Source: Echinarachnius parma (taxonomy: Eukaryota; Echinodermata; Echinoidea; Clypeasteroida; Echinarachniidae). From it: a DNA stretch of 64,000 nt. Numbering within the stretch: the first letter of the stretch is position 1; every line of letters starts with the position of its first letter. Below, in pieces: positions 1 to 64,000 of this stretch. Location of the stretch: positions 62,001-126,000 of the forward strand of contig JBAMJV010003268.1 in NCBI GenBank assembly GCA_037951105.1, in the 5' to 3' direction. A program made the position numbers and the translations under genes. The notes under the pieces were generated by a model. The model had not been told where the DNA came from. It did no database searches and worked only from the letters and a program-made list of their open reading frames with translations.

Positions 1-526
1 CTCCGACCCACAATCAGTAGATGGATAAATGACTGTACTAACAGTCTACAAGTGCATGGATTTACAAAAACTAGCCTGATTTTAATTCATCATGAGGTGG
101 GTATTACAATCTAACATCTTCCTGTTATTTAATGGGAGTTTTTTGAATTATATCCATTCACAACCTTCTTTCACCCCCTATAATTCCATGATGTAATGTA
201 TATCTGGAAGAATTGAGACTTTCCATCAATTTAATTGCTTTTATTGTGTGTGTTTATACCTTTCCACATTATCAGTACTGTTAATCAACTAAACAATGAT
301 GAAATGATACTATGATTATCATCTATATTACATAGTCTCTTTGGTTTCGGAGAGGACAGTAGTTTTTTGACATATTTACATACTTCCATCAAAAGTCTTC
401 ATATTCAGGTTAATCACATAGAACAAGTGGGTAATTTGTTGCTGTTAAACTATTGAGTGTGAGGATGCTTTGTCCTAGTCCTCATACACATTTCTGCAAT
501 GACATTTTATACAGTGTGTGGCATAA
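1..526. other. AT-rich sequence without a recognisable gene
   Basis: I see no open frame of useful length, no splice-supported exon and no repeat structure that I can delimit here. Confidence 0.5.
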
Positions 527-640
527 TGCAAGGCTCAAAATTAACGCTTGACCGATTGCCCGAGGCAAGTACAAATTTATGTCAGGCAAGTAAACTCTCG
601 TAAATGGTCTATGTTAACTTGCCCAATCGGTCAACTAACA
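527..640. repeat. short imperfect inverted repeat (MITE-like)
   Basis: Two arms carrying a CAAGTA / TACTTGCC-type motif and a GACCGATTG / CAATCGGTC pair face each other around a short centre. Related wording (CTTGCCC...GGGC next to AAATTA) recurs near 41510-41650 and 62300, so it is probably a dispersed element. The ends are not clear. Confidence 0.4.
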
Positions 641-660
641 TTTTATTTTTTATTTTTTTT

Positions 661-1245
661 ACGGAACTTATTTTGACTCATTTATCGTCCGTCGGAGCTA
701 GTAAAATAGCGCAAAAGCGTTGATTGTTTGCTTCATTTTAGACACCCTTTTAGTAAAATTATGGAACTAATTTTGACTTGTTTGTCGTCCGACAAAGCTA
801 TTAAACTAGCGCAAATACATTGATTTTTTATTGACAGATATTTCTAACGATTTAGCTTCATTTTACTAATTCTTCTAGTGAAATTACGGAACTAATTTTG
901 ACTCATTTGTTGTCCGACAAAGTTATCAAACTAGCGCAAATACATTTATTATTTTATTGTCTAATAGAACAATTAAGCTTCATTTTACGCACCTTTTTGG
1001 TGAAATTACAGAACTAATTTTGACTTGTTTTTCGTCTGACAAGTTATCAAACCTAGCGCAAAATACATTGATTATTTTATTGACTAATATTCCTAATGAT
1101 CTAGCTCCATTTTACGCATCCTTTTGGTGAAATTACGGAAATAATTTCGACTCGTTTATCGTCCGACAAAGTTATGAACTAGCCCAAATATATTGATTAT
1201 TTTATTGTCTAATATTCCTAACGATTTAGCTTCATTTTAATGTCC
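661..1245. repeat. tandem repeat, about 122-bp period, about five copies
   Basis: The phrase GAACTAATTTTGAC followed by a TCGTCCGACAAAG-like block recurs near 763, 888, 1010 and 1137, with a variant at 661. This gives a period of roughly 122-127 bp. The copies are diverged. No coding potential is seen. Confidence 0.8.
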
Positions 1246-1925
1246 TCTCCAAATTTTAGTATAAAGCATGTAAAATCTCCAGAACAATATGGTTAACTAT
1301 TCCTAAAAATTTGTAACTATAGAAACACAGTATTGTCCAGGTACCTTCTGAGTTTCTGACAATAATTAGTTCAATGTAGATTCAAGTTTCAGTAAGTAGT
1401 AAAGTGAGGGAAGAGCTAATTGCTCTATGATGGGTGATTGAAGATCTAATGGGTTCTAACAGGGATAAAATGTGTTCTAATAAATTGTACATATAATACA
1501 GTTTTATTTATGCCATGAAAAGTTGCATACATTTATATGGAAAGATGGATTACTAGCATTAAACCAATCATATGTCAAAAAATAATGTCCTCTCCGAATT
1601 TCAGTATAAAGCATGTACAATCTCCAAAACACTGATATATGGTTAACTATTCCTTAAAAATTGTAACTATAGAATCACAGTATTGTCCAGGTAGCTTCTG
1701 ACAATAATCAGTTCAATGTGAATCCAGTTTTCAGTAAGTCTTAAAGTAAGGGAGAAGATAATTTCTCTACAATGAGGGATTGAAGATCTATATGCATCAT
1801 AAATGGGTGCTAACAGGGATAAATATGTTCTAATAAACTTTACATATATCCAGTTTCATTTATCCCATGAAATGATGAATCATGATATTTGTATCGGGCA
1901 GTTTCAACTGCATGTCAAAAATAAT
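1239..1925. repeat. direct duplication, about 344 bp, two copies
   Basis: AATGTCCTCTCC occurs at 1239, 1583 and 1923. The sequence between the first two occurrences is repeated between the second and third with scattered changes (shared phrases include GTATAAAGCATGTA and CAGTATTGTCCAGGTA). The unit starts exactly where the 122-bp array ends. No gene is seen. Confidence 0.75.
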
Positions 1926-2578
1926 GTCCTCTCCGAACAATGTTTTGACACTAATATATCTCAAGAACCATTTATCCCTTTATCCTGGAAGTTGGTATGC
2001 AAAATCACCCTTACCATGTGTAGCTGTGCAGTACAGAATATAGGGTCAAACTGATCTGTGTTTTTTTTTATCAGTAACTTCATGCTGTCAGTCCATCATT
2101 TTGTGCTATGAACAGATGCAAAACTGAATTTTACATGAATAAAATCATTTTGCACTTTAAAAATTGAGTTGTATTTTGATTTCATATCATCAAGTTATCA
2201 AACTATGTCATTTACATTCACCCAAAGACACAATAAATATTTTCTTTCTGCATAATGTCATCAGGTGACACTTGACCCTATTTTTTTCATTAAGGACATG
2301 TTTCATGCTTGAAAAAAAAAAGTTTGACACTTGTAGCCCTGAAATTTTACAGACTTTACCAGTAACTTGTATACAACACACTTACAAAAATTCAGAAGAA
2401 TCAAAGGAACTTTTTTTTTCACCCCAAGTGAGACAAAGTGTGTACCCTGATTGTAAAACAACCCGTATACCCGGTCGTCGCAAATTTGGCCTCAAAAGTT
2501 GCGCAAGACTTCAATGAAAAAACTCATGAAGTCGCGCGGCAATACCTGCGCGCGTTGTGGAATTATCGTGCGAAAAGT
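1926..2578. other. no gene recognised
   Basis: This stretch is AT-rich with short frames only. A small GC-rich patch near 2530-2565 contains CGCGCG runs. I cannot assign anything. Confidence 0.4.
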
Positions 2579-3463
2579 CAAACTGAATTTTAGTAACCAA
2601 AACCTGCACCATTACATTACAAACTAATAGTTATAACTCCACTGTGCTCTAAAGGAAGAAAAACATTACAAATGACTAAGTAAAAAGCCTGTTATCATTA
2701 AAAAAAAGAGCTGTTAAAGGGATCTAGTAACTTTGTTGACATGTGCAAAAAGTGATGAATGGTTGATGCAATGTATATTATTGTTATCTCATATGTCCAC
2801 AGGGTATTGTGTGAAAATTTCAAGTCAAATGGACATTGCATGGCCAAGGAATGAGCGAAAATGTAAAGTGATATTCAATAACTCACTGCACTCACTTTGT
2901 ACACAGAAGAAAAACTCGCCCAGAGTTTTTCTTATCTGAATACTTCGATCATACATGTATCTTTGTAACGAAAGGGAAATTTGAAAAAACGAAACCTATC
3001 CCATGATTTTATTGTTAATACGAATACAACAAGGTATGAGGGAACCGCTAGTATGAACATTTTATTTTGAGGATTTGGACAATGTTACTATAAAGTCCCT
3101 TTAAAACTCAAGAGGGCATTCTCTAAAAACTCATTGGTTTCAACCATTTAAAATAAAATATTGTGCATTTTATGTTTTGTTGAAATAGTGATTAGATAGA
3201 GGGATACATTTTTGAAAAGAGGTTCCAAGCATTTTTACAAAAAATTTAAACGGCTGATTCCAAATTATCGAATATTTGTGGGGCCCCGCAATTATTAAAA
3301 ATGGATATATGTTTAAGGATATTTTAGCCATTTCTGAACCGATTTTGATCAAATAGAATTTATTCTGTCATTAAAATTGTATGCTCTATTGAATTTGACA
3401 CTCAATTTTTCATCATCTCACAACAAATTATTCTGTGTAGCAAAACTCAACTATCCATTTAAC
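2579..3463 (+). mobile_element. TTAA-type MITE, family A, interrupted by a family B element
   Basis: The two outer parts match the uninterrupted family A copies at 53365-53919 and 62693-63237: a left part with CTGAATTTTAGTAACC, a right part with CAAGAGGGC and the end ACTCAACTATCC. The left terminus is lost. The family B element sits in the middle at a TTAA. Removing it and one TTAA restores the wording of the intact copies (GAGC-GTTAAAAC). Confidence 0.75.
2718..3100 (+). mobile_element. TTAA-type MITE, family B, inserted in a family A element
   Basis: The element starts AGGGATCTAGTAACTTTG and ends ...AAGTCCCT, flanked by TTAA at 2714-2717 and 3101-3104. Other copies are at 33165-33533, 47612-47989, 49575-49928, about 50076-50406 and 57455-57837, with a degraded one near 42655-43015. 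TTAA target duplications and AGGG/CCCT ends point to a piggyBac-type transposase acting in trans. There is no coding capacity. Confidence 0.8.
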
Positions 3464-3800
3464 ACCTACCATGCCACTATGCATAGAGACCAGTACCACA
3501 TTGCTCATTCCCACGACCCTATTATGCCAGCCACAATGCCCTGTACCAGGTAATTTTGGAGGCCTTTTCAAGTATGCTTTTTTCATCTAAAAAATATTCT
3601 GGTATGACCACAAAATTGATATGGAAATGAACTAAATGCAGCCATGCTCATTGTTCAATAAATTTGTATCATGTAATTCGGCATGACTTTTCTGAAATCA
3701 TACTGGCATTTGAAAATGATAAAATAAAACATCTCAATCACAATCCTCCTATCTGCTAGTAATCTTGTTATTGTATTAAATGGATAATAATAAAGTTCTG

Positions 3801-5392
3801 GGCCCCCGTTGCAGAAAGAGATACAATCGATTGTAAGTTATAAACCCCTCAAAAAAAGTTCGGAAACTCAAGTTTGATTGATCATATATCTCTCGTATTT
3901 TTTAATAAAAATACTCGAAATCGGTGACACAATAAAGCCTCATTATATACCTTTCAAACGGTGCATTATGTGTAGTGATTATGCAATTGGGGCGATTGTA
4001 GTAGCCCAGAGAATAGGGGGAGGCAGGAAGTGAAATGTAGCAAAATGGCCCTAATTCATTTAATTTACGAGTGCATGACTGTGTTGACCAGTTTTCTAAA
4101 GGTTAACATTCTATTGCCACCCTTTCCATTCATCAAAATTGTTGAATTTGATACCATTTTAATTGAAATTATCTCTTCATTACGATGGCATATTAATCGT
4201 AAGAATTATGCAAATGGGGTGTGTGCAGCGAACCGGAATATGGAGATGGGTCGAGTGTGAAATCAGACAAAAAGATATGAAGTTGACAAAAAATCAGAGC
4301 GTTGCATTTTTTTCGAGCTTTTGGGAGGATTTTTTAGCATTTTAAATAGCATATTCATGATTTAAATTGATATCAACGGAAAGCCCAACAACTCTTCTGT
4401 ATGAAAATGTGAAATTTATAATGATTTTAGCAAAGGGCGGCTGCAGGGAGATAAATGTGGGGGAGCCTCAAAAGTGACCCATTTTGAAACGCTCTGATTT
4501 CAAGGCACAACTGAGTCACTATTCATGCGTTTTCAATTGAATTCTTCTCATTCATGGCCAACTCATTCATGTCGCATTACATCTTCTACACAATGGTAAA
4601 AGACACCGACACCAAATCAGAGCGTTTTGAAATGGGTCACTTTTGAGGCTCCCCACATTCATCTCCCTGCAACCACCCTTTACAAAAATCTTTATAAATT
4701 TCACATTTTCATACAGAAGAGTTGTTGGGCTTTCCGTTGATATCAAATTTGATCATGAATATTTTATTTGAAATGCTAAAAAATCCTCTCAAAAGCTCGA
4801 AAAAAATGCAACGCTCTGATTTTTTGTCAACTCCATATCTTTTTGTCTGATTTCACACTCGACCCATCACCATATTCCGGTTCGCTGCACACACCCCATT
4901 TGCATAATCCTTACGATTAATATGCCATCGTAATGAAGAGATAATTTCCATTAAAATGGTATCAAATTCAACAATTTTGATGAATGGAAAGGGTGGCAGT
5001 ATTCAATAGAATGTTAACCTTTAGAAAACTGGTCAACACAGTCATGCACTCGTAAATTAAATGAATTAGGGCCATTTTGCGACATTTCACTTCCTGCCTC
5101 CCCCTAGTCTCTGGGCTACTGCAATCGCCCCAATTGCATAATGCACCGTTTGAAAGGTATATAATGAGGCTTTACTGTGACACCAATTTCGAATATGCTT
5201 ATTAAAAAATACGAGAGATATGATCGATCAAACTTGAGTTTCCGAACTTTTTTTGAGGGGTTTAGTTAAGTGTGAGTCCGATCACGTGTTATAATATATG
5301 CGCAAATCTGATTGGTTGAAACACGAACATTTTCTGACTTACAACTTATTGTAACTTACAATTGATTGTATCTCTTTCTGCAACAGGGCCCT
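3801..5392. mobile_element. outer TIR element (GGGCCC...TGCAGAAAGAGATAC ends)
   Basis: The left end at 3801-3840 and the right end at about 5335-5392 are inverted copies of one terminus, sharing TTGCAGAAAGAGATACAATC. Between them lies the large palindrome at 3843-5262. Without that insertion the element would be only about 170 bp, a typical MITE. Confidence 0.65.
3843..5262. mobile_element. 1.42-kb palindromic transposon with TA target duplication
   Basis: The left end AACCCCTCAAAAAAAGTTCG and the right end CGAACTTTTTTTGAGGGGTT are inverted copies flanked by TA at 3841-3842 and 5263-5264. The inverted arms run about 3843-4500 and 4614-5262, so about 650 bp each with a spacer near 110 bp. Frames in the arms do not agree with any protein I know. 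A TA target suggests a Tc1/mariner-type non-autonomous element. It is inserted in another TIR element. Confidence 0.8.
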
Positions 5393-5616
5393 GGTCAAAC
5401 TGGATAAAAACTATTACACTTAGTTTTCCATTACCTCAAAAAAAATTATCTATTTAAGCACCCTCTTAATCACAAATGTACTATCCCTGTAAACAAACCC
5501 CATCACAAACAAAGAAACAGTATTTGACAGGCCTGGTATTAGAAACACTTACCTTCCATTACCTCACAACAAATTATCAATTTAAGGGCCCTCTCAACCA
5601 AAAATGTAAGATGCTC
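5393..5616. other. sequence downstream of the RNF151-like stop
   Basis: Probably 3' untranslated or intronic sequence of the minus-strand gene. No polyadenylation signal could be assigned with confidence. Confidence 0.35.
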
Positions 5617-7478
5617 TTACCTGCTTCCCTCCAGTGACCTCCCTGTCGAATCACTCTCAGAGTTGGGCCGATTATCCGTCCTGGACGATGACCTCCCTCC
5701 CTCGTCTTCCCTACTTCCTGGACTGTGACGCCTGCTTCTTGAACCTTGACTAGACCTTTGAGATTCCTGACTAGTCCTCTGCGAGCTCTGGCTGGACTCA
5801 AGCTGGGATGTTTCCGTGTCAACTGTCTCCATACTGAAATCCTGCACATCTGGAGAGTCATCTTTGCTGTCGTCATGGCTACTAACATTGTCACCAGAGT
5901 CATGAACATAACTTTCGTCTACCTCGTCCCTTTCGCTTTCCCACCCCTCATCATCATCATCAGGATCTCCAGGTGCCCATGTCTTATCGCTCTCACTGGA
6001 CGGAACGCTTCCGAGAGAAGTCAAGAACTGTTCATACACTTCCGGACTGGGACTGCTGTCCGAGTCGTGCGAGTTTAAGCTCAAGGAAAACTCGTCACTT
6101 ATGGTTATGTCTGTCGAACCCTCTTGTGACGCTCTTTCCCAAGAGGGATCTGCGCTAGAATCTGATTCCTCGTCTAGTGGAATCCCGTATAAATATTCCT
6201 GCTTTCTTTTCTTCCCTCTGGATTCTTGAGAGGCATCTCTACTTGCCGACGGCTCTCTTGCTTCAGAAGATGCAGCCCGGTCGCTAGATGAATGCGGGTC
6301 ATCAGCTCTCCTTGCTAAGTCAACAATAGTGACAGTTGTTTGATCATTGCTCGGCTCCAGTTTCCTATTTGAATTCCTGGAAGTTTTCCTGTTACCTCTA
6401 GAGGTATTGTCATTTTGGCCCCTCCCTCTCTTCTTGCGTTTGCTTTGTCTGGATCCAGAGTCATCCCGTGGTTCATGCTCCAGTGTATCAGCTCGCTCTC
6501 GGTTGCGCCCACGATAGTTTCTGAGTCTTCTTCCGGCGCGCTCACTTCCTGCAGAACCTCCTCCAGTCCTCCTGCTCCCCTCTTCAGCCTCACTATGATC
6601 CGATATATCGACCAACTCCTGAGCATGTGGTGAGCTCCTACCACTGCTGTTATATTCAACAGACATGCTTCCGAAGGAAGCAGCTCCATGGGGAGAAAGT
6701 CTTCCCCCACCCGATGTCTTTGGTTGGTTTCCCCTGCTAGGGTTCTCTGCACTGGAGCTCTGGGGTCCACTTTGGGAAAGATGGGATGAACGTTGCCCAA
6801 CATCATTTCCATCGGGAGAGTTGCTTTGGGGAGAGCTCCCTGATGGCATGTGAAAGATGTCATCACTAGAGTCTCCACTTTGGCTGTGCACCCTCTCCAC
6901 ACGGTCTGAACTGGGACTGGTCGGGCTCACCTCATACACCTGCACGGGTTCCGCTTCCCCATCACTGCTGTCTAGCAGAGAATCATTAAGGTCACCATCT
7001 GAGTCATTACTGGAGTTTAAATAATCATCATTGAGGAAATCGCTATCAGAGTCCCTCTCCTCTACCTCCTCTTCTACCACATCCTCTTCTGCATCCCCGT
7101 CGTCTCCATTCTCCTGGGGACTCGTCTCATCAGAGTTGGTGTCTCTGGGCGCTTCAAAGTAATCCCCATCCTGCTCCTCAGGGTACTCTGGTGTGCTGAT
7201 CACCTCATCCTCATCTCCGGAGTAGTAGAACGAGTTGTCCTCATCACTGTGCAAGTGATTGGTGATGTAGTCGACGACTTGGGCGATGTCTGCATCCCGC
7301 TCCTCTGAGTTGGCGTATTCCGGAGTGGCGTACTCTGTGGAGTGGTTAGACCCCCAGCTGTTCTGATCCTGGTGGCAGTTCTCCTCCATGGACTTCAACC
7401 GGTCCTCCAGGGCCTGGATCTTGGTGGACAGCTTGGTCTCCAGGTCACGCAGCCGCTGCTGATACTGGTCCTCCATAG
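5617..7478 (-). CDS. RNF151-like exon 3 (coiled coil plus acidic Ser-rich region)
   Basis: The acceptor is TTTTCAG just above 7478. The exon begins with a phase-1 codon (Ala) followed by MEDQYQQRLRDLETK, a heptad-like helix. The rest is low complexity with repeated S/D/E/R clusters and no globular signature. Its length comes from one open frame of about 1.86 kb, which is long for this GC content and supports real coding. Confidence 0.75.
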
Positions 7479-9674
7479 CTGAAAATACAAATATAAAACA
7501 TAATTTTATCAATTGCTACTCAAAGCTCAAATATGGTAGTGACCCTGTGGGCCAATACCCGCTAGAAATGCTGTTGGGCCACCTGAAATTGACAGATAGG
7601 TGGCCCGACTGGCCAGTAGAAATTAAATCATGAAGATCACAATCATGAGGTTGAATAAATTCAAATAGTTTCCTGCTTTTTGGCCAGTTGAAGACTGCAG
7701 CAATATTTCATTTCATTTCAGTTTATTCAACCATAAAAAAACAAATAATACAATGTACTATAAAATGAACTTGATGAGAACTGAATGTTTTTGTTTCCAT
7801 ACCTGCCATGCTTTTCTTGAGCTCAGCAAGACAGTTGTGCTCCTGGCCTTCTCCATGGGGATGGGCAGGCCGCATCCCTTCTTGCACATGATGAGTCATT
7901 ACCTATAGACCCCAAAGAACTTCTGTATGTATGTTTACTAAAATAAACTTGAAACAGAAAAAAATATATTGTTTCCATACCTGCCATGCTCTTCTTGAGT
8001 TCTGCAAGACAGTTGTGCTTCCTGGCCTGCTCCATGGGGATGGGCAGGCCACATCCCTTCTTGCACATGATAAGGCGATACTTGCAGCTCTGCTCATGCA
8101 CAAGCATGTTCTGTCGCAGCACCGTGCTCCCACACCCCGTGTTCAGGCACTTGATCATCGCAAAGTCGCAGTTCTGGGCGTGGCTGTCGTACATTTCGAG
8201 CTTGATGCCCTCGACGCATCCGTGCTCGCGGTTCTCGCACACGATCAGCAGCCGGTTGATCATGTTGCGGACGATCGGGAGGACGGGCTTGAGCTTGGAG
8301 ACGCGGACGCGCTTCCGGCAGTTGGGGCAGCTGCTGCGGTTGGTCAGCCATGTCTCAATGCACACCTGAAGGATTCATGAATTTATACAAACAAACAAAA
8401 TCTATTCAACAGAGAATACATCAGCATTTCAATTTGTATAAAATGCACGGAAAACATGTGAACATATAATATGGTTAATTTTCATTAATTTGATTTTATT
8501 TCAGTTACAATAGCTGCTGCAGTTGGTAAGATATGAGTGTTTATAAGTAAAGAGAAACTAAATTAGACCATCTCTGAAATCCTACTTTCTCAACATACAT
8601 TTTTACTAGCCCAGGACAATTGGGCAAGTGCTAGTGTCGAGCACTGCAGTAGCCATATAAATATTTGCAGGATTCAAATGGCTAAGGGGTAACATAATTG
8701 TTGGTAACACTACAACCTTTTGCGTGGAATTGTCTACATGTTTATTTTCATTGACTCCTTGAGTGCCAAGCTCGCATTTTTGCGAGTTACAATACACACA
8801 AATGCCATAGAGCATTAAAATTCCTGGCACGTTAAGAGTTAAACCATACCTTGCAAAAAAACATGACGACAGGGGCTCTCCAGCGGGTTGTCCCGCACTT
8901 GTCAGTAAGGCTGTTGATGAGTCACGGGTTCCCGGGTCCCGCGGAAAAATGTCGAGTCCCGGGCGCAAAAATCGATACTCGATATCCCGCAAAAATCGAT
9001 ACCCCGAAAAAAAGCAAAAGTCCCCTTTTTGAACGCCCGAGTTATCTGCCCACGCTCATTTTCTTTTCTTTCCTTTTTCCTTCTTTGAACGCCCGAGTTA
9101 TCTGCCCACTCCCATTTTCTTTTCTGTCCTTTTTGTGTTCATGCACTCTGTAATAATATGCTAGTTATCATTCAGTTCATTATAAACTCATGAGATGCAA
9201 TGTATTAAACCATGTTTTCCCAGCGGCGTGACATGCCGATAGCGAAATCAACAAAAAATGGGTAAAATTCGGCTACCCTCGCCCGAAAAATTATTGCGAG
9301 TCCCGGGAGGGAAATACTCCCGAAATCGACACCACTACTTGTCAGCGCACTGACAGATACAGCAGATGAGGTCCTAATGATGTCCTCAGATGAGAGGGTC
9401 TCAAAGCAATCAACGTCATACTTTGCCATGACGAATATTTTGCCAATATGGAAAATTATACCATATCTATGCATCTCTTATCTTGCCAACATGCAACTTC
9501 TAAAAAACTTATTACATTAATGCTTAGCGTAGGGATAAGTTCAGTGAACAATACCTTGCAGAATACATGACGACAGGGGCTCTCCAACGGGTTGTCCAGG
9601 ACGCACTGACATATACAGCAGATGAGGTCCTCATCCGGAGGCGTCTCAAAGCGATCAACGTCATACTTTGCCAT
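5617..9674 (-). CDS. RNF151/NRDP1-like RING and TRAF-type zinc-finger protein with long acidic Ser-rich tail
   Basis: Three minus-strand exons, 9674-9555, 8365-7981 and 7478-5617, join in phase (0, then 1) to give 788 residues. Residues 19-56 form a C3HC4 RING: C19-x2-C22, C34-x-H36, C39-x2-C42, C53-x2-C56. The start (MAKYDVDRF) and the layout match RNF151 and NRDP1/RNF41. Exon 2 carries Cys/His pairs typical of TRAF-type zinc fingers. Exon 3 opens with about 35 residues of coiled coil, then about 580 residues rich in Ser, Asp, Glu and Arg. By family, this is a probable E3 ubiquitin ligase; the substrate is unknown. Vertebrate RNF151 is only about 240 residues, so the tail is unusual. The TAA stop overlaps a good splice donor, so more exons are possible. 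Confidence 0.8.
7804..7886 (-). pseudogene. partial copy of the 3' end of RNF151-like exon 2
   Basis: The stretch repeats the last ~80 bases of exon 2 (reverse strand of 7981-8065), including the ATGGGGATGGGCAGGCC block and the donor context ACCTGCCATGC. A few changes and a 1-bp deletion are present. It lies in the intron between exons 2 and 3 and lacks the rest of the exon, so I call it a relic. Confidence 0.8.
7981..8365 (-). CDS. RNF151-like exon 2 (second half of RING, TRAF-type zinc fingers)
   Basis: The acceptor CTTCAG precedes GTGTGCATTGAG (V-C-I-E), which supplies the fourth to sixth RING cysteine ligands. The exon ends GCAG|GTATGG in phase 1. It is much more GC-rich than its surroundings, as expected for an exon. 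Confidence 0.85.
8846..9440 (-). pseudogene. decayed copy of RNF151-like exon 1, split by a hAT-type MITE
   Basis: 8846-8905 and 9338-9440 together match exon 1 (9555-9674), including the initiator region MAKYDVD and the CRHVFCK-coding part. Small indels break the frame after about 15 residues. The break between the halves is an element with an 8-bp duplicated target. Confidence 0.85.
8906..9337. mobile_element. hAT-type MITE with 8-bp target duplication
   Basis: The element is flanked by CTTGTCAG at 8898-8905 and 9338-9345. Its ends TAAGGCTG and CACCACTA are imperfect inverted repeats. The right terminus read in reverse (TAGTGGTGTCGATTTCGGG) matches the left terminus of the element at 60403-60705. 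An 8-bp duplication and TA-x-x-G ends are typical of hAT elements. Confidence 0.85.
9555..9674 (-). CDS. RNF151-like exon 1 (initiator and first half of RING)
   Basis: ATG at 9674 starts a 40-codon exon ending TGCAAG|GTATTG in phase 0. The protein begins MAKYDVDRFETPPDEDLICC, very close to the family start of Y-D-V, then R-F, then D-E-D-L-I-C. Confidence 0.85.
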
Positions 9675-10371
9675 GATGGATATTATGCCAACTATCTTGA
9701 TGTGCAGTGGACTCTACGAGTACATGATCATTGTCTGTAAGAAAAGAGAAGCAAACATTATGTTAAACCTATTGCCTATGGGAACCGGGTGGGCCCTCCT
9801 TATCGGGATGGATGGATATTTTGCATGATGGATATTTTGCCGACTATCTAGAATCTAGCTGTGCAGTAGCCCATATCAGTAAATGACCACAATCTACATG
9901 TGTTGACACACGCAGTACCCCGGGGTACCGTTGTACCCCGGTATCCCGCATTGCGTAGCGCCATCTTGTGTCCACCCGAAGTACAACCGTACTGCAGAGC
10001 AATCATGTACGCCGCTGGTGTATTGCGTTGTGCATGCAGCGCTTGTATGCACGCTACCCCGGCCGCAAAGAGAGCATTTTGAACGTAAATAAAGCATAAC
10101 GAAAATAATTTTACACTCTTTGGTACCCCAGTGTACAGCCCTGAAAAATAAATAAATAATTAAACAAAATGGCAGATTTTCATTTGGTACCCCAGGGTAC
10201 CATTCATGTCATGTGAGAAAAGTAGAGTGAAATTCTGTTAATTATGTGGAACCCGGTGGTCCCCTGATCATCATCAGGAGGCCGAGTGGTCTTAGACTAG
10301 AGTAAACAATGTCAACGTCATACTTTGCCAAGACGGATATTTTGCGAACTATTTGGAATCTAGATGTGCAG
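9675..10371. repeat. upstream region with further fragments of the exon 1 neighbourhood
   Basis: The phrase GATATTTTGC with flanking GAATCTAG and GTGCAGTAGCCC recurs near 9815-9885 and 10318-10370. The latter also keeps TCAACGTCATACTTTGCC, the start-codon region of exon 1. So the 5' part of the RNF151-like gene has been duplicated repeatedly. The promoter and any 5' non-coding exon probably lie here but cannot be pinned. GGTACC-rich patches occur at 9915-9945 and 10185-10205. Confidence 0.55.
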
Positions 10372-10373
10372 TA

Positions 10374-10524
10374 CCGTATTTGTCGGTGTATTAACCGCTC
10401 CTGTGTATTAACCGCACCCCCTAAAAAAAAAAAGTGCGGTTAATACGGTCGTGTATTACCCGCACCCCCTTTTTTTTTTTTTTTTTTTTGAAAAAAGTTG
10501 CGCTTAATACACCAGCAAATACGG
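10374..10524. mobile_element. TA-flanked MITE (CCGTATTTG...GTGTATTAACCGCACC family)
   Basis: Inverted ends CCGTATTTG and CAAATACGG are flanked by TA. Inside are GTGTATTAACCGCACC blocks and long A and T runs. A sister copy is at 39132-39295. Here it is inserted inside a duplicated piece of the RNF151-like upstream region (GTGCAG before it, AGTAGCCC after it). Confidence 0.8.
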
Positions 10525-10699
10525 TAAGTAGCCCATGTATGTTAGTTCATGACGTCTTAATGCCAGAAAAGAGAAGTGAAATTCTGTTAATAACCCATTC
10601 CTGACGACATTCTGAAATCTATAGATAGTCTTTGTACATAGCCCACCGGGTTCCTGTTAGCAAGAAGTTAATAACCTGTCTATGGGAGCCCGGTACCCC

Positions 10700-11045
10700 T
10701 TCAAGTCAAGCCTGTTAACAGATTGAAATTGCTATAAAATCTAGTACCAGATCAGATTTGTGATCTCATATTCTGAGATAAGAATCTTTGAACAGGCAAG
10801 TTATTTTTTTGTTTTGCTGTACTCTATCACATTGTGATTGAAACTGGCACCCTCTTTCACTCAGACTCAGTCAGAGTCATTGACATTTCCCATTGGTAAT
10901 GCAATGCATGCAACTCAAAATGAAATTTCTTTTTAGTCTTGCGATGTTGGCATCGTTTCACAAATTTACTTTACCTGTTTTTTCACAAGCACAAACAACA
11001 ATTTAACGCAGGTGCCAGTTTAAAAAAGTAGTGCCTATGACTATA
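10700..11045. repeat. dispersed repeat, pair with 12760-13135
   Basis: Shared phrases such as GATCAGATTTG, GCAACTCAAAA, TTTCACAAATTTACTT and a CACCC(T/C)CTC block occur in the same order in both stretches. The copies are strongly diverged. Confidence 0.55.
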
Positions 11046-11117
11046 CTTATAGCTTAGAATCTAGATGTGTATTTCACAATCACATTCTATTTTGAAACGT
11101 GCCAACACAACAAAAAA

Positions 11118-11310
11118 GAATGGATGCAATTGCACAGCAGTGAACAAAATACACGGGGGCTTGGTCGCCCCCGAAATGCCAAAAAAAAAACCTGTAAATT
11201 TGCATATATGTATAGTTATACTAAGTAGTTCAATACAAAACAAATTATAGAGTGTGATTTTCATGCAGGCAAGCTTGAAAAGTAGCCCCCGAAATATGAA
11301 TTTTTTTCTC
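11118..11310. repeat. dispersed repeat, pair with 62045-62290
   Basis: ATACACGGGGGC, GCCCCCGAAATGCC and AGTAGCCCCCGAAA recur in the same order near 62060-62270. Function unknown. Confidence 0.6.
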
Positions 11311-11407
11311 TGTTGCACAGATAGACACGATATATGATTGAGTGACCCCCACATCGGCACCCTAAAACATTTCCGACAGTTTAAGACTTAACCAGAACGT
11401 CAATGAC

Positions 11408-12748
11408 GTAGCGCTCATCCGCCATCTCGCAACATCAAATATCGCAAATTTCATGTGGTACACTTTTCAACTGGTCAAAAAATAAAAATTTGATGCCCTG
11501 GAAGGGACATGGGAAAAAATTAAAAAATTAAAAAATAAATTTAAAAAATAAAAGTAAAAATAAAAATAAATAAAATAAAAAACAAAAACAAACAAAACAA
11601 ACAAACAAACAAACAAACAAAAAAATAAATAAATAAAATATAAAAAAATAAAAATAAAAATAGAAAAATAAATAAAAATTAAATTTAAAAAAATAAAAAA
11701 AATAAAAAAATAAAAAATTTACCATAATTAATGAATGGAGAAAAATTTCAAAATTCTGTGTAGCAGTTTAGTGTACCAAAGTTAGCTCTACCAGATAAAG
11801 CAAACCAAATCAAAATCGGTCGAGAAATGAAGGAGAAGCATTTTTTGTGATTTCGAATAATTTGCATAAATTACCATAGATAATGAATTTCATGAATCTG
11901 TATAGAAGTTTGAAATCCCCCTCTTAGCCCTATCTTATGAAACCTAGCCCTATTAGATACACCAAACAGAATGAAAATCGGTCGAGAAATGAAGGAGAAG
12001 AAGCATTTTTTGTGATTTCTGGAATAAATTTGCATAAATTACCATAATTAATTAATGGAGAAAAATTTCAAAATTCTGTGTAGAAGTTTAGTGTACCAAA
12101 GATAGCTCTACCAGATAAAGCAAACCAAATCAAAATCGGTCGAGAAATGAAGGAGAAGAAGCATTTTTTGTGATTTTTGGAATAAATTTGCATAAATTAC
12201 CATAATTAATTAATGGAGAAAAATTTCAAAATTCTGTGTAGAAGTTTAGTGTACCAAAGTTAGCTCTACCAGATAAAGCAAACCAAATCAAAATCGGTCG
12301 AGAAATGAAGGAGAAGAAGCATTTTTTGTGATTTTTGGAATAAATTTGCATAAATTACCATAATTAATTAATGGAGAAAAATTTCAAAATTCTGTGTAGA
12401 AGTTTAGTGTACCAAAGTTAGCTCTACCAGATAAAGCAAACCAAATCAAAATCGGTCAAGAAATGAAGGAGAAGCAGCATTTTTTGTGATTTCGAATAAA
12501 TTTGCATAAATTAGCATATATAATGAATTTCACGATTCTGTGTAGAAGTTTTAAATCCCCCTCCTAGCCCTATCTTATGAAACAATCAGAATCAAAATCG
12601 GTTGAAAAATAACGAAAAAGAAGCATTTTGAAAATTGTGGACGGACGGACGGACGGACGGACGGACGGAAGGACGGACGGACGGACGGACGCCGGACGCA
12701 ACGCCATGGCATAAGCTCATCGGGCCCTTCGGACCGGATGAGCTAAAA
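11408..12748. mobile_element. tandem-repeat element with ACGG microsatellite and terminal hairpin (Helentron/pearl-like)
   Basis: The layout is: a 5' CGCTCATCCG block (11412), an A-rich stretch (11515-11720), about six ~158-bp repeats (starts near 11721, 11873, 12041, 12199, 12357, 12513), an ACGG/GGAC microsatellite (12638-12690), then a hairpin with arms at 12714-12726 and 12732-12744 followed by CTAA. The terminal CTCATC is an inverted match to the 5' block. This resembles the tandem-repeat-bearing elements described in bivalves and the Helentron-derived DINE/HINE elements of insects. Assignment is by structure only. Confidence 0.6.
11721..12637 (+). repeat. minisatellite core, ~158-bp units
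   Basis: Unit starts at 12041, 12199 and 12357 are exactly 158 bp apart and nearly identical. Outer units are diverged (152-168 bp). Each unit includes AAATCGGTCGAGAAATGAAG. This gradient, similar inside and diverged outside, fits amplification from the middle. Confidence 0.85.
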
Positions 12749-12759
12749 ATTGTACAAAT

Positions 12760-13135
12760 TTCTTGAAATTGTACTCACACATTGAGAAAATAGTGAAGAT
12801 TCCGATGCGATGATCAGATTTGCGATGTATTAATTATATTTTGAGATAGCGCTTTCGAACGCGCGCGTGTTCTTTTGGCTTCACAAGTTCGAAGTGTTTT
12901 TTAATACCGGCACCCCCTCAACTCTCGTTGACAATGCACGCAACTCAAAATTTCTTGTGTGATGTTTGGCATCATTTCACAAATTTACTTGTAGCGGACG
13001 ATCTCCACATTTTTTCTCCTCAAAATTTTGACCAGTTTAGTTTTTAAGGGTAGCGCGCATCATCACATGCGCGATTTTTCACAACACGCGCAAAAGCAAA
13101 TATTACGCGGTGTGCCGATATTAAAAACAGTGCCG
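12760..13135. repeat. dispersed repeat, pair with 10700-11045
   Basis: See the pair. This copy has a CG-rich middle (GCGCTTTCGAACGCGCGCG) and ends near a TAGTAGTAGTA run. Confidence 0.5.
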
Positions 13136-13145
13136 ATGTGTAGTA

Positions 13146-13259
13146 GTAGTACACCCCCCGGGGGGGGGCACTCATGTATAATGTAAGACGGGTATGTGCC
13201 GCTTAAAAGAACCCCGTTTTTGCCGATTTCCGATCATGCAGAAAAAACCGGAAGATCGG

Positions 13260-13293
<34 letters not shown>

Positions 13294-13852
13294 GTTTTTT
13301 TTTTTCTTTGGAAAATGATCCCCCAAAAACATATTTTGGGAATATAAATGAATACCAAAGCAATATATATCCATATGAATAAGCCCAAGGTAATCTTGTA
13401 TGGGTATGCTTTCATTTAAAACTGATTACCTCTCCTTTTACAAAATTACTCGCGCCGATTCTGAGCTTAGTCCCATGTGATTCTGAAAGGTTACGCCAAA
13501 TTAATCACATGGGACTAAGCTCAGAATCGGCATGAGTAATTTTGTAAAAGAAGAGGTAATCAGTTTGAAATGAAAGCATACCCGTACAAGTTTACCTTGG
13601 GCTTATTAATATGGATGTATGTTGCTTTGGTATTCATTTATATTCCCAAAATGTGTTTTTTGGGGATCATTTTCCAAAACAAACAAAAAAATTTTTTTTT
13701 TTTTAGCCGATCATATCCGATCCGATCTGCGATCCGATTTCGATGATCAATAAAATTTTGCCCAAGGTCAGTTACAGCACTACCCCATTTCAGAGTTCCG
13801 TGCGGCACACCCCCGTCAAAAAATTATTCAAGTGCCCCCCACCGGGAGTACA
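13146..13852. mobile_element. palindromic element with G/C-run ends
   Basis: It begins GGGGGGGCACTCATGTATAA and ends with CAAGTGCCCCCC. Inner arms at about 13305-13482 and 13500-13678 are long inverted copies. A related copy with the same termini but a different middle is at 33848-34283. Long A and T runs at 13260 and 13690 form part of the symmetry. Confidence 0.7.
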
Positions 13853-14740
13853 CCTACCAATTACCATACATTCTTTTTTTTAGTCATGCATACATGTGCA
13901 TGCTGTGGCCGCAGGCGACCGCTTTAGGAAGAGAAAAACCAGAAGTAAAGGCGTTAGATCGGAATGAAGATAACTCAGTCTCGGACATCGAGACACGCAT
14001 ATGTGACTGTGAGGTGTTCTTAATAATCTTATCAAAATTATTTTCATTGATGTCATTGTCAAAGAATCTTCTTACAGTTATAAATATAACTATGTCTAAA
14101 GTAAGGCATCTTGAATCACGAGCAAACACATACAACACGCTGTAAGTGTAAATACCTGCATCAGGAACTTTAAAGACAGGCCTTACTAGACCTAATTTTA
14201 TTCCAAATTCATTTGTGACTAGACTTCACTTTCGCGCTTTCTCAAATTTACAAATTATAACAAATACAATTACATTTTTTACAAATTAATAAAAGTCAAA
14301 TTTAACACAAATTATTTTCCATTCACACTCTCTTCTCACTCATTCACAAATCACATCTGTAAATCTTGTTCTTTACTTCAAACTCAGAGCTCTTAGTCTT
14401 ACACCATTCATCAGTAAAAATGCAGCTTCAATAATAATTACCTAAATTTCTAGCTCAATTTCTATCCCAAATCTTGAACTGGATTGATCTTGAATAAACA
14501 GTGCAGTGCACAAGTACAGTCACATTTTCTGCACTGCAATTCACATGCACTGGGATTCTAGCTGTACGTACTCGCTATGCATTACACACACACATACCGT
14601 ACCTAAAGGGTCAATGCACTTTGAATCAATATGACTGACAGCTTTTTATCCAGTCGTTTGCACTTTTTAGAAGAAGAAAAATCCACAGAAAAGTATTTAA
14701 TTAGACAATACATTCAATGTGTGCATATTCGCATATATAC
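13853..14740. other. no gene recognised
   Basis: The frames at 13884-14145 on both strands are short and overlap each other without splice or motif support. The rest is AT-rich. Confidence 0.4.
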
Positions 14741-15000
14741 CAGGGGCGTAGCTAAATGGGGGGGGGGGGGGCCTTGGGGGACACGTACTCCCCACAAATT
14801 TCCATGCCTCGATTCCGCGAGGTGCATCCAATTAACATCGCAGCATGATTTTTAGAAATGAACAAATAATAACTAAAAATACCTGTATAAGACACATGAC
14901 CATTTAATTTTTAATTGTATAAATTATTAGGTGTAATAGTGGATTACAAATGTACCAAATGTCAGTTATCATGAATTGGGCTATCAAGGAATTTGACCAG
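14741..15000. repeat. G-run repeat (AGGGGCGTAGCTA type) and flank
   Basis: AGGGGCGTAGCTAAAT followed by a long G-run at 14759-14772 resembles GTGATGTAGCAAGGAT plus G-run near 41645-41690, so this is probably one end of a dispersed element. Confidence 0.45.
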
Positions 15001-15004
15001 TTAA

Positions 15005-15443
15005 AGGCATATGCGTGGGTTATAAAGGGTAGTCAGCAAATTCCAACTCGACTCCACCGTAATCTCTCGAGGTAAACTCACGTATGTGTTGGATCGATCG
15101 AAGAGAGGTGCTTCGAAATATCTGAACAAAGGCCTTCTTATGAAATTGCATGCAGCAAACAAATTTCTCACGCTGTCACCTAGGCATCAAACGGCGGCAC
15201 TTTGAAGTCGATTGCGGTTAAGCGTGTTACGTGATATTTTCGCTCGTAAACATCTCTGATGGATCTCCATTCGATTAGTACAAACATTCCGAACGCGACT
15301 ATTTTGATGCATTTTTTACTCGGGTATTCGGAAGTGGGACAGTTTGCGATCGCTACTTATAACTGAGCCAATGGAGATTACGTACCGTGCGTAAAATTGC
15401 ACAAGATGGATCCACGCGTCTAATAACCCACGCATATATGCCT
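15005..15443. mobile_element. TTAA-type MITE, family C
   Basis: Inverted ends AGGCATATGCGTGGGTTAT and ATAACCCACGCATATATGCCT are flanked by TTAA at 15001-15004 and 15444-15447. A shorter copy is at 47408-47607. No coding. Confidence 0.85.
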
Positions 15444-15447
15444 TTAA

Positions 15448-16800
15448 TTAGTACTCCTCAGCAGGCGCCTCAGTAGTACAAAAAATCAGCCAATGTTTCG
15501 AGGGTTCTTTCACAATTTTGTTTTCGAACCCATAACGAGGTGGATTTTTCTGTCTAGCTCCTCAGTGGCCATATGCCATCTAGGGAGACCATGGTAATCT
15601 CTGATACCAGCACATGTGATTATCATGACACTGTACATTCTTCATTGAACTAACTGTACGTTTCTAGTTCTACATTGTAATAAAAAATTTATTATTTTAC
15701 TCTGGCCTAGCTCTCCTTGATATGTTGAAATATTGCGGGGCTATTCAGCCTCAGGGCCGTTATAGGCCCTGTGCATGCATTGGTGCCTTGGAGCCTTGCA
15801 CCCCCCCCCCCCCCCCCCCCTTGTCATGGGATAGTGAGTGTGGGTAGTTGTGTAGAGGGCAACATCTGATCTGTGAGGCATTCTGATAAGCCTCCACAAA
15901 ATTAATGTGTTCTTTGGTACTTGGTAGTTTAATTCTCCTATGAATATTCCATAGGAGTTTTAACTGGAGGTGTTCATAGAAATATATATCAATACTATTT
16001 TTGTCATTCCCCCCCCCCCCCAATTTTTTTTTTTATTTTTATTTTTTTGCTCAATGGCGAATATGACATTTTCTGTCTAGCCTGTATTGGTCGCCACTAC
16101 TACAGAAAACACAGATTTTTGCTAAGGGAGGGGACCTAATGTTTATCTGTTAGCCCGGGCATTCAAACTTCAAAGGGACTGGCCTTTCAATGAGTGCATG
16201 ATTTCAAGTTCGGTGTTTGGCACTGGCGGATGTTATCGGTTTGATAAACACTAACACCAGCCAACACCAAACTTTAAATCACTCAGTGTTGTCATGCAGC
16301 CAGCCTCCGTCACGGTACTGCATAATTTATTTTTCGTATACATGTAATTGCCTGTAGTACATCATCATCATATTTTTTTATTAAAAGTCTGTGTGACTTT
16401 GAATACATACGGATATGTTTAATCTTTAAAAAACTAAAAAACAAAAACAAATATAACCCTAATATTTGATATATGGAGGCATGCTCATCCAGCCCCCCCC
16501 CCCCCCCCCCCTCTCCAAACAGTAGGGGCATGTTCCTCATGCCCCCCCCCCCCCCCCCCCCACTACACACACACACACAACAACAAAAAACACACCCACA
16601 CACAATTCTGGGGAGCTTGTACACAGCACATCCCCCATTATATTGATGCCCTTGGCTAAATTAAGAATTTTGTTTTATTCGCATTTCTAAATATTTTTGT
16701 TTTTACTTTGTCTGAAATATATTATGCTCCTTTTCTCAATGATCATCGTTTTTGTTTTGTATTCTTTGATCTGTTGGGCTGAATGTAAGACTAATAACCA
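15448..16800. other. intergenic sequence with several long C-runs
   Basis: Poly(C) runs occur near 15800-15820, 16009-16021, 16494-16512 and 16542-16561, with a CA-rich run at 16561-16600. Frames crossing them (glycine-rich on the minus strand) are artefacts of the runs. No gene is seen. Confidence 0.5.
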
Positions 16801-16912
16801 ATCTGGCGCGCCATACATGAAAACTGCGAAATCCGCGGGAGATTGACTGATTTTGTGAACAGTGATTCCTCACTTCCGTGACAGTTTCTGTGGGTTTTCT
16901 GAAGATTTAGTC
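16800..16912 (+). promoter_or_regulatory. possible 5' non-coding first exon/promoter of ATAD5
   Basis: A short CG-richer patch (GGCGCGCC, TCCGCGGGAG) ends in a plausible donor, TCG|GTACGT near 16911. An acceptor TTTTTAACAG near 18401 lies before the first coding exon. This would make 16.8-16.9 kb the transcription start region. It is inference only. Confidence 0.3.
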
Positions 16913-17215
16913 GGTACGTATTAACTTCAACTCATTCCTCTCTAAAGTATAGGTACTTATCTTAATTTTGATTATACCAAATGACAATATAACACGCTAT
17001 ATTTTCATTTTGTTTACAATTATAATATTTTAACGCGTAAATGCGGTGATGCTGTAGTTGATCGGGGGTAGCAGATATACTGGCCCGCTACAGCCGGCTG
17101 GTAGTCGTGTGAAGTTCCGGTGGAAGCTAGCCAGCCGCGACAATTCCCGCTGCAACTTGCACTGCAAGCTGCACTGTTTACATATATTTACGTCATTTGT
17201 GGAATATTGTGCCTA

Positions 17216-17346
17216 GATCGACAAATCTATCGCTTTCATGGCCTTTTGACATTATTATTGTTATTTTCACTGTCGGCATTCTAGCCGACAGTGAAAATAA
17301 CAATAATAATGTCAAAAAGGCCATGAAAGCGATAGATTTGTCGATC
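17216..17346. mobile_element. 131-bp near-perfect hairpin MITE, TA-flanked
   Basis: GATCGACAAATCTATCGC is repeated in inverted form at the other end. The arms, about 60 bp each, are almost identical around TGTCGGCATTCTAGCCGACA, with one extra A in one arm. TA flanks at 17214-17215 and 17347-17348. A diverged relative is at 55852-55948. Confidence 0.85.
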
Positions 17347-17349
17347 TAT

Positions 17350-18480
17350 ATTGTGCCCTGACGAAGATTCTGCTAGGATCGAAAGCTAGGCTGTATACGA
17401 CTCTCATTTTACCACATTGGCGATTTTTTAGTAGACAAGCAGTTTTCAGCAGTATTTTCCATATATATATATTTACACTAATTACACTTACACTTTACAG
17501 TTGCAGTTGCATTGACATGATCATGACTGTGAATGTGATTGTACTTACGACTTTCATTTTCATCTCAGGTTAGGTCGAATTTGAGTGATGGACAGGCAGC
17601 ATATATTACTCTATATCAGGAACTCCATCCAAAATGGCCTGGTTAATTTTTTTAAAATAAGGACTACAGACATTTTGTTAGTAATGTTAGCATATTCATT
17701 TTGAATGAATGTAGCCAAAGTCAAAGAACGTTTTCTTTAGACTTAAGTTTAGCTAGAATGAATGCCAGAACCTACTAGAGTAGAACTGAATAACAACAAC
17801 TCGGACAGTCTCAGTCTCTCAGACGTCTCAGACTCAGTCTCAGAGTCCGAGACTCTGGTCCATCTGTTTATTTGTAAATGCCAGATGATGATGATGGTGA
17901 TGATTTCAATCTGAATATTGAAAGTGTTAAGTGGGCCTGCAAAGTGCAAACCTAATATTAATAAATTGCCTTACTACCGGTTACCCTTTGTATTTAAAAT
18001 TGTATTTGTATGAAAATACAACGACCATATTCATAATATATGCATGTTTTCACTGTGACTTGCTGATTGTGATTTCAGGGGAATGCCCATGCAATTAAAT
18101 GACGTCCTTGTCCTTGGCCTTGCAGACTGAAGATGCATTCTTCTGTTTCACCTGCAATGCAGTGTCAATGACATCACACAATTTTAGTTTAAATCTTTTT
18201 GTTCATTTTTTTTTGCAGACGTGAGTCACGTGACACTGATGCTGACTGCATTCTGAATTTGTTCTATGATTTATTTTTTTTCAGGGGGGGGGGGGGGGTG
18301 TGGGGGGAGGGGCCATTTCCATTGCTTCAGATTTTAGAGTTATTGTTCAAGTGCATTTTTTTTCAAAAATGAACATTTTATCCCTGCACTTTTTTTAACA
18401 GGCTAGATTTAAAGTTCCATCCCACGATTGAGTGATCGACATGTGCAGGAATCCTATATCTCTCTGTATGAAATTGATTT
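17350..18480. other. intergenic or 5' intronic sequence
   Basis: No coding exon recognised. A G-rich run lies at 18285-18310. If the proposed 5' non-coding exon is right, this is ATAD5 intron sequence. Confidence 0.35.
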
Positions 18481-18489
18481 GACAGTTTC

Positions 18490-18537
18490 ATGATCGGAAC
18501 GATGGAAAAGGTGGAAGATGAGTCACAGGGTATGGAG
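18490..18537 (+). CDS. ATAD5: ATAD5 exon 1 (start)
   Basis: Two in-frame ATGs, at 18490 and 18502, precede GAG|GTAAGA in phase 0, which matches the phase-0 acceptor of exon 2. I cannot choose between the starts. The exon is short, so the assignment rests on phase and splice sites. Confidence 0.55.
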
Positions 18538-18669
18538 GTAAGATTGAACTATATAATAAAGCCATTTGTAATCTGTATTTTGAGAAGGAATTGTGAATTC
18601 ATAAAAGAAATCAAATACCGTAAAACTCCGTGTATAAGGCGCACTCGTGTATAAGGCGCACCCCCAACT

Positions 18670-18746
<77 letters not shown>

Positions 18747-21700
18747 GGACACCCTGTAGTCATGTTGGAACACTTACATCGCTGGTCTAGGGCATATCAA
18801 GGGCTTAATGTCAATTGTAGCTTTCATCATCATATACTTTTTTCACATACAAAATAGTGGTTAGCACAAAAATTGCACATATTGAGCAATAACTGGTGCT
18901 CATGAATATTCATATTCATATATTCATGAATATTCATAAGCACTTATAGTCATTAAATATAGTGCAATTTTCTAACTTAAATAACTTTAACTATTTAACT
19001 ATTTTCAATTGTGAGAAAAATGTATAACCACTGGTTAGATAATTGCATATATAATGAGTACTGCTGCTCACGAATGTATGAATATTCATTAACAGCAGTA
19101 ATTTGCTCAATAAACTTGCAATTTTTACATCTGTAACCAACATTTTTATTGTGAGAAAAAAGGTATATCTTGCTGAATGCTACAACAGATAGCAAGCTCT
19201 TGTCATGCACTAGACCAGTGTTATATGCATTGAACATGACTACAGGGTGTCCCCAAAAAAAAATTCAAAAAAAAAAAAAAAGATTTTTTTTTTTTGGCTG
19301 TACCTGTGTATAAGGCGCACCCCCGACTTTGAAATTTTTTCCGACGGAAAAAAGTGCGCCTTATACACGGAGTTTTACGGTATACAGCTCAGAGTAGACA
19401 AGAATGTCCATTTCCATGTTGTATAATGTCCTGCTCAAATAATTTTGCTAACCAAAGCAAAGCAATTTACAAAAATTACAAGACCATGATAATCTATTAT
19501 AATAATACGGTAAGCTTCAACCCCTCGAATCATGTCCCACTCGAGATATCCTCGCCCCGAGGATTCGGCGACTCCCCGACCGTCGCGATCAAAGGATAAT
19601 ACGTTTTGCGGAGGACAATAAGGCATTATCGAGTCGCTCCCGCCCCGTGGTCGTCATCCAGATCGAAGAAAAGGGAAATTCAGCAATGTCAATTGCCCGT
19701 TTAAGACGCCGAGCATTGACTAACGATTTTCCGCCGCAACTTTGTTCGACGAACATAAAACGGAGTCGATAAATCGAGTATTATATTGTGAAGTCGCCCT
19801 AGATATAACACGTTGCAAAAAAAATCAGGTTTTGATAAATATCAATATTGCGCGGATGGTATGGTAATGATCGCTATTGCCGATTGGCATCGTGCTAGCA
19901 CGGGCATGAATGACAATTATGACGACAACTTCAATTTGGCTGCACTCATACCACGCATGCAGTATACTCCGTGCCCGTACAACCGTGTATATGTTACGGA
20001 ATCATCTTAATCACCCCCACCGTATCGCTTCTAAACCGCCTTCGGCTAACAGGCCCGTGTTTATTTGCATAGTCTGTTGACCAGAGAATCGAATTAATTC
20101 CTACCCCCGACCGTGGTATAAGTGCAATATCGCCATCCCGCGGCAATGCGTTAATTTGCAGTGGCCAACTACCATGATATAAAAATATCAATGCGAACTA
20201 CCCATTGTATAGTTCAATGGAAATACCAGGGGTGGGGGGGGGGGGGGGGGCGGAGGGGAGGGTCGGGGAAAGCATCCGCTCCTGATCGCTGAAGCATACT
20301 CCGTCCAAGGGAATATATCCCCAGGTTTCAAAAGAATATGAAAAACGAATAACATTTCATGAAGTGCATATTAAATGACATATGTATTTCGTCATTAGTC
20401 TTTTAATACACCCACTATTATCGAATTGCGTCATGATAGTTGTAAACAGAATGTACGGAGGATGGGGTTACATGTTTACCGACAATCGTTCGGATTGGGA
20501 GGAAATTCTTTACTTGCCTTTTTACAACACGTACAAGGAAAGAGTTAAATATCTCGCAATCCGCACAGGATTGATAATACGACATACGAGTATAAAGAGT
20601 GTCATTTTATTAAATGCATGAAAAGCCAGCTATACTCATTCCCTCCAGCGCAATTATATATCTCCGGGTTTCACAAGAATATGATAAACGCATGACAGGG
20701 GATAATACTGTTAAAATCGGAAATCAAACCTATAGGACAACATCCTGCAGATTTGGAAAAGGGGGAAAGGTGATCACTGTACCCCTACTAACTTCGTATT
20801 ATTATTATAGTTAACATTCAAAAAGAGTGTACCGGGGATATCCAATGGGTCGGGTTTATAGTGTTCACTGAAATGATGTATCGCAATAACATGTGCAAAA
20901 GAGCGGGGTAGAGGAGGGATAGAACACCCGTGTCTCTTTCGTATTTTAACTATGTGGATAGGGAAGTTTGGAAATTTTGTTAGAGGTCGGTGTGTTCTTA
21001 AAATCGTGATGGCTCTTTCTGACTAAAAAACCCGCGGATTTCCGCGGGTGCCGCTAGTTATTTATGAATTGGTTTATAATTTATGATTGATTTCACAGGA
21101 AATGAACACATTTTTGAAGAAGAAAAATGTATCTAGTATCTGGCAATGAAACAGAATCCATACTTACTGCCAGGGTGAAAAATTAATTTGGATTAATCCA
21201 TTGACATCAAATCAACTGATTGGTGTCACCCAGCCCCGCCATTTCTTAATATTTGCTTGATATGTTCATTCAAGTTTATTCTAGCACTCTTTTGGTCTAT
21301 CAGTATCATGTTATCACCTTAATGATATGCTAAAAAAAAATTTTACCTATATAGTATTTTAAGCCAAATGTCTGTTTCTTCTTTATTTCCTATCTTCTGT
21401 CCCATTTCTTCACAGGAAGCGACTCCACCTTCTAAACCAACAAAGCAGATGGCTCAAGTACCCAGCAACACTCCGTCCATTACCAGTTTCTTCAAACCTT
21501 CTGCCAAACCCAGCCCCCAGAACAACGATGTCAAACCTTCGGACTTGAGAAACTACTTCCAAGTATCCTCCAAGAATGATCCATCAAAAAGCAGTCCCAA
21601 AACAGGATCTGAACTTGAGAAGAAGGAGCAGAAGACACCCAAAGCAGGGGAGACTCGTCAAAAGAAGTCGAAAGGGGGCGAGAAATTGGGAGATAAGGGT

Positions 21701-24700
21701 GAACAGAAAGCAGCAAAAGGAAGTGAAAAGAAGGAGAAGAGCAGAACCAAAGGAGGAGTCGCTGTCCAGAGTTCAAAGAAGCGGAAAAAGGGGAGAGATG
21801 ACGGAGAACGAAGCAGCGGAGAGGACTTTGAGTCTCCGCCACCAACGAGGAGAAAGAGAAAAGCAAGGCTCGATTCGGATTCTATTCAAGATTTGGTGGA
21901 AGATGAGATCGAAAAGCCAACTCCTGAAATCGAAAAGGAAGATCCTGTCAGCAAGGAGGACCAAAGTCTCTGCAACGGGAAGACCAGTGATGAGGTGATG
22001 AATGGGAGCACTGTGGTGTCTTATGAGGACTTCCTAAATGCATCAATGGAAGATGGGGACGAGAAGGAGGAGGATGAGGGTGTAGGTAATGGTGATGATG
22101 CAAACAACTGCGGACATGATGACGTGTCTGACAAAATGGATATAGGAAGTCCCTTGAAGGAGAAAGGAGTTCCGCAAGAAACCCTTGACAACGTCATGCT
22201 GACCCCTCCGGATTCAAGATGCTCTCAGGTAATGAGTGATGCTGAGACACCCACCAAGGACACAACTTCCCAGGCAGAGCCTAATAGAAAGGATGCTGGC
22301 AAAGATGTGAAGGGTGCAACCAAACCAAAACTTTCAGAGAAGGATGGGAAAGAAGAACTTCCAGAAAAGGGTTCAGCAGAAAAACAACTTCTAGTGGAAG
22401 ATGCAGAAGAGGAAGTACTTCCACCTAGGAAAGTGATCACCATCAAGGCTCAGGTGCACAGTCCGTTTGACGGAAAGGACAAGGAGGTTTCCGGCAAGGC
22501 AAGGATGCAGGTAGCAGCATCATCACCAAGCACTTCTCCTTTGACGTCTAGCTCTGAATCTCCCCACAAGGAAGGCAAAATCCGTCCACGAAGGCTGCTC
22601 ACAAACGTGTGCGTGTCGGACTCGAGCCCCGAGTTGACAACAATATCTGTTCTTGAGAAGAGAGACGAGGAGAAGAAGAGCGTTGGACCTGTCTACAGCA
22701 TCTTCCAGAAGAAGTCCGCCAGCGTAAAGAAAGAAGCCCCAAAGGAGGAGAAGACTGAGCCCACCAAAGACTCGTCAAAAGATGATTCTGGGAAGAAAGC
22801 GGATGCAAAAGAAAAGGCCCTAGATGGACAGAGTACCAAGAAACAAAATGGTGATGTTGAAAAGAAAAAAGGGAAAGAGGAAACAGTAGGAAAAGATGAG
22901 CAGCAGGTAACCAAGATGGAAGATGAAAGTAAAAGTGACCAACGTCCAGAGAAACCCAAGACTAAGACGGTTAAAACTACTGGAGAAGCGGAACCAGTGA
23001 AGGAGACTAAGAAGCCACAAAATACAAAAAGTGTGAAGGGTAGTAAGAATTCAAAAGTGAAAAGGGCCCTTCTAAAGCCAAAAAAACAGGAGGAAAATAC
23101 ATCAAATCCTACAAAATCAGAGGATTCTCCTGAAGTGACAAAGCGAGTCCTCAGAACAAGGATAGCAAAGCAGCCAGATGAAGACTCAGCTGCTCCTGCT
23201 GATCTCGATGCAAGCATCGACGAGTTTGAAGATGCAAAACCTTTGAACATCAAATCAACAAGCACGAGGAAACAGTCGCAGAAGGATGAGAAGTCTAAAG
23301 CAAAATCCGTTATTAACCAAACAACACAGTTAAAAGTCAAAGGCAAGCCCACTCCAAAGAAAGGAACCAAAGACAAGACGAGTCAGCCTGAAAAGTCCAG
23401 TGGATCAAAAGATGGGACACCCAAGAAGTTCAAGGCATCCTTGGTGACGGGAACTAAAGGTCAGGGCTCCATCAAGCTCAAGCTTACTGCCATCAAAGCT
23501 TCTCCAAAGGTGAGATCTCAAGTTTTTATACCATAAGCCTTTGTTACAGAATTAAAACTTACTGCAAAGGAACTGAACAATATTTGTTTATTATAATGTT
23601 GTCGAATATTACTCTATGATTTCAGTTGTGTTGACAATCTACTTTCCACTACCCCGAAATGTGATTTTTTGAAAATTTACGATGTGTGCTTAGTTCAAGT
23701 TCAGGTTTATTTTCCATTTTCACAAAATAAATTTACGGAAAAGAGCATAGAAAATTGGATTCGAATCCCATTTACATTTATATTATATATTTCTGGTCAG
23801 TTTCTCTATATGTTTGATTTTAAAATAAATTAACAATACATAATGTAATATTGTATAATCAATAGAAAAGAAATACAAAAGAACATATATTTACAATATA
23901 TAATAAGCATAATACTCTCCCTTTACATCAAGCTCTTAACTCCCGTGAGAAATTGACGTGACCATATTTTTGCTTTCTGCAGAAAAGCACCAAAGTCACC
24001 AAGGCGCAGCAGCTGTTGCAGAAAGCAAAGAAGGGCAACCAGGTGCAATCTAAGCTGCTAACAATTAAGAAGATGAATCAGACAAAGCTGGGCCAGAAAG
24101 GTGATTTCAATGAATCGCAACTTTTGCTAGTAGTAGCTAGAACAAAGAGTAAATATATTCCTGTAAAAAAAATTCCACCGGATTGTACTACTCCTATTAC
24201 AATGTGTGACCTGTTACCACAAAACCCAGACAAAGTGGCAATATTTCAAATGTCTGATTTTGGTATTTCTGAAGTGTCGAAAAACTCGGCTTTCTGGTGA
24301 CATATTAATTGTTATACTTCGGTGTTTTTTTTTAAATGTACAAAATGTGTCAGAAATCTAGAAACTACATATAAAGTGTATTGAGAAAGTTAACATTTTC
24401 TCAGCTTTACACCTAGTGATTTTATATCAAGTGTTTTGGGGGCAAGAAATCCCATTAATTTGTTCAGAAATATCAAATTATGACTCCAAAAGTGCAAGGT
24501 TTTTGTTTAAGAAGTTAAATGATTTCCTTAATTTTCCAAGTGCCTAGTAAACATGTGTATATTGCCATTACCTTTGTCATTCATACATTTACATCCATAT
24601 TTTGATTGCCTTTCCTTGTGTCAATTTGCAACTTATTATTTACTCTTTGATTTTTGATTATTTACTCTTTGATCTTTGATTATTATTTATCTCAACTTAC

Positions 24701-27700
24701 ATACATTTTCTGTTGTACCTCGCTGACTTTTTGTCTCAATAAAATTGTCTTCGAAAATCTTTTTAGGTGTGTCCATCATGGCGTCTAAAAATGAGAAGCC
24801 AAGTTTGGGCAAAGGAAAAGGGAAAGCAGAGGCCAAGATTCTTGGCAAGGGAAAGGAGAATGGAGTTGATTCAAAGAAAGGCACAGCTGGAAAGGAAACG
24901 GCGGGAAGGAAGATCAAAGGAGGCGTCAAGCCAACATCGCCTGGAAGTCGGAGGAGATCCAGCTCCAGACTCAAGCCGAAGACACCGCCAAAACGTAAAT
25001 AACAAGTGACAAATATCTCTGGCCCCCAGAATTTAAATGTTTATTTGAGCTCTTATTATGTGTGATTTACTCTAAATTCTGAAGTTAAACTTTAATGTTC
25101 TGGTCAATCTAGGACTTGGTTAACTTAAAAGATACAAAGTTTATTCAAGATTTTTATGAGTGACATCTAAATACTCGTATTTGACCTGCTGTAAAAAAAA
25201 TAATAACTCCATACATGTTCCCTCCAATTCACACAGCCGCCGCTAAGCTGGCTCCAATCTTCACCAAACAGGGCCAGATGGCGGCCGCAAAGAAGTTTCG
25301 TCAGGACAGCTTGCTCGCTGCCATGGCAACCGCAGAAGGTGTCCTCCCATTGGACGAGTCGAGCAGGGACAGTTCATGCTGTTCGCGCGACGGCTTTGGG
25401 TCAGGAGATCCCGCCTCCATGCCGATCCCATCTTTCGGGTTCAACATGCTGGAGCGACTGAAGGCCGGGTCGGAAACCATGGCAACTGATGGGTCGAAGT
25501 TCATGCCCATTCCAGTAGTAAGCCACGTCTTGCAGAAAGGTATGTTTACAAGAAACATTTGCTTTTTCCCCATCTTTTAATTTACTACCCAAGTTCAGTT
25601 TCTTTCCTTTTTTCTGGTATGTTTATTTTCTCTGTTTCAGGAGAAATTTTGTTTAAAAATCGAGCCTTGGCTGGTAGCTCTGCAGTTACAATGTCTGTTA
25701 TTGTTCATGTTTTGTTGGAATGTTGGATCCCTTATAATATTCATCTTAGGTGGAGCTTAGATACTTCTAGACCTGCCCTTTTCAAGTACAATCAGACCTG
25801 TAATAAATAAAATAAAAAGTGGCCACTGTAGACAGGTGACCTCTATAGACAGGTTCTGTAATATTATGTCTTCAGGGGGGTGTTTCACAAAGATCCTAAG
25901 TTGAACTTAACTCTAAGTTGGAAGTATGGAAAGCTGTTAGTTTCTTTGAAAACAAATTCTAAAAGTCCTTTTAAAAGGCATTAAATGTTGTTTCAATTCA
26001 AAAGTATGTTTCGTTTATCAAAGAGATTTCGTGTTCTTCATGTAACATTTATGAAAAGTCTGAAATACTTGCATTTTTGCTTTTGAATATATTTTATTCC
26101 AAGGCTACAAATGGCTTACCATACTTTTTAAGTCCAACTTCGAGTTAAGTTCAACTCGGGATCTTTGTGAAAACACCCCCCAGATGATCAGTTTTAGGCA
26201 GGTTGGCTTCTGTAGACAGATGGCTGCCATGGCAAAATTGACTGTAAATATTTAAAATGGAAATCAAATATTTTGAGTGAAAATGCTATTCTTTCCAGTT
26301 ATTTTTCCATTTTCTCATATATATTTGTTTTCAGATGAAGAAGAATTGAACTGGAACCTGCCTCTACCTGTCTTTTCAAAATGGAAATTGGGCCCTTCAC
26401 CAGACATTGACAGAAATCTGTTGGATAAACAAACAATTCCTATCCAACTTGGAGACCTAACGGACAGCAAAGCTGATCAAAAAAGTGCCTTCAGTTTTGA
26501 GGTAAATCAAGCAAATCTAGAAGAATTATTTTTTTTATGGTAGGACTATAAAAGAATTTGATTGATCTTTGAACATCCTTCGAAGGCTTTTCCAAATTTG
26601 TAATCTATCATAGCATTCTTCCTTTGCAATTTCTGAATATAATTCATAATGACTGATGAGCATTTGTATTTATTTTTGCAAATGGCAATAATGTACCATT
26701 ATATTTTTAAAATTCTAGATTATGTTTTAAGTGCTCTCAAACTTCCTATACTACCAGTTTCAACCTATTGAACTAACAGTTTAATCTTGACCAAATCTTC
26801 ATTGCATCATGTTCTATTTTGTGTTTTTTTTCTCAGGGTTTCGCAGGTCACCCTCTATTAAGTGAAGCTGACCGGAAGAATGTAATTGAAGATGTCTTGA
26901 GAGCCAGCCAAAAGTTTCCAGCTAGCAGAGTCTTCAAGCTGTATCAAGCAAAGAGGTCTGGAGAAAAGATCAAGAAGAAGAATGAAGAAAAACCTCCAGG
27001 TAAGGTTGTTTTGTTTGAACTTCCCTGCCATTATATGGTAGCGATAATAATACTATTATAATTTATATCAGCTTTTGTTTGTACATATTCATATGACCAT
27101 TTATGATGGAAGTTGAGGTTATGCTGAGGTTATTGTGCTGTGATTATTTCTTTAATTTACAATGTTAATTTTTGTTTTAATTATTTTTTTCCCTTCCAGA
27201 GAAGACAGCAAAACCTGATGCAGACACCACAAAGGTTGAGAAGGAAAAAAAACTCCAGAGAGGAAAGCGAAAAGCGGAAGAAGTCGTCGCGACGGAGGAG
27301 GAGGAAGATGCAGGGGGGTCGCGGCGTAAGATGGCCCGCACGGAGGGCAGGAGAAAATCCACCAGACGCTCCCTGGACCTGGAGGGAGGCTCCAGGGAGG
27401 AGAGCACTGCTGGAGAGGGGGAGGAGGAGGAGACTGGGGGAAGATCGCTGAGACGGTCAAGTAGGAGACAGAGCAGGAGGCTGGAGGTGAAAGAGGAGGA
27501 GGAGGAGAAGGAGGAGGAGAAAGGAGCTAAGAAGGAGGCTAAAGAAGATGCGAAAGCTGGAGAGGAGAAGATGAAAGTTGACGGCAAAGCCTCAAATGTT
27601 GCTGGTACATATTCCACTGCAAGCAAGAACATAATAGTCTATAGATACAATCTATTAAAAAAATCAAGCATATTTTGTTAACATTATAATTCTAAAGTGC

Positions 27701-30700
27701 TGTTAAAGTAATGGGGTAGCGTTTAAAAGGATACTTCATAAAAAGGGTAGAATTTGACCAAACATTTCTGATACTGTAAAGAAAGTTTTCACCTTGTGTT
27801 TAATGGGTAAAAATGCTCTGCAAAAGCCTTCCAAATTAAGTGGAGACAACTAGTACTTTATTCTAGACAGAATATTCACAACTAATTGTACTTTGCATAA
27901 TTATTCCTCACCTTCCTATTTTAACAATGATGAGTTTACAGAAGACCAAGTCATCGTGCAGGAATGCAGTGGACGAGAAATATCAACCCACGACGGTCTC
28001 ATCTCCGAAATATGACATGACATGCATAAATCTTTACTTGAGTTGCTTTAAATAATTTTTAATGTAAAAAAATGTATAATTATTTTCACCCCTTTCTCCC
28101 TTTTTTTTTTGCTGATGATTTTGCAGAGGACCAAGCCGCAAGGCGCCGTGCAGGAATGCAGTGGACCGAGAAGTACCAACCCACCGCGGCCTCGCAGATG
28201 ATTGGCAACACAGCGGTCTGCAGGAAGTTCAACTCCTGGCTGACCGACTGGAAGAAAAAGGCCCAGAGGATGAAAGAGAAGACCATCAGGGGACAGAGAA
28301 AGCAAAAGAAATCTAAAGGTAAGGGGATCTTTTGATTCTCAATGTTTAGGGTCATGAATAAATGATACGGTAATAGAAATGTCACAGAGAATTATCAACC
28401 AACGGCTGCCTCCCAGATGATTGGCAACACAGCGGTCTGCAGGAAGTTCAACTCCTGGCTCACCGATTGGAAGAAAAAGGCCCAGAGGATGAAAGAAAAG
28501 ACCATCAGGGGACAGAGGAAGCAAAAGAAATCTAAAGGTAAAGGGAATTTCTTTTCATTAATTTACCATGACCAAGTAAAACCAAGTAATATGATGGCCA
28601 AACCCCAGAATTGGGCGGCACTGAACTTTAAAAAAAAAAAAACTTTTAAAGAGGTGCATTATTTTTTGTTGCCAAGAAAAAGTACAATTTGGCAATTTTT
28701 GTCCCATATCTCATTGGTGGGATATTGCTTATTTTGAGCCCTGCTTGTATTGCAAGTTCCACTCTTAGCTTGAAGATTGGAAGAAAAAGACCAAGAAAAG
28801 GATAAACAACAAGCATAAAAGCGAAATGGGTGTTTATCGTTTCCTTTCATTAACTTTCATTTCTGAAGCTTGGACGCATAGATATACAAACAATTATCAA
28901 TTAGTCTTTTTATGGATTGTTACATTTTTTTGTATATAAGGAGCAAATGTGAACAATAGCCAACCAGAGTTTGAAAGGAACTCCGGAGGGCCAATCAATG
29001 GTTCACTGCAACTCAAGTACCAAAGAAAAAATTATCTAATTAAACAAAAAAAATTTAAAAAGGGAACACATTTTGAGGTGAACAGGACCCCTAAAAGAAA
29101 AAATTATAATTATTATACATTAGAAAGGAGGTAAACATGCACACGGCTTTTGAAGTCTTGGAGACCAGTAATTGAGATATTTCCAACAACCGAGTCAGGG
29201 AGACTATTCCAGATCCGCACTGCCGAGTGAATGAAACTCCTGTCCAAGGATGAGGTTTTAGCATCTGGGAGTGCAAGAGCATGGTCCGGCATGGATGCAC
29301 TAAGCCGGGTCATCCGCCGTCTTTCCCAGGAGGGAGGGAGCATGTCTCCTAGGTCTTTTGGGCAGTGTTGAGAGTGCATTTTGTACAGCACTGACAATGC
29401 AGCTACCTGGCGTCTATGTGCTAAGCTGGGGATTGAGAGTTTGGTGCGAGCAGTGGTGTCATCAACTCCTATGATCTTAAGTGCCTTCTTTTGGACGTTG
29501 TCAAGCAAGCTAAGAGTTGATGGGGAAGCATTTGTCCAGCAGAGGGATGCATATTCCATGACGCTACGGACCTGTGCTTTGTAGACTGTGGCTCTTCCTT
29601 TACAATCAAGTTTGTTTGCCACTTTTCTCAGGGCACCAAGCTTCTGTCCCGCTCTGGTGGTAATTGCTAAGATGTGTTTAGACCAAGTAAGTTTGGAATC
29701 GAAAGTGACACCTAGAATTTCGAGCTCATGCTTTGCTGCTAGCTGGCAGTCTCTTAGATACAGGTTCAGTTCTGAAGGAGATCGCTTTCTTGAGAATGTC
29801 ATGACTTTACATTTTGATGGTTCAAATGTAACCTTCCATGTGTCTGCCCATGATTTCATCCTGGTCAGGTCTCGGTTTAGGCTGGCTGCAACATCCTCGC
29901 TAGCTTGTGGTGAAGGGATTGGGCATAAAGTGTCGAGTCGTCAGCATACAGGTATAGCTCATTTTCGCAGACATCTACCAAATCATCAATATAGACAGAG
30001 AATAGAAGTGGTCCAAGTATCGACCCTTGGGGGACAGAAGCGTTGATGGAGGAAACTTCCGATGCTTGGCCTGACAGTACAACTTTTAATGACCTATCAG
30101 ATAGGTAGCTCCGCAGCCAGGTTGATAGCTTAGGGTCAACCTTTATTCATGTGTGAGTACAATTATGTGTTTTCATTCCTAATAGCCTGGTCACATATCA
30201 ACGGATTGCGCAAACGTATGTCAAACGGAGAGCTAAATTTTTCATCCGTTCTATGCATTTCTTGTCCGTTCCTTGTCCGGTGATGTACGTTGTTCTATGT
30301 TTTGTACATGAAGCAATGGAGACGACTTTCATCACCGGATAATTTAATATCGCAAATTGTCTATTCGTTGGGCATACGTTCCCGCTATCCGTTGATATCT
30401 GACCGGGCCATTAGTCTTTAACCCCTTGACTACAGGAACCGAGTAGGTTGTGTACAAAGTCTATGGGGATTTCGGAAACTCAATGGGAACAGGTTAATTT
30501 GTCCATATTGTAATTGGCAATAAAGGGATATAAGAATTAAAAGACTAAACCGTTGAAAATTATCTTTGGTGCAGTGGCAAAGAAAGTTGACGGTGAGGAT
30601 GAAGACAGCGACGACGATTTCTTCTGCAGCGACGACGAGGATAGCGACGAGGAGGATGGACTCTGTAACACATGTCTGCTTGTCGGACCTCACGGAGTGG

Positions 30701-33700
30701 GGAAGACGGCCCTGGTCTATGCCTGTGCTCAGGAGCTTGGATTTGAGGTAGATATTTTAATAATCATGCTAATGAGATTTTTGTTAAACTTAGTATTAAA
30801 TGGTCATGTATAAATTGCAGCCGCGCAGAATAAGTTATATCTTTAGTACCTGAGGATGGGCTCTGTAACACAGTCCTGCAGGTCGGACCTCACGGAGTGG
30901 GGAAGACGGCCCTGGTCTATGCCTGCGCTCAAGAGCTTGGATTTGAGGTAAAGGCCTGACTGCTGATATTCACCCATCTACTGGTTGTTGGGAGAGGATT
31001 GGACATATTTGTAAATGCTTTATTTGTGAAAAAGGGTCATTTGCTTTTCTCTCTATAATATTTCTCATCTTAACTTTGAAAAAACTCTGACCTTGTCATA
31101 CAAAATACTTCAAAAGTGGTACCATTTGGCTTCTAGCCAGGCACTCGGCATTTACCACATTTACTAGAGGACTAGCCCCTTTCTGTAGCTTTCACTACTT
31201 ACAGGGGCTACAAAATATGTAGGAGATATGTGCTGCCTTATGAGCCAAATTGGCACGGGTAGGAATCTTACTAACTGTTCTTCATATCATCTGGCATGTA
31301 CAACATGTCACAAAATTAATTACAACGGGAATTTCTGCAACGATAACTTTAAAATAGTAGATCAATCAGAATGATATTTCAGGGTATGAAACTATAACTT
31401 ATTACCTACATCTTGCAGAAAACCCTATTCGATTTGCTTCAGTGGTCATGGAGAATGATTATCTTTTGTCAATCATGTCATGTGTCCATTTTTGTTCATA
31501 ACGCATGAACACAATGGACAACACGTCTCCTTACATTACAAAACCTGGAGGGAAGGGACATCTGACATGATTGACAAAAGATCCTCATTCTCTATGACCA
31601 CTGAAGCAAATCGAATAGGGTTTTCTGCAAGATGTAGGTAATAAGTTATAGTTTCATACCCTGAAATATCATTCTGCTTGATCTACTATCTTTAAAGTTA
31701 TCGTTGCAGAAAGTCCCGTTGTAATTAATTTTGGGACATGTTGTAGATGACCAAATCATACTCCTGTTTTCTTTGTTTTTTCACTTCTGTTTAGGTATTT
31801 GAGGTCAATCCATCATCGAAGCGTAGCGGTCGACAGATCCTGTCGGAGCTAGGGGAAGTCACCCAGTCCCATCAGGTTGCCAGGCAACCCGGCGTGTCGT
31901 CTGCAAACTTCTTTAAACCCTCGCCGACCAAGATGGCTGCCAAGAACGCCTCCCCGAAGAAGAAGAAGCCGGCCATTCCGAAGGCGTTTGCAGCCTTCTT
32001 CAAGGCCGGGGGTGCGGATAAGAAGGGGAGCAAAAGCCCCAAGCGATCCCCCGTGAAGAAGCCAAGGTATTTCATCCCAATACAGGGTGGCCCAAAAAAA
32101 AAACGAAACGGGCCACTTTCCAAAATATAGTAACAAAATGATTATTTCCATCGGATAGGGTATATTTTCCAATACAAAACGATACCAAGAACAGTAATTT
32201 TGGTCGTGTAGTTTTTGTTTTAGGGCGCTCTGAGTGACACCATGTCAGGTTCCCATTTTTGCCAATTTTTACCAAGTCAGTGCCTGATAAATCGCACTTA
32301 CTGCCCGTCATACCATTGAACACGCGAGTAATACGCGCGCTATTGTTAGTGTGCACTCAGCCGTGTGCCGAAAGAATGGGCATGGTTGTGCGATGGTATT
32401 ACAGGCAGGAAGTGCGATTTAACTGGCACTGACTTGGTAAAAATTGACAAAAATGGGCACCTGACATGGTGTCACTCACAGCGCCCTAAAACAAAAAGTA
32501 CACGACCAAAATTACTGTTCTTGGTATCGTTTTTCATTGGAAAAGACACCCTACCGATGGACATAATCATTTTGGGAAGTGCCCCGTTCCGTTTTTTGGG
32601 GGCCACCCTGTATACAATTTGGAATGCTAAATGTATCGTATCTGAGGGATGTTTCACAAAAGGTTTATGTCTAGCCATAAACCACAACAAATTCCTGGTA
32701 AGTGGCTGGTGTGCTCTGCTCTGCGAGTTGCCTTGCTGGAATGCTCCCTATGGAGTACAGAATATGCACTTTATGTGCTGCATTGATTGCAGTGTGTATC
32801 CTGTGACTGGGGTAATACAAACATTGCACCCCAGTGTCCTAAGATGGAAAGTGGGATATAATTTCTATCATTATTATTATATGAATCCTTCTTTTAGTTT
32901 TAAGTGTATGTATTTGTACTGCTGTTCTTATGCGTCTTTTTTCTAATCATTCATTTTTCAACTTTTTTTTCAAAAGGTCACCCAAGAAGCAGGCAAAGAA
33001 ACCTACCCAGGATGCATGTGGTAAACCTTCCCAGGGTGCATCAGGAAAACCCTTCGCTGGATTTCATGCCAATGCTGCAAGGAAGAGCGACAACAGTGCA
33101 CCGAAGATCACTTCCACATCGCTCATACTATTTGATGAGGTAGGTAGCAAACCTAAACAGTTAACGGGACTTAGTAACATTGTCCAAATCCTCAAAACCC
33201 AATTGAAATTCTAGCGGTTCCCTCATACCTTGTTGTATTCTTATCAACAACAAAAAGCATGGGACAGGTTTCAGTTTTTCAAATTTCCCTTTCGTTAAAA
33301 AGATATTTACGATTGAAGTGTTCAGATGTCAAATTATCCAACGGATCGTCAGAACCGTGTACAAAGTGAGTGCAATGAGTTGGTGAATGTCACTTTGCAT
33401 TTTTGCTCATTACTCGGCCATATAAAGTCCATTTAACTCGAAATTTTCACACAACACCTAGTGGACATATCAGATAACAATTATATATCTTGTATCAACC
33501 ACTCATCACTTTTTGCAAAGTTACTAGATCCCTCTAAAGGGAAACCAAAAGTGTTACTGATAAGTGCAAAATTCATGTCACTTCTTGCTGTTTATTTCAT
33601 CTTGGGTCTTTTACTAGTGATGGAAATAATCCATGATTTTTAGACCACTATCACCTGTTCTGACTGGCCACTGGAGGCTGCCATGTTTTCCAATGTTACC

Positions 33701-34243
33701 CCATGCCATATCAACTGAGCATGCACTAACAAAAGCAAGTAAAGCTTAACCACTGACATAGCTGCAGAATCAACACTAGCTGTTAACGTAACCCGCTTGT
33801 GATAGTGTATGCTCAGATGACTACGCTTGCGGAACCGTGGGAAAACCCGGGGGGGGGGGGGGCACTCATGTATAATGTAAGACGGGTATGTGCCGCTTGC
33901 AAGACCCCTGTTTTCACACCCGATTGCCGCTCTCAAGATACCCGATTTTCAAAAATTGCTACTCCATAGCCCCCCGGAATGACTTGGCTAGGTAGTTGAG
34001 TAGCGCCAAGTCCATTATTCTTCTTCTAGTCAGCTCGTCACCACCATTTGAGGGTTTCCGTAGATCTTTGCTAGCTCCAAGTCCATGTATTATGTAGTTT
34101 TAGTCTGTTCCTTAGACCCCTTAACTCCCATTTCAAGGTTTTTGTAGCTCCAAAGACCCTATATTTTATGCTTGTAGTCAGCTCTTAAGACCCCCATTTA
34201 AGAGTTCTGTGAGGCACACCCCCGTCAAAAAATAATTTGAGTG

Positions 34244-34284
<41 letters not shown>

Positions 34285-37200
34285 GGGAAAACATGTTTAA
34301 AAAACTGTTAGGGTTGACCATTTCTGTTAAACTTCTGCTTGTATCGAGATATAAAAGCTCACAATGTTTATCACACATATTTCATTATTGTCTGTATCTT
34401 TTAAACAATAAAACCTTTGACCTTTGTTTCCTGTTCAGGTGGATGTAGTGTTTGAGGAGGACAAAGGGTTTCTGGCAGCCATCATCTCGTTCATGGAGAC
34501 TACAAAGCGACCAATCGTACTGACAACAACAGGTAGATTGTGTTTTAAATTCTTGCAGCTAAATTTATCGAAAGAGTTCAAAAGCTTACTATAAGATTGT
34601 GATGTCCTGTGATGGCAAACTGCTGCCATTATAAAACATGATGTTCAAATAGGCATAATTGTATTTTGTCCAATTTTGATCAAATTTTCGCCAACTATTC
34701 CTCATATTTTTCCATTTTTTTGTAAGACAGTAACTAAATCCGGCCTAGTATTCTCCTTTGAAGTTTTCTTTGAGTAATTTTATTCTGTGCTAAATATGGC
34801 CAAATGTATTGAAGAGTTTGATGGAACTTCTTTGCATTTGATCATCTCAATTTTTAGAATAATTTAATTTGCCTGTTATTCAATTATTGCTTTAATATTT
34901 CCTTTTTCAGATCCGAGATTTGCCTACACTCTGCCCGGCAGGTTCGATGAGCTAGCCTTGAAACGGCCCCCACTGGTAAGTTAATGAAACCACTATCTCT
35001 GTACGTGTTATAGGGGATCATCTACATGTAGGTGTAAGATTGTGTATTTATGTCAGGGGTGTGAGAGCAAGATTGAAAAAAAAAAATCTGAAAAAATCTT
35101 AAATGAAAAGTGTGCGCGAAGTCCCTTACCTTAGGCCGGGGTTCAAGGCTCGATGCAGCCGTGTCACTCGGCGGTGTGCATGCTAGCGCTGCGGGTAGCA
35201 CAGGCGCGCGTTCGTTCAGGTGAAAGGCCACGCCGCAAGCTAAACAGAGCTCGCCGCTGAATGCACACTAAATACGAAATAAAAATGTCATCAAAATATG
35301 CTAAACCATTGAGTGCTAATACTCAAAATAATCGGAAATTAGAAATTAAAAATAAGCGGAAAATGAAGATTGCTGTTTGAGGTAAAAAGTCGGAATTCCG
35401 CGTAAAATCGGAGGTCTCACACCCCTGTTATGTGTTTGTTTGTTTGATTGTTTTATTAAAGGTGATTTGTATGTGTGTGTTACTTTTATTTTAAAAATTA
35501 CTTTGATATGATTCTGTTGACTCTGTCTTAAAACCTCATGATAGTGTTTTTTTTGTAAGCCCATTTTTGCTTGTAATCCAAGAATCACTAAAAGTATAAT
35601 TGTATTAATTTTGATTTGTTTAACTGTTTGATTGTACAATTGAATAACTTACTAAATGTTTCTTATTTTGAAGACACCCTTGACCAACCATCTACAGCTG
35701 ATCTGCCTTGCTGAGAACGTCCCCACCTGCCACCAAGGCGTGAAGCAGATCGTCCAACTTCTTGGCCGAGATGTCCGACGCTGTCTGCAGCACCTCCAGT
35801 TCTGGGCGCTCTCGGGCGCCATGCCAACACGAACACCTCTAGAACTGAATGCAAAGTGCGGATGCGCAATGAGTGGAGGTGAGGAGGACTCGCGAACGTG
35901 TACCTCGAATATGGATGATATGGACACCTCAGAACTCAAAAGTGAAGTAAACACTGCAGATGGAAAGACGCAGAAGGACGTTTGTTCTGGAAGCTCTTCT
36001 GTGAAAGTCTCAAATGACTTGAAAAACAGGACAGATAACGAAAGGACTATAAAGTGCGACTCTAGCGAAAAACGTGCCGCAGGACTTGTGCAGGAATCTG
36101 AAACAGGAGTTCGGGGGAAAGATGGGAAGTTGGTTACGACGGGCTCGTGTGCAATGCATCGTGGGATGTTTGAGAGCATTGTAGGACTCGGAAATATGGC
36201 AGGGCCTGTCATGGATGTACTGCATTTATTGAAGGTATTTTTGGGGGAAATTTGCAAATGGGATGTGCATGGAATTTATTGTTTGACATTATTGAATTTA
36301 GAAGCTCTCATTTGTCTACAAGATTAAACAGAACTATGATATGACAGTGCCAATTTCAATTTATTTATAGTTTCCTGTATACTAATACAAGGAAATTAAC
36401 ATTGAACATAAAAGAAAAAATTAACAAAATAAATAGTCTGTTTGTTCATTTGAACCTATCATGATTTTTATTCCAAGTGATAGAAAAAAATGCAGTTTTG
36501 ATTGAGAAATATATGTTTCCATGTTTATTACTTGCAAAATTTAATTCTAAATTGTATATCATTTCATTGTCGTAATATTTTGTTCTGCTTTTCCCTCACA
36601 GCATTTTGATACTCTAGGTATGGATTCAAGGACCAAAGGGCCGTTCTAGACGCCTTCCACAAGCTGGGATTGGACATTTCACATCACAACCTACCTCACC
36701 TCCTAAACCTATGCAAAGTACCCTCTATCAAACAAGATTCAGAGTCTAGCTCAGTCAGAGCGAAAAATGCTACAGAAGTATCAAGTAGCAAACAAGAATC
36801 AAATTCAGCGACATGTGAAGCTGAAAACGAACAAGAGAAAATGGAAACTTCAGAACAAGGGACAAAATCCGCCGCAAGTGAAGCGATAGAGAAGATGGCG
36901 TCGCGACTTGGCACAGACCTGATTCATGCACTAGCCGAACATACTGACACGATGTCCGCCCTCGATGTGCGACTGCCCCAAGGGCGACGACAGAGGGCGC
37001 TGCTGGGTCGCTATGGTAACCAGGAGTGGTGGCAGCCACTCTCGTTCCCGGGGCTCGACGACAGCGAAGACGATGTCGGCCCGGACTTCGAGTTTGTGGA
37101 CGTACGGCCATATGACGATCGCTGCGAGTTGGTTGTTGCAGAAGTTAATGGTGGGATGGAAGCTGCTAGTTTGACCAAGTGTTTGAGGAGTTGTAGAAAG

Positions 37201-38574
37201 ACTTTGGATGCAGCAAGAAAAAGCAGTCCTGATGATGTGAATTTCAGCGAGGTGTTGGAGCGCATTTTACCCCCCACCGGCGATGGATTGTTACGCTTGC
37301 AGCAGAGCGACCCTGGTACCAATATTAGGTGAGAATCTTTATTAAATTTTCCTTTATGATATTGTTATGGGGATTCAAGTGGTAATCTTACATGATAAAA
37401 TGAAACCTGTGTGTAGTGACCACATAAGAGAAACAAGAACAGTGACCACTGTAGACAGGTGACATCAATGACCTTTACAGACAGGTTCAAAAACATTGTT
37501 TTTCTTTGCTGAAATCACTTTCGGTGTGGAAAATGGCAGGTTGGCAGCTAAAGACAGGTATCTACTGAGAATGTTTGTATGTTATGAATTATTTATACAT
37601 ATTCTCATATATCTTCTTGTATTTGTCATACTCTCTTATTTGTATAGGGACACACATCGCTTAGTTGTGAGCAGGCTACCAGACAACCAGTAGTGCAACC
37701 ACCCCGCCCTGGCACTAGACTACTTCCCCACGCTCAGGGGCATATTTACAAACACAAACAGGCGCATCTCTACAAATAAGCTATTGCTTATAACCAATCA
37801 TGCTGAAATTCTCTTCAGATTTGTTGAGATTTGGATAATTCTCTTATGTATTTGATTTCTTATAGGGACCCACGTCATTTGATTGTTCGCAGGCTACCGG
37901 ATAACTAACAATATCTAATAACCAAACATTTTCCCATTTTCTTTGCTCTTTTTCAGTCATTTTTTTTTCAACCAAACATGTTTAAATGATGTGTTTTATT
38001 TTCAAATAAGACATAAAATATTGTTATTATTATCTTATAGGGACACGCATCGTACAGTCGTGAGCAGACTACCAGACAACCAGTACTGCAACCACCCCGC
38101 CCTGGCGCTTGACTACCTCCCCACCCTCAGGGGCATCTGCCGTTCAGAGGAACTTAGACGAGAAGCCAACCTCAAGAGAAGGTAAAGTTTTATTGAAAGG
38201 ATTGTGATATTTATGTATTTTAGGTCAAGATTTGTCTTGTTTACTCAGTGAAAATTATGATGTTGATACCTTGTAAGAGTTTTGTTTACAATGGAAGCTC
38301 TTATAAAGAGTTTTGCTTGTTGTAACAAGGCCTGATACAGATAAACCTCGTTATAATGAGTTCTGATATAATGGAAACTTGTTCAAATGAGGATCATTCA
38401 CAAGAAGGCGCCGGAACTACCTTTAAGAAAAATAATTCTATAAAACCTCTTTTTCTCCCACCTTTTTTCCACTGCAGATTCTTCCACTACCTGGATAGCA
38501 TCTCGTTATGCCTCAAACCAGCCACCTTCCTTACTCTGGCCAGTATGCTGAATAGAGACCACAGCCCTTTGTAG
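18490..38574 (+). CDS. ATAD5: ATAD5 (Elg1), large subunit of the PCNA-unloading RFC-like complex
   Basis: Eighteen coding exons: 18490-18537, 21416-23509, 23983-24100, 24767-24994, 25237-25539, 26335-26501, 26837-26999, 27200-27604, 28127-28318, 30575-30747, 31795-32066, 32977-33139, 34439-34532, 34911-34975, 35674-36234, 36602-37328, 38041-38181, 38478-38574. All junctions keep phase except at the start of exon 16. Total is about 2,000 codons; human ATAD5 has 1,844. Recognition: WTEKYQP block, Walker A GPHGVGKT, FEVN-SS-RSGRQ, Walker B LILFDEVD, sensor-like VLTTTDPRF, LQLICLAEN, and a C-terminus with YLPTLRGIC and KRRFFHY. By family it binds RFC2-5 and removes PCNA from replicated DNA in the nucleus. 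ATAD5, not RFC1: no BRCT domain, and the sequence follows ATAD5 throughout. Three exons have extra local copies. Confidence 0.92.
18618..19380. mobile_element. TA-flanked palindromic MITE (CCGTAAAACTCCG ends), probably nested
   Basis: Ends CCGTAAAACTCCGTGTATAA and its inverse are flanked by TA at 18616-18617 and 19381-19382. GTGTATAAGGCGCACCCC blocks and A/T runs lie near both ends. A second inverted pair (ACACCCTGTAGTCATGTT, about 18748 and 19235) lies inside and looks like a separate element. In ATAD5 intron 1. Confidence 0.75.
19493..21057 (+). mobile_element. non-autonomous Helitron (1.57 kb)
   Basis: The 5' end TCTATTATAATAATACGG starts right after an A. The 3' end has a perfect 8-bp-stem hairpin, CCCGCGGATTTCCGCGGG at 21031-21048, then TGCCG, then CTAG at 21054-21057, followed by T. 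5'-TC, a hairpin near CTRR-3' and insertion between A and T are the defining Helitron features. The interior is clearly CpG-rich (about 30 CG in the first 300 bases by eye) unlike its flanks, with a G-run at 20226-20250. I recognise no Rep/helicase. In ATAD5 intron 1, sense orientation. Confidence 0.75.
21416..23509 (+). CDS. ATAD5: ATAD5 exon 2 (long disordered N-terminal region)
   Basis: The acceptor CTTCACAG and the donor AAG|GTGAGA frame 698 codons rich in Lys, Glu and Ser. Near its start is SITSFFKP, then SDLRNYFQ, both resembling PCNA-binding FF/YF motifs but without the Gln of a canonical PIP box. An acidic stretch (22050-22100) and basic clusters follow. ATAD5 orthologues have a similar long, poorly conserved N-terminus carrying partner-binding motifs. 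Confidence 0.85.
23510..23982. other. ATAD5 intron 2
   Basis: AT-rich; no repeat or gene that I can define. Confidence 0.5.
23983..24994 (+). CDS. ATAD5: ATAD5 exons 3 and 4 (basic linker)
   Basis: Exon 3 (23983-24100) ends in phase 1 at AAAG|GTGATT. Exon 4 (24767-24994) starts after TTTTTAG and ends AAAAC|GTAAAT. Both encode Lys-rich sequence with no fold that I recognise; exon 4 ends with an SRRRSSSRLK segment. The intron between (24101-24766) is AT-rich with nothing recognised. The frame stays open past exon 3 to 24300, so retention would add about 65 residues before a stop. Confidence 0.75.
25237..25539 (+). CDS. ATAD5: ATAD5 exon 5
   Basis: Phase 1 in, phase 1 out. It contains KLAPIFTKQGQ followed by AAKKFRQDSLL and later FMPIPVVSHVLQK. 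The APIF-type motif before the AAA+ module is a recognisable ATAD5-like feature, though I rate it only as moderate evidence. Confidence 0.8.
25800..26250. mobile_element. nested MITEs in ATAD5 intron 5
   Basis: The inner element at about 25875-26181 has inverted ends GGGGTGTTTCACAAAGATCC and a near inverse. It shares its ends with 48643-48960. The outer sequence (CAGACCTGTAATA..., GTAGACAGGT..., ...TTGACTGTA) resembles other gene-flanking copies near 37400-37490 and 38590-38770. Confidence 0.65.
26335..26999 (+). CDS. ATAD5: ATAD5 exons 6 and 7
   Basis: Exon 6 (26335-26501, phase 1 to 0) encodes an ELNWNLPLPVFSKW segment. Exon 7 (26837-26999, phase 0 to 1) encodes GHPLLSEADRKNVIEDVL and ASRVFKLYQAKR. 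Both are non-repetitive and well framed by CAG acceptors and GTAA donors. They precede the AAA+ region. Confidence 0.8.
27200..27604 (+). CDS. ATAD5: ATAD5 exon 8 (charged linker)
   Basis: Phase 1 in and out. It is almost entirely Lys, Arg and Glu with runs of GAG codons, so it is a flexible charged linker. Its repetitive purine content makes it prone to length variation. Confidence 0.75.
27951..28014 (+). pseudogene. relic of ATAD5 exon 9
   Basis: Matches the first third of exon 9 (ACCAAG, then CGTGCAGGAATGCAGTGGAC, then GAGAAATATCAACCCAC) with indels. It sits about 180 bp upstream of the functional exon. Confidence 0.75.
28127..28318 (+). CDS. ATAD5: ATAD5 exon 9 (WTEKYQP block before the P-loop)
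   Basis: Phase 1 in and out. It encodes WTEKYQPTAASQMIGN and NSWLTDWKKKAQ, closely matching the segment that opens the ATAD5 AAA+ module. Being phase-symmetric, it could be skipped or duplicated without breaking the frame. Confidence 0.9.
28388..28537 (+). CDS. ATAD5: second, phase-compatible copy of ATAD5 exon 9 (possible alternative exon)
   Basis: It has its own acceptor (TCACAG) and donor (AAAG|GTAAAG), phase 1 in and out. It codes from ENYQPTAASQMIGN to KSK almost identically to exon 9 but lacks the WTEK start. Most changes are synonymous. It could be a mutually exclusive or extra exon; without RNA I cannot say that it is used. Confidence 0.5.
28741..28805 (+). pseudogene. second relic of ATAD5 exon 9
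   Basis: GCAAGTTCCACTCTTAGCTTGAAGATTGGAAGAAAAAG aligns with the AGGAAGTTCAACTCCTGGCTG part of exon 9. The copy carries a stop and no acceptor. Confidence 0.6.
29095..30150 (-). pseudogene. 5'-truncated non-LTR retrotransposon, reverse transcriptase C-terminal part
   Basis: The minus strand encodes a VPQGSILGPLLF motif, then YADDSTL (the catalytic YADD box), then a +1 shift near 29905, then an open frame from 29859 to 29113. That frame carries the thumb region typical of jockey/CR1-like pol (LEILGVTFDSKLTWSKH, IWNSLPDSVV). Upstream domains (fingers, endonuclease) are missing. An A/T-rich simple run lies beyond its 3' end. It lies antisense in ATAD5 intron 9. Confidence 0.85.
30180..30414. mobile_element. 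TIR MITE (CCTGGTCACATATC / GATATCTGACCGGGCC ends)
   Basis: Ends TAATAGCCTGGTCACATATC and the inverse of GATATCTGACCGGGCCATTA match over about 25 bp, including ATCAACGGAT. No coding. In ATAD5 intron 9. Confidence 0.7.
30575..30747 (+). CDS. ATAD5: ATAD5 exon 10 (acidic leader and Walker A)
   Basis: Acceptor GGTGCAG, phase 1 in, phase 0 out at GAG|GTAGAT. It encodes an acidic run of Asp/Glu, then LCNTCLLVGPHGVGKTALVY and ACAQELGFE. GPHGVGKT is the Walker A P-loop that binds ATP phosphate. Confidence 0.92.
30847..30947 (+). CDS. ATAD5: second intact copy of the ATAD5 Walker A exon (possible alternative exon)
   Basis: The acceptor ATCTTTAG precedes a 101-bp copy with phase 1 in and 0 out, exactly as exon 10, and the donor is GAG|GTAAAG. 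It encodes VPEDGLCNTVLQVGPHGVGK and the same ACAQELGFE end but lacks the acidic leader. The P-loop is intact. Exon 10 and this copy could be mutually exclusive; splicing both in series would break the frame. Confidence 0.5.
31090..31268 (+). mobile_element. 5'-truncated copy of the tRNA-derived SINE
   Basis: Matches the body of the SINE at 45853-46138 (TTCTAGCCAGGCACTC, CCTTTCTGTAGCTTTCA, CCTTATG, AAATTGGCACGG) but lacks the A and B boxes. In ATAD5 intron 10. Confidence 0.75.
31301..31743. mobile_element. TA-flanked palindromic MITE
   Basis: Ends CAACATGTCACAAAATTAAT and a near inverse are flanked by TA. Arms of about 190 bp are nearly identical over their length (for example GAAACTATAACTTATTACCT inverted near 31640), with a centre near 31515. 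In ATAD5 intron 10, just before exon 11. Confidence 0.8.
31795..32066 (+). CDS. ATAD5: ATAD5 exon 11
   Basis: The acceptor TGTTTAG precedes VFEVNPSSKRSGRQIL, the strand and helix following the P-loop in ATAD5. It continues with two FF motifs, SSANFFKPSP and FAAFFKAG, in a Lys-rich insertion. Phase 0 in, phase 2 out. Confidence 0.9.
32083..32610. mobile_element. TA-flanked palindromic MITE (CAGGGTGGCCC ends)
   Basis: Ends CAGGGTGGCCCAAAAAAA and an inverse at 32593-32610 are flanked by TA. The arms are inverted copies around about 32345. It sits only 16 bp downstream of ATAD5 exon 11. The long frames across it are not genes. Confidence 0.8.
32977..33139 (+). CDS. ATAD5: ATAD5 exon 12 (Walker B)
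   Basis: Phase 2 in, 0 out. A Lys/Gly-rich linker is followed by TSLILFDE, with the next exon supplying VD. DEVD forms the Walker B acidic pair of the AAA+ fold. Confidence 0.9.
33165..33533 (-). mobile_element. TTAA-type MITE, family B
   Basis: Inverted relative to the 2718 copy. TTAA at 33161-33164; the other flank has decayed to CTAA. It begins about 25 bp after the exon 12 donor of ATAD5. Confidence 0.75.
33537..33830. repeat. dispersed repeat, pair with 42340-42610
   Basis: AAGTGCA...GTCACTTCT, TTTTTAGACCAC, GGAGGCTGCCATGTT and GCACTAACAAAAG occur in the same order in both copies. No coding. Confidence 0.55.
33848..34283. mobile_element. G/C-run-ended element, sister of 13146-13852
   Basis: It starts with a G-run and CACTCATGTATAATGTAAGA and ends GTGACCC followed by a C-run of about 37. 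The ends match the 13146 element but the middle is different and not palindromic. In ATAD5 intron 12. Confidence 0.7.
34439..34975 (+). CDS. ATAD5: ATAD5 exons 13 and 14 (sensor region)
   Basis: Exon 13 (34439-34532) encodes VDVVFEEDKGFLAAIISF and TTKRPIVLTTT. Exon 14 (34911-34975) encodes DPRFAYTLPGRFDELALK. Phases 0-1 and 1-0. This follows the ATAD5 order of Walker B, helix and the sensor strand VILTT-DP. Confidence 0.9.
35054..35427. mobile_element. hAT-like MITE (CAGGGGTGTGAGA ends)
   Basis: Ends CAGGGGTGTGAGA and TCTCACACCCCTG are exact inverses, flanked by TTATGT on both sides. CAGGGGTG ends are common in hAT elements, though I can only confirm 6 bp of target duplication. In ATAD5 intron 14. 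Confidence 0.75.
35674..36234 (+). CDS. ATAD5: ATAD5 exon 15 (AAA+ lid and linker)
   Basis: Phase 0 in and out. It begins TPLTNHLQLICLAENVPTCH and QLLGRDVRRCLQHLQFW, the lid helices of the ATAD5 AAA+ module, then a polar linker ending at VLHLLK. Confidence 0.9.
36602..37328 (+). CDS. ATAD5: ATAD5 exon 16, with an apparent 1-base frame break near its start
   Basis: From about 36613 the frame reads RYGFKDQRAVLDAFHKLGLD and stays open to AATATTAG|GTGAGA (phase 2). The obvious acceptor CCTCACAG at 36601 enters in phase 0 and would hit a TAG at 36646. One base missing between the HFDTL codons and RYGF would explain this; an alternative acceptor (CTCTAG at 36617) does not fit the phase of exon 15 either. 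So this is an indel in the sequence, a real frameshift allele, or splicing that I have misread. The exon also carries an EDDVGPDFEFVDVRPYDDR acidic patch. Confidence 0.75.
37648..37745 (+). pseudogene. copy 1 of ATAD5 exon 17 with in-frame stop
   Basis: It keeps the TATAG acceptor and matching phase, and encodes RDTHRLVVSRLPDNQ followed by TAG in place of the Tyr codon. It then continues to match exon 17 for about 50 bases (CACCCCGCCCTGGCACTAGA). If spliced in, it would end the protein before the last conserved block. Confidence 0.8.
37867..37912 (+). pseudogene. copy 2 of ATAD5 exon 17 with in-frame stop
   Basis: It keeps the TTATAG acceptor and phase, and encodes RDPRHLIVRRLPDN then TAA. 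It is more diverged than copy 1 and matches only the first ~45 bases. Confidence 0.7.
38041..38181 (+). CDS. ATAD5: ATAD5 exon 17
   Basis: Phase 2 in and out. It encodes RDTHRTVVSRLPDNQYCNHP and LDYLPTLRGICRSEELRR, matching the conserved C-terminal YLPTLR-IC block. Confidence 0.92.
38478..38574 (+). CDS. ATAD5: ATAD5 exon 18 (C-terminus)
   Basis: After CACTGCAG it encodes FFHYLDSISLCLKPATFLTL and a short tail ending in TAG at 38572-38574. Human ATAD5 ends with a comparable KRRFLHY segment and a short tail. Confidence 0.92.
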
Positions 38575-38873
38575 TCCACCAAACTACAGCCAAACCTGTC
38601 TTTGCGGCCACCTGCCTATAGCAGCCCCACAGCCTATAGTTGCCACCAAAGTGATCCCCTGCAGAGGAAAATAACATTATAGAACCTGGCTATAAGAGGC
38701 CACCTGACTACAATGGCCTCTTTTCTTGTTTCCCTTGGGTGGTCACTGTAACACAGGTTTGACTGTACCTATGTGGTGGGCATATGTCGTCTTTTGAGAA
38801 AAAGAAGTTCGCTATTTAAGTCATTTTTGGTAGTTCAGAGATAATCATATTTTAAGTTTTGAATCCCCGTAGA

Positions 38874-38879
38874 AATAAA
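38874..38879 (+). terminator. candidate polyadenylation signal of ATAD5
   Basis: AATAAA lies about 300 bases after the stop. Another AATAAA occurs near 39309 after a MITE. The choice is uncertain. Confidence 0.3.
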
Positions 38880-39131
38880 TTTAGCTCTCTTTTATTATTA
38901 ATAACTATTTCCCAAATTTGATATGATTCTATAATGTGAAAATTTGGCATCACATAGAGAATGCTCTGACCTGCAAGATGCTATGCAGAACTGAATTTAG
39001 CAAAAAAAATCAATATAATGCCCTTCTCACTCTCACCGGACGATGTACGAATGACTGTTTTAACTTTTACAAAAATGTGTCGGGGATCGGCCCATGACCC
39101 AAATAGATACAGCATTCTGCCAAGGGGATTA

Positions 39132-39295
39132 CCGTATTTGCTGGTGTATTAACCGCACCTTTTTCCATACAGAAGAACTTGCAAAAAGGGGGTGCGGTTA
39201 ATACACGGGTGCGGTTTACAGCGTATTAACCGCACTTTTTTTCATACAGAAAAACTTGCAAAAAGGGGGTGCGGTTAATACACCGGCAAATACGG
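39132..39295. mobile_element. TA-flanked MITE, sister of 10374-10524
   Basis: Ends CCGTATTTGCTGGTGTATTA and its inverse (ending CAAATACGG) are flanked by TA. Two GTGCGGTTAATACAC blocks lie inside. Confidence 0.85.
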
Positions 39296-39571
39296 TACAG
39301 GCCATAACAATAAACCAATCACAATTTAGTATTTTATACAATGTATTGTGTGTGACAAAGTAGTTCTAGAACTTTTTCTTTGAAAAAAATGGATAATGCT
39401 GACAAGAATCTACTATCGAATTGCTACAAATTGCATTCATTCAATTTCTAGTAGCTAAAATGATTAATACTAGAATCATGCAATACATGTTCCAAATCAT
39501 GCTTTGAAAAAATGGAGTAGACTGGTTTCTGGAAAATCACAGTATAGTCTATCAGGTTATGTAAAGCAGCA

Positions 39572-41042
39572 TTTTTTTTTGCTATAATCTTGGAAACACT
39601 TTTTAATTTGGTCTAAATACATTACTGATGATAAAAAGTGATGTTTCCATTTTTTATTTTTGGTCCCAGGGTGCATTTTGGCGATTTTAAAGATAATGAG
39701 CTAATTTGCATTTTTTTGAAATAAGGTCAGGGGTCATTTTCTATCTAGGAATAGTACAATATTGATAAAAACTAGTATTCTATGGTATTTTGGGGCAAGG
39801 ATTCCATTTCCGGTGCTCGTTTGTAAGTGCTGTATGGGAAACACTCTGAAATCCAAGATGGCTGCCCCTAATTTGCATATTTATGAATATTATTGATTTT
39901 CAGTGGCTACAGCCCCTAATAAGCAATAATTCCGGATTATTATTTGTCAGTTATGTTCTAAGTATGTATTTAAGATATCAAAGATGAGTTGCCATCGTGG
40001 CAACCTCTAGTAATGCATATTATTTGCATAATTATGTATTTTACCTAATTTGCATATTCCCCCAAATCGAGTATATTGGGAACCCGGCAAGTAAAAAAGA
40101 CAAGTAATACCACTTTTCCAAGGTTTTAGGGGGCAACAAATCCATTTATGATACTTATTTACCTGTATCACCTCGGCAACCAACATAAATCCAAGATGGC
40201 CGCCTTTGTCATTGTAAAGTAAATATTGCTATTTGCTACTTTAATGGCATTTAATTTATCAAAATATGATTTGTTTACTGAAAGCAAACAACTACATTGT
40301 GATTCAAGTATTCTAGTTGCTCATTCCAATAATTAAAAGTCAAAACATTATAATATCAATCTAATATAACCGAAATAATATAGACGTGTATCATAACATG
40401 CGTAATTTAGGGAGCAGCCATCTTGGATTTGAGATGGATGCCATGGTGATACAGGTAAATAAGTATCAAAAATGGATCTGCTGCCCCCCAAAACCTTGGA
40501 AAATTGGTATTACTTATCTTTTTTACTTGTCGGGATCCCAATATACTCTATTTGGGGGAATATGCAAATTAGGTAAAATACATAATTATGCAAATAATAT
40601 GCATTGCTAGAGGTTGCCACGATGGCAACTCATCTTTGATATCTTAAATACATACTTAGAACATAACTGACATATAATAATCCAGAATTATTGCTTATTA
40701 GGGGCTGTAGCCACTGAAAATCAATAATATTCATAAATATGCAAATTAGGGGAAGCCATCTTGGATTTCAGAGCATTTCCCATACAGCACTTACAAACGA
40801 GCACCGGAAATGGAATCCTTGCCCCAAAATACCATAGAAGACCAGTTTTTATCAATATTGCACTATTCCTAGATAAAAAATGACCCCTGACCTTATTTCA
40901 CAAATATGCAAATTAGCTAATTATCTTTAAAATCGCCAAAATGCACCCTGGGACCAAAAATAAAAAATGGAAACATCACTTTTTCTCATCAGTAATGTAT
41001 GTAGACCAAATTAAAAACTGTTTCCAAGATTATAGCAAAAAA
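39572..41042. mobile_element. 1.47-kb palindromic element
   Basis: Inverted arms of about 640 bp (39572-40208 and 40418-41042) share long identical stretches, for example GGTCCCAGGGTGCATTTTGG against its inverse near 40950. A spacer of about 210 bp separates them. The frames in the arms are not protein-like. I could not define a target duplication. Confidence 0.75.
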
Positions 41043-42300
41043 TTTCACAACATTTATTTGTACTACATTAGGGGATATACTAGTACCGGTATGTTTAAAT
41101 ATTCTTTATTGCCCGTCATATGATATTTGGTGATGTATCCATAAATTAACAAACAGAGGTGTAATGAGTATGAAATGGGTGAAATGTACATTAGATTCTA
41201 AAGGAGTTACCATTTGCTATGGGCTTTTGTGTTGACTTTTATTTATTATGGACATAAATTATTATTGTGTTGGTGGTTTTTGAGGTTTAAAATTGTCTGA
41301 ACACGTTCAGGACGAGTTGTTTTTACTTTAACATGTTTTCTCTATGATATACCCCAGCTCTGGTATTTTCGGGACCAGTCCTGAATGTATAAATGTTACA
41401 TTATGTCTTCCGTAAGAAAAATTGTGTCTTCCATTCACTTTTTGATGCAATTTGATTTTCTGAAAACATTTACTCCCAATAGCAAGGATAAACAAAAACA
41501 CTGGCTAGTTTTTACTTGCCCAACTGAGCAACTAAAAAAAGAACAGATTTGTTAGTGTTGTGTTGTGTTGTTTTGGGCCCATAATTTAATTTTGGGGGCA
41601 AGCAAAAATGTGATTTACTTGCCCAGCTAGGTGGCTCAGCCCAGTGATGTAGCAAGGATTTTTTCAATGGGGGAGGGGGGGGGGTGGCACCAGAGGTGCC
41701 TTGCATTTTCATGAGGGGACAACATTTTCACTGACAAGCAACAAAAAGGGGTCTAGATGCAATTTAGGAACCCCAAAATAATATTTACCTAAAAATTATG
41801 TATTCCCCTATTTTGCTTTGTCCATTTATTTTCTTTAAGCATGATTTTGAGTTGGGAAGGGGGGGAGGGCACAACAAATGTGTGGGCACATTAATAGCAA
41901 AGTAATGTATGTACATCACCAGAAAGCTGAGATTTTTAGAATTCAGAAATTAGACAATTTAAACATTGTGACATTATTAGGGGTTTTTTAGTGACAGGTC
42001 GCAAATAACGTTTTTAGAAGTAGTATTGGATTTAAAATGCAATATGTGTAATCGATCAGGAATAAGTCAAAATAAAATCGTTTGTCGGTTCATGGATATG
42101 GAACGTAGAAAAATGTGTTTTGTAAATTCATGTAAATCTGTGTTTATAGAAGTTGTATATATTCGTGATGAGAAATAATACAAATATTTGTACAAAGTAA
42201 AAAATGTAACATCTTACAAATGTGTAGCCAGCATTATATCATTGTTTATAGTTTTGTACAAATAAATACATTCCCAAGTAACTTAACAGTTTGATGGTGG
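41043..42300. other. no gene recognised; G-run repeat near 41645-41690
   Basis: Mostly AT-rich. A CCCAGTGATGTAGCAAGGAT + G-run motif resembles the 14741 repeat. A G-rich patch lies at 41855-41870. Confidence 0.45.
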
Positions 42301-42339
42301 TTATTTATCATAGACTTTGTTTTAAAGTGGAGCCAAATG

Positions 42340-43015
42340 CAAGCATTTTTGCAATATGTTACATAAGTGCATAGTTCCTGTCACTTCTAGCCATATATTT
42401 CTTCTCGGGTATCGCTAATTAATAAAGGAAATATTCAATGCTTTTTAGACCACTTTCATCTGTTTTTGAACGACTACTGGAGGCTGCCATGTTGCCCCAA
42501 CGGTTTTGCATTGAACGCCATCTGAGCAGGCACTAACAAAAGTGTGATTCATAGCTGCTGTCCAGTGGTTTAATACATTACCCGACAGGAATTATGCATC
42601 AGTAACAGTAAGCAAAAATGCCAGCATTGGGTTTCTAAATTTAATTTCAAGCTTAAACGGATCTGGTTGATGGTTGATAAAATGTATATCGTTATCCGAT
42701 ATGTCCACTGGGTATTGTGTGTAAATTTGAAGTTAAATGGACGTTATATGGCCAAGTAATGAGCACAAATTCAAAGTGATATTCACTAACTCATTGCAAT
42801 GACTTTGTACACAGTTACGACTATCCAGTGGATAGTCTAACATCATAGTTTATCATCTGAACACTTCAATCGTAAATATCTTTAACGAAAGGGGAATTTG
42901 AAAAACCGAAACCTGTCCCATGCTTCTATTGTTAATACAAATACAACAAGGTGTGAGGGAACCGCTAGAATTCCAATTGGATTTTGAGGATTTGGACAAT
43001 TTTACTAGATTCAAA
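42340..43015 (+). mobile_element. dispersed repeat followed by a degraded family B MITE
   Basis: 42340-42610 pairs with 33537-33830. 42655-43015 matches family B (GTTATCCGATATGTCCACTG, CCGAAACCTGTCCCATGCTT, GAGGATTTGGACAAT), but its TTAA ends are lost. Confidence 0.6.
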
Positions 43016-43365
43016 AGACACGAGGAAGAGACAACAATTAAAGTTTCATTCATTCCTTTATTTCTCTCTGATAAATAAAAATCTGATTAGATAGCATCAC
43101 ATACAATAATTATCTTACTTTAATTACAATATTATAATACATGATTATTGCAATGTCCACAACAACAAAAATATAATTTCAGAACACACAAAATACAAAG
43201 AAAAAAACAGCTTAAAATGTTAAACTTACATTTGTATGTATATATGATTTAAATTGTGCTTGTATATTCACAAGAGGCATATGGCTAACAACTCTGAATA
43301 ATTCCTTAGATTGCCATGGAATTTGATTTTGGCGTAAAATTCTACACAACATAGAATCACATGTA

Positions 43366-43710
43366 CAGTGGAAGCTCCTTATAACAAGCTCTGAACTCCG
43401 ATACCTGACATAGTGAGGTAATTTCACAGGTCCAGGTTTATTATTTTCAAGCCCTGATAATACAAGATATCTGCTATAACAAGGTGCTCATTATAATGAG
43501 GTTTCCCTGTATACGTATACAATTGAACCTCATTATAAAGAGCTCTTTACCATAATTATTGTAATTTTGCTGGTTATTTTTTTTTTTTAAGACAAAACCC
43601 TCTTTATCACAAGGTAATGTTGCTGGTTCCAGCCCTTTATAATTTGTTTTTTACCCTGATATAACAAGGTAAGGTCCCAAAATCCTCGTTATGACAAGGT
43701 TTCATTGTAT
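43366..43710. mobile_element. two adjacent MITEs of the CAGTG-AAACCTC...ATTATAA type
   Basis: 43366-43510 and about 43519-43709 each have one end reading (A/T)GAACCTC/GAAGCTCCTTATAA and the other GAGGTTTCC or AAGGTTTCATTGTA. A clean relative is at 45413-45561. Confidence 0.6.
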
Positions 43711-45410
43711 TATTTATGTCCCTGAGGAAATTATTTCACCCAAAAGTAACATACTGTACCTAATATAACAAAGAACAATTTCTCTCAAGGACTTCCTGAT
43801 AACACAGATTCACTATACTGTATATTAAATTACTGCTTCTTTTTTCTTATGCCCCCAAAATGTTTGCGCTGGAATGTATTTACCAGGAATGTTCAACATA
43901 AAAATACATTTTCTACATGAACCAACAGATTATAGGGGTAGTTCAGTTTTGGTATACAGGGAGCATCAAGAAATAATTTTGTGTGTAATACAAAACTGAG
44001 TAAAATTTAGAAGAGCCCACAATTTTAATGACAGAATCAACACTGTTTCATCAAAATCGGTTCAGAGACGGCTGAAATATCCATAAATATAACCACTTGT
44101 AGTTATTGTGGGCCCCACAATAATTTGATACTTTTTAACCAGCCGTTTTCAAAAAACCAAACCTGTACTATCCCTTTAATATTACCTACCAGTAAATCAT
44201 GAGAAAATTATTTTGTACATGAAATCTTAACTCCTTGGCTACAGGAACCTGGAGTTCTATGTACAAAGTTTTAGGGGATTTCAGAATCTCAAAGGGATGT
44301 TAGAAATTAATGCATACTACTTTCCCTATGGACAGAAAAATCATCCAGAAAATTCACTATCAAAAGTGAACTGCTAAGGCTACAACTTTACTACTAAGTA
44401 TTACATTCTTGTCTTGTTTATTATAGTTCAATTTCATTCATTTTCATTCATTTATTTATTTCTCGTAAAAGATACAATATATACATGGTAAAATTGACTG
44501 GAAATCACAAAGTAAGCCAATGGCTTGAGCGGGAAGTGATTCCCTATTATAAACATGATAAACAACATGATATAACATAACACGCTTACAAAAACATAAC
44601 AAGAAACTAACTACGTTAAATAAAAATCTAAGCTTTTAGCACCATAATCACATTTCATCCTTTCTAATTAATAAACCTGTACCTAGAAAATCACCGGCGA
44701 AAAATTTACTGAGAAAATGAACTAAACTGATATGTCTTCCAAGCTTGCCTTGTTTATACAGTTCTTTCCTTACAAACCTTTAATATGTCACATGCAGATC
44801 TCATTTCAATATAATACTGTACTAAAATAAATTGGCTCGTCTACACACGAACGTCAATGGAAGACATAGAACAGCAGTATATATCTGTACACAGAAATTA
44901 AAACAGACATAACTGGAATCGATCATAAGATATAGATATTAATACGAGACTGGTCGTCTTCTGCGTGGAAGTATCTAGCTCGTAGTAGCACCATTATTCA
45001 TTCAACCTCCTGACAATTTATACAATTTATCAAATATCATTTAATACCTCCACCTTATTTTGTATTCTACACTTTCTGATTGTTGTCAATTATTATTGGT
45101 AATTTTGGCAAATTCTAAAACCTGCATAAATATTTATGCATAATTTGTAAATACATATATTTTGAATGAGTTTATATGGTGTAATGTTGAGCACAAATTT
45201 AACAAAATTTGTTTGGTATTGCTTTCTAGCTCAAAATATATCCCATTTGGAAGACCTACATCACCGGGGTAGAGTTTGATACATGTACGTCATTCCTTAA
45301 CCCATCGCTTACGGGAACCTGGTGGGCTATGCACAAAGTAAATGGGAATTTCTTCATCTCGAAGGGAACGGGTTTAAATATATATATGCATACATGTATG
45401 TACAGTGAAA
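43711..45410. other. no gene recognised; family A-related fragment at about 43930-44190
   Basis: 43930-44190 shows TAGTTCAGTTTTGGT at one end, ATCAAAATCGGTTCAGAGAC inside and TGTACTATCCCTTTAA at the other, a shortened relative of family A. The rest is AT-rich with a (CATT)n-like patch near 44435-44460. Confidence 0.5.
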
Positions 45411-45412
45411 TC

Positions 45413-45561
45413 TGTTTATAATGAGCTCTGTTTTTAGGAGGCATCAAGCCTTTTTTCACAGTTCTAGGTTATAGGTTATCATTTTTAAGCCCTGATACAA
45501 TAAAATATCTGATATTACAAGGTAAATTCACCAAGGTGCTCGTTCTAATGATGTTTCACTG
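45413..45561. mobile_element. TA-flanked MITE (CAGTGAAA...TTTCACTG)
   Basis: CAGTGAAATCTGTTTATAAT at the left and its near inverse ending TTTCACTG are flanked by TA at 45411-45412 and 45562-45563. Confidence 0.75.
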
Positions 45562-45852
45562 TATATGCATTTTGCACTATCATAAAAGGCACTGTATTAT
45601 GTCAAAATATTATTGTCATTATTAGGGAATGAATTCAAACAATCCACTATATAAAAGACTGCTTTATACCCCATATAAAAAGCCAAGGGAGTGACATAAA
45701 GAGTCAAGGGTGCATAGCTTTCAATACTACATAGCGGTATCTTTATCAAAGGCAAAATGGCATTCTTTTGACTCTATTCTATTCTATTTTGAAGTGGCTA
45801 TTCCATAGCTTTATGAGGCCCTCATATTATGGGATGTTTACCGCGCCGTACC

Positions 45853-46138
45853 AAGAATGGTGGCTTAGCGGTTAGTGTGTCCGCCTCATGCATGGGAGGT
45901 CCTGGGTTCGAACCCTGACTGGGTCATACCACAGACTTTCAAAATGGTACCTTCTGCCTTCTAGCCAGGCACTCAGCATTTATAGAATGGAGAAGGGAAA
46001 TTTGAACACCTTGGAGTTACCAGAGGAATAGCCCCCTTCTGTAGCTTTCATTATGTAGTAGTGTGGCCGAGGGCTAACGAATCGGAGATAGCCGCCTTAT
46101 GCGCAAAATTGGCACAGGAAGGACTTTAACTTTAACTT
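45853..46138 (+). mobile_element. tRNA-derived SINE
   Basis: An A box TGGCTTAGCGGTTAG (45861-45875) and a B box GGTTCGAACCC (45905-45915) have the spacing of a tRNA promoter, followed by a tRNA-unrelated body ending GGCACAGGAAGGACTTTAAC and a short TTTAAC repeat tail. A truncated copy at 31090-31268 shows that it is dispersed. Pol III promoter by homology. Confidence 0.85.
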
Positions 46139-46139
46139 A

Positions 46140-46487
46140 TGGTGCCATAAAATAATCATTTTAAAATTTGCTTTACATGGCCCTTCTGGCAGCGCTCTAC
46201 GGGGCTGTGTGACGGTAACATAAGTGACCGGCTATAGCAAAACCCGGCACTTGTTGGTAAAATTCAAAATGTAGATTTTCATACCATAAGAAAAGGCCTC
46301 ATCACAAGCTTTCATTTGATGCTTTGTTCTAACTAATTGTTCAATAATTGGCGAAGATACGATTTGACACTCATAGGTCTTTTACACACATTGTGTGACC
46401 TTAACATGCCCATTTCTTCAAAACGTGAATTACCGACAAGTGCCGGGTTTTGCTATAGCCGGTCACATAAGCTATCAAAGGGTTTTA
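46140..46487. repeat. short inverted repeat region (GCCGGTCACATAAG)
   Basis: TAAGTGACCGGCTATAGCAAAACCCGGCACTTGT near 46220 and its inverse near 46437-46470 face each other. Probably a MITE of about 250 bp lying just downstream of the MOLO1-like stop codon. Confidence 0.6.
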
Positions 46488-46721
46488 CTACTTAATCCAA
46501 TAGTGGAAGATCAGCATGAACAAAATGGCGACGACCCCGGTGTAACCCCAAACTGCGTTACCATACGGCTTGAGGGCGTCCTTTAGCGCCACGTCAAGGG
46601 CGGTGAGGCACGTCATCAAAGCTTCCTTGACGTTCTCCGGCCCGACCCTTATTCCGTCGCATACCTCCAAATGTTTTGTCCGTAACCTGATGGCCGTCCC
46701 TTCACCAGGAATTATGTAGAT
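46488..46721 (-). CDS. MOLO1-like exon 4 (end of TPM domain, membrane helix)
   Basis: The acceptor CTTCCAG precedes ATCTACATAATTCC (I-Y-I-I-P). 77 codons and a TAG stop. The CG-rich exon body contrasts with its AT-rich surroundings. Confidence 0.8.
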   Translation of the reverse strand: MYIIPGEGTAIRLRTKHLEVCDGIRVGPENVKEALMTCLTALDVALKDALKPYGNAVWGYTGVVAILFMLIFHYWIK

Positions 46722-49700
46722 CTGGAAGACAGGAAATACAAAAGAGATTACATTTAGTAATTGTTGCTAGAAGATATTTACAATATAGTTCCATGAATGC
46801 CTCCATGAAAACCTCCGGTCCGACCCTTATTCCGTCGCATGCCTCCAAATGTTTTGTCCGTAACCTGATGGCCGTCCCTTCACCAGGAATTATGTAGATC
46901 TGGAAGACAGGAAATACAAAAGAGATTACATTTAGTAATTGTTGCTAGAAGATATTTACAATATAGTTCCATGAATGCCTCCATGAAAACCTCCGGTCCG
47001 ACCCTTATTCCGTCGCATGCCTCCAAATGTTTTGTCCGTAACCAGATGGCCGTCCCTTCACCAGGAATTATGTAGATCTGGAAGACAAAAGGAAATACAA
47101 AAGAGATTATAATTTGTAATTGCTGCTAGAAATACATTTGCATTCGATTTCCATCAATGTCTCTGTGACGCTGTCTGGAATGACTAAGTCCCTCACATAC
47201 TTCCAAATGTTTGGTTCCGTTATCTGATGGCAGTCCCCTCACTGGGGAAATAGGTAGATTTGGATGGGGTGAAATACAAAAGAGATCAAATTTTGTAATT
47301 ATTGCTAGATTTTTACTGTTAAATAAATTTGTGAGTAACGGTTCTGTAAGAAAAATGTTGCGAGTCTTTTGCTTGCTTTTGAATCCATGTGAAAGGACAA
47401 TTGTTAAAGGGAATGCAGACCGGTATATTAGACGCATGGATCCATATTGCGCACATTTTTACGCACGGTACGTAATCCCCATTCAGATATTTCAAAGCAC
47501 CGCTCTTCGATCGATCCAACATATATCGTGAGTTTACCTCGGGAGATTACGGTTGAGTGCGAGTTGGAGTTTGCTGACTAACCATTTTAACCCACGCATA
47601 TATGCCTTTAAAGGGACTTAGTAACATTGTCCAAATCCTCAAAATAAAATTATAATTCTAGCGGTTCCCTTATATCTTGTTGTATTCGTATTAACAATAA
47701 AATCACGGGACAGGTTTTGGTTTTTCAAATTTCCCTTTAGTTACAAAGATATGTATGATTGAAGTATTCAGATAAGAAAAACTCTGGGCGAGTTTTTCTT
47801 CTGTGTATAAAGTGAGTGCAGTGAGTTACTGAATATCACTTGGCATTTTCGCTCATTACTTGGCCATACAATGTCCATTTGACTTGAAATTTTCACACAA
47901 TACCCTGTGGACATATGAGATAACAACAATATACATTGCATCAACCATTCATCACTTTTTGCACATGTCAACAAAGTTACTAGATCCCTTTAAGAACTGC
48001 TCAATAAGAATGATTCTTCTCCAAGTGCTCGATACTTGTGATATTTTAATTCTCAACATTCTCAAAGAGTCCATTGAAAATCTTTCTCCAACCGTTGCCA
48101 TTGAATATTAAAGACATGTTTGAAACAAATTACCTTTGAAGTGTTAAGTGACACCAGCACAAGTGTCGAGTTATCACAGACCATTCCACCAAACCAGGAC
48201 TTCTGCACGGCCCCACCAAAGTCAGTCACAATCTCTTCTGTATCCCTGCACATTTAAACATAATAATGATGTATAATAAAAAATGTACATGATGATCCAC
48301 GCCACTTGTATGGTAATTATTCTGTGTAAAACATTTATGTAGATTTCGTTACCAAAATAAAGGACAGATGAGGGTGAATCTATCTAAGAGAGAAAACTAT
48401 ATGTATGTACAACAACTTTTTATTCATTTATAATTATGAACCTGAACAAGGAGACATCTGGCAACATGAAAAATAAATATAAATTACCCACTCAATTGTC
48501 ACAGGGTAATACAGTTTTGTCTTCTAAAGTCATGATGGTAATATGATGGTTGACCATGAATATACCTCTGCAACTGTGGAGAGACCCAGACAATGGACCA
48601 CAAATTGCAGGGTGGCGGAGAGGGCTGCACAGATGAAGACCAGGGGGATGTTTCACAAAGATCCTAAGTTGAACTTATCTCTAAGTTGGACTTCAAAAGT
48701 ATGGTAAGCTATTCTAGCCTTGGAATAAAATATATTCAAACGCAAACATGCAAGTATATTTAGACTTTTCATAAATTTTACATGAAGAACATGAAATCTC
48801 CTTGATAATAGAAACATATTAATGATTATTTTGAAACAACATTTTATGCCCTTTAAAAAGTACTTTTACAATTTTGTTCAAAGAAACTAACGGCTTTCCA
48901 TACTTTTTAACTCCAACTTAGAGTTCAGTTCAACTTAGCATCCTTGTGAGACACCCCCCAGGCCCTTATGAGCGAGACGGCCATCGCAGCAATCAAGCAT
49001 TGGAAGGACTTCATTTAAATTTAGAAACTTTAATCTTTGTCCTGAGGAGACACTAACGAACGAACGACGATGGTGCCTTATATTTGTTAACAAGATTATA
49101 AGCAATCAATAAAACTGTATGGGGAATAAATAAATTGATCTTGAAATTGTGCTTACGTCTCATTGCTCGGCGCAACAGAGTCGATGATCGCCACTGCGAC
49201 TATGTACCCGTTGTATCTGTTGTTGTCATCCTCACAGCTGACCACTCCTTTATCCGTGTTGTTGTTCATCTTTGCGAGTTGTGCTGTTAGATTACCAGCT
49301 GTGAATTAAAACGGGTTAAAATATGTTTGAAATTATTTTTTATTAAACACTTGATTAATCTCCAAGATACATTACAATGTACACTGCAACTAAAATCATG
49401 ACTTTGTAAACCGACTTGCCCAATAGAGTACCGATGTAGTAAATTTAACATTCTTTTGATATAGTAATAGTTCTAAACAACATGTTCTTGGATTCAGGCT
49501 TTTGATAGAGGGTTGTAGCTGGACAACTGCATTCTTAACAATTGCTCGGTGTCTGGCTTTCCTGACAATGTTAAAGGGATCTAGAAACTTTGTTGACATA
49601 CTGTGCAAAAAGTGATGAATGGCTTATATGTCCACTGGGTATTGTGTGAAAATGTCAAGTTAAATGGACGTTATATGGCCGAGTAATGAGCAAAAATGCA

Positions 49701-50828
49701 AAGTGATATTCACTAACTCATTGGACTGACTTTGTACACGGTTACGACTATCCAGTGGATAGTTTACACCTGAAAAATTCAATCGTAAATATCTTTTTAA
49801 TGAAAGAGACATTCAAAAAACCTAAACCTGTCCCATGCTCCTATTGTTAATACAATACAACAAGGAAAGAGGGAACCGCTAGAATTCCAATTGGATTTTG
49901 AGAATTTGGACAATGTTGCTACATCCCTTTAAGAACCACTACCCACAGCCATGAATAGCTATGACATGACACTTTGGTACTCCATTGCCTTGGGCAAACT
50001 GTACAAATCGAGGGAGGGCGAGCTCTCATTTGCCTGACTGAGCAAGGCAAAAGTATTTGATCTCTAGTCATGGAATTCTAGCGATTCCCTCATACCTTGT
50101 TGTATTCGTATTAACAATAAAATCATGGGACAGGTTTCGGTTTTTCAAATTTACATTTCGTTAAAAAGATATGTACGATTGAAGTGTTCAGATGTTGAAT
50201 AATCCACTGGATCGTGAAAACCATGTACAAAGTGAGTGCAATGAGTTAGTGAATATCACTTTGCTTTTTTGCTCATTCCTCGGCCATATAACGTCCATTT
50301 AACTTGAAATTTTCACACAACACCCAGTGGATATATCAGATAACAATATACATTGTATCAACCACTCATCACTTTTTGCACATGTCAACAAAGTTACTAG
50401 ATCCCTTTAATAAAAGTTACCTGATTTATTCTACAGCACTAGGAAAATGTAATGTTGGGATATAAACTAAATATTAATTGATATAAACTAGCTCAGGAAA
50501 AGGACTCAATAAAATGGTAAGTTTCACATCTGCTTCCAAAATAATTTTTGAGTTGGACTTCTAATAAGATCGCCCTAGCTGTGAAGAAAACTTACTTATT
50601 AATGTACCATAAAAATTACCATTTCTAAGTGCACTTACATGGGTCAGAATACAGAGATCCATTAGGATCACACAGTAACGACGGGGGAACAACGCCACCA
50701 CACCTGGCCACAAAGGTAGCAGGGTTCCAGGCCACCGCTTCGTAGGACAGAACTTGTGACACGAGAGCCAGGAGGGCGCCCAAGGCAAACACCGACGAAA
50801 GCCGAGGTTTGCAGTTGATGCAGGTCAT
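46488..50828 (-). CDS. MOLO1-like TPM-domain single-pass membrane protein
   Basis: Four minus-strand exons, 50828-50639, 49298-49157, 48245-48134 and 46721-46488, join in phase (1, 2, 0) to give 225 residues. Residues about 10-28 are a signal peptide (LSSVFALGALLALVSQVLS). Then come WNPATFVARCGG and LLCDPNG, the Cys-bearing opening of the MOLO1 family; a YNGYIVAVAI strand; WFGGMVCDNSTLVLVSL; and IYIIPGEGTAIRL, the TPM-fold core. A C-terminal hydrophobic helix (about 206-220, GVVAILFMLIF) ends IFHYWIK. Several N-glycosylation sequons lie in the middle. In C. elegans MOLO-1 is an auxiliary protein of levamisole-type acetylcholine receptors; the role here is unknown. Introns hold family B, C and other MITEs. 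Confidence 0.75.
46722..47270 (-). repeat. tandem array of the start of MOLO1-like exon 4 (178-bp units)
   Basis: The exon-start junction (GTAGATCTGGAAGAC on the plus strand) recurs at 46899 and 47077, exactly 178 bp apart, with a diverged fourth copy near 47259. Each unit holds about 90 bp of exon 4 (IYIIPGEGTAIRLRTKHLE) with its acceptor plus about 90 bp of intron. Units 2 and 3 are nearly identical, so amplification is recent. They lack the membrane helix. Confidence 0.85.
47408..47607. mobile_element. TTAA-type MITE, family C, short copy
   Basis: The right end matches 15005-15443 (AACCCACGCATATATGCCT, TTGGAGTTTGCTGACTA, ATCGATCCAACATAT). TTAA at 47404-47407 and 47608-47611. The second TTAA is shared with the next element. 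Confidence 0.75.
47612..47989 (-). mobile_element. TTAA-type MITE, family B
   Basis: TTAA at 47608-47611 and 47990-47993; inverted orientation. It abuts family C at a single TTAA. In MOLO1-like intron 3. Confidence 0.85.
48134..48245 (-). CDS. MOLO1-like exon 3
   Basis: Phase 2 in, 0 out; acceptor TGTGCAG, donor AAG|GTAATT. It encodes TDTEEIVTDFGGAVQKSWFG and LVLVSLNTSK. Confidence 0.75.
48643..48960. mobile_element. MITE with GGGGATGTTTCACAAAGATC ends
   Basis: Sister of the inner element at 25875-26181. The ends are inverted copies ending ACACCCCCC. In MOLO1-like intron 2. Confidence 0.75.
49157..49298 (-). CDS. MOLO1-like exon 2
   Basis: Phase 1 in, 2 out; acceptor TTCACAG, donor GAGAC|GTAAGC. 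It encodes GNLTAQLAKMNNNTDKGVVS and NNRYNGYIVAVAI. The LTAQLAKMN helix followed by an (I/V)AVAI strand fits the TPM fold. Confidence 0.75.
49575..49928 (+). mobile_element. TTAA-type MITE, family B
   Basis: TTAA at 49571-49574 and 49929-49932; plus orientation. In MOLO1-like intron 1. Confidence 0.8.
50076..50406 (-). mobile_element. TTAA-type MITE, family B, truncated
   Basis: The right end ACTAGATCCCT is followed by TTAA at 50407-50410. The other end starts inside the family consensus (GAATTCTAGCGATTCCCTC). Inverted orientation. In MOLO1-like intron 1. Confidence 0.75.
50639..50828 (-). CDS. MOLO1-like exon 1 (signal peptide)
   Basis: ATG at 50828 opens MTCINCKPRLSSVFALGALL; hydrophobic residues 13-27 form a signal sequence. 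The donor CCAT|GTAAGT is in phase 1. The alternative upstream ATG at 50856 is in another frame and gives no sensible protein. Confidence 0.8.
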
Positions 50829-51308
50829 GGTGATTTAGTTTGACGCCGACTTCCACGCAGTTGGGATAGTCGTTTAGTCGATATATTTATCTGGAATGAA
50901 AAATAAATATTTGTTGTTTAATTTATAGGTAAACTTGAGTATCACCAGTACTGGTAATTAAACTTTTGTCCCAGGAAAATGTTTTATGGTTGTGCATAGG
51001 TGGTTTTGTATGATATCTAAATGCACATTCTACAGATAATGTCAGGTCTAAGTTAGATAGCCAGGTCAGAGCAGCAATTTCTGCAGCATCTGATGTTTGA
51101 TGAATCTTCAAGGTCTTTAAACCATCAGGGAAACATCAAAGAGGGTAGTCATTTACCACATACTGCACTGTAATGTATGGTTTGTGTTTCCACATCTGCA
51201 AGCAGGGTATGATGATCGAGAATTTTGATTTAATTTTCGATTTTGATAACCACATACATTGAATTATGCAAATGGCACTGATGAGCCTGACTAATACTTA
51301 ATTTTATC
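50829..51308. other. MOLO1-like upstream region
   Basis: Likely promoter side of the minus-strand gene. No motif could be assigned. Confidence 0.35.
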
Positions 51309-51312
51309 TTAA

Positions 51313-51750
51313 AGGGGACCACCAGGCAAAGAACAACATATTATTATATGTTTTGGTACCATTTTGTGATATCAAATAGATACCCAACATTTTGCAAAGG
51401 GTTGTGTAATTCATAAACAAAGCAATTCATTTCCACCACTTACGGAACCACTGCTATTTCCTGGTTCCATACAGGCCAACCATTTGCGAGTGCGCCAATG
51501 CTATTCACGCACACGTTTGTAAACAACAGATTCTCGGGCGATTCGTTCGCTCTGCATACATTGCAATTCACCGCACACATAGCAGTCTGCGTAATTCAGA
51601 CCGCATGAACGCATGCTTTAGAATGGTGATGCGTTTCCAATTTTTTTTTTTTCTTTCTGGAAACATATTTTTGTGAACTTGTTGATGGAATGTAATACTA
51701 AAGATGTTACCTTTCTTTAGTAAGAATATTATTTTTGGGTGGTGGTCCCT
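51313..51750. mobile_element. TTAA-type MITE, family D
   Basis: Ends AGGGGACCACC and GGTGGTCCCT are flanked by TTAA at 51309-51312 and 51751-51754. The CG-richer middle (51440-51600) is not coding. Confidence 0.85.
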
Positions 51751-53184
51751 TTAATCAAAATTGGGATATTTATTCTTAGAAGTTTTTTGGGGAACAGCTT
51801 GCTCTCTTCATATAAAGCCTTAGGGGAATTGGGAATTCCAGATGACAAAAAAATCAAGTTATTTGAAATGTAGATGATTTTAATACGAACAAAATACAAT
51901 ATAAATATTTGTTGGCGTAAAATATTATAATTTGAATGCAACGTCAAAAAATATACTAACAACAACAGATGAAAAACTGCATGACAATCATCATAAACAA
52001 GACAGTCATCAATCATTTTATTTTATTTACGTCCGACCAAAGATCCTACATACATAAGATGGTCAACTCTCCCGATTTTACACGGCCGCTGGTGAAACGG
52101 AAGTGGAAGCGGTATTTTAGCACATGGAGTCTGCCGCCCGCTAGCGTTGAGCGGGTAAACTTGAACAATTTATATATTACTTCTATGGTGTCAACCTGGG
52201 AATTTTTTGAAATTATATTCAGCGCTTTTACTTTCAAATTATTCTTAATGTGAATAAAAGTATACATTTTTGGAATGGAAAGTATAGTCAAAGAATCCAT
52301 TTTTTTAAATATTATATTTCACTCAAAATGCTAGCTTTTCTTTTTTTTTAAAGAAAATGGCAAGAAATATTGGTCAACTTCACTTGTTCGTTGAAATTTT
52401 TGATTTTTGAGTTTAAAATGCTAAACTCGCTTGAAAATCATGATACAACTCTTGAAAGGTTTGTTATATTTTGAATTTAAGCAATTTAAAATCTGAATTG
52501 ATGACAAAGGTAATAACTTAATTTTTTGCCTCTTTCCGGTAAAAAAATATAGCCAAACTCAATCCTTTTGGAAAAAACAAACAAGCGTGATTTTCTAGCA
52601 ATTTGAGCATTTTAACTCAAATTATTTAAGTTTCTTAGCCACAAAAAAATTTCATTTTATTTTGTTTTGCCGTTTTCTTTAAAAGAAAAATATATATTTT
52701 TAGGAACAAAATAAACGGGCCTTTAGCAGCTTAATATCACAGCTTATCATTATGAATATCTCAAGATTTCATTTCAATCTGAGAATTTCATCTGCTCTTT
52801 TTTTATCAATGGGATGGGTTCAGTTGGTATGTGAGTATACATTTGACCATGCATGGCCAACGTCACCAAATATGAATTATTGTTAGACTCTGGTCCAGTT
52901 TATATCTTTCGCCCATTTTTGTAATGAGCTCATTAAATGACAATGGTTTCTTTAATTTCTTCAGCGGTTTCTTCAATTTAATCCATAGTTCTCAATAGAG
53001 TTTTCACACCTTCCCGGGATCCTTCAGGCTACACAACAGGGGCTGTCAGTTCAAACTTCTAACTCAACATGGTATTTACAGAAATAGAGACGGCTTAGAT
53101 ATAAACTGGACCTCTATTTATTTGGATTTTCATGATTGAAACAACTACAATAAAATTATGACAATACACAATACTGATTAAGAG

Positions 53185-54420
53185 TTACACTTACGTTATT
53201 TATTCAGCTTTCTGGATTTGAGTAAAGCTTTTGACTCTATCAATCACAATATTCTTTTACATAAAGACAAATCTTATGAATTAAGAAGTATAGTACTTTC
53301 ATGGTTTGAAAATTATCTTAAGCACCGCTATCAAATCGCAGTATATAACAATGTTTGTTCTTAAAGGGATAGTTGAGTTCTGGTAAGGAGAGTACAGTTT
53401 TAGTGAAACTGAATTTTAGTAACCAAAACCTGCATCATTACATTACAAACTAATAGTTATAACTAGAAAGGAACACAAAATTACAAATGACCTAGTAAAG
53501 ATCATGTTATCATTCAAAAAGAGCCGTTAAAACGTAAGAGGGCGCTCTCTAAACACTCATCAGTTTCAACCATTTTGAATAAAATATTGTGCATGTGATG
53601 CTTTGTTGAAATAGTGATTAGATAGAGAAATAAGCAACAACTATTTAAATACCTATTTTGTAACTTTTTGAAAAGAGGAAGCATTTTTTTGAATTTTTAA
53701 CGGCTGGTTCAAAATTCTCTAATAAACCCGGGGCCCCGGGTTTATTACAAATTGTTATATTTATGGATATTTCAGCCGTTTCTGAACCGATTTTGATCAA
53801 ACAAAGATGATTTTATTGTTTAAATATTATGCTCTTTCAAATTTTACACTCAGTTTTTCATTACCTCACAAACCAATTAAGTAGTCTAGCGCCCTCTCTA
53901 CCAAAACTCAACTTTCCCTTTAACTGTTACAAGTTACATGTGGAGTACCCCAAGGATCAATTCTAGAACCACTTCTATTCTTACTATTCATAAATAATTC
54001 AGTTAATTGTCCCCATACTCTTAAATTTGTGCTTTTTGCTGCTGATACCAATATTCTTTTTTCTCACAATGATATTAATACCTTATGTCAAATTATAAAT
54101 AATGAAATGAAACATGTATCACTATATGGTTCAATTGTAATAAATTGTCTCTTAATACTTCTAAATATAATTTCATTTACTTCCATCATAAGCAAAGTGC
54201 TATTTCAAATGATTCAATAAATTCCTTAATAATTAAAATTAATGATATTCTAATTCAGCGTGTTCAATCAACTTATTTCTTAGGTGTAATTATTGACCAA
54301 CATTTAGCCTGGAAAGATTATATACTTGCCATTTCAAACAAAATATCAAAGAGTATTGGTGTCATCAGTAAATTAAGTCATATCTTTCCCCAAAATATAT
54401 TGATTTTTATTATATAATAC
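53185..54420 (+). pseudogene. non-LTR reverse transcriptase relic, interrupted by a MITE
   Basis: 53205-53364 encodes LDLSKAFDSINHNILLHK and SWFENYLKHRYQI. 53924-54417 encodes VTCGVPQGSILEPLLF, then LFAADTNI in place of the YADD box, a frame change near 54140, then YFLGVIIDQHLAWKDYI. The order is that of a jockey/CR1-like RT. The catalytic box has lost its second Asp (AADT), and the frame is broken. A family A MITE sits between the two parts. Confidence 0.85.
53365..53919 (+). mobile_element. TTAA-type MITE, family A, intact
   Basis: Starts AGGGATAGTTGAGTTCTGGT, ends CCAAAACTCAACTTTCCCT, flanked by TTAA at 53361-53364 and 53920-53923. It contains an inner palindrome ACCCGGGGCCCCGGGT near 53730. 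It interrupts the RT relic, so it is younger. Confidence 0.9.
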
Positions 54421-54590
54421 CATGATCCTGCCAATTTTAATGTACTGTAATCAGCGCTCACCTGGAAACTTTACCCGCTCACCGCTAGTTGGCGCACTCC
54501 TTCAAACTCCCACAATTCCGCGCGTTAGCGTTTCACTTTTTGACCGAGAGTTGATCATCTTATGTATGTAGGATCTTTGGTCCGACCAAA

Positions 54591-55851
54591 TTCACTAACC
54601 ACTCATCCTCTTCATTTCCTATAACTCGTTGCATTTCTAAATTATAAATAGCTATTCAAATTTGTTGAATACTGTGATAGAATCTTACTCCAAGATTTGG
54701 GCATTTTGGCAAGTACAATAAATTAAAACTATATATAAATCATTAAAACTCAAAACTAAAGGAGTAGTAAAGGCAAAAGATTAATTTTGACTTATTAATC
54801 ATGTCATAGTCCTAGAATATATGCTTATCTTAAGATCTAATATTATATATTATTCTGTCATAATAATCAATTTATTTGATGTTCGGCATTAAAGCCAACG
54901 CGTACTGGAAATTATGTTTTTCTTCAATCAAGTTTAGCAGCTGTGCAGAATCTGCAGTGCGGTGCACAGAGCTGCAGAGCAGAGAGGCCTTGTTTGGGGT
55001 GAACCTACGCCGATAGGCCCGGCTCTTGTGGTGGGCAAGTTACCGTTCCATGCAGCACTCGTCTTCAAACAAAATAAAACGTCCTTTCTTTCCTCTTTTG
55101 AATATGATTTTTCATTGTCAACTTCTCATAATGAGAACCAAAACATCTAATTTCATATTTACCTATTTTCCTTGAAGTCTTTCTCTCCTGACACTGAATT
55201 ATACTGACTTATTTTGATGGATTACTTTGCCTCTAATGATCATCTCGGCTCAGCAAGGTCAGGAATACTAGTTTACATTTCAGGTCCCTACAAATATGTT
55301 TTACATTTTGTGTAATTCCTGATATGATTTGAAATAAACAATAATATACCTCTTCGATTCGTAATATTTTACGAATATTTTGTAATCTTTGAATTATTCG
55401 GTAGGACAACAGAACATACGTTACATAACGTTTATTAGATTGTACGTCAATTTGTTATTATTTAATTTATAGTTCTAGAAGCTGAAAGTAGACTATTAAA
55501 GTAAACTGAAGCACCCCCAAAAGAAAGAAAAGAAGGAAATACAAATAATGAAATATTAAAATAAAGAAAATTAATGAGAATAATTAAATAATATTTAGTT
55601 ATTGGCGAAAATATTCAAATTGAATGAACCGCCAATAATCTCTAAACAACAACAACAGTTATAGCCCAAATTTGCATTATTCAGTCATCTGCATAAAACA
55701 CGACATCAAAATATGTAGTGACATCACCATGAAGATTGTATGAAATAATTATTTAGTATATATTTATGTGTTTGTAAGAATATTTCCATTATGAAGGGTC
55801 AACGATTGACGCTATGTAAAGGATTCCCTGTCCCACTAGTATATAATCCTA
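54591..55851. other. no gene recognised
   Basis: AT-rich. The 62-codon frame at 54962-55150 has no motif or splice support. Confidence 0.4.
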
Positions 55852-55948
55852 GATCGACAAATCTATATATTGTTTTCGTGCAGTTCTCTTTTACAGCAAC
55901 CTTTTACTGTCGGTCATTCAGGCCATTAAAACAATAGATTTGTTGATC
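55852..55948. mobile_element. TA-flanked MITE, relative of 17216-17346
   Basis: GATCGACAAATCTAT at the left and ATAGATTTGTTGATC at the right, TA on both sides, diverged centre. Confidence 0.7.
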
Positions 55949-56385
55949 TAGTATAATCCATGCTGGGCCTGAAGTCCCAGGGTAGTATAATTATGCCACT
56001 AGTTTAGGGAGCGATGCATGGGGCAAACCTAGGGTATTTTTTAAATAGGGGAATGCCACCCCCCCCCCCCCCCCCCCCCCCCCAACATAACTCCCCGATT
56101 GGCCAATATGATGAATACACGCATACTGATTTTTCCCAGGAGATTTGAGGGAATAAACTGAAGTGATTTGTTTAGGGTTAGGGACTAAAAATACAAATTG
56201 AAGAAAAACAAATCAACAACACTATCCCGATCCAAAAATCAGTCTCCTTTCAGTTCGACAGTCAGTTGTAGGGTATAAAAGTCCGATATAAAAGTAAACC
56301 ACATGTAGAGTCATTTTGTTCATTACTACGACCCTCTACGCTATAAAATCAAATGAAGGCATGTTACAAGTAATAATAATAATAC
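55949..56385. other. C-run region without a gene
   Basis: A C-run of about 25 lies at 56059-56083. Nothing else recognised. Confidence 0.4.
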
Positions 56386-56610
56386 AAAATCGTATTTGTA
56401 TAGCGCCTACTGGAGAACAGCCTCTAAGCGCTTATTATTAATCCCTAGTGATTTGGTACACTTCAGACCCGCACAATAATCTTGTACACTTTCTCACTCC
56501 CTGGGGAGCATATATAGCCGTGGGCACATATTGGTACACCAAGCTAATTTTCATCAAGACCAGGTACCCACAAGTAGTGAGATAATAACAGCCAACTCTA
56601 AATTGGGTTT
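56386..56610 (-). repeat. TAA-tailed dispersed retroelement fragment
   Basis: A TAATAATAATAA run followed by ATCGTATTTGTATAGCGCC and TCTAAGCGCTTATTATT has the look of the widespread invertebrate repeats that join a TAA-type tail to a TATAGCGC...AAGCGCTT block. Orientation is inferred from the tail. Confidence 0.45.
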
Positions 56611-57450
56611 TCTATATTACTCTACGCAGTATGCATTCAAGTCTCATGACGGAAAATACATGACCTGCATTGCTAAGCCTGTATAAAAAGGCGGAAGTAA
56701 CTTGAATTGGGTGTGGACGCATGCACGCACGTCCAACATTACTTCAGGCATTTGGGATTTTTAAAGGCATTTGGGGGTGGGGTTTGCTTGTTTTGTGTTG
56801 TTTTGTTTGTTTGTTTGTTTGTTTGTTTGTTTGTTTGTTTGTTTTATGTCCTTGTTTTTAAGGGGGGGTCAAGTTGGCTGTCCGTGTCAGCTAACACCGG
56901 TTAATTATTGTTAATGTAAATTATATAGGCTAGTATATTTTACGTCGATAGTTGGATTGACTTTAGTGTTTCATGTTTCCATAATAATGGTGTATATTTT
57001 AACTTGCTTTGCCTGTATTTAAAAAAAATTCCTACAGGTGACTATCAGTAGGCCTATTCTAAAAAAAAGCTAATGATAATAAGTATTGTGTTTGTATTAA
57101 TAATTTTGCGTACATACAAGCATGCATATATTTTCATAATTGTGTCAATATCGACATGTCCGTTTGATTCTGATCCCAAAATACGATATTATGATGTAAC
57201 GGGTATTTATTCTCACACATATGAGCCGTTTTGGGTTATATTATACATTCTTATTATATAGGCATTTTTGAAGTTTAAAGTGAGATGTGGCAAAAATGTC
57301 AAATCTGGACGAAATTAGCAGGAAATCGTATTATTCATGCATCCGGTGGGGGTTTGTGTTCCCAAAATAGCAATTATCGTCTGACTCATACATATAAGGG
57401 GGCTTGTAGCCTTGGTAATCCGTCTGTCCTATAGTTAACCTTTCGCCCAT
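56611..57450. other. no gene recognised; TTTG/GTTT microsatellite at 56795-56845
   Basis: A (TTTG)n tract produces a misleading hydrophobic frame. Otherwise AT-rich. Confidence 0.5.
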
Positions 57451-57454
57451 TTAA

Positions 57455-57837
57455 AGAGATCTAGTTAACTTTGTTGACATGTGCAAAAAGTGATGAGTGA
57501 TTAATAAAATGTGTATTGGTGTAATCTGATAATGTCCACAAATTAATTGTGAAAATTGTACATTAATCATGGATGTTTTTTGGCCGAGAAATTAGCAAAA
57601 ATGTAAAGTGATATTCACTAATTGCACTTACTTTGTACACGGCTTAAACGATCCCGTAGATAGTTTAACATCAGATCACTTCAATCGTAAATATCTTTTG
57701 AACGAAATGGAAACTTGAAAAACCGAAACTTGTCATATGCTTTTATTGTATATTATATCGAATACATCAAAGTATGAGAGAACCACTAGAGTTCCAAGTA
57801 AGTTTTGAGGATTTGGACAATGTTACTATAAGTCCCT
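57455..57837 (+). mobile_element. TTAA-type MITE, family B
   Basis: TTAA at 57451-57454 and 57838-57841, plus orientation, more diverged than the other copies. Confidence 0.75.
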
Positions 57838-57841
57838 TTAA

Positions 57842-59500
57842 AGGTAGCAATCTGCTAAATTTCCCCGTGATTGATTAGTTATTTTCATTTAATTTTGTTT
57901 GTGGGGCAGATATTGTATATAATAGTTACAAATGTAATTTTTATTGTGCATTTTTTTCGCACGCAAACAAAAATTTGAACTTAATTTTTGACCCAGAATG
58001 CATTATAATTAGAGTGAATCAATAATGACATTAATAAATAATTGTATCTACGTTTATTTTGGGCTTTCATTTTGGAAGATTTCTGGTTTCCAAACTGATT
58101 GCTAGCTAAAAATACATTGCTATTAACTTACGTTAGGCTTTCCTTTCCTTATAATATAAGGGGGAAAAACAATTTTTAAGTTTATTATCGAAAATGATTA
58201 TTATGTTCTAGCTGTTAGAGGGCGCACTCATGGATGTCATTGAAAACAACATTGCATGAATACTTCCTTGAAGATCATTTGAATCAAGAGTTCAAGACCT
58301 AGTTTTTCTTTGATATAACTGTATATGATTATGATTATTATCATTATATATACTAAAAAAATCAGTGGGCGTCACATAGAGACAATCTGGGGCCAGCGGT
58401 GGCTAACTTGGGGGCAATTATTGAATCAAAACATCCAGTAAGACACATAATTTGCAAATTATTTGAACAAATTAAGAAATACATAAGGTGTGCCCCAATA
58501 ACTTTGCACGCCCCCCCCCCCCCCCCCCGGCCCCCCCCCCCCAACACTTAACAGTCCGACCACGCTATATATACGCCACTAATATTGGTGAATATACAAT
58601 TTGTATTACTACGCTCAAACTCACATTGTTTTAAATTCGATCTGACTGTAAATCAGTACTCTCAGTGTCTCCTTCTGCATGCTATATCACTGAATGGAAA
58701 GTAATAACATGCAAGAACAAAACAAAAATAAAAACAAATAATCGGATTTTGAAGTCTGGGCTGACCCCCTGACCATACTCTCAGGACCTGATTTGTAGCT
58801 CTAAAGACCGTGGTGGTGGGGGGGGAGGGGGGGGGGGGGGGGGGGGGGGGAGGGGCACGGGGGCACGTGATTATAGGGGCATATACTTCTGTATTAATGT
58901 TTACACATGTGTATTAACTGTTTTTTGGTCAAATTATTGGGAGGCACATGTTTGACCCCCCCCCCCCCCCCCCCCCCCCCCCCCGTTGCTATCATCTATC
59001 TACATAAGTGGGAGCAATAACAACAAATATATATAATACTGAAATATCATAACACAATGATAGACACGAAATAAGATGTTTCAATGATATGACACAACAG
59101 CAAACAAACAAGCAAATCAAATAACTAACAAATAAACACTCAAACAAACAAGCAATCATACAAACAAACGAACAAACAGATAACTGAAAACTAAAAACAG
59201 GTGCAGAGAAGATGACCACACCTCCTAAATATGGTCGAAAACTTCATACAATTATCCCTATTCATACAACACACATGACTGCACTGTACCGTTACATTTC
59301 AGACGGGTACCGGTACCATAATAATACGTGGCTTTTTAAATTTCAGATCCGGGAAGAAGACAAAACATGAAAACAGTCGCCATGGCCGTGGGTATGACGT
59401 GATGAGGTGGTGCGTTTTGGACGTGGTGGAATTTTGAGAAATTATTAGTTAGAAAGCTGATACGTCGATGAATTAAATAAGGAGTTGAAACCGAGATTTA
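57842..59500. other. no gene recognised; several long G/C-runs
   Basis: C-runs at about 58511-58542, a G-run at about 58815-58852 and a C-run at about 58958-58984 lie within 480 bp. A CAAA/GAAC-rich patch is at 59095-59180. Frames across these are artefacts. Confidence 0.5.
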
Positions 59501-59561
59501 ATTTCGTAATTTTCCGGCGTCTGGACTACTCGCCGACGCCTTAGTTTAGCTACGTTTTGCT

Positions 59562-59679
59562 ATGTTCACGAGAGCCGCTGCTCGGGCGGAGATTCTGTCG
59601 GAAATCATGCCGTACGGGACGGATGGTTATCCTGCTGGCGATGATGACGAAGATGTGCCAGATGGCTGGTATGAAAATG
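59562..59679 (+). CDS. probable first coding exon of an unrecognised gene
   Basis: ATG at 59562 opens MFTRAAARAEILSEIMPYGT, followed by an acidic stretch (DDDEDVP) and DGWYE, and ends at GAAAATG|GTAAGC, a strong donor in phase 1. The exon and its upstream 200 bases are CG-richer than the surroundings, as expected for a promoter and first exon. DGWYE resembles the start of a WW-type segment but one exon is too little to assign. No following exon was found up to 64000, so the first intron would exceed 4.3 kb. Confidence 0.5.
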
Positions 59680-59751
59680 GTAAGCGAGGAAATACAAAAC
59701 AAGATTATGTTGTTGTTTTGAGGGCTTTTCACTAGAACAAAAGTTTGTAAA

Positions 59752-60243
59752 TGGACGGATGAATGAATGAATGGATGGATGGATGAATGAATGAATGAAT
59801 GAATGGACGGACGGACGGATGGACGGACGGACGGACGGACGGACGAACGAACGAACGAACGAAAGATTGAACGAATGAATGAATGAATGAATGAATGAAT
59901 GAAAGAAAATGAATGAATGAATGAATGAATGATGAAAAGTTGGATGGATGGGTGAAAAAATGAATATGAATGAATGAATGAATAGATGAATGAACGAACA
60001 AACGAATTAATGAATGAATGAATGATGAAAAGTTGGATGGATGGGTGAAAGAATGAATATGAATGAATGAATGAATGAATGAATAGATTGAATGAACGAA
60101 CAAACGAATGAATGAATGAATGAAAGAAAATGAATGAATGAATGTATGAATGAATGAATGATGAAAAGTTGGATGTATGGATGGGTGAAAGAATGAATAT
60201 GAATGAATGAATGAACAAATGAACAAATGAACGAACGAACGAT
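59752..60243. repeat. tetranucleotide microsatellite (GAAT/GGAC/GAAC)n
   Basis: Mixed 4-bp units (GAAT, GGAT, GGAC, GAAC) over about 490 bp with a higher-order repeat of ~125 bp (GATGAAAAGTTGGATGGATGGGTG near 59930, 60022 and 60158). On the minus strand it gives a false F-I-H-S-rich frame. Confidence 0.85.
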
Positions 60244-60402
60244 ATCACATTTAATTGGAGGATGTATTGATGAATTATTTAACATGAAATGATGTACTGG
60301 ATAATATCGTATTTCTAAAAATCGTTTGTTGATGGATAGATTATAGAAGGATAAATGGCTATCATGAATAACAAAGAAATGAATGTTCCAATGAAGTAAT
60401 AG

Positions 60403-60705
60403 TAAGGCTGTCGATTTCGGGTATATTTACTACCCGGGACTCGCGATAATTTTTCGGGCGAGTCCCGGGTACCCGAAATTTATAAATTTGTTGATTTCGC
60501 TATAGGCATGTCACGCCGCTGGGAAACATGTTCATTCAAGTGACAAAAATGCAGCGCATTTATGACAATAAATCATCTTATAAAAAACAGCAAATTCGTA
60601 AATCAATTTTTTGCTTTTTTTCGGGATATCGAGTATCGATTTTTGCGCCCGGGACTCGACATTTTTCGGCGGGACCCGGGTACCCGGGACTCGTCAACAG
60701 CCTTA
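60403..60705. mobile_element. hAT-type MITE with perfect 8-bp target duplication
   Basis: Flanked by AGTAATAG at 60395-60402 and 60706-60713. Ends TAAGGCTGT and ACAGCCTTA are exact inverses. Inside are GGGACTCGCGATAA and CCCGGGACTCGACATTTTTC. Same family as 8906-9337. Confidence 0.9.
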
Positions 60706-60713
60706 AGTAATAG

Positions 60714-62040
60714 ACATGAATTAATAAATGAATCATCAAATAAATTAAGGAACAAACATACAAATAAATAGAAGGATGAATTATAAATGAACATGTATAA
60801 GTAAACAAAATAATGGATCTATGATGGAAGGATGAAAGATTGAATACTTGTATCTTAGATTGAATGCAATCTATTAGATGAATAATACTGAATTGAATGA
60901 ATGGAATCAAAATTTAGTTGCATGAATTAAATACATTTAAGTAAATGAAATGAATTAATGAAGGCAACAGCTCTCATTGGAGGATTTGCAATTTTTGTTG
61001 TTGTAAATGTACTGTACATGTTATGCAGTTGTTGGTAAAAAGTGATTTCAAGAATACACTAAAGGGGCTCAAAGCAATTAATTCCCATTATGCCATAATG
61101 TTACTATAAATTAGTAACAGTCTACAGAGCCCCCATAATTTTGCTATTTTTCATGCAGACAGGCAAGCTTGAAAATTCTAGACATAGCCCAATATTAATT
61201 TTCTTTTACAATCTATAAAAGTACTTTGAATGCCTAGTGTAACTGTAAACAATGTATTTAACGAAATGCACCACAGACAGACTTTTTCATCAAGCTAGTA
61301 GTCTGGAAGATAATTGGGGGCAACCTGTCAGGACTTTCAAGCTAGCCTCCATCAAAATAGCAATGCACTACAAATTTGCTTTAAATAACATTGAACTCTG
61401 TGATAATTCAATGAAGCCTGGAGCATTAATGGTTTTGATGGGCCCCTTCCTTAAATAGCATCTAGAGGGTCTTCTTCAGCATTTTGGAGACCCTTTTCAA
61501 TTTCAGCATTTCAGGGGACCCTTTTTGGCATTTTGAAGGGGGTGGGGGCCCCTTTTCTGCATTTTGGAAGTAAATCGATCACCCAGATCTAAGTAGACCT
61601 GTACACATACATGTACATTTACAAATGTAGATCTGGGTGATTGATTTACCCCCAAAAATGCCTCATTTCCTTATAATGGAAATTGGAAGGCATTATTAGC
61701 AGTTATATAACAAAGGAAGGAATGCCAACTATTGAAGCAAATCAAGCAGTCAAATGGTTAGATTGTGTTGAGGGTTGACTCCTTAGAAGTACTATAAAAG
61801 TAAATTGCATTTATTTATTTATATGTGGTTATTACTAGCCTTACCAGGTATTGTAGATCATACGTTTGTTAGTAAATTTTCTGTCTTCCAAATTTTTGGT
61901 CACTAGGCACTAGCCAGTGCTTCGGGCCACCAAATTTCATTGATCCTAAATTATACAGGCCCATTTGGGCAAGCAAATGTAACAGAATTTGTTATGTTTT
62001 TCTTTGTTTGGGGCCACCAGATTTAGGTTTCAGGCCACTA
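60714..62040. other. no gene recognised
   Basis: AT-rich. A short inverted pair ATCACCCAGATCTA / TAGATCTGGGTGAT lies at 61578-61645. The frame at 61252-61458 lacks support. Confidence 0.4.
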
Positions 62041-62044
62041 GAAG

Positions 62045-62290
62045 TTGAACCAGCGAAAAAAATACACGGGGGCGGCGGGCGAATTCGCCCCCGAAATGCC
62101 CAAATTTTTTTTTGTTTTTTTGTTGTTTTTTTCTCGGGATTTTTCTGTTTGGATTGTGATCAAATGCTTATAAAATGATCACTTACAGCATTATAGCTTA
62201 TTAGTAGCCCCTGAAATCCGAATAAGAGCCCGGAAATTTGTAGCCCCCGAAAGTTGGAAAAGTAGCCCCCGAAAATGGAGCCCCCAAAAT
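62045..62290. repeat. dispersed repeat, pair with 11118-11310
   Basis: ATACACGGGGGCGG, GCCCCCGAAATGCC and AGTAGCCCCCGAAA occur in the same order. It is followed at 62300 by a CTTGCCCGACTGGGCC motif like that at 41520 and 527. Confidence 0.6.
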
Positions 62291-62688
62291 AAAAATATTA
62301 ATTTTTTCTACTTGCCCGACTGGGCCACAAGGTAAAAAGGTTAATTTCTAGCATTGCACTAGCCAATAGCCATGTAATAGTTGGGAAGGTGCCTATAATA
62401 AGTCCTACAAATACTAGACAACAAATATGAACCCTTTCAGGACAGGTTCAGAATGTACTCTGGCTGGGGTCTATGAAGAATACCCATATGTACACAAAAT
62501 CAATGATCTTGAACTTGTTAAAATCCAAGTTACAAGTAAAAGGGTTATTTCGGATTTTTGGATTTTGGATTTGTAGGTTTCAGATAACCAATTTTGTTCA
62601 CAGCAAAGAAAAATACAGATTACAGCTCTTTTCTAAAGACATGTAGCATGCAAGAAATAAGAATTCTTTACAAACTGAGACTGTACAA
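62291..62688. other. no gene recognised
   Basis: AT-rich; nothing assigned. Confidence 0.4.
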
Positions 62689-62692
62689 TTAA

Positions 62693-63237
62693 AGGGAAAG
62701 TTGAGTTTTGGTAGAGAGGGCGCTAGACTACTTAATTTGTTTGTGAGGTAGTGTAAAATTTGAAAGAGCATAATATTTAAACAATAAAATCATCTTTGTT
62801 TGATCAAAATCGGTTCAGAAACGGCTGAAATATCCATAAATATAACAATTTGTAATAAACCCGGGGCCCCGGGTTTATTAGAGAATTTTGAACCAGCCGT
62901 TAAAAATTCAAAAAATGCTTCCTCTTTTCAGAAAAGTTACAAAATAGGTATTTAAATAGTTGTTGGTTATTTCTCTATCTAATCACTATTTCAACAAAGC
63001 ATCACATGCACAATATTTTATTCAAAATGGTTGAAACCGATGAGTGTTTAGAGAGCGCCCTCTTACGTTTTAACGGCTCTTTTTTAATGATAACATGATC
63101 TTTACTACGTCATTTGTAATTTTGTGTTCCTTTCTAGTTATATAACTATTAGTTTGTACTGTAATGATGCAGGTTTTGGTTACTAAAATTCAGTTTCACT
63201 AAAACTGTACTCTCCTTACCAGAACTCAACTATCCCT
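62693..63237 (-). mobile_element. TTAA-type MITE, family A, intact
   Basis: Starts AGGGAAAGTTGAGTTTTGGT, ends CAGAACTCAACTATCCCT, flanked by TTAA at 62689-62692 and 63238-63241. Inverted relative to 53365-53919 and very similar to it. Confidence 0.9.
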
Positions 63238-63241
63238 TTAA

Positions 63242-64000
63242 AGTATCAAGGTAAAGTTCTCCACTCATTGAAAAGCGAGAGAATTTAATAGTTGTTGTGA
63301 AAGTTTTTGTGTTTTGGGAAATAACCGTTCAAAACACTATGATAAGTCTGACTAGACTGTACATTGCAGATTCATGTTGAAAACGAATGGAAAAGGCATC
63401 AGGAAAGAGCCGAGTCAGCAAAGGTTGGGGTTAGGGACTTGGGGTCACACAAATATTCTGGGATTTGAGTTTCAAGCTTCCAATCTTGAATCTGCCAGGT
63501 GAACAATGTTCATTGTATGGTCCATGGTACATGTTGTACATTGTGTACTGTAGGTCTGTAAAGATAAGTTTGTAAACAATGTATCACTGACTTTGACTAC
63601 GCTGTATAATCTCTGCAGTACGTTTGATATGCTGGTCTAATTAACCAACAGAACTGTACTAGTCATTGATTTGGAACATCACGGAATGTTATTCTTTTAA
63701 ATGGATTTTAAATGCTTATTATTTCAGAAAATCCCAACAAATAAATATATTCAGTTCCTTGACTTCTGCCCTCAATATATCATTTCATACCTTTCAGATA
63801 CAAACATAATGTATGAACATTCTGTAATCTTCCTGACAACAAAATAACACGATACAGTTGATGCATTAAATACAAATTACAGTTGTACAATTTTTTAAAT
63901 TCCTCCAAGTGGTTGTACAGTACAAGTAATGTACGGTATGTTTATAGCAAGTGGAATTCTTGGACTACATGTCTGCCAGGAACAAACTGCCTACAGTACT
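63242..64000. other. no gene recognised to the window end
   Basis: AT-rich sequence with no repeat or exon that I can support; possibly intron of the gene beginning at 59562. Confidence 0.35.

What the first reader, a model, noticed from the sequence alone, without database searches (positions are those of the whole stretch)
30575..30947. Two intact, phase-matched Walker A exons in ATAD5
The P-loop exon of a core replication ATPase is present twice, 100 bp apart. Both copies have an acceptor, GPHGVGKT and a donor, and both run phase 1 to phase 0, so either, but not both, can be spliced. The second lacks the acidic leader and reads CNTVLQVGP instead of CNTCLLVGP. Mutually exclusive P-loop exons in a clamp unloader would be new to me.
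Basis: partly seen in the sequence, partly recalled or inferred. Interest (0 to 1): 0.72.

Follow-up and report, generated by a model that had tools for sequence, protein, structure and literature searches.

The report
Duplicated ATAD5 exons, Walker A included
In this animal the gene for the DNA-clamp remover ATAD5 carries shortened second copies of several exons, one of them the ATP-binding exon; that copy is most likely a by-product of frequent small local duplications, although the copy of the exon before it looks as if it has been kept as working protein code.

Summary
Exon B of an ATAD5 gene (B1, 30575-30747) is followed 99 nt later by a 5'-truncated copy (B2, 30847-30947) that keeps GPHGVGKT, the donor and the 1-to-0 phases. 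Searches of the 1.2 Gb assembly found no other match. By a recalled consensus B2's acceptor is chance-level. Substitutions in B cannot tell constraint from drift. Partial exon copies are frequent here: ATAD5 exon A (four places), a late exon (three), and two exons of a neighbouring zinc-finger gene, several broken. Local two-copy repeats occur about every 7.5 kb in 204 kb of the same genome. B2 is most likely an ordinary tandem-duplication fragment. The surprise is upstream: A2 (28388-28537) differs from A1 by 9 synonymous and 1 replaced codon of 49; constraint on both copies is favoured by 7.0 to 9.7 log units, although its acceptor is also weak. RNA evidence is needed for both. Alternative P-loop exons have a precedent, Daphnia Mhc1.

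The parts
28127..28318 (+). ATAD5 exon A1, full length, 192 nt, phase 1 to 1: ...MQWTEKYQPTAASQMIGN...
   Evidence: Human ATAD5 1051-1102 match at 1e-11 to 2e-11; translation
28388..28537 (+). Exon A2, 5'-truncated copy, 150 nt, phase 1 to 1; lacks the MQWTEK part
   Evidence: 93% over 163 nt; 9 synonymous and 1 replaced codon (K to N, its first complete codon) of 49; acceptor score chance-level
27928..28000 (+). A0, decayed copy of the acceptor and 5' part of exon A
   Evidence: 76.5% with gaps of 7 and 1 nt
28754..28826 (+). A3, decayed copy of part of exon A, in-frame TAG and indels
30575..30747 (+). ATAD5 exon B1, acidic leader plus Walker A (GPHGVGKT), 173 nt, phase 1 to 0
30847..30947 (+). 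Exon B2, 5'-truncated copy with Walker A, CNTVLQVGP instead of CNTCLLVGP, 101 nt, phase 1 to 0
   Evidence: 92% over 99 nt; acceptor score -7.4 against 2.5 to 10.3 for eight other ATAD5 acceptors
31795..32066 (+). ATAD5 exon C, one match in the assembly
37648..37743 (+). H1, copy of the acceptor and 5' part of a late ATAD5 exon, with in-frame TAG
37866..37905 (+). H1b, a further short copy of the same exon start (seen by eye), with acceptor-like stretch and an early stop
38041..38182 (+). H2, open copy of the same exon; matches human ATAD5 1789-1819 of 1844
   Evidence: 0.0023, only ATAD5 chains matched

Best explanation
B2 is a fragment left by a small local tandem duplication that began inside exon B and ended near or beyond its donor. 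It inherited the donor and the downstream phase, and met a phase-matched AG upstream by chance. It is probably not spliced, or only rarely, so ATAD5 is made from B1. The same process struck exon A, a late exon and a neighbouring gene. A2 is the exception: its code has been kept, so it may be a working alternative to A1 or was one until recently. Shown: the copies, their frames, the absence of other matches for exons A, B and C, the other fragments and the background rate. Inferred: absence of B2 splicing, and the cause of A2's conservation.
For: Order of pieces mostly fits tandem duplication: 3' parts follow the full exon (A2, A3, B2, 7761-7895), and 5' parts precede it (A0, H1, H1b). 27 two-copy local pairs lie in 203.7 kb of 22 other stretches of the same genome, so local duplications of this size are common. 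One of them, in a stretch picked by contig number, again looks like an exon piece with its donor (L006 9512-9590 and 9698-9776). B2 acceptor is chance-level; a phase-matched AG is expected 66-67% of the time. B substitutions: 3 synonymous and 2 replaced codons of 32; equal-constraint and one-copy-neutral models differ by 0.08 log units. L to Q before the P-loop costs about 3.9 bits of the Pfam AAA score (32.1 against 36.0 for a hybrid with L; B1 35.4).
Against: A2's pattern (9 synonymous, 1 replaced of 49) shows that a partial copy in this very gene can be kept as code. B2's V (CNTV) matches human ATAD5 while B1's C does not, so each B copy carries one change from a residue like the human one and B2 is not the clearly faster one. 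B1's own acceptor is also poor by the same scale (-3.1), so that scale may undervalue acceptors here. The 100 nt after the B1 and B2 donors do not align (714 of 1000 shuffles as good), unlike what a plain tandem copy with intron should show, unless the copied unit ended at the donor or the intron was replaced. One fragment breaks the order rule: the 5' part at 9346-9446 lies after, not before, its full exon in gene direction.
Confidence: 0.6

Rival explanations
1. A1/A2 and B1/B2 are two consecutive pairs of mutually exclusive exons. Each transcript takes one of each, giving up to four ATAD5 proteins that differ in the start of the AAA+ domain, the acidic linker and the strand before the P-loop. 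Double use of B is removed by frameshift; double use of A may be prevented by the 69-nt intron.
For: Four isoforms open, B1+B2 frameshifts; A pair constrained on both copies (delta 9.65 on 48 codons; 7.0 on 50 codons); homology of both second copies begins within 5 nt of the phase-matched exon start, though random introns do as well in 37-38% of draws each; no second locus found; P-loop intact in both.
Against: Both second-copy acceptors chance-level; phase match not informative; the better-scoring AGs nearby give stops or the wrong phase; B shows no measurable constraint; many broken sister fragments.
Confidence: 0.22
2. Assembly artefact: pieces of a second haplotype or false joins placed next to the first copy.
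For: Several exons show the same kind of near repeat; no read or coverage data were available to check the joins.
Against: 33% of synonymous sites differ in A, more than I would expect of alleles (recalled); no match for exons A, B or C on any other contig (other ATAD5 exons not searched); no detectable similarity between the introns flanking the B copies; copies of exon A of very different identity (77-93%) lie side by side.
Confidence: 0.1
3. Poison exons: A2 or B2 is included through better-scoring nearby AGs (exon starts 28350, 30829), bringing early stops that lower ATAD5 level by nonsense-mediated decay.
For: The AG before 28350 scores 2.7, within the range of the eight comparison acceptors; the one before 30829 scores -2.4, better than that of B2. 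Read on from a phase-1 G both meet a stop within three codons.
Against: Would not by itself preserve A2's reading frame; no expression data.
Confidence: 0.08

Closest known systems
Mutually exclusive exon 6 of Daphnia Mhc1 (muscle myosin), PMC2257972
   Same: A P-loop lies in alternative exons with identical P-loop sequence and differences beside it (passages seen)
   Different: Myosin, not a clamp unloader, in a gene with many such clusters. Here one copy is 5'-truncated, has a weak acceptor and no expression support
Unannotated tandem exon duplications in human, fly and worm genes (PMC9013439)
   Same: Exon copies within the parent gene, some not annotated (abstract and results section seen)
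   Different: That study had RNA reads to support expression; this case has none. Copies here are partial
Human ATAD5 / yeast Elg1 clamp unloader
   Same: Exons A, B, C match human ATAD5; the Walker A lysine is present in both copies. That lysine is needed for PCNA unloading by human ATAD5 and by yeast Elg1 (PMC6546911, passages); another yeast study found no phenotype when two Walker A lysines were changed to alanine but a null-like one when changed to aspartate (PMC9863317, passages)
   Different: No report of alternative Walker A exons found: no paper of the held library has both 'ATAD5' and 'mutually exclusive exons'

Membership tests
ATAD5/Elg1 clamp unloader | Best match to ATAD5 among RFC-like large subunits over the AAA+ start | tested here: met
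   8uii/8ui7 (ATAD5) 3.6e-28 and 5.5e-28; then Midasin 4.2e-06, RFC1 1e-4, CTF18 1.3e-4
ATAD5/Elg1 clamp unloader | Walker A GxxxxGKT | tested here: met
   GPHGVGKT in B1 and B2; Pfam AAA 35.4 and 32.1 bits
Mutually exclusive exons | Tandem homologous exons in one gene with equal phases | tested here: met
   A1/A2 phase 1-1, B1/B2 phase 1-0
Mutually exclusive exons | Inclusion of both is prevented or destroys the frame | tested here: inconclusive
   B1+B2 frameshift with stops; A1+A2 stays open
Mutually exclusive exons | Usable splice sites on both copies | tested here: inconclusive
   Donors ordinary (3.2, 3.0); acceptors A2 -5.6, B2 -7.4 at chance level by a recalled approximate matrix
Mutually exclusive exons | Both copies under coding constraint | tested here: inconclusive
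   Met for A (delta 9.65 on 48 codons; 7.0 on 50); no information for B (delta 0.08)
Mutually exclusive exons | Junction reads show one or the other in transcripts | not testable with these tools
   No RNA data
Non-functional tandem-duplication fragment (pseudo-exon) | Partial copy next to its source, truncated inside the exon, among others like it | tested here: met
   B2 lacks the counterpart of 77 nt at its 5' end; sister fragments and background rate
Non-functional tandem-duplication fragment (pseudo-exon) | Disabled reading frame or neutral substitution pattern | tested here: inconclusive
   B2 is open; its pattern fits neutral and constrained models equally

The most novel reading that the evidence does not exclude
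Two neighbouring mutually exclusive exon pairs let this animal build four ATAD5 proteins, swapping the edge of the AAA+ domain, the acidic linker and the strand leading into the P-loop, so that a core PCNA unloader comes in ATP-handling variants.
Probability: 0.17. Interest if true: 0.68.

Novelty: new member of a known kind. Interest (0 to 1): 0.33.

Why it matters
If B2 and A2 are spliced, a replication ATPase with one known locus here would be tuned by alternative exons at its nucleotide site, which would be a direct way to ask what ATP binding by the large subunit does in clamp unloading. If not, the locus is still a clear case of how a genome with frequent small tandem duplications produces exon fragments that look like alternative exons by phase alone, and of one fragment (A2) that has been kept as code.

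Tried and rejected
Haplotype false duplication: rejected as main reading because no second locus was found for exons A, B and C and divergence is high. Phase match as evidence: rejected. Synonymous bias alone as proof of present function: treated with care, because two disabled copies also lean synonymous (H1 with a stop, 7 synonymous and 3 replaced codons, the stop among them, of 31; 7761-7895 with a 1-nt deletion, 4 and 1 of 29), with deltas of only 1.6 and 2.0. Intron homology after the A donors: 0 of 1000 shuffles as good in a global test, but an unrelated control pair reached 4 of 1000, and a local test gave 22 of 200, so only suggestive. Base rate of exon copies in other replication genes (MCM, DNA polymerase B families): not obtained, tool busy. 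Rfam scan of the window at gathering thresholds: nothing. Pfam on five window frames, the big ATAD5 N-terminal exon, exon C, 36610-37329, 5617-7515 and 29113-29940: nothing; 36610-37329 also has no solved-structure match, so its place in ATAD5 is by position only. Organism not identified.

Errors of my own: the phase column for B2 used reference 30853 instead of 30852; the correct phase of the 30847 start is 2 nt before a codon, as for B1. One search covered the wrong frame of exon B (its answer only told where the window lies); searches used the right frame. One search failed because a reference contained stops.
Full report
Observation. A gene on the + strand matches human ATAD5: exons B+C at 3.6e-28, with Midasin (4.2e-06), RFC1 and CTF18 far behind, exon A at 1e-11, and a late exon at 0.0023 against the human residues 1789-1819 of 1844. 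The exon with the Walker A motif is present twice, B1 30575-30747 and B2 30847-30947; 99 nt in register are 92% identical. The exon before is present twice as well, A1 28127-28318 and A2 28388-28537, 93% over 163 nt. A genome search with exon B finds only B1 and B2. A search with A1+B1+C joined finds five places at E up to 0.1, all on this contig: A1, A2, B1, B2 and one C.

Frames. Joined from E7 to D, all four choices (A1 or A2, B1 or B2) are open; using B1 and B2 together shifts the frame and meets stops; A1+A2+B1 stays open. So exclusivity by frame holds for B only.

Is the matched phase telling? The donor is part of the copied block, so the downstream phase is inherited. For the upstream side I drew random 120-nt pieces from 11 non-exon stretches of this gene and placed them before the copied blocks: 66.7% (A) and 66.5% (B) offered a phase-1, stop-free AG within 100 nt, and 37.7% and 37.1% within 6 nt of the block edge (20,000 draws each). 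With an approximate consensus written from memory, eight other ATAD5 acceptors score 2.5 to 10.3 and A1 3.5, but B1 -3.1, A2 -5.6 and B2 -7.4; of 710 AGs between 23.6 and 34.4 kb, 46% score at least as well as A2, 57% at least as well as B2, and 28% at least as well as B1. Donors of A2 and B2 are ordinary. The eight comparison exons were bounded by eye from reading frames and consensus sites.

Substitutions. A2 has 49 complete codons; 9 differ from A1 synonymously and one, its first, by replacement (K to N). A codon likelihood with equal constraint on both copies beats a model with one copy neutral by 9.65 log units on the 48 codons after that one and by 7.0 on 50 codons that include it (best values, -241.46 against -248.45). 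B1 and B2 differ in 5 of 32 codons, 3 synonymous and 2 replaced (C to V, L to Q); the two models differ by 0.08. The V of B2, not the C of B1, matches human ATAD5, while the Q of B2 stands where human has I. The Pfam AAA profile gives 35.4 bits to B1+C, 32.1 to B2+C and 36.0 to a hybrid with V and L. Against human ATAD5 the 33-residue cores score 42.4 (B1) and 40.8 bits (B2) (the two queries also differ in their first residue). The models used equal codon frequencies and a fixed transition weight.

Setting. Exon A has two further, decayed pieces: A0 27928-28000 (76.5%, gaps) and A3 28754-28826 (TAG, indels). A late exon starts three times, at 37648, 37866 and 38041, each after an acceptor-like stretch; the first copy has an in-frame TAG and the second, seen by eye, an early stop. 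On the other strand a gene with a TRAF-type zinc finger (Pfam zf-TRAF 2.4e-07; the name RNF41/NRDP1-like and the RING are by eye and recall, and that the pieces belong to one gene is inferred) has partial copies of two exons, 7761-7895 of 7939-8074 with a 1-nt deletion, and 9346-9446 and 8842-8893 of 9547-9691 with indels. In 22 other stretches of the genome (203,679 bases, 20 picked by contig number and two flanks of the window) I counted 27 two-copy local repeats with 60-1000 nt spacing and E up to 1e-6; one (L006 9512-9590 and 9698-9776) again looks like an exon piece with its donor, with 4 synonymous and 7 replaced codons of 24. Pairs overlapping other pairs in those stretches were dropped from this count. 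Local duplications are thus common, and the order of most pieces (3' parts after, 5' parts before the full exon) is what small tandem duplications leave; the 5' piece at 9346-9446, which follows its full exon in gene direction, is an exception.

Reading. B2 is most simply one of these fragments, young enough to be open, with no sign of selection and a poor acceptor. A2 is different: its frame has been kept while a synonymous divergence of about 0.43 built up. The A pair is the only one of five tested (A, B, H, 7761-7895, L006) in which constraint on both copies is clearly preferred; the decayed pieces A0, A3 and H1b were not tested this way. Two disabled pairs lean the same way with small differences, so past rather than present function, or another cause of the synonymous excess, cannot be excluded for A2.

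What the variants would do if made. A2 would drop the conserved MQWTEK stretch before the AAA+ core and B2 the acidic linker; both combinations keep the P-loop. In human cells the Walker A lysine of ATAD5 is needed for PCNA unloading and its mutation weakens RFC2-5 binding (PMC6546911, passages); for yeast Elg1-RFC, nucleotide binding, not hydrolysis, is reported to suffice for unloading (PMC10906927, passages). This is why a changed strand beside the P-loop would be of interest, but no step beyond sequence was tested here.

Known kinds. Daphnia Mhc1 has alternative exons that carry a P-loop with identical P-loop sequence (PMC2257972, passages), so alternative P-loop exons as such are known. 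No paper in the held library contains both 'ATAD5' and 'mutually exclusive exons'; of the 34 papers with 'ATAD5' and 'alternative splicing' the 12 listed do not suggest such exons by title and start of abstract. That is a statement about this library and these searches only.

Noticed in passing
28388-28537: A2, the copy of the exon before the Walker A exon, differs from A1 at 9 synonymous and only 1 replaced codon of 49; stronger evidence of a kept alternative exon than the pair that was reported.
   Followed up: yes
37648-38182: A late ATAD5 exon starts three times in tandem, each after an acceptor-like stretch; the first two copies carry stops.
   Followed up: partly
7761-8074 and 8842-9691, minus strand: A zinc-finger gene (zf-TRAF by Pfam; RNF41-like by recall) carries partial, frame-broken copies of two of its exons.
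   Followed up: partly
L006 9512-9590 and 9698-9776: A stretch of the genome picked by contig number shows a similar exon-like piece with donor, duplicated 186 nt downstream.
   Followed up: partly
29113-29940, minus strand: Reverse-transcriptase-like open frame of a non-LTR type element (by recall; no Pfam match) in the intron after exon A.
   Followed up: no
31295-31749 and 32134-32574: Two large inverted-repeat elements in the introns flanking exon C.
   Followed up: no
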